DNA of 64,000 nt from Gemmatimonadaceae bacterium (GTDB taxonomy: Bacteria > Gemmatimonadota > Gemmatimonadetes > Gemmatimonadales > Gemmatimonadaceae), in the NCBI GenBank assembly GCA_035606695.1, contig DATNEW010000026.1, forward strand, positions 477,896 through 541,895. Direction: 5' to 3'. A model generated the notes under the pieces. That model was not told the DNA's origin. It was given only the letters and a program-made list of their open reading frames with translations, and did not search any database. Positions 1 through 64,000 of the stretch are shown piece by piece. Within the stretch, counting starts at the first letter, position 1; each line of letters begins with the position of its first letter. The position numbers and the translations under genes were made by a program.

Positions 1-2
1 AA

Positions 3-467
3 GGACCCGACGGCAAGCAGATCGACGTGAGCACGTGGGCCGGCCTCGCGCCGCTGGCGCTCGCGAATCTGCCGATGGAAGTCTCGCAGCGCCTCGTTCA
101 TGAGCATTTGCTAAATCCCGAGCGCTTCTGGCTGCGATATCCAATCCCCAGCACCGCGGCCTCGGAGCCGAGCTTCGTGCCCGGCGACTCGCGCTATCTG
201 TGGATCGAACGCTATTGGCGCGGTCCGACCTGGATGTTCACGACGTGGTTCATCGTGAACGGGCTCGTTCGTCTCGGTTGCGATGCGGAGGCCGCGGATC
301 TCGTCGATCGCACGACCGATCTCGTCGCACGCTCCGGCTTCCGCGAGTATTTCAATCCGCTCACCGGCGAGGGGATGGGCGCCAAGCGCTTTGGCGTCAC
401 GACCATCGTTGCCGAGTGCGCGGCGCTCGCGCGTGAGACGCTGGGAGAGCGGCGCGCGATTGCGTGA
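3..467 (+). CDS. MGH1/GH63-like glycosidase, C-terminal part (5' end outside window)
   Basis: The reading frame is open from the first bases, so this is the last ~154 residues of a longer protein. The stretch YWRGPTWMFTTWFIVNGL, followed by helical segments ending near FNPLTGEGMGAKRFG, matches the end of the (alpha/alpha)6 barrel of GH63/MGH1-like glycosidases, where the W-R-G-P-x-W motif shapes the active site. These enzymes hydrolyse alpha-glucosides such as mannosylglycerate, glucosylglycerate or trehalose-type substrates; which one cannot be told from this fragment. The stop is TGA at 465-467. A REP-like palindrome follows 20 bp downstream. Confidence 0.75.
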   Translation, partial: GPDGKQIDVSTWAGLAPLALANLPMEVSQRLVHEHLLNPERFWLRYPIPSTAASEPSFVPGDSRYLWIERYWRGPTWMFTTWFIVNGLVRLGCDAEAADLVDRTTDLVARSGFREYFNPLTGEGMGAKRFGVTTIVAECAALARETLGERRAIA

Positions 468-487
468 GTTGCGCACGCGGCGCCGTT

Positions 488-608
488 GTCATCCCGAGCG
501 AGCGAAGCGAGTCGAGGGACCCCCTTCTCAGCGGAGCACTGCACACAACTCCTCCTCCGGGACGGGGGTCCCTCGACTTCGGCGCTGCGCGCCTCCGCTC
601 GGGATGAC
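488..608. repeat. REP-like palindromic repeat, copy 1 (long form)
   Basis: It starts GTCATCCCGAGCG and ends CGCTCGGGATGAC, with a second nested inverted pair (TCGAGGGACCCC / GGGGTCCCTCGA). The same outer arms recur at 6144-6237, 24197-24240, 29192-29336, 55805-55867 and 56960-57050. It lies between two convergent genes, where it could also act as a transcription terminator. Confidence 0.85.
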
Positions 609-642
609 CATACCGCGCTGCGCGTTTCCGCGATAGCGTGCG

Positions 643-1857
643 CTAGTTCTTCTTCGCCCCGCTGAACTTGTACACCACGCCACCCCGCATCACGAACACG
701 ACGCGACGAACCGCGGCGATGTCCGCGACGGGATCTCCATCCACCGCGATAATATCGGCATCGTAGCCTTCGCGAAGACTGCCCAGGCGATCGCCCATGC
801 CGATTGCATCCGCGGCGAGGGAGTTCGCCGAGACGAGCGCCGCCATGGGCTGCTGGCCGCAATGCTCTACGCGCCCGATGAATTCTTCCGCGTTGCGGCC
901 GTGCGCGCCCGCGGTGGCGTCGGTCGAGAACACCACCTTCGCGCCTGATTTGACGGCCGTCGAGCAGATCGCGAAATCGAGTGGGAGATCGCGCTGCATG
1001 ATGTCCAAACCCTCCTGCGTCATACCGCTCGCCCGATAACGCGGCGCATTCGCCAGGTAATTCTGCACGACGAGTCCAACCTGCGGCCCCATGAACGCGC
1101 CGGCGTGCACGATCGCGTCGATGTCCGCCTGCGTGCCGTACGTCACGTGCTCGATCTGCCGGCAGCCCGCGCGCGCCGCCGCGCCCGCCTGCGAGCGATA
1201 CGCATGCACCATCGTGCGCAGCCCGAGGGACGCCGCTTCGCTGCATAAGACACGCAGTTGTTCTTCGGTGAACGTCGGCCCCGCGCCGACGCGCTGGCTC
1301 TTCGAGGCGAAGATCTTGATGAGATCCGCGCCTTGTTCCGTTCGCCGGCGCACGAGCGCTCGCAGTGAGTCGGCGGAAAGCGATGAATCACCCTGAATGG
1401 GCGCGAGCGACGTGAGCACGCGCGGGCCGGGGAAGCCGCGATCGCGAATCATGTCGCGAATCGGCCCCTCGGAAAACGCGCCGACGGATTGCACGGTGGT
1501 GAACCCAGCCATGAGCGACATCCACGCGTTGTTGGCGATGCCCAGTGCCGCCTCGGCGGGCGACTCGCCGCGTCCCGCGACATTGCCGTTGCGATCGAAG
1601 TGCGAGTCGAGATGGACGTGCGTGTCGATCCAGCCGGGGAGCACGGTGTAGCCGCGCAAGTCGATGATGGTTGCGCCGCGCGCGGGCGCGGCGGTCGTCG
1701 ACGTGATCTTGCCTCGATCGACCGTGATGGTTGCGTTGCGAACAACGCCGCCGCGGCCGTCGAGCGCATGGTCGGTGAGGATGACAGTCTGCGCGCCGAG
1801 CGACGCGGCGGCGAGCGAGAGAGGGAGAGCGAGAGCGAGAGCAAGGACGAGGCGCAT
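643..1857 (-). CDS. Secreted amidohydrolase (imidazolonepropionase/prolidase-like)
   Basis: 404 residues beginning with a Sec signal peptide whose core is an LALALALPLSLAAA run, ending near GAQ at residue 23. The metal-site signature of the amidohydrolase superfamily is visible: HVH at 80-82, a lysine at 181 (DLIKIF, the usual carboxylated bridge), His218, His237 and Asp313 (STDA). That is a binuclear metal-dependent hydrolase of the family annotated as imidazolonepropionase-like or Xaa-Pro dipeptidase-like; members often cleave dipeptides or cyclic amides in the periplasm. The substrate cannot be read from the sequence. It converges on the glycosidase fragment, and the ATG at 1857 is the only start that preserves the signal peptide. 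Confidence 0.85.
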   Translation of the reverse strand: MRLVLALALALPLSLAAASLGAQTVILTDHALDGRGGVVRNATITVDRGKITSTTAAPARGATIIDLRGYTVLPGWIDTHVHLDSHFDRNGNVAGRGESPAEAALGIANNAWMSLMAGFTTVQSVGAFSEGPIRDMIRDRGFPGPRVLTSLAPIQGDSSLSADSLRALVRRRTEQGADLIKIFASKSQRVGAGPTFTEEQLRVLCSEAASLGLRTMVHAYRSQAGAAARAGCRQIEHVTYGTQADIDAIVHAGAFMGPQVGLVVQNYLANAPRYRASGMTQEGLDIMQRDLPLDFAICSTAVKSGAKVVFSTDATAGAHGRNAEEFIGRVEHCGQQPMAALVSANSLAADAIGMGDRLGSLREGYDADIIAVDGDPVADIAAVRRVVFVMRGGVVYKFSGAKKN

Positions 1858-1973
1858 CGTGGGATGTACAAATCGATGGGCCGCCGCGCAATCCCGCTGT
1901 GTCGCCCCTCGAAAGATTCCTTAACTATTATGACGCGCGGAGACCCGCCATCGTCTGTGCGGAAGCCTCCACG

Positions 1974-2007
1974 TCCATCGCCCATCGCCCATCGCCCATC
2001 GCCCATG
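1974..2007. repeat. Heptanucleotide tandem repeat (CCCATCG)n at a start codon
   Basis: Four full units (the first with one change) plus a partial fifth unit of a 7-bp repeat. The ATG chosen for the DUF4337 gene (2005-2007) falls inside the last partial unit. The unit is not a multiple of three, so a change in copy number would shift any frame that starts upstream. The same heptamer occurs at 58823-58850 in the start of the korA-like gene. Confidence 0.8.
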
Positions 2008-2598
2008 CCCGAAGAAATCGAGCTCGACACCGACAAGCTGCGCGAAACCATCGACGACGAAATTGAGAAAGTTGAAAAGGCCGGCGCCGCGATGCTGCGC
2101 TGGGTCGCGCTCTACACCGCGGTGCTCGCCGCCGTCACCGCCGTCGTGTCGCTGCACGCGGGATCGACCATCAACGAGGCCCTCGTACTCAAGAGCGAGG
2201 CGACGTCGTTTCAGGCGCAGGCGTCCGATCAATGGGCCTTCTATCAGGCCAAGGGCATCAAGGGCGCGATCGCCTTAAGCGCCGCGCAGAGCTATGCCGC
2301 GGCGGGTCGTGCAGCACCCGACTCGCTTGCCGCGCAGGCCGCCCGATATACGAAAGAGCAGGGCGAAATTCAAACCGAGGCGCGCAAGCTCGAGGCCGAG
2401 CGGGATGCGCGTTCGCACGAAGCCGACTCGCTCTTGGAGCACCATCACCATTACGCATTCGCCGTCGCGCTCCTGCAGGTCTCCATCGCACTCGGCGCCG
2501 TCGCCGCGCTTACCCGGCAGAAAGCCGCATTCGGCATCTCGATCGTTGCCGGCGTCGCCGGTGCGGGACTGGCGCTATTCACCGCGCTGAGCGCATAG
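2005..2598 (+). CDS. DUF4337-family membrane protein
   Basis: 197 residues. An acidic N-terminus (residues 1-30) leads into a first hydrophobic segment (ALYTAVLAAVTAVVSLHAGS), then a soluble alanine- and glutamate-rich helical middle with coiled-coil character (roughly 60-140). Two more hydrophobic segments follow (YAFAVALLQVSIALGAVAAL and FGISIVAGVAGAGLALFTAL). This order matches DUF4337 proteins, which have no assigned function. The frame stays open far upstream, but that region lies opposite the amidohydrolase gene and crosses the CCCATCG repeat, so the ATG at 2005 just after the repeat is preferred. A GTG or ATG further upstream (for example near 1930) cannot be excluded. Confidence 0.7.
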   Translation: MPEEIELDTDKLRETIDDEIEKVEKAGAAMLRWVALYTAVLAAVTAVVSLHAGSTINEALVLKSEATSFQAQASDQWAFYQAKGIKGAIALSAAQSYAAAGRAAPDSLAAQAARYTKEQGEIQTEARKLEAERDARSHEADSLLEHHHHYAFAVALLQVSIALGAVAALTRQKAAFGISIVAGVAGAGLALFTALSA

Positions 2599-2610
2599 GC
2601 CGAAACGTCA

Positions 2611-2640
2611 ACCGGCGCCACCCGGCGCCACCCGGCGCTA
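2611..2640. repeat. Three tandem 10-bp units between convergent genes
   Basis: Three near-identical decamers of the form MCCGGCGCYA fill the gap between the DUF4337 stop and the lysozyme stop. GGCGCTAGCC at its end is self-complementary, so it may form a terminator-like structure, but no T-run follows. Confidence 0.5.
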
Positions 2641-3483
2641 GCCGGCGCTCAGCACTTTCCCACTGCTCCACCCAACGACGCCCTCGCCGTCGTCGACTTT
2701 CCACCACTCGCGATCCTTCGCGAGCTCGGGCCCGTCGACCACCACTACGCCAGTTCCGCGCGGCAGCGTTCCGACCACCCGCGCGGCAAGGCTCGCTGCG
2801 GCGCGTACGTTGCCGTCCTGGGTGAACACGGCCATTTCTCCGACGGCGAGCGCACGCGTGCGCAAGCTCTCGAGCGCGGCAAGGTCGCCGGCCGTGCGAT
2901 CGCGATCGACGATCGTCGAAATGCCGTTCACAGTTCCTTTATCTGTATACTGCCATAAGGCCTGTTGGTGCCAGCCGCCCGGAATCGTCGGCGCGTCCGC
3001 GTAGCTGGCGATCCACAGCGGGCACTTCGACGCGAACGCGTCCGCGTTGCCGGTAATCTCCTTCCACGCCGAGGGATAGGTGTAGATCATCGGCGCGACG
3101 CTCAGCGCGGCTTCGACGGCATCCACGAACTCGCCGATGCGTCGCACGACGTTCGCCGTCGAATACGTGATCGGTCCGGCGCCGTCGCCGGGTGCTTCGA
3201 CGTCGAGGGCCGGGAGCAGGTCGCCCGGCTGCGGATGTCCCGTCGCTTTGAGGAACGACGTCGCCTGCAGTGCCGGATCGGCGTCGTGCCGATAAAAGTG
3301 ATAGACGCCGACCACGATTCCGGCGTCGCGCGCGCCGCTCACGTTGATCGTGAATGTGGGATCGATCCAATCCGTGCCCTCGGTCGCCTTCACCATCGCG
3401 AACGAGATGCCCGCGCGCTTCACCTTCGTCCAATCGATCGTGAGGTTGCGGTGCGAAACGTCGACGCCTTCGAGCTCGGCCAC
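2638..3483 (-). CDS. GH25-family lysozyme with C-terminal SH3-like domain
   Basis: 281 residues from a GTG start preceded by GGAG at good spacing. The GH25 fold is clear: GVDVSHRN at 6-13 supplies the first conserved Asp (D8), FAMVKATEGTDWIDP is the family strand, and ALDVEAPGD carries the catalytic D94/E96 pair. WIASYADAP and LWQYTDKGTVNGI complete the barrel. Residues ~215-281 look like a bacterial SH3 domain (EWWKVDDGEGVVGWSSGKVL). GH25 enzymes cut the MurNAc-GlcNAc bond of peptidoglycan. No signal peptide is visible, which is unusual for a wall lytic enzyme; release by lysis or a non-Sec route is possible. It follows the AraC gene on the same strand 28 bp downstream. Confidence 0.85.
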   Translation of the reverse strand: MAELEGVDVSHRNLTIDWTKVKRAGISFAMVKATEGTDWIDPTFTINVSGARDAGIVVGVYHFYRHDADPALQATSFLKATGHPQPGDLLPALDVEAPGDGAGPITYSTANVVRRIGEFVDAVEAALSVAPMIYTYPSAWKEITGNADAFASKCPLWIASYADAPTIPGGWHQQALWQYTDKGTVNGISTIVDRDRTAGDLAALESLRTRALAVGEMAVFTQDGNVRAAASLAARVVGTLPRGTGVVVVDGPELAKDREWWKVDDGEGVVGWSSGKVLSAG

Positions 3484-3511
3484 GGCAGACTCCCATGATT
3501 GCCGGCCCTAA

Positions 3512-4426
3512 CTAGAGCATCGCGCGTACCGCGCTCGGCGTCCATCCAGCGTACCGGCGCATCGCCCGCACGAAGTGCGAGTGGCTCGAGAATCCGAGCT
3601 CGTGCGCAACGGCCGACAAGTTCGCGCGCGTGGCGTTGTTCTCGAGATGCTCCATCGCCGTCCGCACCCTGAGCTCATTGCGATACTCGTGCATCGTTCG
3701 CCCGGTGCACGCCCGGAACACGCGGCATAGATGGTATGCCGAGGTTCCCAGCGCGGATGCAATCTCACTCACCGAACGAGTCTCGCGCACGCTCCGTATG
3801 AGCTCGACACGCGCGGCATCGGCGAGATCGCCGTGGCGTACCGCCGACGAGCGGCGGCGCGCGCGCGACCGCGGCGCATCGGCGTACGCGCGGCCGATCG
3901 CCGACTCGACAATCCCGATCACCGCCTCTTCACCTTCCAACGCGTCGAGCTCTCCGCGCAGCGCGCGGCGGAGCAACGCACGCTGCCGCATGTACAGCGT
4001 GGTCGAGCTGGGCGCCCGTTGGAACGTGAATGGTCGATTGGAGTCCGCGGCCTCGGGGTCGAGCCCGCGCACGATCTCGCGCGCCACATCCGCCGACACA
4101 CCAAACCAGTCGCAACGGTCGCCGTCCGGCGATTCCGCGAAGCGCTCGTATTCCTGAGAGGCATTGTAGATCGTGACGACCGACGGATCCGCGAGAAAGG
4201 CGCGCGATCCCGCGTGACGAATCCACACGCCGGTGCGCGGAAACACGACGATGCTTCGCTCGATCGGGCCCGTGTCGCGAAACGACGGATACGTCGCCGG
4301 ACATCGAAACACGCCGATCGCCGCGCGCGATGTGTCGAACACCGTCGTGTCGACAAAGTCCTTACGAGCGCCAATCGAGCAACGACGTGCAAGCGCATCT
4401 CGCGTGCTCGATGCGAGATTCGTCAT
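3512..4426 (-). CDS. AraC-family transcriptional regulator
   Basis: About 304 residues. The C-terminal ~100 residues hold two helix-turn-helix motifs of the AraC/XylS domain: SVSEIASALGTSAYHLCRVF and ANLSAVAHELGFSSHSHFVRAM, the latter followed by the family's G-x-TPSAVR end. The N-terminal part (HAGSRAFLADPSVVTIYNA) is cupin-like and presumably senses a ligand. The open frame runs much further upstream, but that part lies opposite the TPR gene; ATGs at 4426 and 4432 are the sensible starts. It is divergent from the 4451 gene with only ~24 bp between starts, so their promoters must overlap the opposite gene. Confidence 0.8.
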   Translation of the reverse strand: MTNLASSTRDALARRCSIGARKDFVDTTVFDTSRAAIGVFRCPATYPSFRDTGPIERSIVVFPRTGVWIRHAGSRAFLADPSVVTIYNASQEYERFAESPDGDRCDWFGVSADVAREIVRGLDPEAADSNRPFTFQRAPSSTTLYMRQRALLRRALRGELDALEGEEAVIGIVESAIGRAYADAPRSRARRRSSAVRHGDLADAARVELIRSVRETRSVSEIASALGTSAYHLCRVFRACTGRTMHEYRNELRVRTAMEHLENNATRANLSAVAHELGFSSHSHFVRAMRRYAGWTPSAVRAML

Positions 4427-4450
4427 GACCATAACCCGCAGCCATTCCCC

Positions 4451-5401
4451 ATGCGCAGAATCACCGTCGCTCGCGCCATCGTGTTCGTCGTCGCTCCCGC
4501 GCTGTTGCACGCGCAATCCTCGACGCCAGCCGCGCCGGCCGCGGCACCTCCAGCCGCCGACCTCCAACGAGCCGCCCAGGCCTTCAATGCCTCGGACTGG
4601 AGCACGGTCCGCTCCGCATACGAGGCCCTGGCCGCGGCATATCCACAACACGCCCTGTCGCGCTTTCGCGTCGGCGTCGCCCAGCTCCAGCTCGGCGACC
4701 TGAAAAACGCGGAGATCAATTTGCGCCGCGGCGAATCGCTCGGCATCCCCGCCGCGCAGGCCGCATACCGCCTGGGGCAATTGTTCGCCGATCGCGGCCA
4801 ACCGGACTCCGCGATTGCCGAGCTGCATCGTTCGGCAGATAACGGCATGTTCGTTCCGGTTCCAGCACTTAAGAGCGACGCGCATCTCGCATCGCTCCTC
4901 GCCGATCCGCGCTGGCCCGCCGTGCTCGATGCGTTCGACGCCGTCGTCCAACCATGCAAGCACGATCCACGATTTCGCGAATTCGACTTCTGGGTCGGCG
5001 ATTGGGACGTGCGCCCGACCGGCCAGCCCGCGAATGGTCCGGCGGCCCGCAACACCGTCACGCTCGACGACGGTGATTGCGTCGTCACCGAACACTGGAG
5101 TGCGCCGAGTGGATCGACGGGGCGCAGCTTCAACATCTACGATCGCTCATATGGGGAATGGCGGCAGACGTGGGTCGACAACCTCGGTGGCCAGCACGAC
5201 TATCGCGGTCGTCTCGTGAATGGAAACATGGTTTTCACCGGCACGACGCCGCTTCCGGGCGGAAAGCTCGGCCGCGTGCCGACGCGGCTCACCTTCTTCA
5301 ACCTCGGCCGCGACTCCGTGCGCCAGTTCTCCGAGACGTCGCCCGATAGCGGCCGTACGTGGCAGACAGCGTACGATCTCATGTACGTTCGCCGAAAGTA
5401 A
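4451..5401 (+). CDS. Secreted TPR protein with DUF1579-like C-terminal domain
   Basis: 316 residues with a signal peptide (ATVARAIVFVVAPALLHAQ-like core, cleavage near residue 22) and an alanine/proline linker. Two or three TPR-like helical pairs span ~40-130 (LQRAAQAFNASDWSTVRSAY; AAYRLGQLFADRGQPDSAI). The C-terminal half begins with FREFDFWVGDWDV, the hallmark of DUF1579-like beta-barrel proteins, and ends TAYDLMYVRRK. Its role is unknown; the TPR part suggests protein binding in the periplasm. The ATG at 4451 directly precedes the signal peptide. Confidence 0.65.
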   Translation: MRRITVARAIVFVVAPALLHAQSSTPAAPAAAPPAADLQRAAQAFNASDWSTVRSAYEALAAAYPQHALSRFRVGVAQLQLGDLKNAEINLRRGESLGIPAAQAAYRLGQLFADRGQPDSAIAELHRSADNGMFVPVPALKSDAHLASLLADPRWPAVLDAFDAVVQPCKHDPRFREFDFWVGDWDVRPTGQPANGPAARNTVTLDDGDCVVTEHWSAPSGSTGRSFNIYDRSYGEWRQTWVDNLGGQHDYRGRLVNGNMVFTGTTPLPGGKLGRVPTRLTFFNLGRDSVRQFSETSPDSGRTWQTAYDLMYVRRK

Positions 5402-5402
5402 G

Positions 5403-5431
5403 CTGTCAGGCTGTTCGAGATCGGTTATAAT
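5403..5431 (+). promoter_or_regulatory. Predicted sigma70-type promoter for the RibD-like gene
   Basis: CTGTCA (5403-5408), a 17-bp spacer, then a perfect TATAAT (5426-5431). The 5488 gene lies ~50 bp downstream of the predicted start. Confidence 0.6.
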
Positions 5432-5487
5432 GAGAGCGCGGCACGTTTGGGTTTTGTAGCCGCGCTCCTCTCTCGCCCAACAATCTC

Positions 5488-6135
5488 TTGTCCAAACTTC
5501 GCGTACTTTGCTACGGCGTCTCACTCGACGGGTTCGCCGCTGGTCCCGCTCAGGACCTCGAGCATCCACTCGGCGTCAACGGCTTCGACGTCATGCAGTG
5601 GTTCACCCACACGGACGTGTGGCGCCGGATGCAAAACCTCGGAGAGGGAGAGACAGGCGTCGACAATCGCATGGCGCGCGACGCGTTCGAAAATCTTGGC
5701 GCGTGGATCATGGGCCGAAACATGTTCGGGCCGGTGCGCGGGCCGTGGCCGGACGAAAGCTGGCGCGGATGGTGGGGCGACGAGCCGCCGTACCACGTTC
5801 CGGTGTTCGTGCTCACGCACCACGCGCGGCCGCCACTCGAGATGCAGGGCGGCACCGTCTTTCACTTCGTGACTGACGGAATCGAGTCCGCGCTGAAACA
5901 GGCGAAGGCGGCGGCGGGCGATCGCGACGTACGCATCGGCGGCGGAGCCTCGACCGTTCGCCAGTATTTGCGCGCGGGTCAGATCGACGATCTGCATCTC
6001 GTGGTGAGCCCCACGCTGCTCGGCTCCGGCGAAGAGCTGTTTCACGGGATCGACCTCCGCGCACTCGGCTACCAGGTCGAGCGACACGTCGCGGGCGAGC
6101 GGGCGACGCATGTGTTCATCCGGCGCCACGACTAA
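5488..6135 (+). CDS. Dihydrofolate reductase/RibD C-terminal family protein
   Basis: 215 residues from a TTG start (SKLRVLCYGVSLDGFAAGPA follows). The fold markers are LDGFAAG near the N-terminus, AWIMGRNMFGPVRGPW, PVFVLTHHARPP, and the nucleotide-binding IGGGASTVRQYLRAGQIDDL, with the closing LVVSPTLLGSGEELF. These proteins are NADPH-dependent reductases related to riboflavin-pathway RibD and to DHFR; the physiological substrate of this standalone type is not established. A good promoter precedes it, so it is probably monocistronic. Confidence 0.85.
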   Translation: MSKLRVLCYGVSLDGFAAGPAQDLEHPLGVNGFDVMQWFTHTDVWRRMQNLGEGETGVDNRMARDAFENLGAWIMGRNMFGPVRGPWPDESWRGWWGDEPPYHVPVFVLTHHARPPLEMQGGTVFHFVTDGIESALKQAKAAAGDRDVRIGGGASTVRQYLRAGQIDDLHLVVSPTLLGSGEELFHGIDLRALGYQVERHVAGERATHVFIRRHD

Positions 6136-6143
6136 ACGTTTCT

Positions 6144-6237
6144 GTCATTCCGAGCCGGAGGCGAGGAATCCTGCCTTTTGGTAGAGCGGCCGAGCCCTCT
6201 ACCAGGATGCTAGATCCCTCGCGTCGCTCGGGATGAC
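6144..6237. repeat. REP-like palindromic repeat, copy 2
   Basis: Begins GTCATTCCGAGC and ends GCTCGGGATGAC, with inner arms GAGGAATCCTG / CTAGATCCCTCGCG that are only partly paired. It sits between convergent genes, 9 bp after one stop and 4 bp before the other. Confidence 0.8.
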
Positions 6238-6240
6238 GAA

Positions 6241-6891
6241 TTATCGTACCACGACCTGAAAGATCACGCTCGCCCGCTCGGGCAAATTCGCGGTGACGAG
6301 ATACGTTCCCGCCTGCGACGCGCGGAACGTCGTGCGCGCGATGCCGGTCGCATCGCTCGTTGTCGTCAAACCGGAGAGCGTGCCGCCGGTCGTCGACCAA
6401 TTCACCGCCGAGTTCGGGACGGGATTTCCCGGACGGTCGATGACGCGCACCTGAAGCGACAGTGAGTCGCCGACGGCAATCGAGCTCGATTCCGGGCTCA
6501 CGATCACGATCGACGACGGGACGCCGATGGTCCCGACGAGCCGCAGCGTATCGACGGCGTCGCCCGACGTGATCACGAGCGAGTTGACGCCCGCGGCGTC
6601 GCCCAACGTCCAGAGGACCGACGCCACTCCGGTCGAATCGGTGTTCGTCATCGTCGCGGAGAGGCCGCCGTGCCCCGTACCCACCGCCCACGTGACGGGA
6701 ACACTGTCCAGTCCCAGGCCGGATGACGTCACATGCGCGCGAACGAGAACGGCGCTGCCGGCGGGAAAGGTCGTCGAGTCGCGAAGCTCGGTCGTCACCG
6801 TCGCGAACCGCAGAATTGGGGCAACGCCGCTGGCGTCGGACGAGCCGCACGCCGCGGCGAACACGAGTACGCCCAAAAGAATCGGCTTCAT
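6241..6891 (-). CDS. Lipoprotein with two Ig-like (Big_1/invasin-type) repeats
   Basis: 216 residues. The lipobox VFAAAC at the end of a short signal peptide predicts a lipid-anchored protein. Two similar beta-rich modules of ~85 residues follow. Each has a variant of VTWAVGTGHGGLSATMTNTD or VNWSTTGGTLSGLTTTSDAT and a closing G-x-A-x-x-x-W/F pattern, as in bacterial Ig-like Big_1 domains of adhesins. Function unknown; probably a cell-surface structural or adhesive protein. The ATG at 6891 is chosen because it begins the lipoprotein signal; the frame extends 14 codons upstream without one. Confidence 0.75.
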   Translation of the reverse strand: MKPILLGVLVFAAACGSSDASGVAPILRFATVTTELRDSTTFPAGSAVLVRAHVTSSGLGLDSVPVTWAVGTGHGGLSATMTNTDSTGVASVLWTLGDAAGVNSLVITSGDAVDTLRLVGTIGVPSSIVIVSPESSSIAVGDSLSLQVRVIDRPGNPVPNSAVNWSTTGGTLSGLTTTSDATGIARTTFRASQAGTYLVTANLPERASVIFQVVVR

Positions 6892-6973
6892 GCGGCACCG
6901 ACACGCAATCGTCCGACCGCCCCCACGTTCCACAACATGAAGATTTCTGAATGTCGTGAGGCTGACGCGGGCC

Positions 6974-7459
6974 TCAGCCCTTCACGAGCTGACCACACTT
7001 GGTGCACATGTACAGCTTGTTCCACTGTGCTTTCTGATCGTAATAGTCATCGCTCTGCTTGCGCACCGTCGTGAGAAAGACCATGAGCGTGATGACGATC
7101 GCGGCGACGACGGCGAACTGCCCGGCGGTGGGATTCACGCGCGCGTAGACGAAATAGGCGGCGCCCGCGAGCGGAATGGCGACGAGGATCGTGCGCAGTC
7201 GCGCCGAGCGACGGCGCGGCGGCGCGAACCTGGCGATGATCTGTTGCTCGCTCAGTCCGCCGATCCCCGGCTCCGACGACGCAGCGCCCGCGTTCTCGGC
7301 ATGCCGCACCGCCTCGTAGAACAGATCATCGACTTTGACGAAATCGGCCGCGTTGCACTTGGGACAACGCGCGTCGCCCAGCCCCTCGGGCTTTTCTCCC
7401 CCGAGGTTCGCGAACGCGCCCATCAGTGCCTCGAACCCTTCCAGTCCGTCGCCCGGCAT
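6974..7459 (-). CDS. Two-TM membrane protein with N- and C-terminal CxxC pairs
   Basis: 161 residues, not assigned to a named family. CPKC near residues 32-35 and CTKC at ~153-156 flank two membrane helices (LRTILVAIPLAGAAYFVYARV and QFAVVAAIVITLMVFLTTV). Two CxxC knuckles at opposite ends of a two-helix hairpin would both face the cytoplasm and could together bind one zinc, like a zinc ribbon split by a membrane hairpin. No operon partner is obvious; it precedes nothing on its strand until the 6241 gene. Confidence 0.6.
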   Translation of the reverse strand: MPGDGLEGFEALMGAFANLGGEKPEGLGDARCPKCNAADFVKVDDLFYEAVRHAENAGAASSEPGIGGLSEQQIIARFAPPRRRSARLRTILVAIPLAGAAYFVYARVNPTAGQFAVVAAIVITLMVFLTTVRKQSDDYYDQKAQWNKLYMCTKCGQLVKG

Positions 7460-7482
7460 GTCAGCCTCGCATGTCTCTCAAA

Positions 7483-7980
7483 TTATACGAAGACGCGGAG
7501 GATGAACCCAGGGACCATGCCGCGATTCACGTATTTTTTGCGCAGGCCCTGAGGGAGAGAGCCGAAGTTCCGGATGATGCGCCGGCACTGTGGCGAGCCA
7601 CAGCGGCAGCGCATGGTCCAGATGTCGTCGTCGGCGATGGTCGTCGAGTAGTCGAAGGTGATCTCGCGGCCGGCGGAAATCGCCGCGACCGCGACGAGAT
7701 ACAGGCGATTTCGCGCCTTGTGCACCGCGGCATTGGGCACGCACGAGTGATTGACGTATCGCGCGGGGCGATCGCCGGGGTCGAGATACGTCTCGGGCCC
7801 AAAGCGGTAGCAGTTGTCCATGAAGCTGCCGCGCCGCTTCAGGAGCTCGCGCCAATTCACGAGGCGGCCATCGATCCGCAGAATCGTGTCGCCGGCGACG
7901 AAGCGCTCCGTGGCGAAGAGGCCCAGCCCAATCCGGCTCGGCCGCACCTCGACGCCGCCGGTCGAGGTGCTCACGGCCAT
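7483..7980 (-). CDS. SET-domain protein
   Basis: 165 residues. The SET signature is nearly complete: GLGLFATERFVAGDTIL at the N-terminus, then YVNHSCVPNA (the NHSxxPN motif that threads into the S-adenosylmethionine pocket) and EITFDYSTT. A post-SET CRCGSPQCRR cluster of three cysteines that could bind zinc follows. Such proteins are protein-lysine methyltransferases in eukaryotes; bacterial copies are widespread but their targets are mostly unknown. The start ATG at 7980 overlaps the end of the transglutaminase-like gene by 10 bp, so the two are probably translated from one mRNA. Confidence 0.8.
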   Translation of the reverse strand: MAVSTSTGGVEVRPSRIGLGLFATERFVAGDTILRIDGRLVNWRELLKRRGSFMDNCYRFGPETYLDPGDRPARYVNHSCVPNAAVHKARNRLYLVAVAAISAGREITFDYSTTIADDDIWTMRCRCGSPQCRRIIRNFGSLPQGLRKKYVNRGMVPGFILRVFV

Positions 7981-8609
7981 TCGACCAGCTTGCCGGCGCG
8001 GATCTCGATGTCGTCGGCTCGGCGCAAACCGGCGATCTGCGCGCGCCCGAGCAGCTTCACGTGCCGCGAGCGGTCGAGCGCGTCCTGAATGTCCCAAAGC
8101 TCGTCCTCGCGGGTGATCCACTCCGTCCCGTGGCGGCGGAGGTCGTACGGCTCGGAATACCAGCGCAGCGTCTTGCGGCCGTCGTTCAGAAAATACTCAT
8201 GAAAGAATGATACTGCCAATTCTCTAATGTCGCGATAGATCGGCTCGCGATACCGCAACACCGCGTGATTCGTCTTCGTGACGCCGCCCCAGAACCGCCC
8301 GCGGCGAAACAGCGCCACCACGTGATCGACGTCGTGGCGGTTGGTCTTGAGATCCATCACGAGCGGCGGCTGGCCGTGGAGCCAGAAGGCCAGCGCCGCC
8401 ACGAGCGCGCCTTCCATGCAATGCGCCGACTTGCGGCGCAGCGTCGTCAGCGCCGACGAACAGGTCTCGCGCCCGCGCTCGTGGTTGATCGGAATCGTAT
8501 CGAGATAATCCTGGACCCGCCTCGGGCTCGAGAGCGCCCTGAGCGGCCGCAGCTCGGGCAGCGCGGCGATGCCCGCCGGAGGACGGCGACGATGCCGTAC
8601 GCGCGTCAC
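7971..8609 (-). CDS. Transglutaminase-like hypothetical protein
   Basis: 212 residues from a GTG that overlaps the TGA of the upstream serine hydrolase (GTGA coupling). The central block ETCSSALTTLRRKSAHCMEG, followed by PPLVMDLKTNRHDVDHVVALF, has the spacing of an alpha-helix Cys and a following His/Asp pair seen in transglutaminase-like cysteine proteins. TNHAVLRYREPIYRDIRELAVSFFHEYF is conserved in uncharacterised relatives as I remember them. The function is unknown and the assignment rests on motif shape only. The overlap with both neighbours indicates a three-gene transcript. Confidence 0.6.
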   Translation of the reverse strand: MTRVRHRRRPPAGIAALPELRPLRALSSPRRVQDYLDTIPINHERGRETCSSALTTLRRKSAHCMEGALVAALAFWLHGQPPLVMDLKTNRHDVDHVVALFRRGRFWGGVTKTNHAVLRYREPIYRDIRELAVSFFHEYFLNDGRKTLRWYSEPYDLRRHGTEWITREDELWDIQDALDRSRHVKLLGRAQIAGLRRADDIEIRAGKLVEWP

Positions 8610-10018
8610 TCCGGCGTCACGATGTACTGCTCGATCTTGCCGTCCGGCATCACGAACGTCGACACGCCGTAGTTCTTCGCGCCGCATTGCACCCGGTATC
8701 CGCGATACGTCATTCCACCGCGCAGCGAGTACGACGTCTGCTGCACGCCCTTGATCGCACCGCACGACGCCAGGCTCGACGCAAAGTCCTTGATCGCGAC
8801 GTCGCTGAAGTACGCATTGGCATTCGAGGTGAAAAGCGAACGATCGACCTGGCCGTGCATCAGTCCCGCGAAGACCGACTTCGTTTGTGCGATCGCCTTC
8901 TCGGTGGCCGGATCGGTCGTCGAGAAGAGCACATCCTCGATGCGCGACGCGATCACCGACTGCACGTCCGTCGCGAACAGATTCGCGAACACCACCACCG
9001 CCATGCGATCGTCGGGAAAGATCGCGTTCTGCGTCGAGAAGCCGGACACCTCGCCGCCATGCGAGATCATGCGGTGCCCGTTGAACGATCCAGTGTAGAC
9101 CCCGAGCCCGTAACCGGTCGCGCGGCCGTCGGTGAGGATCATGCTGGTCTGCTGTGCGCGATACGACGCGGGCTTGAGAATCGACTGCTTGATCACCGAG
9201 ATGTCCCAGCGCGCCAGATCGCTCGAGCTCATCGCCAGCTCGCCGGCGGCGAACATCCAGCCTCGGCCTTCCTTCGGCGCGACGCGCGGCGGACCGAGAC
9301 CAAAACGCTCGTAGCGCTCCGGATCGCCGGGGCCGAGGGCGCCTTCGTCGGTGATCATGACAGAACTCATATGCAGCGGCGTGAAGACGTGCTGGCGCAG
9401 GAAGTCGACGAGCGGCATCCCGGTCACCTTCTCGACGATGACACCCGCGATCACGTAATTCGTATTGCTGTACTGCCACTTGCTGCCGGGGTCGAAGTCG
9501 AGCGGCTTCTTCGCCCACTCGTCGAGAATCGCCTGCGCCGTCACGGGCTTGAGCATCGGCGGCATGACGTAGTCCTGCGGCCAGTAGTCCTGATAGCCCG
9601 ACGTCATCGACAGGATCTGGCGAATCGAGACTTCGTTCGCGCGCGTCAAATTCGGCAGAAACTTCGCCACCTTGTCGTCGAGCGACAGCTTTCCCTGTTC
9701 GGCAAGCAGCAGGACCGCCGTCGCCGTGATCTGCTTGCTCACCGACCCGATGCTGTAGCGCATGGAGGGCGTCGCGGGCAGCGGCGGTGAGAGCCGCGCC
9801 ATCCCGTACGCGTTCGTGTACGCAATCTCCCCATCCTTCACGACGGCGATCGACACACTCGGCGCACCGCGCGCGGTCATCTCCTGCTTGACGATGCTGT
9901 CGATGCGGGCGCGCATGGCGGCGGGCAGCGTGGCCGTTGCCTGCGCGTGGACGACCCATGCCGGGCCGGCGATCAGCGCGGCCGCGAGGAGGACACCGCG
10001 GCGAATCGAATCGGACAT
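8606..10018 (-). CDS. Secreted serine hydrolase, class C beta-lactamase family
   Basis: 470 residues with a signal peptide ending VVHAQA near residue 26. The SxxK nucleophile is in GSVSKQIT, the YxN motif in QYSNTNY, and the third box is HGG (HRMISHGGEVSG), so the catalytic set of class C/esterase-type penicillin-binding-like enzymes is intact. An extra C-terminal domain of ~120 residues follows (from about DPATEKAI), which is common in the family. Likely substrates are D-amino peptides or small esters; true beta-lactamase activity cannot be assumed. The ATG at 10018 is preferred over upstream in-frame starts because it begins the signal peptide. Confidence 0.85.
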   Translation of the reverse strand: MSDSIRRGVLLAAALIAGPAWVVHAQATATLPAAMRARIDSIVKQEMTARGAPSVSIAVVKDGEIAYTNAYGMARLSPPLPATPSMRYSIGSVSKQITATAVLLLAEQGKLSLDDKVAKFLPNLTRANEVSIRQILSMTSGYQDYWPQDYVMPPMLKPVTAQAILDEWAKKPLDFDPGSKWQYSNTNYVIAGVIVEKVTGMPLVDFLRQHVFTPLHMSSVMITDEGALGPGDPERYERFGLGPPRVAPKEGRGWMFAAGELAMSSSDLARWDISVIKQSILKPASYRAQQTSMILTDGRATGYGLGVYTGSFNGHRMISHGGEVSGFSTQNAIFPDDRMAVVVFANLFATDVQSVIASRIEDVLFSTTDPATEKAIAQTKSVFAGLMHGQVDRSLFTSNANAYFSDVAIKDFASSLASCGAIKGVQQTSYSLRGGMTYRGYRVQCGAKNYGVSTFVMPDGKIEQYIVTPE

Positions 10019-10094
10019 TGAAACTCCCATGGCGGATTGCGGGCGAACAGCGACCGCCATGGAAGATATCGAATGTCCGCCACCGACACGACCG

Positions 10095-12752
10095 CTATTC
10101 GGCTCGCAGCGCTCCCGCGGGATCGACGCGCGCCGCGCGCAATCCGGGCACGAGCGACGCGATGATCGCGAGCGCGATGAGCAGCACGGTCGCGCCGATC
10201 ATCACGCTTGGATCGCGCGGCGTGACGCCGAACAGGAACGCGCCGACCAGCTTGCCGCCGATCAACGCCGCCGCGACTCCGATCGCCGCGCCGATCCCGA
10301 CCGTGCGCGCGCCGTCCGCGAGCACGAGATCGAGAATGTCCCTGGTCCTGGCGCCGAGCGCGATGCGAATGCCCATCTCGTTCGTGCGCTGGCTCGCGCC
10401 GTATGCCACGACGCTGTAGATGCCGAATCCCGCGACGATGAGTGAGAGAATTCCGAACGCCGTGAACAGCGACGCACCCAGGCGCCACGGCCTCAGCTCG
10501 CGCGCCATGAGGTCGCTGAGCGCGCGAACCTCGACGCCGTCCGACGCCGGCATCAGCTCGCGGATGAGACGCTCCGCCGCGGCCCGTACTTCGCCGGCAC
10601 TGTTCCCGCTCACGCGCACCTCGAGCGTCATCGGCGCGCTCTTCTGCTGCTGCAGCGGGCGATAATACATCATCGATCGTGCTTCGATGATGCGTCTCGC
10701 GTGCGCGTCGCGCGCCACGCCGACGACCGTCACGCACGGGCCGTCGCGCTTGCCGAACATCAGGCATTTGCCCAGCGGCGACTCCGCGGGCCACACCGCG
10801 TGCGCCATCGTCTCGTTGATGACCACCACCAGCGGTGCTCCCTCGCGATCGCCAGCGCCGATGCCGCGCCCCGCGACGAGCGACATTCCAGTCGCCGCGA
10901 AGAATGATGGACCGATGGAATTCCCAGCCGGCGTGCCGAACGGCCCAATGCGCGGCAGCGAATCGCGGCCGGGCACGAAGACCTCCTGAAAGGTGATGCC
11001 CTCCATCGGCGCGTTCGAGGAGAGCGACACGTTCGTCACGCCACGGACGCGACGTAACTGATCGACGAGCGCCGGCATGGCACGCCTCAGATCCTCGCCG
11101 TGTGCGAACGCGCCGTCCGGAAAGGACGGTTGGAGAAACAACAGTCCATTACCGTCGTAGCCCAGTGGAATCGTTTCGACGTTGTTCAAGCTGCGGAGGA
11201 ACAAACCGGCACCGACGAGCAGCACGATGCAGAGCGCCGTCTGTACGACGAGCGAGAAGCCCCGCAGCCGCGACGCGTGATACGCCGCATCACGATTGCC
11301 CGCGCGCAGCGCGTCGATCACGTTGGTGCGCAACCCATTCAGCGCGGGAAAGACGCCCACCGCCAATCCAACCACGATGCTCGTGGCGAGAATGAACATC
11401 GCGGTGCGCCATTCCACGACAGGCGTGGACCAGTGAATGCCGGGCAACATCAGGCGGCGCAGCGCGGTGCCGGCGACTTGCGCGACGACCGTCGCGACCG
11501 CGCCGCCGACGAGTGCGAGCGTCACGCTCTCCGTCGTCATTTGCATCAACAATCGTCCGTGCGAGACGCCGAGCGCGCGGCGGACGGCAAGCTCGCGGCG
11601 CCGGCGCGATGCGCGGAGCAGCAAGAGATTCACGACGTTCGCGCAGGCGATGACGAGCACGATGAGCGCAATCCACGACACCCGCTTCGCTACGATCACC
11701 TCGGCGGCAGGCTTCGCCGGTCCGAGCGCGCTCACGATCGAACCGTCAAGCACTTCGGCTCGCGGGTCGTCGGCCATGTATTGCAGGTGGACGCCGCGAT
11801 AGGCGTTCGTCGCGCGACCCAGGAATGCACGCTCGTCGACGCGGGGGCTCAATCGCGCGACGACGGTCACCATGGAGCTCATGTTGGTGTACCATGGGCC
11901 GCTCGCGCCCATGAACTGTCCGATGTGCGTGTTGAGCGGAACCCAGACGTCCCCTGCATCCAGATCGAGGCCGCGGAAATGGCGCGGCGTGACGCCGACG
12001 ATCGTGAACGCGCGCTGGCCGATCTTGATCTTGCGGCCCAACACGCCAACATCGCCGTTGAAGCGCGAATGCCACAACGCGTCGCTGATGACCGCGACGA
12101 ACGTGGGCGTTTCGATCGCGGTCTCGTCGCCCGCAAAGAAGCGGCCGATTTGCGCGCGCATCGAGAGGACGTCGAAGTAGTTGCCCGACACTTCGGTCAC
12201 ACCGGCATGCATCCGTGCGCCGTCGATCTCCATCGTGGCGGAGTCCGGACCGCTCGCCGCGGCGAGTGGAACGCCCGGATTCGCGGCCGCGATGGCGCGA
12301 TAGGCCGGATAGGTCACCGTGGGCCATGCCCGCGGCGCTTCACGAGGATCGCTGGAATGCGCAAGGTGATACAGCCGCCGCAGCGCGCGCGGCGCGGGGA
12401 CGCCGGCGGGCGTGCGCAGGAACATCGCGTCGAAGATCGAGAACATCGCCGCGTTGACGCCCACGCCCAGCGCGAGCGTGATGACCACCGCCAGCGTGAA
12501 CGCGGGCGTGCGGCGCAGCGCACGAACCGTGTACGTCAGATCCTGCCGCAGGCGATCGAGCCACCGCAGCGCCGACGTTTCTCGCGTCGCCTCGCGGTAG
12601 TAGCTCGCGTTGCCGAATTGCCGGGGCGAGGCATGACCAGCCTGCGCCTGCAGCTCGCGATGGAACTCCATCTCGCGCTGCACGTCGGATGCGTACGCTT
12701 CGCCGCGCCACAGGACGCGCAGCCGATGAATGGTGCCGTGGATGAACGACAT
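10095..12752 (-). CDS. ADOP-type FtsX/MacB-like permease 1 (with prefix domain)
   Basis: 885 residues. It is a duplicated permease: each half has one TM helix, a MacB-like periplasmic domain and a three-helix FtsX block. A degenerate ~65-residue cytoplasmic prefix precedes TM1 at ~83-108 (TPAFTLAVVITLALGVGVNA). The first FtsX block contains CANVVNLLLLRASRRRRELAVRRALG; the second ends VDPAGALRAE, the standard family end. ADOP permeases have no dedicated ATPase gene and are thought to borrow a MacB/LolD-like ATPase; substrates are unknown but peptides or lipids are plausible. It lies 15 bp behind padR-1 and is surely cotranscribed with it. Confidence 0.9.
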   Translation of the reverse strand: MSFIHGTIHRLRVLWRGEAYASDVQREMEFHRELQAQAGHASPRQFGNASYYREATRETSALRWLDRLRQDLTYTVRALRRTPAFTLAVVITLALGVGVNAAMFSIFDAMFLRTPAGVPAPRALRRLYHLAHSSDPREAPRAWPTVTYPAYRAIAAANPGVPLAAASGPDSATMEIDGARMHAGVTEVSGNYFDVLSMRAQIGRFFAGDETAIETPTFVAVISDALWHSRFNGDVGVLGRKIKIGQRAFTIVGVTPRHFRGLDLDAGDVWVPLNTHIGQFMGASGPWYTNMSSMVTVVARLSPRVDERAFLGRATNAYRGVHLQYMADDPRAEVLDGSIVSALGPAKPAAEVIVAKRVSWIALIVLVIACANVVNLLLLRASRRRRELAVRRALGVSHGRLLMQMTTESVTLALVGGAVATVVAQVAGTALRRLMLPGIHWSTPVVEWRTAMFILATSIVVGLAVGVFPALNGLRTNVIDALRAGNRDAAYHASRLRGFSLVVQTALCIVLLVGAGLFLRSLNNVETIPLGYDGNGLLFLQPSFPDGAFAHGEDLRRAMPALVDQLRRVRGVTNVSLSSNAPMEGITFQEVFVPGRDSLPRIGPFGTPAGNSIGPSFFAATGMSLVAGRGIGAGDREGAPLVVVINETMAHAVWPAESPLGKCLMFGKRDGPCVTVVGVARDAHARRIIEARSMMYYRPLQQQKSAPMTLEVRVSGNSAGEVRAAAERLIRELMPASDGVEVRALSDLMARELRPWRLGASLFTAFGILSLIVAGFGIYSVVAYGASQRTNEMGIRIALGARTRDILDLVLADGARTVGIGAAIGVAAALIGGKLVGAFLFGVTPRDPSVMIGATVLLIALAIIASLVPGLRAARVDPAGALRAE

Positions 12753-12767
12753 CGATGTCTCCCGGAC

Positions 12768-13115
12768 TCAGACGTGGCGCAGAATGCGAGCGATAGCTGC
12801 CGAGACGCGATCGTATTCCTCGACGCGATCGTGGAGCTGCTTGTGGCCCGCGCGCGTGATGGTGTAGTAGCGCGCCTGGCGCTTGGTCGGCGATTCCGCC
12901 CACTTGGCGGTGACCCATCCCTGGTTGAGCAGGCGCTCGAGGGCAGGGTAGAGGGAGCCTTGCTCCACGCTCAACACGCCGTCCGAGATTTGCGCGATGT
13001 GCTGCGCGATCGCGTAGCCGTGCAGCGGGCCGAGCGTCAGCGTCCGCAGAATGAGCATGTCGAGCGTACCGACGGGCAGTGACGCGTCGGCCCTGTCCGA
13101 GCTGCGAGGGGACAT
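12768..13115 (-). CDS. PadR-family transcriptional regulator 1
   Basis: 115 residues. It has the complete PadR winged-helix domain: GTLDMLILRTLTLGPLHGYAIA, then VEQGSLYPALERLLNQGWV (recognition helix region), the wing ARYYTITRAG, and a short C-terminal dimerisation helix. PadR repressors usually control themselves and a linked transport gene, releasing DNA on binding a small aromatic or drug-like ligand. The ADOP permease follows 15 bp downstream. A large palindrome covering the promoter immediately upstream is the likely operator. Confidence 0.9.
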   Translation of the reverse strand: MSPRSSDRADASLPVGTLDMLILRTLTLGPLHGYAIAQHIAQISDGVLSVEQGSLYPALERLLNQGWVTAKWAESPTKRQARYYTITRAGHKQLHDRVEEYDRVSAAIARILRHV

Positions 13116-13125
13116 GAATCCACTG

Positions 13126-13189
13126 GTATAGGTAGAAATCCGACATATGTCGGACTCCTACCTATACGACATTGCCCGCGCGCCGTCAA
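13126..13189 (-). promoter_or_regulatory. padR-1 promoter and nested palindromic operator
   Basis: Reading on the minus strand: TTGACG (plus coordinates 13184-13189), 17 bp, TATAGG (13161-13166). Over this lies a perfectly symmetric 42-bp element. Outer arms GTATAGGTAG (13126-13135) and CTACCTATAC (13158-13167) flank a perfect 16-bp palindrome TCCGACATATGTCGGA (13139-13154), with 3-bp spacers on each side. The outer arm contains the -10 box, so a bound repressor would block RNA polymerase. Confidence 0.75.
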
Positions 13190-13220
13190 GATCGGGCCGG
13201 GGCGCCTCTGGCCGGGGCGC

Positions 13221-14324
13221 CTACTGATACTGGATGTACAACGGCCGCGGTCTGAGCCGCAGCAGCTCCAGCGGCGAGAGCAGCGCGTTGTTCTTCTTCG
13301 TATCGTTGTGGAAGAACAGCTTGAACCCCGTGAACTCCACCGGCTCGAGATCGATGTAGTCGCGATACGACTCGAACTTCATCCACGGCGGGCCCCACCC
13401 GTCCATGTCCATCACGATCTGCACGCGCGGATCGATCGCGATCTGCGGCGCGTGCGAGATCATCGCCTTCGTCCACCGGTGCACCACGAGCACCTTGGGC
13501 GGCAGCTTTTTCTCCGTCACCAGCTGCTGCAACTGCTCGGCGGTCCAGTTGATGTCCTTCGCGTCGAACTGGCCGATGCGTTTCCCGGGCAGCGAACCCT
13601 CCGCGCCGTAATGCATCGAAAACTCGGCGTCCATCGCCAGGTGCACGTCGGGCCGAGACAAAAAGGGAAGGAGCCGCGGCAGCTCGCGCTGCATGGTGCT
13701 CTTGCCGACCTGAATGTCGAGGAACAGCAGCGCGTGCCGCTGCTGCGCCCACGCGTACACTTTCTCGATGAGCGCCGTGTCCATGCGCGCGCGATACATG
13801 CCGTCCTTGCCGGCACTCCCCTGCGCGACGACGGCGATGAGCTGCAACGCGGGCTGCACGGGCGTCGATGGATCGGCCGCTTGCCACGCGCGAGACGCCG
13901 TGTCGAGCTTGGCGAGCATTTCATCGACCGGATATTCGCCGAGCACGCCCATGTGCTTCGAGAGCGGATTGCCGTAGAACGCGACGATGCGATGGCTCGG
14001 CAGGATCGATCCGGGCAGTGGTGTCGGAGGCGCAGGCCACTTCGCCATCATGCGCCGCCCGAAGGCGACGGTCGAGGCGTACGCGATGGAATCATGCTTC
14101 GATCGCCCCGCGCTCAAATGCGGAGCTGACGTGTCCGCTGCTTCGCTCGGCGCTGGCCGTGCCGTATCGCCGCGCGATGGCGCGGACGTCGCCGTGGGCA
14201 CCCGGCCTCCCGCGCTGTCGACGGGAACCGTGCCCTCGGACCCGGCGCCGCGAACGGCGTCGCGTGGGGTACAGGCGCTCGAAATCACGAGGCCGAGCGC
14301 GAGCGTTGAAAGTCTCGATGGCAT
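13221..14324 (-). CDS. Conserved lipoprotein, possibly TIM-barrel-like
   Basis: 367 residues. LVISSAC (cysteine near residue 18) is a lipobox, followed by a low-complexity Ser/Ala/Pro/Asp linker to ~75. The rest is a compact globular domain with repeated beta-alpha units (HRIVAFYGNPLSKHMGVLGEY; LLFLDIQVGKST; VHLAMDAEFSMHYG; KVLVVHRWTKAMI; VQIVMDMDGWG). The acidic residues at strand ends (LDIQ, MDAEF, MDMDG) suggest a barrel active site, perhaps a glycosidase-like fold. I do not recognise a named family and assign no activity. It stands alone, downstream of no obvious operon. Confidence 0.6.
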   Translation of the reverse strand: MPSRLSTLALGLVISSACTPRDAVRGAGSEGTVPVDSAGGRVPTATSAPSRGDTARPAPSEAADTSAPHLSAGRSKHDSIAYASTVAFGRRMMAKWPAPPTPLPGSILPSHRIVAFYGNPLSKHMGVLGEYPVDEMLAKLDTASRAWQAADPSTPVQPALQLIAVVAQGSAGKDGMYRARMDTALIEKVYAWAQQRHALLFLDIQVGKSTMQRELPRLLPFLSRPDVHLAMDAEFSMHYGAEGSLPGKRIGQFDAKDINWTAEQLQQLVTEKKLPPKVLVVHRWTKAMISHAPQIAIDPRVQIVMDMDGWGPPWMKFESYRDYIDLEPVEFTGFKLFFHNDTKKNNALLSPLELLRLRPRPLYIQYQ

Positions 14325-14462
14325 GTTTGGAGTTTACACCTGTGCACCGCATGAGGGACCAGCCGAGCCATATTCTCGTTGCGGCTTCGGGCCGAGGTGA
14401 TAAACTTGTTTCTCGAGCCATTTTTGGCCGCCTGCACGGTACCCCTCCTCTCGAGATCGTTT

Positions 14463-15578
14463 ATGTCCGGAGTCCGAGTCCTCGTCGGCACGCGCAAGGG
14501 CGCGTTCATTCTCACCTCCGACGCCGCGCGCAAGAAGTGGGATATCGCCGGCCCGCACTTCGCGGGTTGGGAGATGTACCACTTGAAGGGGTCGCCGGTG
14601 AATCCGGATCGCATCTACGCATCGCAGAGCAACGCGTGGTTCGGCCAGCAGGTGCAGCGCTCGGACGATGGCGGCAAGACGTGGACGCCGGTCAACAACA
14701 AGTTCGGCTACGACGGCGTTCCCGGCACGCATCAATGGTACGACGGCACGCCGCATCCCTGGGAATTCAAGCGCGTGTGGCACTTCGAGCCGTCGCTCAG
14801 CGATGCCGACACGGTGTACGCCGGCGTCGAGGACGCCGCGCTGTTTCGTTCGAAGGATGGCGGACAGAACTGGGAGGAGCTCTCCGGTCTGCGCAAGCAC
14901 ACGACGGGCTCGAAGTGGCAGCCCGGCGCGGGCGGCCTGTGTCTTCACACAATTCTCATCGATCCGACCAATCACGATCGCATGTACATCGCGATCTCCG
15001 CGGCGGGCGCGTTCCGGACCGACGACGGCGGCGTGACGTGGAAGCCGATCAATCAGGGCCTTCGCTCGCAGTACATTCCTGACCCGACGGCGGAGATCGG
15101 CCACTGCGTGCACCGGCTGGCGCAACACAAGTCGACGCCCGGCACGCTGTACATGCAAAAGCACTGGGACGTGATGCGCACCGACGATGCGGGCGAAAAG
15201 TGGCGCGAGGTGAGCGGCAATCTGCCCACCGATTTCGGCTTCGTCATCGACGTGCACGCGCATGAGCCCGAGACGATCTACGTCGTCCCCATCAAGAGCG
15301 ACTCCGAGCACTACGTGCACGAGGGCAAGCTGCGCGTATATCGCAGCAAGACGGGCGGCGAAGAATGGGAGGCGCTCGACAAGGGACTGCCGCAGGAGAA
15401 TTGCTACGTGAACGTCCTGCGCGATGCGATGGCGACCGATTCGCTCGATGAATGCGGCGTTTACTTCGGCACCACGGGCGGACAGGTCTACGTCTCACCC
15501 GACAGCGGCGACAACTGGCAGGCCATCGTCCACGATTTGCCGGCGGTCTTGTCGGTCGAGGTGCAGACGCTGGCATGA
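14463..15578 (+). CDS. BNR/Asp-box repeat protein (sialidase-like beta-propeller)
   Basis: 371 residues without a signal peptide. Six Asp-box motifs are spaced ~45-70 residues apart: [40 protein letters not shown] and SPDSGDNW, as in sialidase and photosynthesis stability factor-like propellers. The catalytic residues of true sialidases are not evident, so enzyme activity is not implied. The first motif block [12 protein letters not shown] starts the propeller at residue 5, which supports the ATG at 14463. Its stop overlaps the start of the MoaD-like gene (ATGA), a sign of translational coupling. Confidence 0.75.
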
Positions 15579-15892
15579 CCGCGCACGTTCGCGTTGTGAT
15601 TCCGGCGCCGCTTCGGCAGCTCGCGCGCGTCACGGGCGAGCTGCAGATCGAAGCGGCGCCTGGAAGCGATGGACGCGTCACGCAGCGCACGCTGCTCGAC
15701 GCCGTCGAGGCGCGCTATCCCATGTTGCGCGGCACCATGCGCGATCACGATACCAAGAAGCGGCGTGCCTACGTCCGCTTCTATGCGTGTGAGGAAGATC
15801 TCTCGCTCGAAACGCCGGACGCGCCGCTGCCCGACGCGGTCGCCGACGGTCGTGAACCATTTCTCGTCGTCGGAGCGCTCGCCGGCGGCTGA
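15575..15892 (+). CDS. MoaD/ThiS-like ubiquitin-fold protein with C-terminal GlyGly
   Basis: 105 residues. The start [18 protein letters not shown] and the middle [14 protein letters not shown] match the MoaD/ThiS beta-grasp fold. The chain ends VVGALAGG, and the terminal GlyGly is the chemical handle that E1-like enzymes adenylate for sulfur transfer or protein conjugation. No moa or thi gene is nearby; it is coupled by ATGA overlap to the propeller protein. It may serve a sulfur-carrier role or be a small modifier. Confidence 0.75.
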
Positions 15893-15968
15893 GTCACGAC
15901 CGGAATCCCGACAACTCGTCAACCGCGAGCAGACAGCAGCGCAACGGGAATCATGATACACTCCGAGT

Positions 15969-18482
15969 ATGCGCGACAACGGTAGGAGCTCCAGCCGCCT
16001 CGGCCTTCTGGACGTGCGCGCCATTCTGAGATCGCTCCGTCGCGCCCCACTCTTCACGACGACCGTCGTTTGCACGCTAGCGCTGGGCATCGGCGCCACG
16101 TCGGCGATCTTCACCGTCGTCGACGCCGTACTGCTGCGGCCGCTGCCGTATCGCGATTCGGGCCGGCTCGTCGCGCTGCGACATACGCTGCTCGGCATCG
16201 GCATTCCGACGGCGGGGCAATCGCTCGGAACGTATTTCCACTATCGGCGATCGAGCCACACGCTGTCCGCGGTTGCGGCTTATCAACGGCCGTCCGTCAA
16301 TCTGTCCGACGCCTCGGGCACGACTGAGCCCGAGCGTGTTTCGGGCGCGAGGGTCACGGCGAATCTCCTGCCGATGCTCGGCATCAAGCCCGCGCTCGGG
16401 CGCTCGTTTACGGAAGAGGAAGACCGGCCGAACGGCGGTAACGTCGCGCTGATCGGCGATGCGCTGTGGCGCCGCCGATACGGCGCAGATCCGCACATCG
16501 TGGGTCGCACCATTCGCGTGGACGCCGCGGCGTTCACGATCATTGGCGTCATGCCGGCCGGCTTCACCTTTCCGGGAGTGAACACCGATCTCTGGCTACC
16601 CCTGCAACTCGACCCCGCGACGACGAACGCGGGCGGATTCAACGTGGCTGCGCTTGGGAGGTTGGCTCCGAACGCCACGGTCGACGGCGCGCAGCGTGAG
16701 CTGAACGATCTCCTCGTGCGCTTGCCCGAGGCGTATCCGAATGTCTACCCCGGACTGCCGACGGCGGGCCTGCTCAAACAATCACGCGCTCGCGCCGTGG
16801 TGCTCACGATGAAGGACGAAGCGATCGGCGGCTTCGCGCGCATATTGTGGATCGTCCTCGCGACCGTCGGACTCGTGCTGGTGGTCACGTGCGCCAACGT
16901 CTCGAACTTGATGCTCGTGCGCGCGCAGGGCCGCGGCCGCGAGATCGCGGTTCGTTCCGCGCTCGGCGCCAGCCGTGGAAATATCCTGGCCGGCTTTCTC
17001 ACCGAAGGCTTGATCCTCGCGATCCTGGGCGCGATTGGCGGGCTCGCGCTCGCGTTCATTGCCGTGCATTTGCTTGTCAACGCCGGTGCACAGAATCTCC
17101 CGCGTCTGAACGAAGTGCGGATGGGCGGCGTGACGTTCGCGTTCACCGCGCTGCTCGCCGTCGTCGTGGCGCTCGTTTGCAGCGTGCTGCCCGCGCTGCG
17201 GCTGCGCGGCGCCAACGTGTCGGCGATGTTGCGCGAGGGCGGCCGCACGGGAACGGCCGGTCGCGGACAACATCGGGCGCAACACACGCTCGTCGTGGTG
17301 CAGATGGCGCTTGCCGTGCTGCTCGTGGCCGGCTCGGGCCTATTGATGCGCACCGTCGCGCACCTTCGCTCGGTGCGCCCGGGGTTCGATCCGGCGAACA
17401 CGCTCGCCTTTACGATCTCGCTGCCGGTGGGCGACATGCCTCACGCGCGCGACGCGGCGCTCTATTATGAATCTTTAATAGATCGCCTTGGCGCGCTGCC
17501 GGGCGTGCGGAGCGTTGGCCTCACGACCAAGCTCCCGCTCATCGGCGGCGAAAGTCTGACGCCGGTCTACATCGAGTCGCAGCCGATGCAGGGCACCACG
17601 CTGCCGCCGGTGTTTCCGTTTCCGGAGGCCACGCCGGGGTACTTCCAGGCCATGCGCATCGCGCTCGTTGCGGGGCGGTTGTTCGGCCCGCCGACCGATC
17701 CGAACGCGGAGAAGGACGTCGTCGTCAGCCGCGCCTTCGCCGAGCGCTTCTGGCACGATCCGACGGGGGCGAGGGCGCTCGGCCAGCACGTGCGTGCGAC
17801 CGTAGAGCAGCCATGGTTCACGATCGTCGGCGTCGTCGAGAGCGTACGCGATTCGTCGCTCACCGCCGACGGGGTCGGCGAGGTCTACACGCCGCTCGTC
17901 ATTCCATCGCCTGAGACGCCGGACAGCACGCGCAACATGCCGCGGTTCGTGTCGATCGTCATGCGCACCGCGGGCGATCCCACGGCGCTCGTGCCGTCGG
18001 TGCGCCGCACCATCTCCGAGCTGCGCGCGAGCATACCGGTGTATGATCTTCAGTCGATGAGCGACGTCCTCGCCCGGACGATGGCGCAAACGACGTTCGT
18101 CCTCGCCATCCTTGGCGCGGCCGCCGCCATCACGCTCATACTCGGTGCTGTCGGTCTGTACGGCGTGATCGCGTACTCGGTCAGCCTGCGTACGCGCGAG
18201 CTCGGCGTACGGATGGCGTTGGGCGCCGCGCCCGGCGCCATTCGCGCCATGATCCTGCACGAGGGCTCCGTGCTCGCGCTGATCGGCATCGGCGCGGGCC
18301 TTGCCGCATTCCTCGGCCTCGGCCGCCTCCTGCGGCGATTGCTCTTCGAGGTCGGCGCGGCGGATCCGGTCACGCTCGCCGTGACGGCGTTCCTGCTCCT
18401 GGCCATCGGTCTCGTCGCGAGCTGGTTGCCCGCACGCCGCGCGGCGCGCGCCGATCCTCTGGACGCACTCCGCGCGGAATAG
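15969..18482 (+). CDS. ADOP-type permease 2 (no prefix domain)
   Basis: 837 residues. TM1 starts near residue 25 (APLFTTTVVCTLALGIGATSA), so the PadR-linked cytoplasmic prefix is absent. The two MacB-like periplasmic domains are each followed by FtsX three-helix blocks; the first carries CANVSNLMLVRAQGRGREIAVRSALG and the last ends RADPLDALRAE. No ATPase or regulator is adjacent on this strand. It converges on ADOP 3 with only 8 bp between stop codons. Confidence 0.9.
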   Translation: MRDNGRSSSRLGLLDVRAILRSLRRAPLFTTTVVCTLALGIGATSAIFTVVDAVLLRPLPYRDSGRLVALRHTLLGIGIPTAGQSLGTYFHYRRSSHTLSAVAAYQRPSVNLSDASGTTEPERVSGARVTANLLPMLGIKPALGRSFTEEEDRPNGGNVALIGDALWRRRYGADPHIVGRTIRVDAAAFTIIGVMPAGFTFPGVNTDLWLPLQLDPATTNAGGFNVAALGRLAPNATVDGAQRELNDLLVRLPEAYPNVYPGLPTAGLLKQSRARAVVLTMKDEAIGGFARILWIVLATVGLVLVVTCANVSNLMLVRAQGRGREIAVRSALGASRGNILAGFLTEGLILAILGAIGGLALAFIAVHLLVNAGAQNLPRLNEVRMGGVTFAFTALLAVVVALVCSVLPALRLRGANVSAMLREGGRTGTAGRGQHRAQHTLVVVQMALAVLLVAGSGLLMRTVAHLRSVRPGFDPANTLAFTISLPVGDMPHARDAALYYESLIDRLGALPGVRSVGLTTKLPLIGGESLTPVYIESQPMQGTTLPPVFPFPEATPGYFQAMRIALVAGRLFGPPTDPNAEKDVVVSRAFAERFWHDPTGARALGQHVRATVEQPWFTIVGVVESVRDSSLTADGVGEVYTPLVIPSPETPDSTRNMPRFVSIVMRTAGDPTALVPSVRRTISELRASIPVYDLQSMSDVLARTMAQTTFVLAILGAAAAITLILGAVGLYGVIAYSVSLRTRELGVRMALGAAPGAIRAMILHEGSVLALIGIGAGLAAFLGLGRLLRRLLFEVGAADPVTLAVTAFLLLAIGLVASWLPARRAARADPLDALRAE

Positions 18483-18490
18483 CGGGCCCG

Positions 18491-21172
18491 CTATCTCAGA
18501 ACTGTAATAGGATCGACGCGGCTCGCCCGGCGCACCGGCAGCAGCAGCGCGATGGTCGCGCAAAGCGCCAACGTCAACACCGCGAGGCCGATCGCGACGG
18601 GATCGAACTGTCCGACGCCGAACAGTTGCGCGCGCAGCATTCGCGCCGCGGTGACGACTCCGATCGTGCCGATCGCCAGCCCCGCGGCCATCCAGACGCC
18701 CCCTTGGCGCAGCACCAGCCGCACGATCGCGCCGCGCGATGCGCCGAGCGCGACGCGAACGCCAAACTCTCGTTCGCGGGCGGCGGCCATGTTGGCGAAC
18801 ATCGCGTAGACGCCGACTGACGCCAGCAGCAACGCGAGACCGCCGAACGACGCCATCAGTATCACGGGTAAGCGGTGGATTCTAAACGTATCGCCGAGCA
18901 CCTCGTCCATCGCCTGTACTTTGTAGATCGGAATCATCGGATCGACCGATCCGATCGCCTTGCGTACGCTGGCGGTGAGCGCCGTCGGATCACCCGACGT
19001 GCGGATCACGAAGACGTTGCCGTACGACGACTGGCGGAACGGAAGGTAGAGCATTGGTTCGGGAGAGAGATGCGTCGGATCGTTTCGCACGCTGCCGACG
19101 ACGCCGACGATGGTAATCCACGGCGCGGTTGGATTCGGCGGGCCGATGTGAACGTGCGCGCCGACGGCGCCGCCCTTCGGCCAGTACCGCCTCGCCATCG
19201 CTTCGTTGATGATCATGACCGGTGGCATGCTGTCGCGATCGATCGACGCGTCGAACAGCCGTCCTTCCTTCAACGGAATGTCCATCGTGCGGAAGTAGCT
19301 CTCCGACGCGCCGACCGTGAGCATGAACGGAACGGGCTCGTTCGGCGCCCACGGCGAATTCTGAATGAACAATCCGTTGCTGTTGTGAACCATCGTCGGT
19401 AGCGCGGACACGACTGCGACGCCTTTCACGCCCGGCAGAGCGCTCACCTTTTGTTGCAATGCATCGAAAAGCTGGTTGCGCGCGGCGAGCGTGGAGTATT
19501 TCGCGTTCGGAGGCTGCACCGTCAGTGTCAGGAGATTCTCCGGTTTGAATCCGATGGGCGCCGTTGTCATTGCGACCAGGCTTCGTACGAGGAGTCCCGC
19601 CGCGGCGAGCAAACTCACACAGAGCGCGATCTGTCCGGCGACGAGCACGCCGCGCAAGCGCCGCGAACGAACGCTTTCACTGGCGCCGCGTGTTTCGTCG
19701 CGAAGCGTCCGCTGTGGATCGGCGCGCCCCACCGACAGCGCGGGGCCGACGCCAAAGGCGAGTCCCGTCAGCAGCGCGAGTGCGAAGGTGACGAGAATCG
19801 CACCCGTGTCGAGTGACAGCGTCGCGTATGACGGAATGACGTTCAGCGCGAGACCGCGCAGGAGACTGAGGCCCGCCATCGCCAGCGCCAGGCCCGCGAC
19901 GCCGCCGGCGACGGCCAGCAGCACGCTCTCGGTGAGCAATTGCCGAACGAGCCGTCCGCGGCCGGCGCCGAGCGCGACGCGCACCGCGAATTCCTTGCGG
20001 CGCGAGATAGTGCGTGACAAAAGCGCTCCGGCGAGATTCGCGCACGTGATGAGCAGCACGAGCCCTGCGCTCGCGAGCAGCACGAGGAGCGGTCCCCGTG
20101 TGTCGCCCACCATGGCGTTGCGCAGCGAAACGGCGGTCAGGCCAATGCCGAGATTGTCTTTCGCATACAGTTTCTCGAGCTCGGCACCGATGGAGCTCAT
20201 CTCGCGCGCGGCGGCGTCGTACGACACACCCGGTTTCAATCGTCCGATGAAGCCAAAGTTGTGCGAGCCGCGCACCGTGATCGGATTGCCCATGAAGAGC
20301 GAAACGGCGAGTGGTTGATAAAAGTCGGTTTGGTCGTCGGGCGGCACGAAGTCGCGGGGCAGCACGCCGACGATGGTGCGCGGAAGGCCGTTGAGGCGAA
20401 TCGTCTTGCCGATCACGGCCGCATCGCCGGCGAAGAGACGCTGCCACGCGCCGTACGAGATCATCGCAACCGTCGTCGTGTCGTGCAACGCATCGTCGTC
20501 GCGGAAGCCGGGCCCGCGCAGCGGCGACACACCGAGCGTGCGCAGCAGCTGCGGCTCGATGAACATCGCTTTCACCATCTGCGGCGTTCCATTGGTCTCA
20601 TACACGGCGTCGTGCGCATTCAGAAACGCGCCGAGACTGCTGAACGAATGCTGCCGTTCGCGAATGTCGCTCACGGTACCGGCGCTCAGCGCGCCGCGCT
20701 GCGACGTGCCGTCGCGGAACGGACAGAAAATGCGCATGAGCCGCGACGACTGCGCGTACGGCAGCGCGTCGAGCAGCACCGACTTCACCACGCCGAACAC
20801 CGCGGCATTGGCGCCGATGCCAAGCGCCAGCGTCACGACCGCGAGCAATGAGAAGAGCGGGGCGCGAACGGCTGAACGGCCGGCGAACCGAAGATCCTGC
20901 CGGAGGTCGTCGAGCCAGTCACGGCGCGCTTCCGCCTTGCGTTCGTCGCTGAGCAGGCGCGCGCAGACCTCGCGCACCGCCGCGACGTCGCCGAAGCGCT
21001 CGAACGCCGCGCGTCGCGCCTGATCGGGCGTCATGCCGCTGGCGATGCAGCCGCGAATGCGCTCCTCGAGATGGAAGCCCAGCTCGTCGTCCACCTCGGC
21101 CTCCGGCTTCGGAGCGACGAACTGGAGATCGCGGTCGGCGCGATGCGGGTCGGACTGGTCGTGATGGCTCAT
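18491..21172 (-). CDS. ADOP-type permease 3 (with prefix domain)
   Basis: 893 residues. Residues ~25-85 form the cytoplasmic prefix (DDELGFHLEERIRGCIASGM, then TPDQARRAAFERFGD), helical and rich in charged residues. TM1 follows near 105-125 (APLFSLLAVVTLALGIGANA). The first FtsX block has TCANLAGALLSRTISRRKEF, the second the usual SRVDPITVLR end. It begins 10 bp after padR-2, so the pair is an operon. Confidence 0.9.
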   Translation of the reverse strand: MSHHDQSDPHRADRDLQFVAPKPEAEVDDELGFHLEERIRGCIASGMTPDQARRAAFERFGDVAAVREVCARLLSDERKAEARRDWLDDLRQDLRFAGRSAVRAPLFSLLAVVTLALGIGANAAVFGVVKSVLLDALPYAQSSRLMRIFCPFRDGTSQRGALSAGTVSDIRERQHSFSSLGAFLNAHDAVYETNGTPQMVKAMFIEPQLLRTLGVSPLRGPGFRDDDALHDTTTVAMISYGAWQRLFAGDAAVIGKTIRLNGLPRTIVGVLPRDFVPPDDQTDFYQPLAVSLFMGNPITVRGSHNFGFIGRLKPGVSYDAAAREMSSIGAELEKLYAKDNLGIGLTAVSLRNAMVGDTRGPLLVLLASAGLVLLITCANLAGALLSRTISRRKEFAVRVALGAGRGRLVRQLLTESVLLAVAGGVAGLALAMAGLSLLRGLALNVIPSYATLSLDTGAILVTFALALLTGLAFGVGPALSVGRADPQRTLRDETRGASESVRSRRLRGVLVAGQIALCVSLLAAAGLLVRSLVAMTTAPIGFKPENLLTLTVQPPNAKYSTLAARNQLFDALQQKVSALPGVKGVAVVSALPTMVHNSNGLFIQNSPWAPNEPVPFMLTVGASESYFRTMDIPLKEGRLFDASIDRDSMPPVMIINEAMARRYWPKGGAVGAHVHIGPPNPTAPWITIVGVVGSVRNDPTHLSPEPMLYLPFRQSSYGNVFVIRTSGDPTALTASVRKAIGSVDPMIPIYKVQAMDEVLGDTFRIHRLPVILMASFGGLALLLASVGVYAMFANMAAAREREFGVRVALGASRGAIVRLVLRQGGVWMAAGLAIGTIGVVTAARMLRAQLFGVGQFDPVAIGLAVLTLALCATIALLLPVRRASRVDPITVLR

Positions 21173-21182
21173 CGTCTCTCTC

Positions 21183-21536
21183 TCACTTCGCCCAGGTGGG
21201 GACAGTCTTGGTGTTGATGGCTTGATCGACCGCGCGGGCGAAGCGCTGCCAACCCGACGTCTGTTCCCGGAACTGCCGCCGCCCTTCGGCGGTGAGGTGG
21301 TAGTACTTGGCGCGGCGGTTGTTTTCGGTGACGCCCCACTGCGATTTGATCCATCCCTTGCGCGACATGCGGTAGAGCGCGGGATAGAGCGAGCCTTCCT
21401 CGACGCTCAGCACGTCGTTGGTGGCGGACTCGATCCAGCTCGCGATGCCGTAGCCGTGCATCGGCGCCCACGAGAGCGTCTTGAGCACGAGGAGCTCGAC
21501 GGTGCCTTGAAGAAGGCCGGATTCTTTCTCGAACAT
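21183..21536 (-). CDS. PadR-family transcriptional regulator 2
   Basis: 117 residues with the whole PadR winged helix: GTVELLVLKTLSWAPMHGYG, VEEGSLYPALYRMSRKGWI, and the wing RAKYYHLTAEGRRQF. The C-terminal helix is short. Its downstream gene is ADOP 3; the divergent upstream neighbour is ADOP 4, whose start lies 171 bp away, so one operator could govern both directions. It is clearly related to padR-1 and padR-3 in this window but not identical in the recognition helix. Confidence 0.9.
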   Translation of the reverse strand: MFEKESGLLQGTVELLVLKTLSWAPMHGYGIASWIESATNDVLSVEEGSLYPALYRMSRKGWIKSQWGVTENNRRAKYYHLTAEGRRQFREQTSGWQRFARAVDQAINTKTVPTWAK

Positions 21537-21604
21537 GGGATGATGGGATCGGAGAAGGCGTGCCGGATCAGACAGCGGGACCGGCGAAATGGTTTACTAT
21601 GCGG

Positions 21605-21635
21605 GTCTAGGGAAGATGGTGTCGGTTCCTTAGAC
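21605..21635. promoter_or_regulatory. Inverted repeat between divergent padR-2 and ADOP 4
   Basis: GTCTAGGGAA (21605-21614) and TTCCTTAGAC (21626-21635) pair at 9 of 10 positions with an 11-bp spacer. The position between divergent genes suits an operator for padR-2; no clear -35/-10 pair was found here. Confidence 0.45.
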
Positions 21636-21707
21636 GCGCCAGGGGAACGGTTCGGGCCGGCCGGCCGTGGCACCCAACCCTTTCAGGGCGAACATTGTCG
21701 AACGGTC

Positions 21708-24164
21708 ATGAACCCAGCCGCCCGACTCGCCGCCTTCTCCGACGATCTCCGCCGAGACGTCTCGCTCGCCGCCCGCGGCATGCGCAACTCGCCGGGATTC
21801 ACGGCCATCGCGGTCATCGCGCTCGCCCTGGGACTCGGCGCCACGACCGCCATTCTCAGCGTCGTGAACGGCGTGCTGCTTCGCCCGCTTCCGTACGCCG
21901 ACGCCGGCAGGCTCACGGTCGTGCTGCACGAAGGGCGCTCGCCCGTCGCGCCGGCCAACTATCTCGACTGGAAAGCGGAGTCGCGCGCGTTCAGTGAAAT
22001 GGGCGCCGCCGAATTCTGGTCGCCCGATCTCACCGGTGGCGACGACCCGCAACAAATCCTCGGCCTCCACGTCACGCCTTCATTGATGCACCTCCTCCGC
22101 GTGCAGCCGATGATGGGCCGGCTGTTCACCGACGCCGATCTCCGAGCCGAGCATACGCCCGTGCTCATCAGCCATCGCCTGTGGCAGACGCAGTTCGCGC
22201 GCGATCCCCACATCGTCGGCCGCACGATGTCCCTCAACGCCGCGACATACTCGATCGTCGGTGTGATGCCGCCGTCGTTTCGTTTCGCGCCATTCTGGGC
22301 GACGGGCGCCGAACTGTGGGCGCCGCTCGAATTCGGCGCGCGGGCGACGAGTCGCGACGGGCAGAGTCTTCGCATCTTCGCGCGCCTTGCGACGGGCGTG
22401 AGCCTCTCGCGCGCGCAAACCGATCTCGATGCGATCACGCGCCGCCTGGAACGCGAGTATCCCGGCACCAATCGCGACGTTCGCGTCGTTGCGCTGCGGG
22501 ACAAAGTGATCGGCACCGTGCGCGACCCGCTGCTCCTTCTGCTCGGCGCCGTGGTGTTCATTCTCTTGATTGCGTGCGCGAACGTTGCCCACATGCTGCT
22601 CGCGCGGGGCAGTGCGCGCGGCCGTGAGATGGCGGTGCGACTCGCGATGGGCGCGACGCCCGGCCGCCTCATGCGCCAGTTGCTCGTCGAGAGCAGTGCG
22701 CTCGCCGTCGCCGGCGGTATTGCGGGCATCGGTCTCGCCTGGCTCGGCGTACGCTATCTCTCGGCGGTCGAGCCCGCGTTCGTGCCGCGTGTCGCGAAGG
22801 TCGGTCTCGATTGGCGCGTACTGCTTGTCGCGCTCGCGCTCGTGAGCATCACGACGATCCTCTGCGGCCTTCTGCCGGCGGTGAAGTCGATTCAGGTCCG
22901 GCCTGCCGAGACGATTCGGGATGCCGCGGGCGGCTCGAGCGTTGGTTCGTCGCAACAGCGGCTGCGCGATACGCTCGTCGTCTCTGAATTCGCGCTCGCG
23001 CTGGTGCTGTTGATCGGAGCGGGACTGATGATTCGAAGCTTCGTCGCACTGCGATCGATCGATCCCGGATTCGACGCGCGCGGCGTGGTGTCGATGCGGG
23101 TTGCGACGACCGGCACCGCGGCCGCGGATTCGTCGCGACACGCGGGCTTCTATGCGAATGTGCTTTCGCGTTTGCGCGCCGTGCCGGGAGTAGAGCAGGC
23201 GAGCTTCATCAATCATCTCCCCATCGCCGGCGATGCATGGGGCACGCATTTCCGCACGGAGATTGGTCCGGTGCCTCGCCCGGGCGACTGGCCGCGGGCC
23301 ACCTATCGAGTGGTGATGCCCGGCTACTTCGCGACGATGCACATTCGTCTGCTGCGCGGTCGCGACGTGAACGACGGCGATCGCGCCGGCACGCCGCAGG
23401 TAGCCGTGATCAATGAGTTCATGGCACGCAAGCACTGGCCCGGCCAGGATGCGCTGGGGAAGAGATTTTTCATCGATGACTCGACCGCGATCACCGTGGT
23501 CGGTGTCGTCGCCAACGTCGTCCGACAGGAATGGACCGCGACGCCGGAAGAAGAGCTCTACCTTCCGTTCTCGCAGCAGAATTCGTACGTCGCCGGCACG
23601 GGAGCGAGCCGCTACATGACGCTCGTGGTGCGATTGCGGTGCGCGCATACCGGGTGCAACGCCGCCGGAGCCGCGGCGTCGATTCGCGGTGCCGTGCGCT
23701 CGGTCGAGCGAAATGCGCCGATCTCCGACGTGCAGACCATGACCGCGGTGATCGATCGCGCCACGGGCGACGCACGCCTCTACTTCATGCTGCTTGCTGC
23801 CTTCGCGGCCGTTGGCGCGACACTCGCCGCGATCGGTATCTATGGCGTCATCAGCTACGCGGTCGCGCGCCGCCGCCGCGAGCTGGGCATTCGTCTCGCC
23901 CTTGGCGCCCAACCGTCGGCGATTCGCCGGCTCGTGCTCGCGCATACGACAAGGCTCGCCGCGGTTGGTGCGGCGTTTGGGATCGTGCTCTCGGTTCTAC
24001 TCGCGCCGTTACTTCGGCAACTTCTGTATGGCGTGCACGCGTTGGATCCCGTCGTGTTCGCGGGCGCGATCGTCGCGCTCGCCGCCGTCGCGGCGCTCGC
24101 GAGTGCGATCCCGGTGCAGCGCGCCTCGGCCATCGATCCGGCGATCACGATGCGCGCGAACTGA
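21708..24164 (+). CDS. ADOP-type permease 4 (no prefix domain)
   Basis: 818 residues from the ATG at 21708. TM1 appears by residue 27 (SPGFTAIAVIALALGLGATTA), leaving no room for the prefix domain. The first FtsX block contains ACANVAHMLLARGSARGREM, the second SYAVARRRRELGIRLALGAQ, and it ends SAIDPAITMRAN. It is divergent from padR-2. The frame is open for 162 codons upstream, but that part lies over padR-2 and the intergenic inverted repeat. Confidence 0.9.
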   Translation: MNPAARLAAFSDDLRRDVSLAARGMRNSPGFTAIAVIALALGLGATTAILSVVNGVLLRPLPYADAGRLTVVLHEGRSPVAPANYLDWKAESRAFSEMGAAEFWSPDLTGGDDPQQILGLHVTPSLMHLLRVQPMMGRLFTDADLRAEHTPVLISHRLWQTQFARDPHIVGRTMSLNAATYSIVGVMPPSFRFAPFWATGAELWAPLEFGARATSRDGQSLRIFARLATGVSLSRAQTDLDAITRRLEREYPGTNRDVRVVALRDKVIGTVRDPLLLLLGAVVFILLIACANVAHMLLARGSARGREMAVRLAMGATPGRLMRQLLVESSALAVAGGIAGIGLAWLGVRYLSAVEPAFVPRVAKVGLDWRVLLVALALVSITTILCGLLPAVKSIQVRPAETIRDAAGGSSVGSSQQRLRDTLVVSEFALALVLLIGAGLMIRSFVALRSIDPGFDARGVVSMRVATTGTAAADSSRHAGFYANVLSRLRAVPGVEQASFINHLPIAGDAWGTHFRTEIGPVPRPGDWPRATYRVVMPGYFATMHIRLLRGRDVNDGDRAGTPQVAVINEFMARKHWPGQDALGKRFFIDDSTAITVVGVVANVVRQEWTATPEEELYLPFSQQNSYVAGTGASRYMTLVVRLRCAHTGCNAAGAAASIRGAVRSVERNAPISDVQTMTAVIDRATGDARLYFMLLAAFAAVGATLAAIGIYGVISYAVARRRRELGIRLALGAQPSAIRRLVLAHTTRLAAVGAAFGIVLSVLLAPLLRQLLYGVHALDPVVFAGAIVALAAVAALASAIPVQRASAIDPAITMRAN

Positions 24165-24196
24165 GCACTCACCGCGACGGCAGTGAGGGTGGCGTT

Positions 24197-24240
24197 GTCA
24201 TCCTTCGGTCGCTGCGCTGCGCGCCTCCGCTCGGGATGAC
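24197..24240. repeat. REP-like palindromic repeat, copy 3 (short form)
   Basis: Only 44 bp: GTCATCC at one end and GGATGAC at the other around a TTCGGTCGCTGCGC / GCGCGCCTCCGCTC core. It looks like an internally deleted version of the longer copies and sits between two convergent genes. Confidence 0.75.
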
Positions 24241-24254
24241 AAATGAGGTGGATC

Positions 24255-24548
24255 TCACTTCACCGCGAGAATCTCCGGCTGATCGATCGCCGGCGGCTTT
24301 GCAAACAGTTCATCAGCCCGGGCGAAGAGCGCTTTGGCAATGTCGCCCGAAAGGTGCGCGTCGCGGCCCTGCTGATCCGCGAACGTGTCGAAGATGCCGA
24401 AGCGATTGGGCCCGAGCTTGAGCGCGTACCAGCTCACCGTGCCTGCTTCGCGTTGCGCCATCGGCAGCGCCGAGGTGAGAAACTGTTCGACTTCCTGCTC
24501 TTTGCCCGCCTTCGCCTCGAGTACCGCGAGAATTCCAAGCTTTTCCAT
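24255..24548 (-). CDS. Antibiotic biosynthesis monooxygenase (ABM) / quinol monooxygenase-like
   Basis: 97 residues, the typical size of a single ABM domain (dimeric alpha+beta barrel). KLGILAVLEAKAGKEQEVEQ starts the first strand, and VSWYALKLGPNRFGIFDTFAD carries the conserved W-Y and F-DTF features. DAHLSGDIAKAL supplies the conserved His of the family. Members oxidise quinols or phenolics without cofactors, or simply act as small ligand-binding proteins. It lies downstream of the ABC genes on the same strand, with a 37-bp gap, and may be cotranscribed. Confidence 0.8.
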   Translation of the reverse strand: MEKLGILAVLEAKAGKEQEVEQFLTSALPMAQREAGTVSWYALKLGPNRFGIFDTFADQQGRDAHLSGDIAKALFARADELFAKPPAIDQPEILAVK

Positions 24549-24585
24549 GACCGCTCCCGTTGAATACGCCTGTCACACTGCCGGG

Positions 24586-25272
24586 CTACGACGCCCCGCC
24601 GACGTATCCGGTGAGGGCCGCGAGAATTCCGGCGGCATCGCGCTCGTGGCGTTCGATGTGTCCCGCTCGAACGACGACGATTCCGTCCGCCAGGCCCGTG
24701 AAGGCCGAAAGGTCGTGCGTGGCGAGGAGCACGGTGACGCCCGTGGTCCGAAGCGCCACGACCCATTCGCGGACGAACTGTCGCATCTGCGCGTCGAGCG
24801 TCTCGAGCGGCTCATCGAGAATGATGACGCGCGGCTCGCCGACGAGCGCGGTTGCCAGCATCGCGCGCCGCCGCTGGCCCATTGAGAGTTCTCGAATGGT
24901 GCGTCCGGCGAGCTCGAACAGTCCGACGCGGTCGAGCGCCGTGACCACCGACGCAAGCGGCGCGCGTCGCAGACTCGCGACGAGCTGCAGCATGTCGAGC
25001 ACCGTCGCGTACGGTGTGAGCTCCGGACTTTCCGGCACGTACGCCAATTGTTGGCGCGCACCGACTTCGTCACGCCACACGTCGCACGATCCGATCGTGA
25101 TCGTGCCGGTGCGCGGCATTTCGACGCCCGCGATCAAACGCAGCAGCGTGCTCTTGCCCGAGCCATTCGCGCCGACGACCAGTGTCAAACCGGGCTCGAT
25201 GTCGAGCGCTGGAACGTCGAGCGTCGAGACCGCGGGGTCGTAACCGAAGGTGACGTCGCGGAGCGCAATCAT
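24586..25272 (-). CDS. ABC transporter ATP-binding protein
   Basis: 228 residues. Walker A GANGSGKST near 33-41, signature LSMGQRRR, Walker B VIILDEPL and the H-loop ATHD are all present, so it should be an active ATPase. The size and motif set fit CcmA/ABC-2-type subunits rather than MacB-type. It starts at the ATG overlapping the stop of the permease gene (ATGA), so the two subunits are made together. This is the only ABC ATPase in the window; nothing shows that it serves the ADOP permeases. Confidence 0.9.
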   Translation of the reverse strand: MIALRDVTFGYDPAVSTLDVPALDIEPGLTLVVGANGSGKSTLLRLIAGVEMPRTGTITIGSCDVWRDEVGARQQLAYVPESPELTPYATVLDMLQLVASLRRAPLASVVTALDRVGLFELAGRTIRELSMGQRRRAMLATALVGEPRVIILDEPLETLDAQMRQFVREWVVALRTTGVTVLLATHDLSAFTGLADGIVVVRAGHIERHERDAAGILAALTGYVGGAS

Positions 25273-26573
25273 GTCGCGGACATCCAGGCCGGATCGCCGG
25301 TCGCGTCGTGATGCAACTCCTCCCATCGCGTGCTGACCAGCCGTCGCTCGCGTCGCGCGGCGAGCGCGAAGAGCAGCGGCGTTGTCGCAAGGCAGAGGCC
25401 GCCGGTCCAGGGCCAGAGCGCGATCGCGGTGCCGAACACGACGGCAGCGATCATGATGTCTCCTCCCGCGCTCGCCTGCCGCTTCGCGCCGACGCGAATC
25501 GACGCCGCGGAGGCCGCGGCCATCGGCGGCAACAAGAGCGCGACGACGATCGCCGATCGCCAGTCGAGCGGCACCAGCGCGACGACGGCAAGCGCCATGG
25601 TGACGCCGAGCAGGGTCACGTCGCCTGCGACGCGTTGGCGGGAAGACCAGGGCAGCGAGCGCACCCAAGGCCACGCGGGCCGCGTGCGCACGATGCTACT
25701 CGCCAGCGCGGTCGAGAGTACCGCGATCGCCAACGATCCACAGATGCGCACCGTGCGCATCTGCGCCTCGCGATCGAGATCAGGATTGTGCAACACGATC
25801 AGATAGCCGAACGCGACGAAGATCGCCGGCGCGAACGTGATCGCGATGAGCGTGGCGACGGGAAGCGTTCGCGTCGTCAGCCGAATCCACTGCGCGATGG
25901 GTGATGCGGCCATGCTCCACCGCGGTGCGGTATGGACCGGCTTGCGCCGCAGTCGCACGATACCGCCGGACAAGCGATCCGAGCTCACCAGCACGGCGAC
26001 GGCAATGATGTTCGGTATCCACGCGCCAATCGCCGCGAGCGCGAGCGCAATCAGCGCCAGCGCGGGTCCCGCACGTCTCTCGACGGGAAGAACCACGGCG
26101 GCCGCCGAGATGATGATCAACGGAAGGCTCGCGACCTTCGCCGCGTCCAACCTGGCGTGATACACGAACAGCGCCCCGAGCAGCGCGAGGATCGCGACGA
26201 CAATCGCGAATGCCTGCGTGCCGCAGAGAGCGGCGATGGCGGCACGCCGGCTCGTCGTCCGCGAGACCGCGAGGCTTCGCATCCAACCGGTGGCGCCGAG
26301 TGTGATGCGCGGCATCGCGACGCCGGCGAGCGCGACACAAATCGCCGCGAGCGTCACTCGTGTGTTCCACGTGCCGCGTCTCGCGACGAGCTCGAGAATG
26401 GCGGCGTGGATGCGCGTCGGCGCTTCATCTTCGAGGCCGTAGAAAAACACCACTGTCGCCCCGACGATCGCATTGGCGCGCAACGCCACTCTCGCGCCCG
26501 CGCGCCAGTGAAACGCGACGAGATCACGCGTGGGGCCGTTCGTCGCGTGGCGAGGGAGCGAAGCCTCGGGCAT
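25269..26573 (-). CDS. ABC transporter membrane subunit (ABC-2-like)
   Basis: 434 residues with about ten hydrophobic segments from residue ~70 on (for example TLAAICVALAGVAMPRITLG and PLIIISAAAVVLPV). Low similarity to named families; the assignment as permease comes from coupling to the ATPase and from topology. Charged cytoplasmic loops contain SRTTSRRAA and VRLRRKP. It is divergent from the GH3 gene with 10 bp between start codons. Confidence 0.7.
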   Translation of the reverse strand: MPEASLPRHATNGPTRDLVAFHWRAGARVALRANAIVGATVVFFYGLEDEAPTRIHAAILELVARRGTWNTRVTLAAICVALAGVAMPRITLGATGWMRSLAVSRTTSRRAAIAALCGTQAFAIVVAILALLGALFVYHARLDAAKVASLPLIIISAAAVVLPVERRAGPALALIALALAAIGAWIPNIIAVAVLVSSDRLSGGIVRLRRKPVHTAPRWSMAASPIAQWIRLTTRTLPVATLIAITFAPAIFVAFGYLIVLHNPDLDREAQMRTVRICGSLAIAVLSTALASSIVRTRPAWPWVRSLPWSSRQRVAGDVTLLGVTMALAVVALVPLDWRSAIVVALLLPPMAAASAASIRVGAKRQASAGGDIMIAAVVFGTAIALWPWTGGLCLATTPLLFALAARRERRLVSTRWEELHHDATGDPAWMSAT

Positions 26574-26583
26574 ACATTAAGGT

Positions 26584-28878
26584 ATGTCGATTCGGGGGTC
26601 GGCTCCAATGCCGCTGCGTGTGTCGCTCGCGAGCGTGCTGCTCGCTCTGCCGCCGATCGCGCAAAGCCAGGTCGCGCCGTGGATGAATCCTGCACTGGCG
26701 CCCGAGCGTCGCGCCGTGCGCCTCGTTCGCGCCATGACGCTGCCCGAGAAGTTCGAGCAGCTCGTCGGCTCCCCGGGTGTCGTGCCGGAGTTGCCGCAGT
26801 GCTACGGCGCTCGGCACGTGAATGGGATTCCACGGCTGCTCATTCCAACATTCAGAATCACCAATGGTCCCGTCGGCGTTGGGCAGAACGATTGCGTTCC
26901 GCTGGACACGCCGAACCTTCCGCGCGGCGCACAAGGGAGCCGGGAGTCCGCGCGCGCGACACAGCTGCCGTCGGCGATGGCCGTCGCCGCGTCGTTCGAC
27001 CGCGGTGTCGCGCGGCAATTCGGCGACGTGATCGGTACTGAAGCCCGCGACTTGGCGCTCGACGTCGTCGAGGGACCGGGCCTCAACCTGGCGCGCGTCC
27101 CGCAGGCCGGCCGCAACTTCGAGTACTTCGGCGAGGATCCGTATCTCACCGGCACGATGGCATCCGCCGAGATTCAGGCCATTCAGCGCCACGGCGTGAT
27201 CGCCGTGGCCAAGCACTTCGTGGCGAACGAGCAGGAGACGAATCGCTTCACGGTCAACGAGACGGTGGACGATCGCGTGTTGCACGAGCTCTACTTTCTG
27301 CCGTTCGAGATGGCGGTGAAAGACGGCCGCGTGGCCTCGGTGATGTGCTCGTACAACATGGTCGACGGGTCGTACGCGTGTCAGGACGAGTACAATCTCA
27401 CGAACGTGCTGCGCACGCAGTGGGGCTTTACCGGCTACGTGCAGACTGATTTCACCGCGCTCCACGCGACGGCGGCGGCGATGCGCGCCGGCGTCGACCA
27501 CGAGATGCCCGGCATTCACGTCAGCACGCCGAGCGGTTCGCGCTTCGGCCCGTGGTGGGCGCCGGACAGTTTGCGTTCCGCGCTCGACCGCGGCGAGATC
27601 TCGGAAACGGACATCGACACCGCGCTCCTTCGCCGCTATGCGGTAATGTTCGCGCTCGGCATCTTCGACCGGCCGATCGTGCAGTCAGTCATCGACACCG
27701 TGCGCGACGGCGCTATCGCGCGGTCGATCGGCGAGCAGTCCGCCGTCTTGCTCAAGAACGTTGGACGCTTTTTGCCGCTCGATCCACAGCGCGTGCGCTC
27801 GATTGCGCTGATCGGTCAAGCCGAATACGCCTCGAAGGCGGTGGCGGGGTGTTGCGGCGGCAGCTCCGACGTGATTCCGCTGTACTCGGTTGCGCCGCTC
27901 GACGGCATGCGGCATACACTCGCGCGGCTTGGCTCGCGCGCGGCGACGACGCTCACCATCGTCGCGAACGACAACGCGAATCTCACCTCGGCCGTGGCGG
28001 CGGCGCGCGGCGCGGAGATCGCCGTGGTGCTGGCCGGCACGATCGCCGACGAAGGGCGCGATCGCCCGAGCATCATGCTCTCGAACGGACAGGACTCGCT
28101 CATTGCCGCGGTGGCGGCGGCGAATCCGCGCACGATCGTCGTGCTGAAGGACAATGCGTCGACGGTCATGCCCTGGATCGATCGCGTGCCGGCCGTGCTC
28201 GAGGCGTGGTTTCCGGGCGAAGAAGACGGCAACATCGTCGCGGATCTGTTGTTCGGCGAGGCGACGCCGTCGGGCCGGTTGCCGGTCACGTTCCCGCGGC
28301 GAGAGGCTGATCTGCCCGCGATTTCGCCGGACCGGTGGCCTGGCCTCGATGCGAGCGGCCGGCCGGTGTCGGCCGCGACGCCGAGTGATGTGCCGACGAA
28401 GGTGGCGTACTCCGAAGGCCTCGACATCGGCTACCGCTGGTTCGACGCGCGGAACATGCAGCCGCTCTTCCCGTTCGGATATGGATTGTCATATACTACT
28501 TTTGATATATCACAAGTGGAAATTACACCGTCCGCGGCGGACGGAATCCAGCCGATCGACGTTTGGCTCACCGTGACGAACACCGGCGATCGGCGGGGCG
28601 CCGAGGTGCCGCAGGTCTACGTCGCGCTGCCCACCGCGCTTGGCGAACCACCGAAACGATTGGTCGGCTTCGAGAAGGTGTGGCTGAATCCCGGCGAGTC
28701 GCGGCGCGTACGTATCGTCATCGACCCGCGGGCGGCCAATCATCCGCTGGCGCATTGGCTCTCCGATCGGCAGACGTGGGTTACCAGCAGCGGGAATTAC
28801 AATGTTCTGGTCGGTCGTTCGTCGCGGGACATTCTGTCGCAGCGGACCATTGAGATCCGGGCTCGCGAGCGGCGCTGA
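26584..28878 (+). CDS. Secreted GH3 beta-glucosidase
   Basis: 764 residues with a signal peptide ending around IAQSQ. The GH3 N-domain shows GPGLNLARVPQAGRNFEYFG, GVIAVAKHFVANEQETNR and the nucleophile in VQTDFTAL (TDF in place of the common SDW). The C-domain has the LLKN box, and AWFPGEEDGNIVADLLFG supplies the region of the acid/base in family members. A fibronectin III-like domain ends the chain (from ~640). It should release glucose or xylose from beta-linked oligosaccharides in the periplasm or outside. An in-frame ATG at 26608 would also keep the signal peptide; neither start has a strong ribosome-binding site. Confidence 0.9.
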   Translation: MSIRGSAPMPLRVSLASVLLALPPIAQSQVAPWMNPALAPERRAVRLVRAMTLPEKFEQLVGSPGVVPELPQCYGARHVNGIPRLLIPTFRITNGPVGVGQNDCVPLDTPNLPRGAQGSRESARATQLPSAMAVAASFDRGVARQFGDVIGTEARDLALDVVEGPGLNLARVPQAGRNFEYFGEDPYLTGTMASAEIQAIQRHGVIAVAKHFVANEQETNRFTVNETVDDRVLHELYFLPFEMAVKDGRVASVMCSYNMVDGSYACQDEYNLTNVLRTQWGFTGYVQTDFTALHATAAAMRAGVDHEMPGIHVSTPSGSRFGPWWAPDSLRSALDRGEISETDIDTALLRRYAVMFALGIFDRPIVQSVIDTVRDGAIARSIGEQSAVLLKNVGRFLPLDPQRVRSIALIGQAEYASKAVAGCCGGSSDVIPLYSVAPLDGMRHTLARLGSRAATTLTIVANDNANLTSAVAAARGAEIAVVLAGTIADEGRDRPSIMLSNGQDSLIAAVAAANPRTIVVLKDNASTVMPWIDRVPAVLEAWFPGEEDGNIVADLLFGEATPSGRLPVTFPRREADLPAISPDRWPGLDASGRPVSAATPSDVPTKVAYSEGLDIGYRWFDARNMQPLFPFGYGLSYTTFDISQVEITPSAADGIQPIDVWLTVTNTGDRRGAEVPQVYVALPTALGEPPKRLVGFEKVWLNPGESRRVRIVIDPRAANHPLAHWLSDRQTWVTSSGNYNVLVGRSSRDILSQRTIEIRARERR

Positions 28879-28907
28879 GCGCATCACACGCCCATAGGGA
28901 GGATGCA

Positions 28908-29288
28908 ATGGTTCGCGTGTCCGTCGAAGGCGATCGCGTGGTGTTCGAAGTCGAGGGATGGGACAAGGTGTGGGCGCTCAAGAGCCGCCTCGATATTCCC
29001 CTCGAGCATGTGCGCTCCGTCCGCGCCGACCCGGAACCGGCGCGGGGCTGGTGGCATGGTGTCAGGCTGCCCGGTTCGCAAATTCCCGGAGTGCTTACGG
29101 CAGGCACTTTCTATCAGAAAGACGGCGCCGTGTTCTACGACGTGCACGATCCCGACAACACGATCGTGATCGAGCTGACGGCGGCGCGTGTGTCATCCCG
29201 AGCGACCCTGACCCTGAGCGTAGCGAAGGGAAAGGGAAGTCGAGGGACCCCCGTCCCGACGGAGGAGTCGTACGCAGCGCTCCGCTGA
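28908..29288 (+). CDS. Small conserved hypothetical protein with repeat-derived C-terminus
   Basis: 126 residues after an AGGGAGG ribosome-binding site 6 bp upstream of the ATG. Residues 1-93 (WDKVWALKSRLDIPLEHVRS; YQKDGAVFYDVHDPDNTIVI) look like a compact beta-rich domain found in uncharacterised PH-like small proteins. From about residue 95 (ARVSSRATL) the sequence is the translation of REP-like repeat copy 4, so the natural end of the ancestral protein was probably near residue 94. Function unknown. Confidence 0.65.
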   Translation: MVRVSVEGDRVVFEVEGWDKVWALKSRLDIPLEHVRSVRADPEPARGWWHGVRLPGSQIPGVLTAGTFYQKDGAVFYDVHDPDNTIVIELTAARVSSRATLTLSVAKGKGSRGTPVPTEESYAALR

Positions 29289-29336
29289 GAAGGGGGTCCC
29301 TCGACTCCGGCGCTGCGCGCCTGCGCTCGGGATGAC
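29192..29336. repeat. REP-like palindromic repeat, copy 4 (longest form)
   Basis: 145 bp with the outer pair GTCATCCCGAGCG / CGCTCGGGATGAC and the nested GTCGAGGGACCCCC / GGGGGTCCCTCGAC pair also seen in copy 1. Its left half lies inside the 28908 reading frame and supplies that protein's stop codon. Confidence 0.85.
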
Positions 29337-29338
29337 AA

Positions 29339-29386
29339 CAGCGCCCCTCAAACTCAGCGCCCTTCAAACTCAGCGCCCCTCTAATC
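29339..29386. repeat. Three 16-bp tandem units at the end of ADOP 5
   Basis: Units CAGCGCCCCTCAAACT, CAGCGCCCTTCAAACT and a diverged third copy that runs over the stop codon of ADOP 5. They directly abut REP copy 4. Confidence 0.65.
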
Positions 29387-32029
29387 CGCCCGCAACACCA
29401 CCGCCGGATCGACATTCATCGCGCGCCGCGCCGGCACACCAACCGCCGCGATCGCGATCAACGTCATCGCCGCCGCCGAGCCCGCGAAGATCACCACATC
29501 CGCCGAACCGACGGAGTACAACAGCGCCGCGATCACCCGCCCAACCGCCGCGGCTGTCGCGAGACCGATGATCAGTCCCATCGCCAACAGCGCGCCCGCC
29601 TGCACGCTGACTACACGCAACACATCCACCGGCCGCGCGCCGAGCGCCACACGCAGGCCGATTTCCTTCGCGCGCTGCGCGACAGCGTACGAGATCACGC
29701 CGTACAATCCCATCGCCGCCAGCAACAACGACACCATCGCCATCAACGCGAGCATGCGAACGGCCACCTTGGCGCCCCGCATCGGTGCGCCGATATAATC
29801 GAACAGGGGCATCGCATTGTACACCGGCACAGTCGCGTCGACGGACGCGACCGCCCGCGCGATCGCTCGCACCGTCTGATCGACCGGCGCCGCACCGCGC
29901 GCGAGGAACGTGTACCCATATTCCGGGCGATAGACCTGCCGAATCGCGACGTAGAAGTACGGCTTCGCGGGCTCCGTCAAACGATACTGCATCACGTCCT
30001 TTGCCACGCCGACGATCGTGAACCATTTGCCCCAGCCGTGCACCCGCGCGCCAACGGCCGCCCGTCCGGCGAAGAAATGCCGCACGAACGCTTCGTTGAC
30101 GATCATCACCGGCGTGTGCGCCGAGTCATCGTCGAACGTGAAATCGCGGCCGCTGAGCAGTGCGATGTTTAGCGTTTTGAAATAGCCCGGGCCGATCGCG
30201 GCGCGGTTGACTTTCATGTTCTCGGTGGTCTGCGGCGCATAACCCTCGATCCGCAAATCCTCCCATGAGCCGGAGCTCAGGCTGAGCGGTACGTAGTCGG
30301 TGTAGCTGACGCTGGTGATGCCCGGCTCGCGCGCGATACGATCCGAGACGCGCCGAAGGAAGTCGTCCGCCGCGGCGGAATCATATCCGGCGAGCGTCAG
30401 GCTCACCGACGCCATGCCGACGCCAGTCGTGGTGAATCCGGGCGACACCGCTCGCGTGCGGCGCGCACTGTTGTAGAACAACCCCGCACCGACCAGCGCC
30501 ACGATCGCCAACGCCATTTCGGCGACGACGAGCAGGCTTCTCAGCCGCGTCGCATACACGCCCGGCGACATGCGATCCCCGTCGCGCAACGTGTCGCGGA
30601 ACCGTTCGCGCGACCCGTGCAGCGCCGGCGCGATCCCGGCGACGAACGTGACGACGCTCGCGAGCACGGTGGTGAATAACACCACCCCGCCGTCGACGCG
30701 CGGATCGAGCAGCGTCGGCGCGGCGAACGACGGCACGAGCCAATGCATCGAGCGCGCGAGCCACAGGCTGCCGAACAACCCGAGCCCCGAGCCGGTGAAT
30801 GCCAGCAGCGATGCTTCCGTCAGCAGCTGACGCACGAGACGCCGCCTCGGCGCGCCGAGTGCGGTGCGCAACGCCAGCTCGCGCCGCCGGCCGGTTGCGC
30901 GCGCGACGAGCAGCGTCGCCATGTTCGCGCAGACGATGAGCAGCACGAGCCCGCATGCTCCGAGCAGCACCAGCAGCGGCGCGCGCAACGCATCCTGAAT
31001 GCCCCAGTGCGATTGCCAGAGCGGCATAAGGTTCGCGCTCATGCCGGCGCTGCGCCCGCCGTTCCTGGTGCTCATGAACGTGCCGAAGCGCCGCACTTCG
31101 TCGCCGGCGGCCGCCGCCGAATAGCGCGGAGCTACGCGAGCGAGCACGCGAAACGTCCGCCAATCGCGATCGTGCAGCATCGAGCCGATCGTCGGCATGA
31201 TCTGGCCGACCATCGCCGCCGGAACCCAGAGCTCGACCTCTTCACCGGGCATCGAGCCGCGAAAGGCTTTCGGCGCGACGCCCGCGATCGTGAACGGAAA
31301 CCGATTGATCTCGACGACCTTTCCAATGACGGCGCTGTCGCCGTGCCAGCGACGCTGCCACAAGCCGTAGCCGATGATGACGAGCGGTTGCGCGCCCTCG
31401 ACGTCACCGTTGGCCGACGAAAAGAAATGTCCGAGCGCGGGACGCACGCGGAGCACGTCGAAGAAATTCGTGGAGACCAGCTCGCCGGGTGCACGCTCGG
31501 GTCGCTCCACGTCGCCGAGCGTCAGCGACATTGGATACGCCGCGGCGAGGCCGTCGAATGACTTCAAGTATTTTCGAAAGTCGCGGTAGTCGAGCCACGA
31601 GACGGGAGTCCAGCTGCCCGACGACGTCGTCGACTCGAGCATCATGACGTGCGATGCGTCAGCGGCGCCCGGCAGGGGATCGAGCAGCACGGCGCGCGTC
31701 CAGCTGAACACCGTCGACGTCGCGGCGACGCCCAGCGCGAGCGTCACGACGACGATCGCGGCGACCGCCGGTGCGCGCCCGAGCTGCCGCATCGCGAAGC
31801 GCACGTCCATCAACAATGACTCAATGGTCGGCCACTGCCACGTTTCACGTCCGCGCTCTTGCAACGCCGTGACGTTCCCGAACGCGCGCCGCGCCTCGCG
31901 CTCCGCCTCCGCGCGCGTGTAGCCCGCCGCGATGAGCGCCTCGGTCTTTTCGTCGAGGTGCGCACGAATCTCCTCGTGCAGATCGTCGTAGATGCGTCGC
32001 CGGCGGAACACGCGATCGAGAATGCTCAT
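29381..32029 (-). CDS. ADOP-type permease 5 (with prefix domain)
   Basis: 882 residues. The prefix is well preserved at ~10-60 (IYDDLHEEIRAHLDEKTEAL, then TRAEAEREARRAFGN). TM1 lies around 88-110 (AVAAIVVVTLALGVAATSTV). The first FtsX block contains VCANMATLLVARATGRRREL, the second SYAVAQRAKEIGLRVALGAR, and the end is NVDPAVVLRAD. It starts 7 bp after padR-3. The 3' end carries tandem 16-bp units. Confidence 0.9.
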   Translation of the reverse strand: MSILDRVFRRRRIYDDLHEEIRAHLDEKTEALIAAGYTRAEAEREARRAFGNVTALQERGRETWQWPTIESLLMDVRFAMRQLGRAPAVAAIVVVTLALGVAATSTVFSWTRAVLLDPLPGAADASHVMMLESTTSSGSWTPVSWLDYRDFRKYLKSFDGLAAAYPMSLTLGDVERPERAPGELVSTNFFDVLRVRPALGHFFSSANGDVEGAQPLVIIGYGLWQRRWHGDSAVIGKVVEINRFPFTIAGVAPKAFRGSMPGEEVELWVPAAMVGQIMPTIGSMLHDRDWRTFRVLARVAPRYSAAAAGDEVRRFGTFMSTRNGGRSAGMSANLMPLWQSHWGIQDALRAPLLVLLGACGLVLLIVCANMATLLVARATGRRRELALRTALGAPRRRLVRQLLTEASLLAFTGSGLGLFGSLWLARSMHWLVPSFAAPTLLDPRVDGGVVLFTTVLASVVTFVAGIAPALHGSRERFRDTLRDGDRMSPGVYATRLRSLLVVAEMALAIVALVGAGLFYNSARRTRAVSPGFTTTGVGMASVSLTLAGYDSAAADDFLRRVSDRIAREPGITSVSYTDYVPLSLSSGSWEDLRIEGYAPQTTENMKVNRAAIGPGYFKTLNIALLSGRDFTFDDDSAHTPVMIVNEAFVRHFFAGRAAVGARVHGWGKWFTIVGVAKDVMQYRLTEPAKPYFYVAIRQVYRPEYGYTFLARGAAPVDQTVRAIARAVASVDATVPVYNAMPLFDYIGAPMRGAKVAVRMLALMAMVSLLLAAMGLYGVISYAVAQRAKEIGLRVALGARPVDVLRVVSVQAGALLAMGLIIGLATAAAVGRVIAALLYSVGSADVVIFAGSAAAMTLIAIAAVGVPARRAMNVDPAVVLRAD

Positions 32030-32036
32030 GCGTCGC

Positions 32037-32378
32037 TCACCCCTCTCCCAGCGCGAGCACCAGGTTGATGCCCTGGAACATGCGCTCGAAGCTCGAGACC
32101 GCCCGCACGAGATGCTTCGCCCCCGCCGGCGTCAATCGATAGATCCGCACGCGACGATTCGTCGCCGACACCCCCCACTCGGCCTTCACCAACCCGTCCT
32201 TGAGTAAACGCTGAAGGGCAGGGTAGAGCGATCCCTCCTCGACCTGGAGCAGGTTGCCCGACGCCTGTTGAATGCGCTGTACCAGCGCGTAGCCGTGCAT
32301 CGGCTCGACCTTCAACAGCCGCAGCACCATCATCTCGAGCGCGCCGGGAAACAGGTCGCGCGACTCCGCCTCGGGCAT
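32037..32378 (-). CDS. PadR-family transcriptional regulator 3
   Basis: 113 residues from the ATG at 32378 (PEAESRDLFPGALEMM follows). The winged helix has LRLLKVEPMHGYALVQRIQ, VEEGSLYPALQRLLKDGLV and the wing RVRIYRLTPAGAKHL. An in-frame ATG at 32405 would fall inside the predicted -10 box, which is why the later start is chosen. It heads the operon with ADOP 5 and is divergent from the DUF3891 gene. Confidence 0.88.
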   Translation of the reverse strand: MPEAESRDLFPGALEMMVLRLLKVEPMHGYALVQRIQQASGNLLQVEEGSLYPALQRLLKDGLVKAEWGVSATNRRVRIYRLTPAGAKHLVRAVSSFERMFQGINLVLALGEG

Positions 32379-32380
32379 CG

Positions 32381-32435
32381 ATCCACCGTGGATTGCTCGA
32401 GGCATAGAGTAAACTAGTGTCGGCGGGTTGGTCAA
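32381..32435 (-). promoter_or_regulatory. Predicted padR-3 promoter with small palindromes
   Basis: On the minus strand TTGACC (plus 32430-32435), 18 bp, TACTCT (32406-32411). A 13-bp palindrome ATCCACcGTGGAT (32381-32393) lies between the start of transcription and the ATG, and ACTAGT (32413-32418) lies in the spacer. Either could be the operator. Confidence 0.5.
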
Positions 32436-32451
32436 GGGTGAATCTTCCCGG

Positions 32452-33168
32452 ATGATCGTTCGCCACTCGAACGGCCGTCTGCAGCTCATCACGCAGCCCG
32501 ATCACGCGCGCCTCGCCGCGACGATCATGGAGCACTGTGCCGCGCTCGCCGGCCATCCGCGCCGCGCGACGATCCTCGAGGCGATCGCCGAGCACGACAC
32601 GGGATGGGCGGTCGAAGACGCATCGCCGCGAATCAATCCAACCACCGGCGCCGTCCTCGATTTCATCACCGCGCCCACCTCCGTCAGGCAGGGCGTCTGG
32701 CCACGCTGCGTCGCGCTGCTCGGCACCGACAACGCGTACGCCGCGGCGCTCGTCGCGCAGCACGCGGCCACCGTGTACTATCGCCAGCGCGGCAATCCGG
32801 AGTGGAAGGACTTCTTCAGAGACATGGAGCAACGGCGCGACGCGCTGCTGCGGCAATGCGAAGCGCCGCTCGAGCAGCTCCTCGAGGACTACACGTTCGT
32901 GCGTCTCGCTGACATCATCTCGCTGAACTTCTGCACCGACGCAACGGATCTCGCCCAGTACGGAGACTGGCAGGTGTCGCGCACGCCCGACGGCGTCGCG
33001 ATCTCACCCGACATCTTTGGCGGCGCCACGGTCGCCTTCGAGATCTCGGCGCGCGAGCTGATCGACGAACCTCGCGAATCCGACGAAGCGCTCTGGGACG
33101 CCATCCGCTCGTCGCCGACGGTGATACTCCGCGGCTCGGCGCATGGACGCGCCGACGCCGCGAGCTGA
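32452..33168 (+). CDS. DUF3891-family protein
   Basis: 238 residues. The start MIVRHSNGRLQLITQPDHARL is typical of DUF3891, with TILEAIAEHDTGWAVEDASP (an HD-like His-Asp pair) following. Later blocks are QHAATVYYRQRGNPEWKDFF and FVRLADIISLNFCTD. The helical, His/Asp-containing layout resembles HD-type proteins, but metal binding and activity are not established for the family. The frame extends 8 codons upstream; the ATG at 32452 is chosen because family members begin there. Confidence 0.8.
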   Translation: MIVRHSNGRLQLITQPDHARLAATIMEHCAALAGHPRRATILEAIAEHDTGWAVEDASPRINPTTGAVLDFITAPTSVRQGVWPRCVALLGTDNAYAAALVAQHAATVYYRQRGNPEWKDFFRDMEQRRDALLRQCEAPLEQLLEDYTFVRLADIISLNFCTDATDLAQYGDWQVSRTPDGVAISPDIFGGATVAFEISARELIDEPRESDEALWDAIRSSPTVILRGSAHGRADAAS

Positions 33169-33177
33169 TTGACAGGT

Positions 33178-35613
33178 TTACTCGGCGCGTATCACGATCG
33201 AGGGATCGGTCTTGGCGGCGCGCAGCGCGGGAACCGCACTCGCTACACCCGCGACCAGCGTCAACACGCACGGCACGACGATGAAGGTCGCGACGTCCGT
33301 CGGCGCGGTCTGGAACAGCAACGAGGCGAGCAGCCGCGTCACGATGAACGCCGCCGCCAGTCCGCCGATCATGCCGAACAGCACGAAGGACGACGCCTGG
33401 CGCACGAGCAACCGTGTGATGTGCACCGGCGTCGCGCCGATCGCGAGCCGAATGCCGATCTCGCGCGTACGCTGCGCGACGGCATAGGCGACGACGCCGT
33501 ACAAACCGATCGCGGCGAGGATCAGCGCGACGCCGGCGAAACCCGTCAACAGACTCGTCACGAACATGCGCGGATCCGAGAACTTCGGCGCGCGGCCCGC
33601 ATCGTCGAAGCTCGGCTCGCCGAAGAAGGTGATCGCGGGCTCGACCGATTTGATGGCGCTCTTCACGCTCGCGAGCACCGCTGGTGTTTGCGACCCCCTG
33701 GCGACGAAGGTCATCCACGGCCACACCTCGAGCGTGTAGGGCAAGAACACTTCGGCTTGAGGATCCGTGGCCGCGCCAAACTCGTGATAATCCGCGACGA
33801 CGCCGACGATCGGCAGCGTGATCGGTTGGCCGATGTCCGCGCGCGCCTGTGATTGTCGGTAAATCGTGATGCGCTGTCCGACGGCATCGCCATTCGGCCA
33901 CAGCTTTCGAGCGAGCGTGTCCGTCACCAAGAGGCCGACAGGCGATCGCATGTCGTCTTCCGTAAAACCGCGGCCGCGCTTGATTGGGATGTGTAACGCA
34001 CCGAGGTATTCCGCGGAAATCGGATGGTAGAGCGCCGTCGGCGGATTCTCGGACGCGGGATGCCCTTCCAGACCGATCTTCGTCGTGAGCAGCGCGCCAC
34101 CCGCCGCGCCGACGGTCCGGACCGACGGCACCGCGCGCACGGCTTCGATGATTCTCTTATAGAGCGCCGCGGCATCGTCGGGCGATGCGTATCGCTTCGC
34201 CGGGGGCGAGATCGCGAACCGAATCACGCCGTCGGGATCGTAGCCGAGTGGAACGGCGGTGAGGCGGCGAACGCTTTGCACCAGCAGCCCCGCGCCGATC
34301 AGGAGCGTGATCGCGAGCGCGAATTGGAGTGAGACAAGTGTATTGCGCACGCGAAAGTCCGCGCTCCCGCCGCGCGACGCTCCTCCGCCGCGGAGCCGAT
34401 CGACGAGATTCTGGCGGCTTGCATGCAACGCGGGCAGCGCGCCGACGAGCAGCATCGTCAACGCGGTGACACCAACGGCGAACGCCACGGCCGCTGGATC
34501 GAGCGCAATATGGTCGGCGAACGGCAGGCGCTGCGCCGCGAACGGCCGAGCGAAGGAGACCAGCGCCGACGCGAGCGCGATGCCGAGCACTCCGCTCGCG
34601 ACCGCGATGACGCCGGCTTCGACGAGCGGCTGTCGCGCGAGGCGCCAGCGACCCGCGCCGAGTGCGGCGCGCAGCGCGAAGTCCTGGCCGCGGACGCTGG
34701 CGCGAATCAGCATGAGGTTCGTCACGTTCGCGCATGCGAGCAGCAGCACGAGTCCGATCGCGCCCGAAACGAGGGCGAGTGTCGACCAGAGTTGGCCGAA
34801 CAATTCCTGCGAGAGCGGACGAATCGCGACCGACGTCCAGTGCGCCTGCTGCGCGGGATACTCCATGGCGAGCCGCTGCGCGATCGTGCGCATGGCGGTC
34901 GTCGCGCGCACGGAGTCGGCGCCCGCGCGCAAGCGGACGATGGATCGGCTGTCGACGTGGAGCTCGCGCTTGGTGAGCGCGGTGTGCGTCGCCTGAAACA
35001 CGGCGATGGGTTGCCACGCGGCGGGTGGCAGCCATCCGCCGGCGCCGAAGTTCGGGAACGCGAAGCCGCGCGGCATCACGCCGATGATTGTCGTCGGGAC
35101 GCTATCGAACGCGACGGCCTTGCCGATGATCGACGGATCTCCGCCAAAGCGATGCACGAAGAAGTCGTACGACACCACGGCGACGCGCGATGCTCCGAGT
35201 CGCTCTTCGTCCGTCGCGAACACCCTGCCGAGCAGCGGACGCGTCTCCATCAACTTGAAGAAGCCGGGCGTGACGTAGGCCGCGATGACGCGTTCGGGAT
35301 TGTCGCCGATGAAGATTCCGTCGCCGCGCACGAAGGCGAAGCCGTCGATGGCGTCGCGGACACTCGCGGCGGCGGTCTGCCAGTCGGTGAACGTCGGGAA
35401 CGAAGGGATGCGAAGCTGGCCGTCGTCGCTGCGCTCGTAGATGCTGCGCAATTGGCCCGCGTTGCCGTACGGCAGGCCGTGGAGCACGACGGCATCGACG
35501 ACGCTGAACACCGCGGTCGTGCTGCCGATCGCGAGCGCCAGGGTGATGACGGCGACCGCGGTGAGCTGGGGGGCGCGGCGGAGGCCGCGGATTGCGAATG
35601 CCAGGCTGTTCAT
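33178..35613 (-). CDS. ADOP-type permease 6 (no prefix domain)
   Basis: 811 residues from the ATG at 35613 (NSLAFAIRGLRRAPQLTAVA follows); the cytoplasmic prefix is absent. The first FtsX block has ACANVTNLMLIRASVRGQDF, the second AYAVAQRTREIGIRLAIGAT, ending KTDPSIVIRAE. The frame is open 14 codons further upstream, but those codons coincide with the promoter and operator. No padR gene is adjacent, yet the upstream region has a consensus promoter overlapped by a palindromic operator. Confidence 0.9.
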   Translation of the reverse strand: MNSLAFAIRGLRRAPQLTAVAVITLALAIGSTTAVFSVVDAVVLHGLPYGNAGQLRSIYERSDDGQLRIPSFPTFTDWQTAAASVRDAIDGFAFVRGDGIFIGDNPERVIAAYVTPGFFKLMETRPLLGRVFATDEERLGASRVAVVSYDFFVHRFGGDPSIIGKAVAFDSVPTTIIGVMPRGFAFPNFGAGGWLPPAAWQPIAVFQATHTALTKRELHVDSRSIVRLRAGADSVRATTAMRTIAQRLAMEYPAQQAHWTSVAIRPLSQELFGQLWSTLALVSGAIGLVLLLACANVTNLMLIRASVRGQDFALRAALGAGRWRLARQPLVEAGVIAVASGVLGIALASALVSFARPFAAQRLPFADHIALDPAAVAFAVGVTALTMLLVGALPALHASRQNLVDRLRGGGASRGGSADFRVRNTLVSLQFALAITLLIGAGLLVQSVRRLTAVPLGYDPDGVIRFAISPPAKRYASPDDAAALYKRIIEAVRAVPSVRTVGAAGGALLTTKIGLEGHPASENPPTALYHPISAEYLGALHIPIKRGRGFTEDDMRSPVGLLVTDTLARKLWPNGDAVGQRITIYRQSQARADIGQPITLPIVGVVADYHEFGAATDPQAEVFLPYTLEVWPWMTFVARGSQTPAVLASVKSAIKSVEPAITFFGEPSFDDAGRAPKFSDPRMFVTSLLTGFAGVALILAAIGLYGVVAYAVAQRTREIGIRLAIGATPVHITRLLVRQASSFVLFGMIGGLAAAFIVTRLLASLLFQTAPTDVATFIVVPCVLTLVAGVASAVPALRAAKTDPSIVIRAE

Positions 35614-35624
35614 GTGATAATTTT

Positions 35625-35666
35625 TTATCTCTTGGAGATAATATTTTATCTCCATCTGCGTGTCAA
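35625..35666 (-). promoter_or_regulatory. ADOP 6 promoter with three operator half-sites
   Basis: On the minus strand a perfect TTGACA (plus 35661-35666), 17 bp, TATTAT (35638-35643). Three half-sites lie across it: TTATCTC (35625-35631), GGAGATAA (35634-35641) and TTATCTCC (35646-35653). The last two form a perfect 8-4-8 palindrome over the -10 box; the first two form a second palindrome just downstream. The layout indicates a dimeric repressor acting at this strong promoter. Confidence 0.75.
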
Positions 35667-35770
35667 GACCCGCACCAATCCGGGCAACCTTCTGCCGCCA
35701 AGACGTGTCTCACGGCGCGTCAGCGGAGTTATACTGGTCAGAACTCCCCCCCTCTCGTCGGAGCTACCGC

Positions 35771-38700
35771 GTGCCGATCAAACGCGCTGCTTTCGCTCTT
35801 TGCATTTTATTTGCACTCCCGGTCCTGGCCCACGCTCAGGCGCGGCAACAAGTGATCCAGGGTCGCGTCACGAGCGACAGCGGCGGAAAGCCGATTCCCG
35901 CCGCCGACGTCATCGTCACCGTCGCGCCGTCGGCCGAGACCATTCTCGGCAAGACCGATTCGGCGGGTGCGTTTCGCATCGCGATCGCCAATCCCACCGG
36001 CGAATACATCCTCAACGTTTCGGCGCTCGGCTTCCGCGCGTTTCGGCAGCGGGTGACCATTCCGCGCGCTGATTCGCTGACCGTCGTGAATGCGCATCTC
36101 GCGCCGAACGTACAGCAAGTCGCCGGCGTGCGCGTGCAGGCAGCGCGGCCGCGGCCGCAGCGAACGGCGGGCAATGACGTCGGCTTCGGCGCCGATCCAT
36201 CGAACAAGAGCTTCGACGGCGTCACCAACGCGCTCCCCCCAGACCTTCAGGGGAACTTCGATGCGATGGCCGCCATGACGCCGGGCTACACCGGGCTTTC
36301 GGGCGGAGGGTTCTCGGCATTCGGGCTTGGGGCCGACGCCAACATGAAGACGGTCAACGGCATGTCCTTCTCCGGCGACGCACTGCCGCGGGATCTCAGC
36401 ACCAATACCCGATTCGTTGCATCGCCTTGGGACCCGACCCGGGGCGGCTTCAGCGGTGCGCTCGCGCAGACAACGATCAACCGCGGCAGCAACATCCTTC
36501 AGAGTCGCGCGCGTGTGACACTCGACGCGCCGTCGCTTCAGGTTGGCGATCCGATCGCCGAGCGCTTTGGGCAGAAGTACAGCAATCTGCAGCTGGGCGG
36601 CAGCCGGAGCGGCCCGCTCTCGCTCGATCGATACTTCTACAACGCGGGCTACTCGGCGTCGCTGATTCGTGCGCCCGTGTCGTCGTTGCTCGACCTCGAT
36701 CCCGACGCACTGCTTCACGCCGGCATCTCGCCCGACTCGGCCGCGCGCCTCACGCAGATTCTTGGCTCCGAGCGAGTGCCGCTCACGCGGGGCGGCATTC
36801 CCGATCAGCGGACGACGTTCAACGGCAATTTCGCGGAACGGATAGACTTCGCGCGGCCGAATCCGCCGCCGGGACAGACGCCGCTTCCGCAGTGGAACGT
36901 CGTGATGCTCGGGAATTATCAGGAGACGCGCGCGCCGAATCTCGCGCCGACGGCGCTGCCTGCCACGACGGGCAAGGTCCAGAACGGCGGCGCGCAGGTG
37001 CAGGGATTGTATTCGCGCTATTTCGGCAAGTTCGGCGACTACGTGAGCGAGACGATGGCCGGCGTGTCGTTCAACGAGCAGAAGGGAACACCGTATCTCG
37101 AGCTGCCGAGCGGGAACGTGCTCATCGCGTCGTCGCTGGCGACCGGCGGGCCGACGATCGGCTCGCTCAGTTTTGGCGGGAACAGCGCGTTCGCGCGGGA
37201 CAATCGCGTGGTCGCCCTGGAAGCGAACAATCAGACGACGTTCCTCTTGCGGGACCATCAGTCGTTGCCGACGACGCTGTATTTCCAGTCCCGGTATGAG
37301 CATTTCGATCAATCGTTGAGCAGCAACCGGCTCGGGTCGTTCAGCTATGCGTCGCTCGCGGACCTCGCGGCGAATCGCCCGAGCGGATTTACGAGAACGC
37401 TCAACACGCCGGACCGCGCGGGCGGCGAGTGGATGGGTGCGGCGGCCATCGGGACCAACTATGTCACGCAGCCGTTCGTGCTGACGGGCGGTGTGCGTAT
37501 CGATGCCAATGCGTTCACCGGTCTCCCGACGTTCAATCCCGCCATCCAGAACGCGTTTGGCATTCGCAATGACCAATCGCCCAACTCCGTGGCGCTGAGT
37601 CCGCGCGTCGGCTTCAACTGGTACTACAAGACCCACTCGCCGTTCAACAGTATCAATGTCTCGCCATGGTCGCTGATCGGGCGCGGCGGCCCCGCCATCC
37701 GCGGTGGTATCGGCGAATTTAGAAATTTCTTACGGAGCAATCTGCTGTCCGACGCCATTGGCACCACTGGTTTGCCGGGCAGCACCGAGCGTCTCACGTG
37801 TACCGGTCCGGCGGCGCCGATTCCCGATTGGCAATCGTTCCTGAACGATCCGTCGGCGGTCCCCTCGACCTGTGCCGGCGGCTCGCCGATCTTTGCCGAC
37901 ACGGCGCGCAGTGCGGTGCTCGTCGATCCGTCGTACTCACCCATGCGCTCGTGGCGCGCCACGCTCGGGTGGACGAACACCATCCTCGGCAACTATCTCG
38001 CGATCGACGGGACGTATTCGCTGAATCTCGCTCAACCGGGGACGGTCGATCTCAACTTCGCCGGGGCGCAGAAGTTCGCGCTGAGCAACGAAGGGAATCG
38101 TCCGGTGTTCGTCTCGGCGGCGAGCATCGTTCCGACGACCGGCGTGGCGTCGGCGGTCGAGTCGCGACGCTCGGCGTCATTCAGCCAGGTGAGCGACCGG
38201 GTATCTGACTTGAAGGGTGATACGCGGCAGATCGTGGCCTACGTCATTCCAAACATTCCGTTCCGGTTCGGCCTCGTCACGTTCGGCTACACGTGGTCGG
38301 ACGCGCGGTCGCAGGCGCGCGGTTTCGATCAGAGCACCGCGACCGATCCCCGCGCGATCGAATGGGCGGCCGTTGCCACGCAGCCGCGGCATCAATTCAT
38401 CGTGCAGGCGGCGCGGCCGCTATACAAGTTCTTCTATGTCTCGACGGCCATGAAATTTGCGTCGGGGCTTCGCTACACGCCGATCGTCGCCGGCGACGTG
38501 AACGGCGACGGGTGGTTCAACGATCGCGCGTTCATCTTCAATCCGGGAACGGGCACCGACGCGGCGGTGACGCAGGGTCTGCGCGACCTGATGGCCAACG
38601 GATCCCAATCAGCGCGCGATTGCCTCAGCTCGCAAATCGGCACGCTCGCCGGGCGTAACAGCTGCGTAGGTCCGTGGAGCGCGACGATGAACGCGAGCAT

Positions 38701-39466
38701 CTTCGCGACGAACATTCCGAAGACGGACAATCGCCTGAACGTCACGCTCAACCTCGCCAATCCGCTCGGCGGGCTCGATCAGCTGCTGCACGGCAGCGAT
38801 CACCTGCATGGGTGGGGAATGACGCCGTTCCCCGATGGCACGTTGTATCAGGTGCGTGGGTTCGATCCGATCGCGCAGCGCTATCAGTATCAGGTGAATC
38901 CGCGATTCGGTAACACGAACCCGGCGTTCACCACGCTTCGCTCGCCCTTCCGCATGACGCTCGACGTGCGGTGGGACTACGGGCCGAATCGGCAGGAGCA
39001 GGCCGTCGTTCTCAATGTGCGAGTGAAGGCTCCGCTCGCCGGAACGCGCGCCACCGCCGACACGATTCAACACCGCTACGTGTGCGGCAACGCACAGGGC
39101 GCCAACGGCTATTCGGACATCTATCGCTTGCTGCTGCGACTCTCGGACTCGCTGGCGCTGTCGCGCGATCAGGTCGAGAAGATGCAGGCTCGCCAGAAGT
39201 TCATGCGTGCCAAGGCGGACAGCGTGTATGGGGAACTGGCGAAGTATCTCTTTGCGATGCCGATGGACTTCAGCGCGAAGGTTGCCGCGAAGCGCGTGAC
39301 GGACACCGAGACCGACATGTGGCAGCTCATTTACGGCGAAGCGGGCTTTCTGAAAGAGCTGCTCACTCCGGGGCAGATTCGATTGTTGCCGGGGCCGATC
39401 TACAACATGGTCACGACGCCTGCGCCGAACTTCGGTGCGAGGTTCTTCTTTGGTCCGGCGTGTTGA
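35771..39466 (+). CDS. TonB-dependent receptor with N-terminal carboxypeptidase-like domain
   Basis: 1231 residues from a GTG start that directly precedes the signal peptide (IKRAAFALCILFALPVLAHA). Residues ~27-110 form a carboxypeptidase regulatory-like fold (VIQGRVTSDSGGKPIPAADV; ILNVSALGFRAFRQRVTI). A plug-like region follows (~130-230), then a long beta-barrel with aromatic-rich strands. The final ~120 residues (SLALSRDQVEKMQARQKFMR) are a helical extension beyond the barrel, unusual for a TonB receptor. It should import a bulky substrate across the outer membrane using TonB; no TonB or SusD partner is nearby. A TATACT -10-like box lies at 35730-35735. Confidence 0.85.
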   Translation: MPIKRAAFALCILFALPVLAHAQARQQVIQGRVTSDSGGKPIPAADVIVTVAPSAETILGKTDSAGAFRIAIANPTGEYILNVSALGFRAFRQRVTIPRADSLTVVNAHLAPNVQQVAGVRVQAARPRPQRTAGNDVGFGADPSNKSFDGVTNALPPDLQGNFDAMAAMTPGYTGLSGGGFSAFGLGADANMKTVNGMSFSGDALPRDLSTNTRFVASPWDPTRGGFSGALAQTTINRGSNILQSRARVTLDAPSLQVGDPIAERFGQKYSNLQLGGSRSGPLSLDRYFYNAGYSASLIRAPVSSLLDLDPDALLHAGISPDSAARLTQILGSERVPLTRGGIPDQRTTFNGNFAERIDFARPNPPPGQTPLPQWNVVMLGNYQETRAPNLAPTALPATTGKVQNGGAQVQGLYSRYFGKFGDYVSETMAGVSFNEQKGTPYLELPSGNVLIASSLATGGPTIGSLSFGGNSAFARDNRVVALEANNQTTFLLRDHQSLPTTLYFQSRYEHFDQSLSSNRLGSFSYASLADLAANRPSGFTRTLNTPDRAGGEWMGAAAIGTNYVTQPFVLTGGVRIDANAFTGLPTFNPAIQNAFGIRNDQSPNSVALSPRVGFNWYYKTHSPFNSINVSPWSLIGRGGPAIRGGIGEFRNFLRSNLLSDAIGTTGLPGSTERLTCTGPAAPIPDWQSFLNDPSAVPSTCAGGSPIFADTARSAVLVDPSYSPMRSWRATLGWTNTILGNYLAIDGTYSLNLAQPGTVDLNFAGAQKFALSNEGNRPVFVSAASIVPTTGVASAVESRRSASFSQVSDRVSDLKGDTRQIVAYVIPNIPFRFGLVTFGYTWSDARSQARGFDQSTATDPRAIEWAAVATQPRHQFIVQAARPLYKFFYVSTAMKFASGLRYTPIVAGDVNGDGWFNDRAFIFNPGTGTDAAVTQGLRDLMANGSQSARDCLSSQIGTLAGRNSCVGPWSATMNASIFATNIPKTDNRLNVTLNLANPLGGLDQLLHGSDHLHGWGMTPFPDGTLYQVRGFDPIAQRYQYQVNPRFGNTNPAFTTLRSPFRMTLDVRWDYGPNRQEQAVVLNVRVKAPLAGTRATADTIQHRYVCGNAQGANGYSDIYRLLLRLSDSLALSRDQVEKMQARQKFMRAKADSVYGELAKYLFAMPMDFSAKVAAKRVTDTETDMWQLIYGEAGFLKELLTPGQIRLLPGPIYNMVTTPAPNFGARFFFGPAC

Positions 39467-39520
39467 GTTTCGCGGAGTCGAGAGCGTGGCTGGGACACGT
39501 TCTCGACTCGGCGGCGCTGC

Positions 39521-40717
39521 TCAAGGTTCCAGGTCGACCCTGCCGACGATCACCCGCGTGAGTTGGGTCGGAATCGAGAAGTCGAGCGGAAGGAAGTAGT
39601 CCGTCCACTCCCGCGGCACGAGATAGAAAATTCTCGTTCCCGTTCCCCTGAAGTAGCTCGTGCTCCACGTCTCGAGCATGGCGCTCGCTTCGTCGTCGAA
39701 CAAGCCTCGAGCGACGAGCGAGCGGTGCATCGCCGTGCGCAGATCGGCGAACGCGTGGGTGCTGTACTCCGAATCGTCGAGGCGTGATACGTCGGCGAGT
39801 GTCGCACCCTGCGCTGACTTCGCGATGTCGACTCGGCCGATCGCGCGAAATGCCGCGACGCCGGACGGTCTCACGTCCAGGAGCCACGCGGCCGGAATCG
39901 TCATGGACGTTTGGCGCATCCACGCGAGATCAGCTGGGGCGAGGAGACGGAATCCGTTCGCGGTGCGCTGTGTGCGAACGACGGCGTCCAGATGCGCCAC
40001 TCCGCGATAGAACAAGTATTGCTCGGCTTCGCCCGACGTGGTGAGCACGCCGGCCGACTGCGCGGCGCGCGGCGATAGCCAGACGTGCGCGTCGGTTTTC
40101 GGCGGGGTGATGGCGCCCTTCAACGTGATTCCATTCCAGGCAAGCGCGCCGATCACTGAATTGTCGAGCCTCGCGCCCTTCCACGGCCTGCTGCGGTGCG
40201 ACACCGCGGCGAGCGAGTTGGAGCCCGCATCGATCACGTCCTCGTCGACCGAGACCGAGGCGTTTGCATTCGGGTAGAACTCATTGAGCACGCCGCCCCG
40301 GAAGTGGACTCGCACGTCGAATGGAGGAACGGCCGGGCTATTTGCAGACGGATGGAAATAGATCACCGGCGTCTCGAGTCGCATCGTCACGTCCGGACGG
40401 CAGGGCGCGATGTCACTCTTGATCAGGGGGACACGCTTGGTGCTCGACGTCGTCGCGACCCATCCGGGGTCGCCGAGCGGCGCTTTCAGACCCGCCGGTT
40501 CGAACCGGTGTACGAATTCGGGCAGCGCCTCGGAGCTGGAGATCTGATTGAGGCAGCCGAGGGGCGCGCCGTCGCCGGCGTGCTTGGTGGTGATCGTTCC
40601 CCATTCGTGAACGACGAGTGGAGCGGCGGCGTGGCGGGTGGCAGACGGCGCGTGGGCAGCCAGGCCGGCGGCGCCGGCAAGGGCACTGGCTGCCAATCCA
40701 ATACGCGTGGGATGCAT
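39521..40717 (-). CDS. Conserved secreted hypothetical protein
   Basis: 398 residues with an alanine-rich signal sequence (GLAASALAGAAGLAAHA). The mature part opens with LVVHEWGTITTKHAGDGAPL, a motif I associate with secreted proteins of Planctomycetes- and Gemmatimonadota-like genomes. Further blocks are VHFRGGVLNEFYPNA, AEQYLFYRGVAHL and the C-terminal YFRGTGTRIFYLVPREWTDY. No catalytic motif is evident and I assign no function. The ATG at 40717 begins the signal sequence. It converges with the TonB receptor gene. Confidence 0.6.
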   Translation of the reverse strand: MHPTRIGLAASALAGAAGLAAHAPSATRHAAAPLVVHEWGTITTKHAGDGAPLGCLNQISSSEALPEFVHRFEPAGLKAPLGDPGWVATTSSTKRVPLIKSDIAPCRPDVTMRLETPVIYFHPSANSPAVPPFDVRVHFRGGVLNEFYPNANASVSVDEDVIDAGSNSLAAVSHRSRPWKGARLDNSVIGALAWNGITLKGAITPPKTDAHVWLSPRAAQSAGVLTTSGEAEQYLFYRGVAHLDAVVRTQRTANGFRLLAPADLAWMRQTSMTIPAAWLLDVRPSGVAAFRAIGRVDIAKSAQGATLADVSRLDDSEYSTHAFADLRTAMHRSLVARGLFDDEASAMLETWSTSYFRGTGTRIFYLVPREWTDYFLPLDFSIPTQLTRVIVGRVDLEP

Positions 40718-40819
40718 GGAGACAACCTCCGTTGCTCTCATTGACCGCACGATCGCGGCCACGGTCACGATGAAACGGTTCCCTGCGTAACTTCAGCGTG
40801 GGCTGGCGGGAGAAGCTGG

Positions 40820-41365
40820 ATGCAACTCAGGCGTTTGCCAAGCACAGCAGTTTTTTCGGCGATCTCGATCATGGTTCTCATCGGCGCGCCGTCGCTCGGC
40901 GCGCAGCTGAACGGCGGCTGCGGGATGGATCGCTTCGTGAGTACGGCGGTCGGCGCCGGTCTCGGCGCGGCCGCGGGCGCGATCCCGGCGACCATCGTTC
41001 ATCGACACGATCAGACGACGAGTCATCGTATTGTCATCGGGTCCGTTGCGGTGGGCGCGGTGATCGGGCTCCTCTCCGCGGGCCGCGATCGCGTGTGCAC
41101 CTCGCCGATGGATTCAACGCATGTCGCGGACGCTGTGCTGTCGGCGCGCTCGCGGCATACACGCAACGGTAGCGTGGCCGGATTCCTCATCGGCGGCATC
41201 CTCGGCGCGGCGGGTGGAACCCTCTACCAAATAGGATGTGTGCGCGACCCGTGTAACGGGACACGCGACAGAATCGACGTGATGCTGTTTTCGGCTGGTG
41301 AAGGCGCGGTGGCGGGCGTGATACTCGGAAGCCTCATCGGTTGGGCTTGGCCGGTGGGACGGTAA
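40820..41365 (+). CDS. Secreted/membrane protein with glycine-zipper segments
   Basis: 181 residues. A signal peptide (VFSAISIMVLIGAPSLGAQ) is followed by three small-residue-rich hydrophobic stretches (AVGAGLGAAAGAIPATIV; GSVAVGAVIGLLSAG; AGFLIGGILGAAGGTLYQIG) and a last one (GAVAGVILGSLIGWAWPVG). Glycine zippers of this type are common in outer-membrane lipoprotein-like or pore-forming small proteins. Four cysteines (in GGCGMD, RVCTSP, IGCVRDPC) could form disulfides. Function unknown. The next gene starts 4 bp after its stop. Confidence 0.55.
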   Translation: MQLRRLPSTAVFSAISIMVLIGAPSLGAQLNGGCGMDRFVSTAVGAGLGAAAGAIPATIVHRHDQTTSHRIVIGSVAVGAVIGLLSAGRDRVCTSPMDSTHVADAVLSARSRHTRNGSVAGFLIGGILGAAGGTLYQIGCVRDPCNGTRDRIDVMLFSAGEGAVAGVILGSLIGWAWPVGR

Positions 41366-41369
41366 GAGA

Positions 41370-41969
41370 TTGGCGCGTCGATATCGGATTGGCCTCGTCG
41401 CCGCGGCCGCCGTGGTGATCGGCATCGCGGTCGCGGTGTGGTACCGGCGTCCCATACGCGACGGGCGTCTCGTCGGTATCGATTGGCGCGTGACGATCGA
41501 AGGGTCGAAGTGCGCGCACAATGTGCACGACCTTTGGTGCACCACGGATTCAATGCCAGCTCGCATCTGGGTTCCGCACGAATACACGACGCTGCAGATG
41601 AATCGGATTACACGGTCGGTTCAGCGTTACAGTCGCTACGTGGAACTGGATGATTCCACCCGATGGACTCATCTCGTCGACTCCGTTCGGCATGTCATGT
41701 CGGTGCGTCACGCGGAGCCGCTGCCGTGCGACACTGCTGAAACGCGGTTTCACATCGCGCAGGCGTGGGATGTCGGTCCGGGGGAAGCGCGGCTCTATGC
41801 CGCGCGAATTCCGGCACGCCGAAGCGAATCACAATATTGGTATATCAGTATTCAACTGGTGCCGCATGCGAGTGCCGGTTGCGGGCCCACGTGGCGCTAT
41901 GTTCGTCTGACGCCCGAACAGGAGTGGCGTCGCGTGGAGGAGTGGATTGCGGAGCAGTTGGGAGAATAG
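41370..41969 (+). CDS. Membrane-anchored hypothetical protein
   Basis: 199 residues from a TTG start 4 bp after the preceding gene. One N-terminal TM helix (IGLVAAAAVVIGIAVAVWY) is followed by a soluble domain with several cysteines (SKCAHNVHDLWCTTD; LPCDTAET; ASAGCGPTW) likely to be disulfide-linked outside the membrane. Tight spacing suggests cotranscription with the glycine-zipper protein. No family recognised. Confidence 0.5.
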   Translation: MARRYRIGLVAAAAVVIGIAVAVWYRRPIRDGRLVGIDWRVTIEGSKCAHNVHDLWCTTDSMPARIWVPHEYTTLQMNRITRSVQRYSRYVELDDSTRWTHLVDSVRHVMSVRHAEPLPCDTAETRFHIAQAWDVGPGEARLYAARIPARRSESQYWYISIQLVPHASAGCGPTWRYVRLTPEQEWRRVEEWIAEQLGE

Positions 41970-42139
41970 CGGCGTAAACGCCTGATTTCCGCAAACTCCT
42001 TCTTGCGCGATTGTCGCGTTTCTGTATTTATGAGTTCTCGCGCGCCCGCCCGAGTCCATCGCGCCGATCGTCGCGCTTGCGGCGCCGCATGTCGACGGAA
42101 ATCCGTAGGACGTCACCAAGAGTCGCGAAGGGAGATCCC

Positions 42140-43021
42140 ATGCGTCGAGCGAATCACGGTCGTACGGCACTTCGTGCCGAAGTGCTCGGAGTCGCGTTGC
42201 TGCTCGCGGTCACGCCGATGGCTGGTGCGCAGAATCGCGGCAATCCGGTAAGGGATCAGAACAACAATCCAACCGATTATAACTGGGCGCTCCACGCTCC
42301 CGGGGATCCCGCCGACACATATCACGTCACGGTGTGCGCAGGAAGCAAGGACTATCGATTCTATCCGATAGCCGGACAAGTTGGCCTGCCCGCTGACGCC
42401 AAGACGAAGAATACGGATCCACCTCCGCCGAATCATGGCCACTATCCGGCGACGGGCACGGAGTCGGGACAAGAAGGCGCGGTCGATGTCAACGGCCGCA
42501 CGCCTGGCGATGCCAATCTCGACATCACGATGTATCCGCGCGACGGATCAGCCTCAAAGACGTACCATCTTCGGGTTCATGTCATTGCTTGCCCGCAACC
42601 GCCTGGCAAGATGTACCGTGGCCGTGACATCAACGACCGGATCCTCGCATCCGTCCTTCCTCCGACCAAGCTCGAACAAGGCTTCCTCGCCAGCCTGGGA
42701 CGCGGCTCGGCAACGACGCGCGCGATCGGCTTTGCCGCGAAGTCGGCGTCCCTCGGCGCCACACAGCGCTCCGCGCTCGACGAAGTCGTCGGGTATCTGC
42801 GCGCGAACCCCAAAGTGCGAATCGAAGTACAATCGTACGCCGCGGCGGGCTCCAGTGCCGAGGCGTCGCGATCGCTCACGCAGCGGCGAGCCGATGCCGT
42901 CAAGGCATATTTGACGAGTCAGGGGATTGCCGCTAATCGACTGACCGCGAAAGGCTACGGCGGCGTATCAGCCGGCGAGTCGGCGGGCGATCGGCTTACG
43001 ATGGTCGTGTTGAAAAACTGA
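42140..43021 (+). CDS. OmpA-family C-terminal domain protein
   Basis: 293 residues from the ATG at 42140, preceded by GAAGGGAG at good spacing. A signal peptide ends near MAGAQ. The middle (PGDPADTYHVTVCAGSKDYR) is of unknown fold. Residues ~195-290 are an OmpA-like peptidoglycan-binding domain: QRSALDEVVGYLRANPKVRI, EASRSLTQRRADAVKAYLTS, and GIAANRLTAKGYG. Such proteins tie the envelope to the cell wall. The last 26 bp overlap the end of the convergent actF gene. Confidence 0.75.
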   Translation: MRRANHGRTALRAEVLGVALLLAVTPMAGAQNRGNPVRDQNNNPTDYNWALHAPGDPADTYHVTVCAGSKDYRFYPIAGQVGLPADAKTKNTDPPPPNHGHYPATGTESGQEGAVDVNGRTPGDANLDITMYPRDGSASKTYHLRVHVIACPQPPGKMYRGRDINDRILASVLPPTKLEQGFLASLGRGSATTRAIGFAAKSASLGATQRSALDEVVGYLRANPKVRIEVQSYAAAGSSAEASRSLTQRRADAVKAYLTSQGIAANRLTAKGYGGVSAGESAGDRLTMVVLKN

Positions 43022-43967
43022 CCCAGGTGCCAGCGCCCGCGATCCCGAGCGCCAGCGCGCAGAGCACGAACGTCCACCACGTGAACGCAACGACGCCCGG
43101 CAACACGATCCACAGGGTGTCGAGATAGTGAAGCGCGAGCAACAGCACGCCGAGTCCGGCGATGATCGCCGGACTGCGGCGGAGCGCGCGCATCAACAAC
43201 AGCAGAAAGGGGAACGCGAAGCCGGCGAACAACAACAACGTCGCGACACCGGCCCAACCGCCGCGTGTGCGCACGACATACCAGTCGACTTCGCGCGGCA
43301 GGCCGCCACTCCAGATCACGATGTATTGCGCGAACCCGCAGTACACCCAGAAGAGGATGAACGTGAGCAGCAGCTTGCCCAGCGAATCGAGGTCGTCGGC
43401 CGGCGTCTCGGCGCGCGATGCGAGAAGCCCAAGCAGCGCGAGGGCTCCGACCATGCCGCCGGCGAACCAGTACACGCCGTAGATCGTCGACACCCACGCC
43501 GGTGTGAGTGACATCATCCAGTCGAACGCCGCGAACGTCATCGTGATGCCGAGCACGATGAGTCCAGCCGCCGCGACGTTGCGATAGCGGGCCGCCGCGC
43601 GCTCGACGTCGCCCGACTCCGCGAGGCGATCGGTCGCGGCCAACGCGCGCGCGATGCCGAGCCAGGCGATCCAGTAGATGATGAATCGCACGACGAAGAA
43701 AGGCGCGTTCAGATAGTGTCCAACATCGGTCGCCGATGATCCGGCACCGAACCATGGAAACAACACGGGCATCGCGACGAGCACGATTACGCCGAGCGCG
43801 GCGAGCACGGGCAGCGATCGCAACACTCGTCGTGCGTGCGGACGAAACGAGCGAAACCACGTCGCCGTCGTGAGGTGCGCGATGAGACTCATCGCCAGCG
43901 TGCCGAGGACCACGCTCAACACCGCTGCGTACGCAGCGAGAAACACCGCGGCAGTTTGGCGAATCAT
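42996..43967 (-). CDS. actF: Alternative complex III subunit ActF
   Basis: 323 residues with about ten TM helices and no cofactor motifs. Hydrophobic blocks such as FVVRFIIYWIAWLGIARALA and TMTFAAFDWMMSLTPAWVST fit ActF, the NrfD-unrelated membrane subunit of alternative complex III. It overlaps the actE stop by 4 bp. It is the last gene of the operon, and no terminal oxidase gene follows inside the window. It is shorter than some characterised ActF proteins, with the difference probably at the C-terminus. Confidence 0.8.
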   Translation of the reverse strand: MIRQTAAVFLAAYAAVLSVVLGTLAMSLIAHLTTATWFRSFRPHARRVLRSLPVLAALGVIVLVAMPVLFPWFGAGSSATDVGHYLNAPFFVVRFIIYWIAWLGIARALAATDRLAESGDVERAAARYRNVAAAGLIVLGITMTFAAFDWMMSLTPAWVSTIYGVYWFAGGMVGALALLGLLASRAETPADDLDSLGKLLLTFILFWVYCGFAQYIVIWSGGLPREVDWYVVRTRGGWAGVATLLLFAGFAFPFLLLLMRALRRSPAIIAGLGVLLLALHYLDTLWIVLPGVVAFTWWTFVLCALALGIAGAGTWVSFSTRPS

Positions 43968-44572
43968 GGAACGCCCGCCTGCTTCACGATCTGCGACAGG
44001 CTGGCGCCCGCGGTGCGGAGCGAGTCGGTGCGTCGCAGCGTTGCCGCTTCTGCCGAGTCAGCGCGAGTATCCGCGGTCGACGGCTGTGCGCCGAGTGCGC
44101 GGACGTATGCAACCACCGACCACCGCACCGGCTCGGGCTGCTGCCATCCGTACGGCGGCATGACGCCGAAACCATTGGTGATGATCGCGAACAGTTGGTC
44201 AGGCGTGAGTGCGGTGACAGGGCCGGAGCGCAGCGACGGCGGCCGATGCGCGGCAAGATTCGCGGCCATCGGTCCGCCTCCGAATCCACCGGCGCCGTGA
44301 CACGGCGCGCATGAGATGGCGAACTGGCGCGCGCCCGCGTCGAGCGACGGCGCGGCCGGCGGAGATGCGTACGCGGCTGAACGCGACATCGTGTGCGCGG
44401 GCGGCGCTTGGAGCACAGCGCCGTTGGCGAAGAAGCGGCTTGCTTCGTACGGATCGTAGCGCTGCTGCTGACGCATGCGCTCGAAGTCGCGCGCTTCGCG
44501 GGAGTCGCGAGGACGCCCACAGGCGAGCGGGAGCGCAAGCGCCCATGCGAGAACACTCAATCGCCCGCTCAT
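43964..44572 (-). CDS. actE: Alternative complex III subunit ActE, mono-haem cytochrome c
   Basis: 202 residues. LALPLAC is a lipobox, so the subunit is lipid-anchored. One CAPCH haem-binding motif lies near residue 90, and MPPYGW carries the probable axial methionine ~50 residues later. The C-terminal ~40 residues are a charged tail. ActE passes electrons from the haems of ActA to a soluble cytochrome or directly to an oxidase. The start overlaps actD by 4 bp (ATGA). Confidence 0.85.
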   Translation of the reverse strand: MSGRLSVLAWALALPLACGRPRDSREARDFERMRQQQRYDPYEASRFFANGAVLQAPPAHTMSRSAAYASPPAAPSLDAGARQFAISCAPCHGAGGFGGGPMAANLAAHRPPSLRSGPVTALTPDQLFAIITNGFGVMPPYGWQQPEPVRWSVVAYVRALGAQPSTADTRADSAEAATLRRTDSLRTAGASLSQIVKQAGVP

Positions 44573-45117
44573 TGCGACGGCGGCACGCGCATCACGCGCA
44601 GTGGTTGAAGCGCCTCGAGGGCGTGCATCGCGTTCTCGCCGCCGGCGCGTTCATCCGACACATCGATCGCGATCCAGAAACGATCGATCGAAGCGCGCTC
44701 GAAGCCGTCGACCTCGAACATCGGGTGCCACGGGCGCGGAAGCCGGAGCATCGCGAACAGCGCGACGAATGCGGTGACCGCCGCCGCCAACACCGTTCCT
44801 TCGAACGTTGGAATGAAGAACGCCGGTGCCGCGTGCGCCGGCCGTCCGCCGATGTTGAGTGGATACGAAACCGCGTTGGTGTACCACTGAATCCAGTAGC
44901 TGATGAGACCACCGGCGAGTCCGGCGACCAGTACGAGCGGCGGCAACAGGGACGGCGGCTCGCGCAGTGTCGCGTCGACGGTCGGCACCGGATACGGCGA
45001 GTACGTCTCGAGTTTTGTATAACCTTGCTCGCCCAATGCCGCGACCGCGCCGGCAAATTGCGACTCGTCGGCGAATTCCGCCGCGATCGCACCGTTGGGC
45101 CAGTGTGCGTCACGCAT
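44569..45117 (-). CDS. actD: Alternative complex III subunit ActD (DUF3341)
   Basis: 182 residues with the DUF3341 layout: a cytoplasmic N-terminal domain ending in YTKLETYSPYPVP, then two TM helices (LLPPLVLVAGLAGGLISYWI and PTFEGTVLAAAVTAFVALFA), with GGRPAHAAPAFFIPTFE between. It is a structural subunit of alternative complex III. It overlaps actC by 8 bp and actE by 4 bp. Confidence 0.85.
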   Translation of the reverse strand: MRDAHWPNGAIAAEFADESQFAGAVAALGEQGYTKLETYSPYPVPTVDATLREPPSLLPPLVLVAGLAGGLISYWIQWYTNAVSYPLNIGGRPAHAAPAFFIPTFEGTVLAAAVTAFVALFAMLRLPRPWHPMFEVDGFERASIDRFWIAIDVSDERAGGENAMHALEALQPLRVMRVPPSQ

Positions 45118-46537
45118 GCGGCAGTCCGATCTCGCGCTCGCCGTTCACGGCGAGGTCGTGGCGCAGGCGCTTCACTTCGCTGATCGCGACGAAGGGCACG
45201 AAGCGCACGAACAGGAGAAACAACAATCCAAATTGCGCGATGCTGCCGAAAATCAGCCCGAGGTCCACCCACGTCGGGCGATAGAGATGCCAGCTCGACG
45301 GCAGAAAGCTGCGGTCGAGCGACGCAACGATGATGATGAATCGCTCGAGCCACATGCCGAGGAGAATGGCGGCGCTCGCGGCGCAGAGCACCTTGACGCT
45401 CGTGCGGTACTTCTTCCACCACAACACCTGCGGCACGACCACGTTGCAGGTGATCATGATCCAGTAGAGGAGCGCGTAGCCGCCCGTCGGACGTTCGACG
45501 AGATAGGTGAATCGCTCGCTCGGGTCGCGGCTGTACCAGGCCGCGAAAAGCTCGACGCCGTACGCGTAGGTGAGCATCAGCGCCATCACGAGCGTGAGCT
45601 TCGCCATCGCGTCGAGATGCCGCTTCGTGATGACGTTCTCGAGCCCGTACGCGCGGCGCAGCGGCAAAATGAGCAGCATCACCATCGCGAAGCCCGAGTA
45701 AATCGCGCCGACCACGAAGTACGGGGGGAAAATCGTCGAATGCCAGCCCGGCAGCTGCGCGATCGAGAAGTCGAGGCTCACGACGCTGTGCACCGACACG
45801 ACGAGCGGCGTCGCCAGCCCGGCCAGGATGACCATCGCGATTCGATGCTGCCGCCACTCGACGCTCGCGCCGCGCCAACCGAGCGCGAACAAGCCGTAGA
45901 TGCGCCGCCTGAGCAGCGACGTTTCATGATCGCGCACCGTCGCCAGATCAGGGACCAGCCCTGCGTACCAGAACAGCAGAGACACGGTGAAATATGTCGT
46001 CACCGCCGCGACGTCCCACGGCAGCGCACTCTTGAAGTTCGGCCACACCCCCATCGTCGACGGGTAGGGAATGAGCCAGTAGAAGAACCACGGGCGGCCC
46101 AGGTGCAGGATCGGAAAAATGCCCGCATTCACCAGCGCGAAGATCGTCATCGCCTCGGCCACCCGATTGATGGACGTTCGCCAGTGCTGGTTGAGCAGCA
46201 GCAGAAACGCGGAGATGAACGTGCCCGCGTGGCCGATCCCGATCCACCATACGAAATCTGTAATGGCGAACGCCCAGGCTACAGGGATGTTGTTTCCCCA
46301 CGTCCCAATGCCCTTGGCCACCGTGTACCATATGCAGAACACGAACACCGCCGTTCCCAAACCACACAGCGCGAACAGCGACCACCACACTCGGCCCGAG
46401 CCGCGGAGCGGTGCGAGCAACTGATCCGTGAGGGCGCGATCGGTTCCGTCGAAATGCAGGACAGGGAATTCGGGCGGACGCGGGAACGCCTCGTCCGCCG
46501 TTTGTAGAACGTCGAGCTCGACGCGTGCCGCGGTCAC
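45110..46537 (-). CDS. actC: Alternative complex III subunit ActC (NrfD-like quinol-binding)
   Basis: 475 residues from a GTG that overlaps the actB stop (GTGA); the frame extends further upstream only over actB. Ten TM helices of NrfD type are visible; WWIGIGHAGTFISAFLLLLN and LHLGRPWFFYWLIPYPST are the blocks that form the quinol pocket in the family. It anchors ActB in the membrane and is the likely site of menaquinol oxidation. Confidence 0.9.
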   Translation of the reverse strand: MTAARVELDVLQTADEAFPRPPEFPVLHFDGTDRALTDQLLAPLRGSGRVWWSLFALCGLGTAVFVFCIWYTVAKGIGTWGNNIPVAWAFAITDFVWWIGIGHAGTFISAFLLLLNQHWRTSINRVAEAMTIFALVNAGIFPILHLGRPWFFYWLIPYPSTMGVWPNFKSALPWDVAAVTTYFTVSLLFWYAGLVPDLATVRDHETSLLRRRIYGLFALGWRGASVEWRQHRIAMVILAGLATPLVVSVHSVVSLDFSIAQLPGWHSTIFPPYFVVGAIYSGFAMVMLLILPLRRAYGLENVITKRHLDAMAKLTLVMALMLTYAYGVELFAAWYSRDPSERFTYLVERPTGGYALLYWIMITCNVVVPQVLWWKKYRTSVKVLCAASAAILLGMWLERFIIIVASLDRSFLPSSWHLYRPTWVDLGLIFGSIAQFGLLFLLFVRFVPFVAISEVKRLRHDLAVNGEREIGLPHA

Positions 46538-49350
46538 TTTGCTTCTCCCGAGCTCACATCGGGATTCGTGTTCCGAATGCGCGCCAGATACTTCACGCGC
46601 GGTTCGGTCCCGAGATCCTCGAGCGCCGCGTAGGCGCGCGGCTGCTCGCGGCGGCGTACGACCTCGGAGTCGCTCTCGCTCAGCGACCCGAAGACGATGG
46701 CATTCGTCGGACACGCCTGCTGGCACGCGGTGCGCACGTCGGTGCCGCGCATCGGACGTCCGTCGCGCCCGGCGGCGATCTCGGCTTCGCGGATGCGCTG
46801 TACGCAGAACGTGCATTTCTCCATCACGCCACGCTCGCGCACCGTGACGTTCGGATTCTTTACCATCATCTCCGTTTCGGACAAGTGCGCGTTGTAGTCG
46901 AACCAGTTGAAATGGCGCACCTTGTACGGACAGTTGTTCGAGCAGAAGCGCGTCCCGACGCAGCGATTGTAGACCATCTCGTTCAAGCCGTCGCTGCTGT
47001 GCGTCGTCGCCTCGACGGGGCAGACGTATTCACACGGCGCGTGCTCGCAATGCTGGCAGAGCATCGGTTGGACCAGCGCTTCGATCTCTGCTTCGCGCGA
47101 CGCGAAGTAGCGGTCGATGCGCAGCCATTGCATCGCCCGGCCTTTGCGCACCTCTTCCGCGCCGACGACCGGAATGTTGTTCTCCGCCTGGCACGCCACG
47201 ACGCACGCGCCGCAGCCGATGCACGTGCTCAGGTCGATCGTCATCGCCCACTGCTCTGGCGCGTGCCGGCTCGCCGGCTGGGCAGGGTAGAGCGACAACA
47301 CGCGATTGGGCCGGGGAGCGACACTCGTCGGCGATGCCCGATACTGATCGAGCGACGCTCGGCGCACGGGCTCATTCACTTGCATCGTCGATTGCGTCTG
47401 TGCGATCGACAGCGGGCCGGCCGACCCCGCTGCCGCGATCGACACGCCCGATTCATACCGCACGCCGAGCGCCGGCCACAACGCGTACGCGCTGGCGCCG
47501 ACGCCGCGCGCCAATGATTCAGCGCCGGCGCGGCCATATCCGAAGTGCACGGTCACCGTTTCGTCGGCGAGGCCGGGCACGACGTGCGCGGGCAGCTCCA
47601 ACGTGCGGCCGCTGGCCGAGAGCGACACCGGTCCGCCGTCCGCGATACCCAACCGCTGCGCGGTGCGCGGACTGAGCAAGGCGGCGTTGCCCCACGTCAG
47701 CTGCGTAATCGGCGCGGGTAGTTCCTGAAGCCAGCCGTTGTTCGAGTAGGCGCCATCATGCGTCTTGTGATCGGCGCAGAACCGCACGTCAATACCATTT
47801 GCTGCGGCGCTGCTTGTTGGTGGCGCGGCGGCGATGGGCTCCGGCGGCGTTACAGTTCTCGAATACGCGGAACCATCCACCACGCCGCTCTCGAGTGTCC
47901 TGGCCCACGCTGACTCGGCATCGCCGGCTGTCCGCCGTGCCCACGACGCGCGCAACAAGTCGTACGACGTCGCCACGCCTTTGCCGCCGAGCGCGGCGTA
48001 CAACTCGGCTGGCGAGATGGAGTGGTAGAGCGGATTGACCAACGGCTGTACGAGCGAGACGGTGCCGTCGTAGGCGCGCCCGTCAGCCCACGCCTCGAGA
48101 TAGTGCGACATCGGCACGAAGGACTTGGCACCGCGAGCTGTCTCGTTCTCGTACATCCCGACGTAGACGCTGTTCGGCACCGCGGCGAGCAGTGATGAGA
48201 AGTCCATGATAGCCGGCGTCGCATACGACGGATTCCCGCCGGCGATCACGAGCGTGTCGACGGCGCGCGCATGCATTGCGTCGATCAACTCGGAGAACGG
48301 GCGCAGCGGGACGTGCGACCCGATCAACGGTGAGGCCGTGTACCACGTCGTTTTGCCGGTGGCGCCGATGGCGTCGTTGATCGACCGCACGAGGCCGCGT
48401 ATCTCCGGCGAGGGATCGTGCGAGATGACGACGCTCCGTCCCGCGTGCGCGTGCAGATCGCGCGCGATCGCCGCCGCCCACGCGGGCGCCGATGCCAGGC
48501 CGCCAGTATTCGCCGAAACAGACTGAGCGATCGCGCGGAGCACGTTCGCGATCTCGCGAGGCCGCACCGTGAACCGGTGGTCCGCCGCCGCGCCCGTCGG
48601 CGTAAACGTCGACTCGATTGCGTACAGGCGGTTCATCGCATCGCTTGGCTGCGTGAGGCGGCGACCATCCGCGAACTGACGCGCGTATCGGAGATGGAAC
48701 GGACCGCTCGCGAGGAAGTCGGAATCGACCGCCAGAATCACGTCTGCCGCGGAGACGTCGTAGTGCTGAACGAGCGGCTGCGTGCTGCGATCGGTCACGA
48801 GGGGCGCGTACATGTAAATGCGCGCGTCAGGATGCGCCTCCAAAATCGCGACGAGCAATTCTTCGTCGAGCAGCGACGACGTCGGTTCGATCAGAATGTG
48901 CAATCCGGCGCCGCGTGCTCCAACGCGAGAACCGAGCACCGAGGGCGCGAGTTGCGCGGCGATCGCCGCCCACGTTGTGCGCGACGTTCCAGAACGGGCA
49001 TATCGCGCACGATCGGGATCGTAGAGCTGGAGCACTGACGCTTGCTCGAGCGCGCCAGTTGCGCCGAGGCTGGCCGGATGCGCCGGATTGCCCTCGATCT
49101 TCGTCGGCCGTCCGTCGTGGCTTTCGACGATTAATCCCGTCACGCATCCGTCGATCGACATCGCCGTGGCGTAGTACGCACCGACGCCCGGCGTCAGTTC
49201 GGGACGATTGTCGACGAAGGGGAGAATGTGCTCGGCCGGCATGCGCGAGCAGCCGTCGAGCCCGGCGAGCGCGACACTCGCGCCGGCGAGCCGCAGAAAA
49301 TCCCGGCGGCTCAACGAGGAAGGCGAGTGCTCGTCGTGGTCGTGGCTCAT
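46534..49350 (-). CDS. actB: Alternative complex III subunit ActB, iron-sulfur protein
   Basis: 938 residues. A Tat signal (SRRDFLRLAGASVAL at ~14-28) exports it folded. Residues ~60-650 resemble the molybdopterin oxidoreductase fold but keep no cofactor ligands, as in other ActB proteins. The C-terminal part is a four-cluster ferredoxin domain: CIGCGACVVAC, CQHCEHAPCEYVC, CVGTRFCSNNC and CTFC followed by CQQACP. It relays electrons within the complex. Some loops of the large domain (around 420-520) are poorly conserved in length. Confidence 0.9.
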   Translation of the reverse strand: MSHDHDEHSPSSLSRRDFLRLAGASVALAGLDGCSRMPAEHILPFVDNRPELTPGVGAYYATAMSIDGCVTGLIVESHDGRPTKIEGNPAHPASLGATGALEQASVLQLYDPDRARYARSGTSRTTWAAIAAQLAPSVLGSRVGARGAGLHILIEPTSSLLDEELLVAILEAHPDARIYMYAPLVTDRSTQPLVQHYDVSAADVILAVDSDFLASGPFHLRYARQFADGRRLTQPSDAMNRLYAIESTFTPTGAAADHRFTVRPREIANVLRAIAQSVSANTGGLASAPAWAAAIARDLHAHAGRSVVISHDPSPEIRGLVRSINDAIGATGKTTWYTASPLIGSHVPLRPFSELIDAMHARAVDTLVIAGGNPSYATPAIMDFSSLLAAVPNSVYVGMYENETARGAKSFVPMSHYLEAWADGRAYDGTVSLVQPLVNPLYHSISPAELYAALGGKGVATSYDLLRASWARRTAGDAESAWARTLESGVVDGSAYSRTVTPPEPIAAAPPTSSAAANGIDVRFCADHKTHDGAYSNNGWLQELPAPITQLTWGNAALLSPRTAQRLGIADGGPVSLSASGRTLELPAHVVPGLADETVTVHFGYGRAGAESLARGVGASAYALWPALGVRYESGVSIAAAGSAGPLSIAQTQSTMQVNEPVRRASLDQYRASPTSVAPRPNRVLSLYPAQPASRHAPEQWAMTIDLSTCIGCGACVVACQAENNIPVVGAEEVRKGRAMQWLRIDRYFASREAEIEALVQPMLCQHCEHAPCEYVCPVEATTHSSDGLNEMVYNRCVGTRFCSNNCPYKVRHFNWFDYNAHLSETEMMVKNPNVTVRERGVMEKCTFCVQRIREAEIAAGRDGRPMRGTDVRTACQQACPTNAIVFGSLSESDSEVVRRREQPRAYAALEDLGTEPRVKYLARIRNTNPDVSSGEAK

Positions 49351-49365
49351 CGCATCACTCGTGCA

Positions 49366-50025
49366 TCATCGGTGGCACGTGCTGCAGTCGGTGCGTGACG
49401 TCACCGCGTACTCGTGCGCGAGGCGGCGATGCATCGTGTCGGACGCGGCGCCGGCGTGCGCGGCATCCCAACCCATCGTCGTGATCTCCGAGCGCGGGCG
49501 AACGTAGGGCCCGGGATCGCGGTGGCAGCTCACGCACCAGCCCATCGACATGGGCGTCGCCTGCGCGACTCGTTCCATCTGATCGACGCGGCCATGACAC
49601 GACTCGCAGCCAATGCCTTTCGCGACGTGGATGGAATGATCGAAGAACACGAAATCCGGCAGCGCATTCACACGCCGCCACTGAATGGGTCGATTCGAGG
49701 CCAGACTCGCGCGCACCGGTGCAAGTGGCGCGCTCTGCATCATCGCGTTCGTGTGGCAGCCGACGCACGCGACCGTCGGCGGCAAGCCCGCGCTCGCGCC
49801 GGCTTCGGCCGTCGCATGGCAATAGCGGCAATCGATGCGCAGCCCATGCGCGTGCACGCGGTGATCGAACGCGATCGGCTGCACGACGTCGGCATGTTCG
49901 CCGGTCGCATATGATGTGCGCACCCACACCATGAGTGCGACAGGAACCCCGATCGCGATGGCGACCAGCGCGAGCAAGCTTCCTCTCGCCACGGTGTTGG
50001 TCCATCGTGGAAAGAGCGATGTCAT
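49366..50025 (-). CDS. actA: Alternative complex III subunit ActA, penta-haem cytochrome c
   Basis: 219 residues with one N-terminal TM helix (GSLLALVAIAIGVPVALMVW) and five CxxCH motifs: CRYCH, CVGCH, CESCH, CVSCH, CSTCH. That is the haem count of ActA, which passes electrons from the Fe-S subunit to ActE. The ATG at 50025 is chosen; upstream codons add no signal. It heads the six-gene act cluster, 15 bp before actB. Confidence 0.9.
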   Translation of the reverse strand: MTSLFPRWTNTVARGSLLALVAIAIGVPVALMVWVRTSYATGEHADVVQPIAFDHRVHAHGLRIDCRYCHATAEAGASAGLPPTVACVGCHTNAMMQSAPLAPVRASLASNRPIQWRRVNALPDFVFFDHSIHVAKGIGCESCHGRVDQMERVAQATPMSMGWCVSCHRDPGPYVRPRSEITTMGWDAAHAGAASDTMHRRLAHEYAVTSRTDCSTCHR

Positions 50026-50080
50026 TGGTGCCTCGGAACGCGGCGCAGCGGTGCACGAATCGATCCGATGTTCCGGCTCC

Positions 50081-50109
50081 AATACAATTTTATGCTCGTC
50101 GCGTGCGAA
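50081..50109 (-). promoter_or_regulatory. Possible promoter upstream of actA
   Basis: On the minus strand TTCGCA (plus 50104-50109), 17 bp, TGTATT (50081-50086). Each box matches the consensus at 4 of 6 positions. It would separate the act operon from the upstream cytochrome gene, but readthrough from that gene is equally possible. Confidence 0.3.
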
Positions 50110-50130
50110 CGAGGCGTAGCGCGGCCCAAC

Positions 50131-50517
50131 TCAGTACCGCGTGTAGAGGAACGCGGCCACATCGGCGGCCTCGCTCTTCGACAGGCTCAAGTTCGGCATA
50201 CCGCTGCCTGGCTTGAAGGACTGCGGCGAGCGAACCCACGCCGCGAGATTTTCCGGCGTGTTCGGCAAGACTCCGGCGATGTAGCTGCGAACGCCGAGTC
50301 CGTTGAGCGGCGGCCCGATCATGCCATTCGCGTGCGGTACGCCGCCGATCGCGTGACAGGCACCACAGCCGTTGTCGGAGACGAGCGTGCGCCCCCGCTC
50401 GACGCTGGCCGATTCAGCCAAAGATTCCGTCGCCGACGGCGATGTCCGGCAAGCGCCGAGCGTGCTCAGCGCGGCGAGCACAAGCGCCCAGGCGATTTGC
50501 CGTGTTCGAGCGAGCAT
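50131..50517 (-). CDS. Mono-haem cytochrome c lipoprotein (paralogue A)
   Basis: 128 residues. TLGAC is a lipobox near residue 23. One haem motif, CGACH, sits in NGCGACHAIGGVPHANGMIG, with the axial Met probably in SGMPNL ~55 residues later. It is a small class I cytochrome, 105 bp upstream of actA on the same strand, so it probably takes electrons from alternative complex III. It is a paralogue of the divergent 50662 gene (both share GCGACH, GVP-ANG, IGPPLNG/VGPSLAG and a lipobox). Confidence 0.85.
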   Translation of the reverse strand: MLARTRQIAWALVLAALSTLGACRTSPSATESLAESASVERGRTLVSDNGCGACHAIGGVPHANGMIGPPLNGLGVRSYIAGVLPNTPENLAAWVRSPQSFKPGSGMPNLSLSKSEAADVAAFLYTRY

Positions 50518-50661
50518 TGCGTGCGAGTGAGATTGGAAATGTCGCGGCAGTGCGGCTGCAAGAGTCGCGCGCGCTGTTCCGCGGCCGCGTGCCTCCCGTT
50601 GCGGCTGGGGTTGGCAGCACGTTGATTGCAAATGTTTGCGGCTTCTCGCTTCGCGCCGATC

Positions 50662-51054
50662 ATGCGACTGCGCTCGACACTTCGAATCGTCTGTTCGGTC
50701 TCGCTGCGCGCGATGTGTCTCACGTTCGCGGCGGCCGGCGTCGGTGCGTGCCGTAGCTCTTCCAACGCGTCCGCGGCAGCCGAGCGCGGGCGGCGCGCGA
50801 TCGCGACGCTCGGCTGCGGGGCGTGTCATCTCATCGATGGGGTTCCAGGCGCGAACGGGCTGGTCGGCCCGTCGCTGGCGGGAATCGCGTCGCGAGCGAT
50901 GATTGGCGGCGATCTCCCCAACGATTCGACGAACTTGCTTCGGTGGATCGTCAACCCTCAGGCGATACGGCCCGGCGTTGCGATGCCGCCGCTAGGCAAC
51001 GTCTCGGCGCAGAGGGCGCGCGATGTGGTGGCGTACCTCGAGACGTTGCGCTAG
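50662..51054 (+). CDS. Mono-haem cytochrome c lipoprotein (paralogue B)
   Basis: 130 residues with a lipobox (GVGAC near residue 31) and one haem motif in LGCGACHLIDGVPGANGLVG; VAMPPLG gives the likely axial Met. It is divergent from paralogue A with 144 bp between the start codons, so the pair arose by duplication with inversion or was later rearranged. The ATG at 50662 starts a clean lipoprotein signal; 12 codons upstream are also open. Confidence 0.8.
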   Translation: MRLRSTLRIVCSVSLRAMCLTFAAAGVGACRSSSNASAAAERGRRAIATLGCGACHLIDGVPGANGLVGPSLAGIASRAMIGGDLPNDSTNLLRWIVNPQAIRPGVAMPPLGNVSAQRARDVVAYLETLR

Positions 51055-51065
51055 CCCGCGCGACC

Positions 51066-52094
51066 TCACCGCACGCCGCCGCCGGCAGCCACGGCGCCGT
51101 GTGCTCCGGCCATCCTCGACAGATCCGGCATGAACACCAGCAGCCCATCATCGGGCAGCGTTCGATGGTACCCCGCCACGAGCTGGTCGTGATACCGCCC
51201 GATGTCGAAGTCGAACGGATCCGCCGGCGACTCGTCGATCACCTGCATGTCGGCGTGCACCATGAACAGCTTGCCGAACTCCAACGTGCCGCCGCGAAAG
51301 AGCATGTAGTTCGGCGCCGCGGTATCGGGCTGCATTCTCAACACGGCGACCGCGTTCGGCGATGGCGCGCCAAAGTATTGCATCAACCGATCTTGATCGA
51401 TTTTCGCGGCCACCAGGTGCCCGCGGATGGTGGGCGGCGGCAACAGTGTCGTTGGATCGATGAACAGATCGTTGCCGGCGACGCGCATGCCTTTCGCCTT
51501 GCTGAGATCGAGCAGATCGGCCAGCGTCACGCCGAGCGCCTTCATCAGCCCCTGGCCGGGAATGGTGCAGATCTTCATCGAGATGGGATGAATCCGCATT
51601 TCACCCGCGGGCGTGACGTTGATGTCGCCGACCATCTCGAACGGAATGTCGACGACTTTGTGCAACACACCGCGCTGAATCAGGTGCTGGCCGTCGGTGG
51701 TGAACGATAGATCGCGCAGCGGCGCCCCCCGATACGCGAACACGTACGTGTTCATCAACCGCGACAACTCGGCCAACGGAAAGCCGACCGTTCCCGTGTC
51801 GATGGCAAGCACGAACGAATTCTTGTCGTCGAATGCGACGACGCCGTCGGTGCGCGTGCTATGCATGCGTCCCTCGAGACTCACGAGATCGAGCGCGACG
51901 CCATTCCAGACGTGGAATCGCACGTTGCGGAAGCTCGCGTTGACGACGGTGTCGTTCGTCTCGGCATGGCTAATCGGCGCGGTAGCGGCCGTCGCCGCGC
52001 GCGAAGGCGCCTGCTCGATGATGTACGCCGGCGCGCCGCCACAGGCGCCGAGCAGTACGAGCCACGCCAATCTCCGCTGGTGAAACGATCGCAT
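51066..52094 (-). CDS. Lipoprotein or secreted protein, aspartate-protease-like beta fold possible
   Basis: 342 residues. LVLLGAC at residues 12-18 is a lipobox. The mature part is beta-rich (VRFHVWNGVALDLVSLEGRM; VVAFDDKNSFVLAIDTGTVG; DINVTPAGEMRIHPISMKIC). The late block FGKLFMVHADMQVIDESPAD, followed by FDFDIGRYHDQLVAGYH, is well ordered. VLAIDTGTVG resembles the D-T-G motif of aspartic proteases, but a second copy is missing, so I do not call it one. Function unknown. Confidence 0.5.
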   Translation of the reverse strand: MRSFHQRRLAWLVLLGACGGAPAYIIEQAPSRAATAATAPISHAETNDTVVNASFRNVRFHVWNGVALDLVSLEGRMHSTRTDGVVAFDDKNSFVLAIDTGTVGFPLAELSRLMNTYVFAYRGAPLRDLSFTTDGQHLIQRGVLHKVVDIPFEMVGDINVTPAGEMRIHPISMKICTIPGQGLMKALGVTLADLLDLSKAKGMRVAGNDLFIDPTTLLPPPTIRGHLVAAKIDQDRLMQYFGAPSPNAVAVLRMQPDTAAPNYMLFRGGTLEFGKLFMVHADMQVIDESPADPFDFDIGRYHDQLVAGYHRTLPDDGLLVFMPDLSRMAGAHGAVAAGGGVR

Positions 52095-52227
52095 CGTCGC
52101 CTCGAGTCGAGTGCATTGATGACAAACCCGTCGAATGTCGAATGAGGTTCCTACACTCGGGTCTGCCAATCGCCGCGCACGAGTCGTGCAGCGGTCCACC
52201 CGCATCTTCATGCATGCGAGACGCCCC

Positions 52228-52959
52228 ATGACATCACATCGCTCTGCCTTTCGATTTTCTCTGGTTTCCTTGCTCGCCGGATCGCTGACGTTCGCCGCGG
52301 CGTGCGGCGGCAACAACGCAGCGTCGCGCGGCGACACCGCGTCGGCCAGCGGAACGGTCGCCGGAAGCACCCCTTCGACAACCAGTCCAGCGAACGCGCC
52401 GGCCATGGTGCGCGGTTCCATCCAGTCGCTGACGGCCAACATGCTCACCATCCGCAGCGACAGCGGCACGGTTGAAGTTCAGCTCTCACAGCCGGTACAG
52501 ATCTACAGCCGCCAGCCCGCGACCCTCGCGCGCGTGACACCGAACGCGTTCATCGGCGTCACGACGGTGAAGCAGCCCGACGGCACCGAACAAGCCACCG
52601 AGATTCACGTGTTTCCGGAAGCGCTGCGCGGACTTGGTGAAGGAAGCCGGCCGATGAAGAGCGGCGCCGGCGCCGGCTCCGGCAGCACGATGACGAACGG
52701 CAGCACGATGACGAACGGCAGCACGATGACCAACGGCAGCACCATGTCCAATGGCAGTGTGAAGAACGCGAACGGCACCACGTTCGTCGTGCAGTACGCC
52801 GGCGGCTCGAAGACAGTCGTCGTTCCGCCGAACACGCCGGTCACCGAGATCGTCGCTTCGTCGACGCCGCTGTCCGTCGGTCAACAGGTTGTCGTGCTCG
52901 GCACGAAGCAACCCGATGGATCGCTGACGTCGAACCGCGTGCTGCTCGCGGGCAAATAG
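52228..52959 (+). CDS. Lipoprotein with DUF5666-like domains and GSTMTN repeats
   Basis: 243 residues. The lipobox TFAAAC ends at about residue 27. Two similar beta-barrel-like segments (VRGSIQSLTANMLTIRSDSG; FVVQYAGGSKTVVVPPNTPV) resemble DUF5666 modules. They are separated by a linker with four tandem hexapeptides GSTMTN/GSTMSN. The start at 52228 is chosen over 52210 because it begins the lipoprotein signal. Both domains are found in envelope proteins of unknown role. Confidence 0.6.
   Translation: MTSHRSAFRFSLVSLLAGSLTFAAACGGNNAASRGDTASASGTVAGSTPSTTSPANAPAMVRGSIQSLTANMLTIRSDSGTVEVQLSQPVQIYSRQPATLARVTPNAFIGVTTVKQPDGTEQATEIHVFPEALRGLGEGSRPMKSGAGAGSGSTMTNGSTMTNGSTMTNGSTMSNGSVKNANGTTFVVQYAGGSKTVVVPPNTPVTEIVASSTPLSVGQQVVVLGTKQPDGSLTSNRVLLAGK
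52681..52752 (+). repeat. Four 18-bp tandem units encoding GSTMTN
   Basis: Units of GGCAGCACGATGACGAAC, with the last copies diverged. Because the unit is a multiple of three, copy-number change would lengthen or shorten the linker without a frameshift. Confidence 0.85.
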
Positions 52960-52960
52960 T

Positions 52961-53734
52961 TCATTGTTGCCGCGCGAGCCGGCGCCGGCGAATCGTCTCG
53001 ACGGCGTCGAACAACTGATCGAATGAGTCGACCACGAAGAGCACGTCCTGGAAGTGATCGATCTCGAACGGCTGCGACAACACGGCGTCGAGCGTGAATG
53101 GGCGGCGGTCGCATTTGGGGCCGAGCGCGTTCGCGGCGTCGCCGTGTGAGGAAATGAGACCGCTGCCGTAGACCTTCACGCGATTGTCTTCGCGCACCAA
53201 TCCGAACTCCACGGTGAACCAGAAGAGACGAGCCATCTGCGTCGTCTCTTCTTCGCTCGCGGCGTCGGCGGCGAGTGCGCCGAACTGCTGAAGGAAATCG
53301 GCGAAGACGGGATCGGAATGCAGCGGTACATGGCCAAAGACGTCGTGGAATATGTCGGGCTCGGGCAGGTAGTCGAGCTGCGCGCGCGGGCGCACGAACA
53401 ACGTCGTCGGAAAACGCCGCCGTGAGAGACATCTGAAGAATTGCGCCGCGGGAATGAATCCCTGCACGCCGACCGCGGCCCATCCGGTCCGCGCCGCCAG
53501 CCGCCGGTTCACATCAGCGAGATCCGGCACGCGGTCCGGCTCGAGCCCGATGCGCTCCGCGCCCTCGAGATAGACGTGGCTCGCCGTATCACGCAGCGTC
53601 GCCATTCGCCGCTCGAACAAAATGCGCCACACCTCATGCGACTCGGCGTCATAACGGCTGTAGTCCTGCTCGATGAAGTCGGGGAGATCGGCGGTCTCGT
53701 TGCCGTGGGCGGTAGTTGCGGCGTGATCGTGCAT
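52961..53734 (-). CDS. phhA: Phenylalanine 4-monooxygenase
   Basis: 257 residues, the size of bacterial tetrahydropterin-dependent hydroxylases without the regulatory ACT domain. The iron site is complete: H130 and H135 in FHDVFGHVPLH and E176 in FWFTVEFGL. RPRAQLDYLPEPDIFHD and VKVYGSGLISSHGD are conserved family blocks. The enzyme converts L-phenylalanine to L-tyrosine with a pterin and O2. No pterin dehydratase (PCD) or homogentisate pathway gene is adjacent, which fits a role in tyrosine supply rather than only degradation. The mRNA leader upstream holds a Tyr-rich peptide and an intrinsic terminator. Confidence 0.93.
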   Translation of the reverse strand: MHDHAATTAHGNETADLPDFIEQDYSRYDAESHEVWRILFERRMATLRDTASHVYLEGAERIGLEPDRVPDLADVNRRLAARTGWAAVGVQGFIPAAQFFRCLSRRRFPTTLFVRPRAQLDYLPEPDIFHDVFGHVPLHSDPVFADFLQQFGALAADAASEEETTQMARLFWFTVEFGLVREDNRVKVYGSGLISSHGDAANALGPKCDRRPFTLDAVLSQPFEIDHFQDVLFVVDSFDQLFDAVETIRRRRLARQQ

Positions 53735-53774
53735 CGTCGGCTCAGGATCGGGGTTGGTTGGTGCGCAAAAAAAT

Positions 53775-53802
53775 CGGCCCGTGGAATTGATTCCACGGGC
53801 CG
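53775..53802 (-). terminator. Intrinsic terminator in the phhA leader
   Basis: Arms CGGCCCGTGGAAT and ATTCCACGGGCCG (perfect, 13 bp with a 2-nt gap; effectively 12 bp with a UCAA loop), followed on the minus strand by A then seven T. It lies 40 bp upstream of the phhA start and 27 bp after the leader-peptide stop, so it must be bypassed for phhA to be transcribed. Confidence 0.85.
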
Positions 53803-53829
53803 TTGCGGGGTTTCGTCTGTCGCGATCGT

Positions 53830-53919
53830 CTATCGCAGCGCGAACGAGCTCCCACGTCCCGGGAATTGGGGCGCGTAATAATACGTGGAGTAATAGGAGC
53901 GGTTCGCGGCGGACGTCAT
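53830..53919 (-). CDS. phhA leader peptide, Tyr-rich
   Basis: 29 codons. After eight ordinary residues comes YYSTYYY, five tyrosines in seven codons (TAT TAC TCC ACG TAT TAT TAC), then APQF and a short tail ending ALR. No Shine-Dalgarno is visible, but the predicted transcription start falls at or within a base or two of the ATG, so it would be read as a leaderless mRNA. The frame is open upstream to 54015, but that part includes the promoter. Its only likely job is to sense Tyr-tRNA supply during transcription. Confidence 0.72.
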   Translation of the reverse strand: MTSAANRSYYSTYYYAPQFPGRGSSFALR

Positions 53920-53926
53920 GGGTTGG

Positions 53927-53955
53927 ACTTTATGGGCGGGGCGTGGGTTCGTCAA
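53927..53955 (-). promoter_or_regulatory. Promoter of the phhA leader
   Basis: On the minus strand TTGACG (plus 53950-53955, 5 of 6 matches), 17 bp, TAAAGT (53927-53932, 4 of 6). Transcription would start about 7 bp downstream, at the A of the leader ATG (53919). Confidence 0.6.
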
Positions 53956-53993
53956 GCGGGCAGGCGGGTGGCGTAAAAAAACTATACTACGAA

Positions 53994-54046
53994 CAGATCG
54001 GACAAAGTCCGACAAAATCTGATCTTGTCAGACTTTGTCTGATCTG
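53994..54046. repeat. Long interrupted inverted repeat with 10-bp phasing
   Basis: CAGATC, GACAAAGTC and GACAA on the left pair with TTGTC, GACTTTGTC and GATCTG on the right, each block separated by one unpaired base, around a 9-bp loop. Every decamer from 54001 begins with GA, so blocks recur once per helical turn. It lies 37 bp beyond the esterase stop and upstream of the phhA promoter. An A7 run (53975-53981) 12 bp away is too far for a normal minus-strand terminator. Confidence 0.7.
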
Positions 54047-54083
54047 GTCGTTCTATCAAAGGGCGCCGCGCACCGACACTTCC

Positions 54084-55142
54084 CTACGGAAAGATCACCG
54101 GAAACACGATGTCGGTCGTGAAAATGCACCGATCGTTGTGCCCGCACTCCGGAACGATGATGGCCTTGTGCTTGGCGCCCATCGTCTCGGTGACATATTT
54201 ATAGAACGCTTCACCGCGCGCGCGCCGCGTCGGGCCCTGCGCCATCGCGTTCGGCGACGAATCGAATCCCCCGAGTGGCAACACGTCCACCTGGCCCAGG
54301 AGATAGGTGGTCGGCCGTTCGACGAGCTGCTTCCGCAGCTGATCCGCCGACATGCCGGCGACATAGCCGGCAAGATTCTCGAGGCCCGCCGGCCACTGGT
54401 TGAAGCCGGGCGCCTTGCTGGCGTCGAACGCACCGAACGTGAAATTCGAATTCACTTTTTCGCCGTTCGGCCCAAGCGCTTCCTTGTCCGCGCTCGCCGG
54501 ATCGGCATTTCCGGTCGGCATCGGACGCTCGGCCACCGGCCACGCGTAGCTCGACGGATTGGCGACGGCGTACGTGATGGTCACGCCGGGCGTATTGTAC
54601 ACCTTGCTCGCCATCTCGTACCGCGTCGCGAATTGTCCGCCCGCTGAGTGTCCTGTAATGACAATTTTGGTAAGATTGGGAAACATCTTCTTGTCGGCGA
54701 GCTTGCGCACGATCTCGTCCACGAAGTCGAACGACGTGAGCGATGGATTACTCGGCGCCGCGCCGCCCGACCGCCAGGAGTTCCGGCCTTCGGGCCACAG
54801 GACCTCGTTCGCATGCGCCGTGTCGCGGCCGGCGATGAATCGCGGCGCGACGATGACCGTGTTGTCGAGCGCCTTCGCCAGGAAGCCGGCGGCCATCGCC
54901 GTCTCGAAGTAATGGTCCGCGTTGCGGCCGGCCCCGTGAACCATCACCAGGGCTCGGGTGATTGATGCATTGCGGCGGTCGAGCGGGTACGAGGCGTAGA
55001 CCATCGACCGCGCGGGACCGCCGTTCCAGGTGATCCACCGCTCGCAGGCAGTGACGGCGTGGGTACATGGCGCGATGGATTGCGCGCCGGCAGCGGAAAG
55101 GGCGAGCGCGCTCGCCACGGCGAAGAATGCGGATGTGCGCAT
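54084..55142 (-). CDS. Secreted alpha/beta-hydrolase (esterase-like)
   Basis: 352 residues with a signal peptide ending LSAAGAQ. The oxyanion segment VHGAGRN (69-74) and nucleophile elbow GHSAGGQ (S166) are clear, and the late CGHND carries the catalytic His (HN pattern). Such proteins are often annotated as poly(3-hydroxybutyrate) depolymerase-like or feruloyl esterase-like; the substrate is not evident here. Two Cys pairs in the N-terminal region (APCTHAVTAC) are likely disulfide-bonded. Confidence 0.85.
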   Translation of the reverse strand: MRTSAFFAVASALALSAAGAQSIAPCTHAVTACERWITWNGGPARSMVYASYPLDRRNASITRALVMVHGAGRNADHYFETAMAAGFLAKALDNTVIVAPRFIAGRDTAHANEVLWPEGRNSWRSGGAAPSNPSLTSFDFVDEIVRKLADKKMFPNLTKIVITGHSAGGQFATRYEMASKVYNTPGVTITYAVANPSSYAWPVAERPMPTGNADPASADKEALGPNGEKVNSNFTFGAFDASKAPGFNQWPAGLENLAGYVAGMSADQLRKQLVERPTTYLLGQVDVLPLGGFDSSPNAMAQGPTRRARGEAFYKYVTETMGAKHKAIIVPECGHNDRCIFTTDIVFPVIFP

Positions 55143-55217
55143 GTGAATCGGAGTGAGTGGCAGAAGTCACGAAAACCGCGTAGTCTCGTTGAGACATGAT
55201 ACCGAGGCGGAGAACCC

Positions 55218-55793
55218 ATGTCGATGTCGTACACACGCATCGCGATCGCCGAGCCCGAGGTCCCCGCGGCTCGTGAGCCATTGCTCCAGCACGCGCTGGA
55301 CACCTATGCGAGTGAAACGAACAAGGTGGCGTCGGTGTGGTCGGCGTTCGACGACGACGACCTCTCGTTCAAGCCCCATCCGCGTTCGAGCAGCGTCGGC
55401 GACATCCTCAAGCATCAACTGCTGTCCGAGCGCCGATTCTTCGGCGAATTTCTCGGATCGCCCGAGCCGGCACCGGCCGACGTGGTCCCGTCGTCCCTTA
55501 GCGTGCAGTCGGCCGTCGATCGCTTGGCCGCGCTGGCGAGACCGCGCCTGCAATTCCTGGCTATCCAGCCGAACGAGTGGTGGACGGGGCGCGTTCCATT
55601 CTTCGACGTCGAGCGCGAGCGCATCTGGATCTTCTGGCGGCGCGTGCTGCACACGGCGCATCACCGCACGCAGCTCACGGTGTATCTGCGGTTGCTCGAT
55701 CGCGCGGTGCCGCCGACCTACGGACCGACGGCGGATGTGCTGTGGAGCGGGGCCGATCCAACGACCAGCGTCGCGGCGGCGGGGCGGAGGTAG
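55218..55793 (+). CDS. DinB-like four-helix metal-binding protein
   Basis: 191 residues. The DinB metal triad can be placed in ILKHQLLSERRFF (one His) and RVLHTAHHRTQLTVYLR (two His). The N-terminal part (YASETNKVASVWSAFDDDDL) matches the damage-inducible DinB/mycothiol transferase fold. Some relatives are thiol transferases; this one is unassigned. ATG at 55218 with GGCGGAG upstream. Confidence 0.85.
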   Translation: MSMSYTRIAIAEPEVPAAREPLLQHALDTYASETNKVASVWSAFDDDDLSFKPHPRSSSVGDILKHQLLSERRFFGEFLGSPEPAPADVVPSSLSVQSAVDRLAALARPRLQFLAIQPNEWWTGRVPFFDVERERIWIFWRRVLHTAHHRTQLTVYLRLLDRAVPPTYGPTADVLWSGADPTTSVAAAGRR

Positions 55794-55804
55794 CCGCATA
55801 GGTT

Positions 55805-55867
55805 GTCATCCCGAGCGGAGGAGCTCTCCTCGGCAACTGAAGGGTCCTTCGCTTCGCTCAGGATGAC
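55805..55867. repeat. REP-like palindromic repeat, copy 5
   Basis: GTCATCCCGAGCGGAGGAGC at one end, CGCTCAGGATGAC at the other, with inner GAAGGGTCCTTCGC. It lies between convergent genes and may terminate both transcripts. Confidence 0.8.
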
Positions 55868-55876
55868 GCAGCAGCT

Positions 55877-56935
55877 CTACCGATACTCCTCCATCAACTC
55901 CCCAAGCGCCCCACTGCCCGGACACAAAGCCTCGAACGGCAGATCGACGAGCGGCTGTTCGACGGTTCCACTCACCGCGTGCATATCCGCCGAGTTCTCG
56001 TCGATGTGCAGCAATCCGGTGACGACCTCCCCGCGCGCCATGTGCTCCCGCACATAGCTGTACGCCGTATCGCGATTCGTCGGATCGTAATGCTCCGGCA
56101 CGCTGCGAAAGCGAACGACGCTCCCGTCGTGCATGGTAATGCTCGCGACGCCGCCTGCATCCGTACCATTCGCGGTGATCTCGCGGCGCAGTGGAATGAA
56201 GTCCACCGGGGTCGCGTCCTGAATGTGCTCGCGGGTGTAGCGGTAGCTCTTCGTCGACGAGTCGTGATCGTTGAAGCTCACGCACGGCGAGATCACGTCC
56301 ACGAGCGCGAAGCCGTTGTGGCGCACCGCCGCCTTGAGAATCGGCACGAGCTGCGCCTTGTCGCCCGAAAACGCGCGCGCGACGAACGTGGCGCCAAGCG
56401 TGAGGGCCAGCAGCACCGGATCGATCGGCGGCTGCACGTTCGCTTCGCCGCGCTTGGACTTCGATCCCACGTCGCTCGATGCCGAGAACTGGCCCTTGGT
56501 GAGACCGTACACGCCGTTGTTCTCGAGCAGGTAGAGCATGTTCACGTTGCGGCGAATCGCGTGACAGAGCTGGCCGAGCCCAATCGACAGCGAGTCGCCG
56601 TCGCCGGAAATGCCGACGTAGACGAGATCGCGATTGGCCGCGTTCGCGCCCGTCGCGAGCGACGGCATGCGGCCGTGCACGCCGTTGAAGCCGTGCGATT
56701 GGCGCAGGAAATAGGCGGTCGTCTTCGACGAACATCCGATGCCGCTCATCTTCGCGGCGCGGTGCGGAGGCACGTCGAGCTCCCACAGGGTTTGGACCAG
56801 TGCCGCCGTGACGGAGTCGTGTCCGCAGCCGGCGCATAGCGTCGACATCGCGCCTTCGTAGTCGCGGCGGGTGAAACCCAGACCATTGTGCGGAAGGCCC
56901 GGGTGCCGGACGGGGGGTTTGGTGATGGATGTCAT
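55877..56935 (-). CDS. korB: 2-oxoacid:ferredoxin oxidoreductase, beta subunit
   Basis: 352 residues. The N-terminal LCAGCGHDSV and GIGCSS supply cysteines for the subunit's Fe-S cluster. The ThDP motif starts GDGDSLSIGLGQL and continues to ENNGVYGLTKGQFSASSDVG, which also fits the KorB/OorB group. It decarboxylates a 2-oxoacid (2-oxoglutarate is the usual KorB substrate) to acyl-CoA and reduces ferredoxin. The ATG at 56935 overlaps the korA stop by 4 bp. It is the last gene of the three-gene operon. Confidence 0.9.
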   Translation of the reverse strand: MTSITKPPVRHPGLPHNGLGFTRRDYEGAMSTLCAGCGHDSVTAALVQTLWELDVPPHRAAKMSGIGCSSKTTAYFLRQSHGFNGVHGRMPSLATGANAANRDLVYVGISGDGDSLSIGLGQLCHAIRRNVNMLYLLENNGVYGLTKGQFSASSDVGSKSKRGEANVQPPIDPVLLALTLGATFVARAFSGDKAQLVPILKAAVRHNGFALVDVISPCVSFNDHDSSTKSYRYTREHIQDATPVDFIPLRREITANGTDAGGVASITMHDGSVVRFRSVPEHYDPTNRDTAYSYVREHMARGEVVTGLLHIDENSADMHAVSGTVEQPLVDLPFEALCPGSGALGELMEEYR

Positions 56936-58866
56936 GTGGTCGCGCCCTCCACGACGTTCGTCATCCCGAGAAGCGATAGCGACGAGGGATCCAACATCCC
57001 GATCGAGCGCTCTGGCGGGATGCGAGCTCCCTCGCTGCGCTCGGGATGACAACCGTTCATCACGACCTCCGCCGTCAACGGCAAACCGCCGTAATCGAGA
57101 ATCGAGATCATCGAGTCGCGCGCCATGCCCGTCTCCAACGCCAGCAACGACCGCAACTGTCCGTCGCGATTCTGCTCCACGACATAGACCGTCTCATGGG
57201 CTTCGATGAACGCCTTCACACTCGGCGGGAAGGGAAACGCGCGCAGGCGCATGTAGTCGAGCGCCAATCCCTCGGCACGCAGCCGCGTCACCGCCTCAGA
57301 GACCGCGCCATGACAGCCTCCTAATGAGATTACTCCAATAGGCGCCGTCGCCCCCTCCTGCTGCAGATCGAGCGCCGGCGCCGGGACGTGCAGCGACGCG
57401 GTCTCGAGCTTTTTTGCCAACCGATCGACGACCTCCTGATACTCGGCCGCATCTTCGGTGTACGTCGCGTGCTTGGTATGCCCCGACCCGCGCGTGAAGT
57501 AGCCGCCCTTCGGGTGCACCCCCGGCAGCGATCGCGCCGCGACGCCGTCGCCGTCCACGTCCAGATACCGCGAGAATCGCTCGACCTTCTCCAACTCCTC
57601 GGCGCCCAACACCTTGCCGCGGTCGGGACGGTAGCGGTCGTCCCACGCCAGCTTGCGGCACATCCAGTCATTCATGCCGATGTCCAGGTCCGACACCACG
57701 AACACCGGCGTCTGAAACCGTTCGGTGAGATCGAACGCGGCGACGGCGAAATAGAAGCACTCTTCGGGATTCGCCGGAAACAACGCGATATGCTTCGTGT
57801 CACCATGTGACAGGTAGGCGATCGGCAGCAGATCTCCCTGCTGCGTCCGCGTCGGCATGCCCGTCGAGGGGCCGGTGCGCTGAATGTCGAAGAAGACACC
57901 GGGAATCTCGACATAGTACGCGAGCCCGATGAACTCGCTCATGAGCGAAATGCCCGGACCGGCCGTCGACGTGAACGATCGCGCGCCGCACCAGCCGGCG
58001 CCGATGACCATGCCTGCCGCGGCCAACTCGTCTTCCGCCTGAATGAGCGCGTACTTGCGCTTACCCGTTGCCGCGTCGACGCGATAGCGCTCGCAATACT
58101 CCTTGAACGATTCCATCAAGGACGTCGACGGCGTGATCGGATACCACGCACCGACCGTCGCGCCCGCGAAGACGGCGCCGAGCGCGCATGCCGAGTTGCC
58201 GTCGAGCAGGACGTAGTCGCGCGTGGCGTCCATGCGCTCGAGGTGAAACGGCAGCGGATAGTCGAAATGCTGCTTCACGTACTCGTACCCGAGCTCGATC
58301 GCGCGAAAGTTGGCGTCGAGGAGCTTGGCTTTCTTCGAGAACTTTTCGCGCAACATCTCTCGCACGATGTCCATGTCGATGCCGAGCAAGGCCACGAGCG
58401 ACCCGACGTAGCCGATGTTGCGCAGCAGCGTACGTTCGCGGTCGCCCTCGAACGCGTCGACGCACAGGCGCCCGAACGGAATTCCAAGAATCGTGATGTC
58501 GGGCCGCTTGAGGACCTCGTTCAACGGCCACGACGAATCGTAGACGAGATATCCACCCGGCCGCACCGACCCGACGTCCTTCGCGTACGTCTCCGGATTG
58601 AGCGCGACCACGAGATCGACATGTGCCGGCCGCGAGACGTAGCCGTCCTTGCTGACGCGGATCTCGTACCAGGTGGGCAATCCTTGAATGTTCGACGGAA
58701 AGACATTCTTCCCGGTGACGGGAATGCCCATGCGAAAGATCGCTTGCATCAAGAGGCTGTTCGCGCTGGCGGAGCCGGTGCCGTTGACTGTCGCCATCTT
58801 GAAGGCGAACGCGTTGGGCTGAGCGATGGGCGATGGGCGTTGGGCGGTGGGCGCGAGGTCAGACAT
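56932..58866 (-). CDS. korA: 2-oxoacid:ferredoxin oxidoreductase, fused gamma-alpha subunit
   Basis: 644 residues. Residues ~20-200 correspond to the gamma domain (NGTGSASANSLLMQAIFRMG), fused to the alpha pyrimidine-binding part that starts near 213 (YVLLDGNSACALGAVFAGAT). YPITPSTSLMESF, FTSTAGPGISLMSEF and TQQGDLL follow, the last in the substrate region. The final ~36 residues (CHPERSEGARIPPERS... ) are a translation of REP-like copy 6 and not part of the family, so the functional end is near residue 607. The 5' end runs through a heptamer repeat (residues ~6-16). Confidence 0.9.
   Translation of the reverse strand: MSDLAPTAQRPSPIAQPNAFAFKMATVNGTGSASANSLLMQAIFRMGIPVTGKNVFPSNIQGLPTWYEIRVSKDGYVSRPAHVDLVVALNPETYAKDVGSVRPGGYLVYDSSWPLNEVLKRPDITILGIPFGRLCVDAFEGDRERTLLRNIGYVGSLVALLGIDMDIVREMLREKFSKKAKLLDANFRAIELGYEYVKQHFDYPLPFHLERMDATRDYVLLDGNSACALGAVFAGATVGAWYPITPSTSLMESFKEYCERYRVDAATGKRKYALIQAEDELAAAGMVIGAGWCGARSFTSTAGPGISLMSEFIGLAYYVEIPGVFFDIQRTGPSTGMPTRTQQGDLLPIAYLSHGDTKHIALFPANPEECFYFAVAAFDLTERFQTPVFVVSDLDIGMNDWMCRKLAWDDRYRPDRGKVLGAEELEKVERFSRYLDVDGDGVAARSLPGVHPKGGYFTRGSGHTKHATYTEDAAEYQEVVDRLAKKLETASLHVPAPALDLQQEGATAPIGVISLGGCHGAVSEAVTRLRAEGLALDYMRLRAFPFPPSVKAFIEAHETVYVVEQNRDGQLRSLLALETGMARDSMISILDYGGLPLTAEVVMNGCHPERSEGARIPPERSIGMLDPSSLSLLGMTNVVEGATT
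56960..57050. repeat. REP-like palindromic repeat, copy 6 (inside a coding frame)
   Basis: GTCATCCCGAGAAGCG at one end and CGCTCGGGATGAC at the other. It lies entirely inside the 3' end of korA, so the reading frame passes through it and stops 28 bp later at 56932. Confidence 0.85.
58823..58850. repeat. Heptanucleotide tandem repeat in the korA start region
   Basis: Four 7-bp units, two GCGATGG and two variants, the same heptamer as at 1974-2007 in the opposite orientation. It is read in korA as a repetitive AQRPSPIAQP stretch (residues ~8-17). Confidence 0.75.
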
Positions 58867-60751
58867 GACTAATCTCCTGGCGCCGAGCTTGCGCCACGCT
58901 CACCATGTTCCAGGCATCCTTCCATCCGGTGCCCGGTTGCCCCGCATACGGAGTACGCAGTTCAAACTGCGCCATGTCCCACGCCGCCGTCGGACACCGC
59001 TCGGCGCATAGTCCACAGTGCAAGCACACGTCTTCGTCCTTCACCATGATCCGCTTCGTCTGCGGCAGCGGCGCGGACGTGTACAAGTCCTGCCCGGGAT
59101 TCAGGCGCGGCGCGTTCAGGTGTTGCTCGAGCTCCGGCTCGTCATTCGTGATCGTCAGACAATTCACCGGACACACGTCGATGCACGCATCGCACTCGAT
59201 GCACTTGCTCGCGGTGAAGTGCGTCTCGACGTCGCAGTTGAGACACCGCTCCACTTCCTTAGCCACCTGCTCGGCACTGAAGCCGAGCTCGACCTCGACG
59301 TTCAAGCCGGTGAATCGACGCGTGAGCTCCTCGTGCTGCATCTTCGTGCGTGGAAGCGAGCTGTAGTCGTTGCTGTAGCTCCACGCGTGCATGCCGGCCT
59401 TCGCGCTCGTGAGATTCATGCCGTACGCCGGCCGGTCGAGCAGGGAAATGCTTTGACAGTGATTGTGGATCGAGATCGCCGCCTGATGCCCGTGCTCGAC
59501 CGCCCAGATGATGTTCTGCGGTCCCCACGCCGCGTCGCCGCCGAAGAACACGCCCATGCGCGTCGACTGAAAGGTCGTCTTGTCGACGACCGGCATGCCC
59601 CCCTGGTCGAATTCGATCCCGATGTCGCGCTCGATCCACGGAAACGCATTGTCCTGGCCGATCGCGAGAATCACGTCGTCGCACGGAATGACGATCGTGC
59701 CCGTCACCTCGCTCTTCTGCTTGCCGTTCTGCTCGAACCATCGCAACTGCTCGAGCTCGAGGCCGACGAGCTTGCCGTTCTCGATGACGAATCGTTTTGG
59801 CGCGTGATTCTCGACGATCTCCACGCCTTCCTCTTCAGCATCCTCTAATTCCCACGGCGACGCCTTGAAGTACGGGCGCGACCGGCGCGCGATGACTTTC
59901 ACGTCGTTGCCGCCCAACCGCCGCGAGGTGCGGCAGCAGTCCATTGCCGTGTTGCCGACGCCGATGATCAGCACGCGCTCGCCAATGCGCTCGATGTGCC
60001 CGAAGTGCGCCGACGCGAGCCACTCGATCCCGATGTGAATGTTGCTCGACCCCTCGAGCCGTCCGGGAATCTCGAGATCCTTTCCCGTTGGCGCGCCGCT
60101 GCCGATGAACACCGCGTCCCACGAGTGTTCCGGCTCGTCGAGCAGCGCGCGCATGCTCGTGACGGGCGAGTTGTATCGAATGTCGACGCCCATGTCGAGG
60201 ATGTTTCCAACTTCCTCATCGAGGACACCGGCGGGGAGCCGGAACGACGGAATGTTGATCCGCATCAACCCGCCCGGCTCGGCGATCTTCTCCAAGATCA
60301 CGACCTCGTAGCCGAGCGGCATGAGGTCGTTCGCGACGGTGAGCGACGCGGGGCCGGCGCCGATCAGCGCGACGCGTTTGCCGTTCTTCACGGCGGGGCT
60401 GCGCGGTAAGAATTCTCTAATGTCGCCGCGATGATCGGCCGCGACGCGCTTGAGCCGGCAGATCGCGACCGGTTTGCCGTCGATCCGGCCGCGGCGACAC
60501 GCCGGCTCGCACGGTCGGTCGCAGGTGCGTCCAAGAATGCCCGGAAAGACGTTGGATTCGCGGTTGAGCAGATACGCTTCGCTGTATCGCCCCTGGGCGA
60601 TCAGACGGATGTACTCGGGAACGTTCGTGTGGGCCGGGCAGGCCCACTGGCAGTCCACCACTTTGTGGTAGTACTGCGGGTTGGAAACGTCCGTTGGAGT
60701 GCGGGGCACGACAGGCGCAACAGGCACGACGGGACGACCGGATGCCGGCAT
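58859..60751 (-). CDS. GltD-like FAD/NAD(P)H and Fe-S oxidoreductase subunit
   Basis: 630 residues from an ATG preceded by GAGGAG. The N-terminal Fe-S part has CQWACP and CDRPCEPAC; FAD binds at GAGPASLTVA (130-140) and NAD(P)H at GVGNTAMDCCR. The C-terminus is an 8Fe ferredoxin: CIECDACIDVCPVNC and CLHCGLCAERCP. It overlaps korA by 8 bp. It is likely to exchange electrons between NAD(P)H and the Kor ferredoxin site, so the operon could run oxidative or reductive. It resembles GltD and the glutamate synthase small subunit but is longer by the ferredoxin domain. Confidence 0.85.
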   Translation of the reverse strand: MPASGRPVVPVAPVVPRTPTDVSNPQYYHKVVDCQWACPAHTNVPEYIRLIAQGRYSEAYLLNRESNVFPGILGRTCDRPCEPACRRGRIDGKPVAICRLKRVAADHRGDIREFLPRSPAVKNGKRVALIGAGPASLTVANDLMPLGYEVVILEKIAEPGGLMRINIPSFRLPAGVLDEEVGNILDMGVDIRYNSPVTSMRALLDEPEHSWDAVFIGSGAPTGKDLEIPGRLEGSSNIHIGIEWLASAHFGHIERIGERVLIIGVGNTAMDCCRTSRRLGGNDVKVIARRSRPYFKASPWELEDAEEEGVEIVENHAPKRFVIENGKLVGLELEQLRWFEQNGKQKSEVTGTIVIPCDDVILAIGQDNAFPWIERDIGIEFDQGGMPVVDKTTFQSTRMGVFFGGDAAWGPQNIIWAVEHGHQAAISIHNHCQSISLLDRPAYGMNLTSAKAGMHAWSYSNDYSSLPRTKMQHEELTRRFTGLNVEVELGFSAEQVAKEVERCLNCDVETHFTASKCIECDACIDVCPVNCLTITNDEPELEQHLNAPRLNPGQDLYTSAPLPQTKRIMVKDEDVCLHCGLCAERCPTAAWDMAQFELRTPYAGQPGTGWKDAWNMVSVAQARRQEISHV

Positions 60752-60894
60752 ACGTGGCTCCTCTACAGGGCCGAAGCGGTGGCCTATCATCCCACACGGA
60801 CGCGGGGTGGGCAAGGGGTTTTCCCTTACAGGCCAATTGCGCCTCGGTTCGTTGTATGCAAACTTCCGGTAAGCACCGAGCTCGAGGAGGCGCG

Positions 60895-61572
60895 GTGACA
60901 TCAGCTCGAGTTCTGCACATGTACCGCATGTGTGCCCTGGCCGGAACCGTCGCCGGCACCGTCGCGTGCATCGCCGCGGCGAGTTGCGCGTTGCCGAGGC
61001 TTGGCGGCGACCCGATCCACGAGCGCGTCTACCCCGCGTCCGCCACGACCGACTCGGCGGCGGGTTCCGTCCGCGACGACGCGTTGATCGTTCAGGTGCG
61101 CGAGTTCCCGCACTCGTCGACGATCGCTGTGCTCGCGTGGGACGTCGACGATCCGGATTTTGGTTTGCGCGCCGAGGTGAGCAGGCAGGGCGGGGTGCTG
61201 CTGGGGCATCCGCAGTTCGGCAATCATCTATTGTATGTGTCGGCGCAGCTCGTGCGAAGCATGGGCGGCTTTCGGCACGCGATCGCGGAGCCGAATCGCG
61301 CCCTCACGGCTGCGAGCACCTCGCGCGATACGTACGCGTGCTATTTCGGCACGCACTGTTCGCCCCAGACGAGCACCGGCGTGTGGCTGCCCGATTCGAT
61401 TCTTCGCGCGCATCGCGACAGCCTGCTCGTGACGTTTGTCCCGGCGGTCAACGAAGCGTGGACGGTGACGCTGCACCGTGAGTTGATCGAGCACTATTTG
61501 CAAACAGTTGATTCCGTGGTTGCGTCGGTCAAGCAGGACAGCAAAGACGACAGCCAACATGACGCGCCTTGA
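60895..61572 (+). CDS. Hypothetical lipoprotein
   Basis: 225 residues from a GTG with an AGGAGG ribosome-binding site 4 bp upstream; an ATG at 60919 is the alternative. The signal (CALAGTVAGTVACIAAASC) ends in a lipobox. The mature part begins after a Pro/Asp/Ser linker and contains VQVREFPHSSTIAVLAWDVD and CYFGTHCSPQTSTGVWLPDS, with two cysteines 6 apart. No family recognised. Divergent from the oxidoreductase operon. Confidence 0.55.
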   Translation: MTSARVLHMYRMCALAGTVAGTVACIAAASCALPRLGGDPIHERVYPASATTDSAAGSVRDDALIVQVREFPHSSTIAVLAWDVDDPDFGLRAEVSRQGGVLLGHPQFGNHLLYVSAQLVRSMGGFRHAIAEPNRALTAASTSRDTYACYFGTHCSPQTSTGVWLPDSILRAHRDSLLVTFVPAVNEAWTVTLHRELIEHYLQTVDSVVASVKQDSKDDSQHDAP

Positions 61573-61669
61573 CACTGGTGCTCGTGCGCGCGATGGTTTG
61601 CGCGCGGGCCGTCCCGGCGCCGCGATCGGCATTATTAGAGTTTCATGAAGCGCCGCGAGGGTCGCATCG

Positions 61670-62776
61670 ATGACGCCCGACGAGCTGCAAATCCCCGAGA
61701 GCCAGGCCGCTGCATCGCTTACGCCGCTCGGCGCGGGAGCCGCCGACGGACCCGGATACGTGCCGGGCAACAAACCGTTCTACATCCAATCGCAGATCGA
61801 CAGCTCCAATTGGGTGCTCACCGCCACGGGCGGCACGCAGCTTCGAATCAACCGCAAGAGCGGTGACCCGAATCAGCTTTGGGTGCGAATCGAGAGCAAT
61901 CATTCCGGTGTCGTGTATCTCGCGAACCTCGGCGCTCGGCAACGGCTGAGACAGAATGGCCTGCAGGGCGTGGAAGTGTCGCTCGGCGCGTCAACCGACG
62001 ATTCGGATTCGGCGTATCTCTGGCGATACGACGGCGGCTACTATCTCATGCTGACCGCGTACGTCGATTGGCAGCAGAAATTGAACGTCGCCGGCTATCC
62101 CGGCTGGGATGAGAACCGCAGGATCATCCTGTGGCAGTACAGTCAGGGCGCGGCGAACGAGACGTGGTATTTCGTTCCCGACAACATCGACTATCGCATC
62201 GACCGCATCGAGTACGATTACCCGAACGCGACGATCGACATCAGCGAAGTCAACGGCGTCGCGGAAAAAGCCGACAACAGCGCCGGCGACGTTCCATTCA
62301 CGACCGAGGTGCAGCTCGCCTACACCGTCACGACGCGTGCGAGCTTCACGAACTCGGAGACGAACAGTGTCACGACGTCGATCGTCGATCACATCGGATT
62401 ATCGCTCGCGGTGCCGGAATTTCCGAGCGTGACGGCGGATCACACGACGACGACGGAGAACACGCGCAGCACGACGTTGACGCGGACGCAGGAAACCGAC
62501 AAGACGACGACGGCCTCGATGAAAGTCACCGTCGAAGTGCCGCCGAGGAAGCGGCTCGCGTATTACATCGTCGTGCGCAGCGGAACGGTCTCGGTTCCGT
62601 ACACCGCGTGGGTGACGCACACGCTGCCGGATGGGCGGCGCTCGCAGCCCTCACCGATCACCGGCGTATTCCGCGGCACGAATTCGTTCGAGTTTCAAGT
62701 CATGACGCGGAATCCCGACCGTCCGGATGAGTCCGCGACGCCCGTAGCGAAGAAGGTCGGTTTAAGCGATCATTGA
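61670..62776 (+). CDS. Beta-trefoil lectin plus aerolysin-like pore-forming protein
   Basis: 368 residues, no signal peptide. Residues ~30-175 have the repeated W/Q-x-W features of a ricin-B-type lectin (FYIQSQIDSSNWVLTATGG; NQLWVRIESNHSGVVYLANL; RIILWQYSQGAANETWYFVP). From ~195 the sequence turns to long Thr/Ser-rich strands (TEVQLAYTVTTRASFTNSET, then SVTTSIVDHIGLSLAVPEFP; TTTTENTRSTTLTRTQETDK). This alternating pattern and the late strand RKRLAYYIVVRSGTVSVPYT are typical of the ETX/MTX2-aerolysin pore domain. It should bind a glycan and insert a beta-barrel after oligomerising. The absence of a signal peptide suggests release by lysis or another route. The DUF2251 gene follows 19 bp later. 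Confidence 0.7.
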   Translation: MTPDELQIPESQAAASLTPLGAGAADGPGYVPGNKPFYIQSQIDSSNWVLTATGGTQLRINRKSGDPNQLWVRIESNHSGVVYLANLGARQRLRQNGLQGVEVSLGASTDDSDSAYLWRYDGGYYLMLTAYVDWQQKLNVAGYPGWDENRRIILWQYSQGAANETWYFVPDNIDYRIDRIEYDYPNATIDISEVNGVAEKADNSAGDVPFTTEVQLAYTVTTRASFTNSETNSVTTSIVDHIGLSLAVPEFPSVTADHTTTTENTRSTTLTRTQETDKTTTASMKVTVEVPPRKRLAYYIVVRSGTVSVPYTAWVTHTLPDGRRSQPSPITGVFRGTNSFEFQVMTRNPDRPDESATPVAKKVGLSDH

Positions 62777-62795
62777 GCGAGCGGAGGGTCTCCTC

Positions 62796-63248
62796 ATGGG
62801 TCAAACGCTGCATCTCGGCGCCCCGACGGTGATCGAATCGTACGCGGACAAGACGCCGTTCGGCGCCGTGTTCGAGGACGACGGCAAGCTCGCCTACTTC
62901 TATGCCGTGGATACGCGGCTGGGCGAGCCGGCGATGCTCGACGCGCTTTGCGTGTATCACATCACGTCGGTGGTGAATCATCCGACGCCCGAGCTGGATG
63001 CGTTTCGTCCGTGCGATGTGCGCATCGTGTGGTCGGAGGATCAGCAGCACGTCGCGCTGTTGCTCGACGGCTTCGCGCATGCGGCGTTCGACTTCGAGCA
63101 CAAGCGCGCGTACTGCCGCAGCAATTTCCCCGCGGGGTCCGCGTGGAGTCCGGATGGTCACGCGTGGGATCAGCACGCGGTGGATTTTCTGGATGCGCTC
63201 TCCGAGAGCGTGACGCAGCCTGAGTCGCGAGTGTCGACACTGCCGTAG
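62796..63248 (+). CDS. DUF2251-family protein
   Basis: 150 residues. GAVFEDDGKLAYFYAVDT, ILDALCVYHI-like ALCVYHITSV, DVRIVWSEDQQHVALLLDGF and AAFDFEHKRAYCRSNFPAGS are the blocks I associate with DUF2251. The family has no assigned function. It is only 19 bp downstream of the pore-forming-like gene and surely cotranscribed with it, so it might be an immunity, chaperone or regulatory partner, but nothing in the sequence proves that. Confidence 0.65.
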   Translation: MGQTLHLGAPTVIESYADKTPFGAVFEDDGKLAYFYAVDTRLGEPAMLDALCVYHITSVVNHPTPELDAFRPCDVRIVWSEDQQHVALLLDGFAHAAFDFEHKRAYCRSNFPAGSAWSPDGHAWDQHAVDFLDALSESVTQPESRVSTLP

Positions 63249-63264
63249 CAGCGTCGACACTCGC
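63227..63264. repeat. Hairpin across the DUF2251 stop codon
   Basis: Perfect 12-bp arms GCGAGTGTCGAC (63227-63238) and GTCGACACTCGC (63253-63264) with a 14-bp loop that holds the stop codon. There is no T-run, so it may be an mRNA-stabilising or rho-type end. Confidence 0.6.
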
Positions 63265-63270
63265 CGCAAT

Positions 63271-63310
63271 CGCGTCGAGTCGCGTCGAGTCGCGTCGAGT
63301 CGCGTCAGTC
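63271..63310. repeat. 10-bp tandem repeat (CGCGTCGAGT)
   Basis: Three exact copies followed by a partial copy (CGCGTCAGTC). It bridges the DUF2251 hairpin and the end of the 63305 gene. Confidence 0.7.
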
Positions 63311-63502
63311 GCGCTCGGGACCCGGATCCAATTCAGCGCCGCCGCTGCCCGCGCTGCCGAACTTCGGCGCGGTGATGCCGCCTTTGGTGGTGCGCGGCGG
63401 ATTGGGTGCGATCGCCTTGTCGTCGGGTGCGTGCGCACCGCCCTCGGCGGTATCCGGTGTGGGTTCGATCTGAGGCGTCTTGTCGGCGTCGTGCTTGTCC
63501 AT
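63305..63502 (-). CDS. Small hydrophilic hypothetical protein
   Basis: 65 residues, Asp/Lys/Pro/Gly-rich and probably disordered (DKHDADKTPQIEPTPDTAEG; TTKGGITAPKFGSAGSGGAE). The ATG at 63502 is preceded by AGGGAG at 5 bp. Similar short, Lys/Pro/Gly-rich proteins occur in Gemmatimonadota-type genomes, but I assign no family. It converges on the DUF2251 gene. Confidence 0.5.
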   Translation of the reverse strand: MDKHDADKTPQIEPTPDTAEGGAHAPDDKAIAPNPPRTTKGGITAPKFGSAGSGGAELDPGPERD

Positions 63503-63774
63503 CGGGGCTCCCTGTGTCGGTGCAGGGGAGGTGTGCAGGAAGCGTGCGGGGGTGGAGGCAAGCCGGGTTGAGCGGGGTGCGGGCTGAGCCGGGGGTCGGT
63601 GCCTGTGAGTTGAGTTTTGGGTTGCGGGCGGCGGACGCAGTGCAGAAGACGGTTGGGAGTGCGGTGGGGAGCCGATTCGGGGCCTGCGGTCGGAGTTCGC
63701 GTGCGGGTGTTGGGCGAAGGCCGTTCTCAGTCGTGATGCCAATGATGCGGTTGTGGGTCGCGGTTCGCTGGTCA
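63503..63774. other. Stretch without a convincing gene
   Basis: Pro/Arg-rich open frames run through it in several directions, but none has a ribosome-binding site, conserved domain or codon bias unlike the noise. I see no RNA gene. It leads into the 13-bp tandem repeat. Confidence 0.5.
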
Positions 63775-63866
63775 TTAGACTTCGATGTTAAACTTTGCTG
63801 TCAGACTCCGCTGCTAAACTGCGTCGTTAGACTTCGTTGTTAAACTTCGTTGTTCAATTGGCGTTG
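63775..63866. repeat. Seven imperfect 13-bp tandem units
   Basis: Consensus TTARACTTCGTTG. Units start at 63775, 63788, 63801, 63814, 63827, 63840 and 63853, the last with one extra base. It is AT-richer than its surroundings. No gene is read through it with confidence. Confidence 0.75.
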
Positions 63867-64000
63867 ATATGACTGGGCAGAAGTCAAGGCGTACGGTTGT
63901 TGCGACGTCATGAATGTCGGGTTCTAGGACTGAGGACCTACGGCGAAAGCGACGATGAATCCTGCTGATATACGCCGGTCAGCGCAGGGCGCCGGAGCGG
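63867..64000 (+). other. Window end; possible gene start at 63955
   Basis: An ATG at 63955 opens a frame that stays open to the window edge (NPADIRRSAQ and on), but only 15 codons are available and no strong ribosome-binding site precedes it. I cannot tell whether it is a gene. Confidence 0.2.

What the first reader, a model, noticed from the sequence alone, without database searches (positions are those of the whole stretch)
53735..53955. Tyrosine attenuator in front of phenylalanine hydroxylase
The leader ORF has five Tyr codons in a row of seven (YYSTYYY), a 12-13 bp GC-rich hairpin with seven U lies 27 bp after its stop, and a segment directly after the Tyr codons can pair with the 5' hairpin arm. 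That is the standard logic of amino-acid attenuation. Low charged tRNA-Tyr would stall the ribosome, favour the antiterminator and let phhA be transcribed, making tyrosine from phenylalanine. PhhA is usually described as controlled by regulators such as PhhR; I am not aware of a published tyrosine attenuator on this gene, although I cannot search. The direction of control makes biological sense for a tyrosine-supply enzyme.
Basis: partly seen in the sequence, partly recalled or inferred. Interest (0 to 1): 0.9.

Follow-up and report, generated by a model that had tools for sequence, protein, structure and literature searches.

The report
Tyrosine-sensing leader before phenylalanine hydroxylase
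In front of a gene predicted to make tyrosine from phenylalanine, this bacterium and many relatives carry a short reading frame packed with tyrosine codons followed by a conserved hairpin; together they would likely act as a switch that lets the gene be read only when tyrosine runs short.

Summary
A 29-codon leader (MTSAANRSYYSTYYYAPQFPGRGSSFALR*) and a terminator-like hairpin with seven T precede phhA; the Tyr cluster is unique in the window. Conservation, the decisive test, is passed: 31 distinct phhA loci, four in MAGs named Acidobacteriota and the rest in Gemmatimonadota, carry an aromatic, mostly Tyr-rich leader plus terminator. Protector, antiterminator and terminator helices are conserved; pairing is lost when partners are slid. 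Modelled before the last hairpin arm is made, the antiterminator forms while a ribosome sits on or before the last Tyr codon and fades within three codons; four E. coli attenuators behave similarly. The same genome has a second Tyr leader before a DAHP synthase-TyrA operon. Relatives use the template with Phe codons before pheA and His codons before hisG. Leaders look leaderless. Regulation itself is inferred. Against: 12 of 43 rows of the PhhA branch have no leader found, including the closest relative L031, and at equilibrium the terminator wins in 30 of 31 (and in all four E. coli controls). No paper that I opened or saw listed describes it.

The parts
53927..53955 (-). promoter-like site TTGACG-17-TAAAGT; predicted start of transcription at or next to the leader ATG (leaderless leader mRNA)
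   Evidence: TTGAC at -39..-34 of the leader ATG in 50 of 71 leaders of other genes, whose ATG was chosen without regard to the promoter, and in 21 of 31 phhA leaders
53830..53919 (-). leader ORF MTSAANRSYYSTYYYAPQFPGRGSSFALR*
   Evidence: counterparts in 31 distinct loci, this one included
53875..53895 (-). sensor codons: Tyr 9, 10, 13, 14, 15
   Evidence: for uniqueness in the window
53867..53875 (-). region 1 (core of the protector helix, pairs with region 2)
   Evidence: A1 columns 48-56; 79.8% of cells paired, slides at most 48.5%
53853..53866 (-). region 2 (antiterminator strand; in the leader's PGR codons, TGR in most relatives); its core begins at 53863, 14 nt after the first base of the last Tyr codon
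   Evidence: A1 columns 57-70
53791..53802 (-). region 3 (5' arm of terminator, partner of region 2)
53775..53786 (-). region 4 (3' arm of terminator)
53767..53773 (-). T7 run of the predicted intrinsic terminator
52961..53734 (-). phhA, predicted phenylalanine-4-hydroxylase (257 aa); H130, H135, E176 at the iron-ligand motif (role of the motif recalled)
   Evidence: PF00351 E 1e-49; PDB 4etl/1ltu E 1.7e-60, motif aligned; positions

Best explanation
The 185 nt from the leader ATG to phhA are predicted to be a ribosome-mediated transcription attenuator that would sense charged tRNA-Tyr and likely switch on phenylalanine hydroxylase when tyrosine is short. Shown by the sequence and its relatives: a leader ORF with clustered Tyr codons; a 1:2 protector helix, a 2:3 antiterminator that excludes both neighbours, and a 3:4 terminator with T run; and the conservation of all three. 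Inferred: transcription starts at or next to the leader ATG and the ribosome loads on that leaderless end. With Tyr plentiful the ribosome passes the Tyr codons, region 2 is masked and then refolds with region 1, 3:4 forms and transcription stops before phhA. With Tyr scarce the ribosome waits on the Tyr codons; its front edge ends just before region 2 (14 nt ahead of the last Tyr or Trp codon in 21 of 31 leaders), so region 1 is covered, region 2 captures region 3 before region 4 is made, and polymerase reads on into phhA. The same device stands before the DAHP synthase-TyrA operon of this genome, so both routes to tyrosine would share one signal.
For: Leader plus terminator at 31 distinct phhA loci. 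Helix counts on A1: 2:3 87.4% of cells paired (slides at most 43.5%), 6 of 10 pairs with changes on both sides; 1:2 79.8% (slides at most 48.5%), 4 of 8; 3:4 94.0% (slides at most 45.0%), 8 of 12. In 77 model matches at other genes 2:3, whose pairing the model did not contain, is 80.7% paired against at most 44.1% when slid (partly expected, since the model favours the same letters). Stall scan over 31 leaders: mean antiterminator index 0.92-1.02 with the A site at -5..0 from the last Tyr or Trp codon, 0.51 at +1, 0.19 at +2, 0.03 at +3, 0.00-0.01 at +4..+11; index with a stalled ribosome above that of the ribosome-free leader in 28 of 31. E. coli thr, his, phe and trp leaders show a like fall. 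Codons fit the gene: Tyr before phhA and the DAHPS-tyrA operon of this genome; Phe top residue in 4 of 6 leaders before prephenate dehydratase; His in 18 of 18 before hisG. PhhA has the family motif; a Pterin_4a protein is present and no homogentisate dioxygenase family match, as for supply rather than breakdown.
Against: No expression, term-seq or mutant data. In full-length transcripts at equilibrium the terminator beats the antiterminator in 30 of 31 with the ribosome on the last Tyr codon, so the switch must be kinetic. The mean index rises again to 0.16-0.32 at +13..+16, and with the ribosome at the stop codon 7 of 31 leaders exceed 0.7: termination there needs ribosome release or an already formed protector. 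In 6 or more leaders (for example L003, L015, L022, L023, L024, L046, L064) the ribosome-free RNA already favours 2:3 (index 0.80-1.28). The window's own leader swings only from 0.61-0.66 to 0.30-0.47 by the generic index (0.62 again one codon before the stop). 12 of the 43 rows of the PhhA branch have no leader found (L020 cut by a contig end), including L031, the closest protein at 88% identity. On A2 the covariation of 2:3 hardly exceeds shuffles (44 of 500 reach it). Some leaders are short of Tyr or mix Trp and Phe. The supply role rests on weak facts (TyrA family missing in 15 of 24 leader-phhA genomes against 69 of 177 others, Fisher p 0.045).
Confidence: 0.9

Rival explanations
1. The hairpin is simply the terminator of the upstream alpha/beta hydrolase gene (or of an antisense gene) and the Tyr ORF is noise.
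For: An upstream gene on the same strand ends at 54084; a near-perfect hairpin is symmetrical by shape.
Against: A promoter-like site lies between; leader, region 2 and hairpin are conserved together at 31 loci; no such Tyr cluster arose in 20,000 shuffles.
Confidence: 0.02
2. Nascent-peptide arrest: the peptide itself stalls the ribosome in response to free tyrosine or another ligand (TnaC-like), giving the opposite or another sign of control.
For: The C-terminal half is conserved in protein terms (A/P..TGR..R in most rows), which an arrest peptide could explain.
Against: That stretch is the antiterminator strand, and L010, L017 and L046 have SGSC in place of TGR with part of the partner changed to match; the same motif follows Phe or His codons in leaders of other genes, so it does not go with tyrosine.
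Confidence: 0.04
3. The Tyr-codon leader controls phhA by another route: Rho-dependent termination, mRNA stability or translational coupling, with the hairpin as a side feature.
For: Some leader-peptide candidates lack terminators (cys leaders of Mycobacterium, PMC1262725, passages read).
Against: Here an intrinsic-terminator-like hairpin with T run and its antiterminator partner are conserved.
Confidence: 0.03
4. T-box or riboswitch sensing tRNA-Tyr or tyrosine directly.
For: Tyrosine genes are T-box controlled in other bacteria (PMC1262725, passages read).
Against: No Rfam family reaches its cut-off in 53400-54400; only two sub-threshold microRNA models match, on a palindromic repeat outside the leader.
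Confidence: 0.01

Closest known systems
thrL, hisL, pheL, trpL leader-peptide attenuators of Escherichia coli K-12
   Same: Short ORF with repeated codons of the pathway's amino acid, then alternative antiterminator and intrinsic terminator; similar stall response in the folding test and the same equilibrium preference for the terminator.
   Different: Senses Tyr; stands before phhA and DAHPS-tyrA; the antiterminator strand lies inside the leader ORF as near-constant TGR codons; start predicted leaderless, Shine-Dalgarno core in only 8 of 102 leaders.
Putative attenuators ahead of tyrA operons (Merino predictions, Table 7 of PMC1173090; passages read)
   Same: Predicted attenuation before DAHPS>tyrA operons, e.g. 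Thermus, Vibrio.
   Different: The word 'leader' does not occur in that paper's main text; phhA is discussed there under PhhR.
PhhR control of phhA (PMC1173090, passages read)
   Same: Regulates phenylalanine hydroxylase.
   Different: DNA-binding activator of a catabolic operon in some gamma-Proteobacteria, not a leader RNA.
T-box leaders of tyrosine genes (mentioned in PMC1262725, passages read)
   Same: Respond to the charging of tRNA-Tyr (recalled).
   Different: RNA binds tRNA directly, no leader peptide (recalled).
Phenylalanine hydroxylase as tyrosine biosynthesis enzyme (GapMind, PMC7311316, passages read: Dyella, Echinicola, Legionella)
   Same: Biosynthetic role of a bacterial phenylalanine hydroxylase.
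   Different: No attenuation in the passages read; 'gemmatimon' occurs 0 times in its text.

Membership tests
ribosome-mediated (leader-peptide) transcription attenuator | short ORF with clustered codons for the amino acid of the downstream pathway | tested here: met
ribosome-mediated (leader-peptide) transcription attenuator | intrinsic terminator between leader and first gene | tested here: met
   sequence criterion only:
ribosome-mediated (leader-peptide) transcription attenuator | alternative antiterminator excluding the terminator, conserved | tested here: met
   with the caveat that the model favours the same letters
ribosome-mediated (leader-peptide) transcription attenuator | ribosome position on sensor codons decides which helix forms | tested here: met
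   in silico only; the own leader's swing is modest by the generic index
ribosome-mediated (leader-peptide) transcription attenuator | leader is translated and expression rises on starvation for that amino acid | not testable with these tools
   needs expression data
T-box | match to the family model | tested here: not met
   no Rfam match at cut-off
PhhA (biopterin-dependent aromatic amino acid hydroxylase) | family profile and His-His-Glu iron-ligand motif | tested here: met

The most novel reading that the evidence does not exclude
Gemmatimonadota run a phylum-wide attenuation code built from one template: a leaderless mini-ORF whose TGR codons are the antiterminator strand, re-targeted to Tyr (phhA, DAHPS-tyrA), Phe (pheA), His (hisG) and perhaps Ile (citramalate synthase) by exchanging only the sensor codons, and carried with phhA into Acidobacteriota as a regulator-plus-enzyme cassette.
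Probability: 0.6. Interest if true: 0.85.

Novelty: new variant of a known kind. Interest (0 to 1): 0.76.

Why it matters
It gives a testable tyrosine-specific leader-peptide attenuator, on a gene usually treated as catabolic and protein-regulated, in a phylum for which the paper searches found no attenuator. The leader model matches 101 of 298 sampled genomes of the phylum at E up to 1e-4 (not each match was decoded). Because one near-constant RNA core is combined with different sensor codons, natural variants already form the codon-swap experiment that attenuation theory predicts. It also suggests that phenylalanine hydroxylase is a tyrosine-supply enzyme here, under the same signal as TyrA.

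Tried and rejected
Rejected: T-box/riboswitch; terminator of the upstream gene; chance. RNAalifold alone found only the terminator helix; the other two were named by hand and counted. The first stall index, with free RNA starting at the last Tyr codon, did not separate stalled from free (stalled higher in 10 of 31), because the protector uses sequence upstream of that codon; against the whole ribosome-free leader it did (28 of 31), and the masked-footprint scan was used. In one search the E. coli equilibrium was taken on the last regulatory codon, where thrL and hisL had already lost the antiterminator; one search repeated it one regulatory codon earlier with the same outcome. The ATG of the phhA leaders was picked partly by the presence of a -35-like motif, so the leaderless claim was recounted on the 71 other leaders. 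The blunt top-residue rule worked for hisG (18 of 18), but for DAHPS gave Tyr or Phe in only 18 of 47, the rest Ala, Gly, Arg, Leu, Val or Pro from GC-rich frames. The Acidobacteriota spread is sporadic: strong matches (E below 1e-20) in 2 of 150 genomes of that order, weak ones in 6 more. The first leader picker failed on a strand assertion and was rerun.

Full report
Observation. The minus strand reads: promoter-like TTGACG-17-TAAAGT (53955-53927), leader ATG 53919, five Tyr codons (53895-53875), stop ending 53830, 27 nt, hairpin 53802-53775, A, T7, phhA ATG 53734. It is the only place with at least five Tyr in 8 codons in six frames of the window, and neither such a cluster nor a perfect 10-bp hairpin with T5 arose in 20,000 dinucleotide shuffles of the 349-nt intergenic stretch. 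The downstream protein is a PF00351 enzyme, closest among solved structures to bacterial phenylalanine-4-hydroxylases, with H130, H135 and E176 at the iron-ligand motif (the role of the motif is recalled).

Conservation. PhhA relatives were taken from 201 genomes of the order (87 with a match, 30 loci) and from named genome contigs (80 loci kept of 561): 110 loci, with duplicates between the two sets. Short aromatic-rich ORFs and terminators were sought upstream and 31 distinct loci with both were chosen by hand. The model built from them marks 38 of the 110 over its full length, the 31 plus 7 duplicates, which is not an independent count. Most peptides end in a shared pattern, for example YYYAPRPTGR..R.R; a few have only two or three Tyr or mix Trp and Phe. 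For a tree 58 of 99 distinct PhhA rows were used; all 31 leader rows lie in one branch of 43 rows (support 98/99, root only drawn, bootstrap not settled). The other 12 rows of that branch have no leader found (L006, L007, L009, L011, L020, L031, L037, L038, L039, L043, L048, L049), L020 because the contig ends there. L031 is the closest protein and has a different upstream region. Four leader rows come from MAGs named Acidobacteriales or Acidobacteriaceae (L051, L052, L054, L057); strong model matches occur in 2 of 150 genomes of that order, so transfer of leader plus gene is my reading, with misbinning not excluded.

Structure. On alignment A1 (31 rows): antiterminator 2:3 87.4% of cells paired, best slide 43.5%, 6 of 10 pairs with double changes; protector 1:2 79.8%, best slide 48.5%, 4 of 8; terminator 3:4 94.0%, best slide 45.0%, 8 of 12. 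Pair 66/145 of 2:3 is open in 16 of 31. Three rows (L010, L017, L046) changed the antiterminator strand and in part its partner. On A2, 77 model matches before other genes (one an antisense piece), 80.7% of 2:3 cells pair against at most 44.1% when slid. The model did not contain 2:3 as a helix but favours the same letters, and covariation is weak because the strand hardly varies (44 of 500 shuffles reach it).

Stall test. The first base of the last Tyr (or Trp) codon is 14 nt before region 2 in 21 of 31 leaders, 10-17 nt in the rest. With a footprint masked from 18 nt behind to 12 nt ahead of the first base of the A-site codon and the transcript folded up to the terminator loop, the mean antiterminator index over the 31 is 0.25-0.73 at -13..-9, 0.89-0.94 at -8..-6, 0.92-1.02 at -5..0, then 0.51, 0.19, 0.03 and 0.00-0.01 up to +11, rising to 0.16-0.32 at +13..+16 (not all leaders reach the outer positions). 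With the ribosome at the stop codon 7 of 31 exceed 0.7. Without a ribosome the mean is 0.26, but seven leaders (L003, L015, L022, L023, L024, L046, L064) stay at 0.80 or more. In the full transcript at equilibrium the terminator wins in 30 of 31. A generic form of the calculation on E. coli thrL, hisL, pheL and trpL gives 0.97-1.00 (thr, trp), 0.73-0.77 (his) and 0.83 (phe) on regulatory codons, falling to 0.08-0.36 on the last codon (thr, his) or one to two codons after it (phe, trp); trpL is 0.50 on its first Trp codon, and thrL without ribosome is 0.65. There too the terminator wins at equilibrium in 4 of 4, on each of the last two regulatory codons. By the generic index the own phhA leader moves from 0.61-0.66 to 0.30-0.47 at +1..+13 (0.62 at +14; 0.36 without ribosome) and the own DAHPS leader from 0.97-1.00 to 0.25-0.52 (0.57 without ribosome).

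A regulon. The model finds two good matches in the own genome: phhA (E 6.7e-18) and C23:108023-108163 (E 2.5e-12). The second encodes MTRAQSYAYYYYYTTHTTGRSWRTR before a DAHP synthase (PF00793, PF18152), with a TyrA-family gene about 1.5 kb further on. In the order 92 of 201 genomes have a match at E up to 0.01, partial and antisense pieces included; in the phylum 101 of 298 at E up to 1e-4, 28 of them outside the order. I fetched 80 matched stretches, not all matches: the first recognised gene was DAHP synthase in 47, hisG in 18, prephenate dehydratase in 6, TyrA in 2 and none in 7. His is the top clustered residue in 18 of 18 hisG leaders and Phe in 4 of 6 pheA leaders; DAHPS leaders look Tyr-rich or mixed aromatic when ORFs are picked for aromatic residues but have Tyr or Phe on top in only 18 of 47 by the blunt rule.

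Leaderless start. Over 102 leaders the best -10 box ends 6-7 nt before the ATG in about half (54.8 of 102 by weight) and 8 of 102 have a Shine-Dalgarno core. TTGAC starts 34-39 nt before the ATG in 50 of 71 leaders of other genes, where the ATG was chosen without regard to the promoter, and in 21 of 31 phhA leaders, where the choice used it. A start at the ATG is inferred.

Physiology. The own genome has a TyrA-family gene, a Pterin_4a protein and no match to the homogentisate dioxygenase family (that search rang in 1 of 14 control genomes). Among 24 genomes with leader plus phhA 15 lack a TyrA-family match at cut-off, against 69 of 177 others (counts read by hand; Fisher p 0.045): weak support for a supply role.

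Literature. Searches for leader peptide, attenuation and Gemmatimonadetes and for tyrosine codons gave no paper; Gemmatimonas with attenuator gave one unrelated paper. Searches (25 of 46 listed) listed related papers, of which I opened four by passages: PMC1262725 (tyrosine listed under T-boxes; phenylalanine, histidine and threonine under attenuators), PMC1173090 (putative tyrA attenuators, PhhR), PMC7311316 (phenylalanine hydroxylase as tyrosine route) and PMC2965389 (in 2010 leader peptides known to the authors only in Proteobacteria and Actinobacteria before their own Firmicutes case). Only open-licence papers are held, so absence from print is not shown.

Verdict. A conserved and very likely functional tyrosine attenuator of the classical kind, with new features: sensor amino acid and target gene, a likely leaderless start, and a shared TGR core re-used for several amino acids.

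Noticed in passing
window 53985-54059: Imperfect palindrome (CAGATCAGACAAAGTCTGACA...TGTCGGACTTTGTCCGATCTG) between the upstream gene and the leader; 14 matches in the own genome, itself included, so a dispersed repeat. Two sub-threshold microRNA models match it, presumably by shape.
   Followed up: partly
L212 (G000:C23:104500-108600): Second Tyr leader of the same genome, before a DAHP synthase-TyrA operon.
   Followed up: yes
L188, L189, L190, L195, L198, L199, L204 and others: His-run leaders on the same template before hisG (18 of 18 stretches with hisG).
   Followed up: partly
L156, L164, L171: Phe-run leaders on the same template before prephenate dehydratase.
   Followed up: partly
L214 (G177:C269): Weak model match (E 1.2e-4) before a gene that looks like citramalate synthase (by eye, no family search), with a leader holding two Ile codons (NII) and a terminator; possible Ile version.
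   Followed up: no
L031: Closest PhhA (88% identity) sits in a different upstream context with no leader found: loss or replacement.
   Followed up: partly
L051, L052, L054, L057: phhA with its leader in MAGs named Acidobacteriota, sporadic in that order: possible horizontal transfer.
   Followed up: partly
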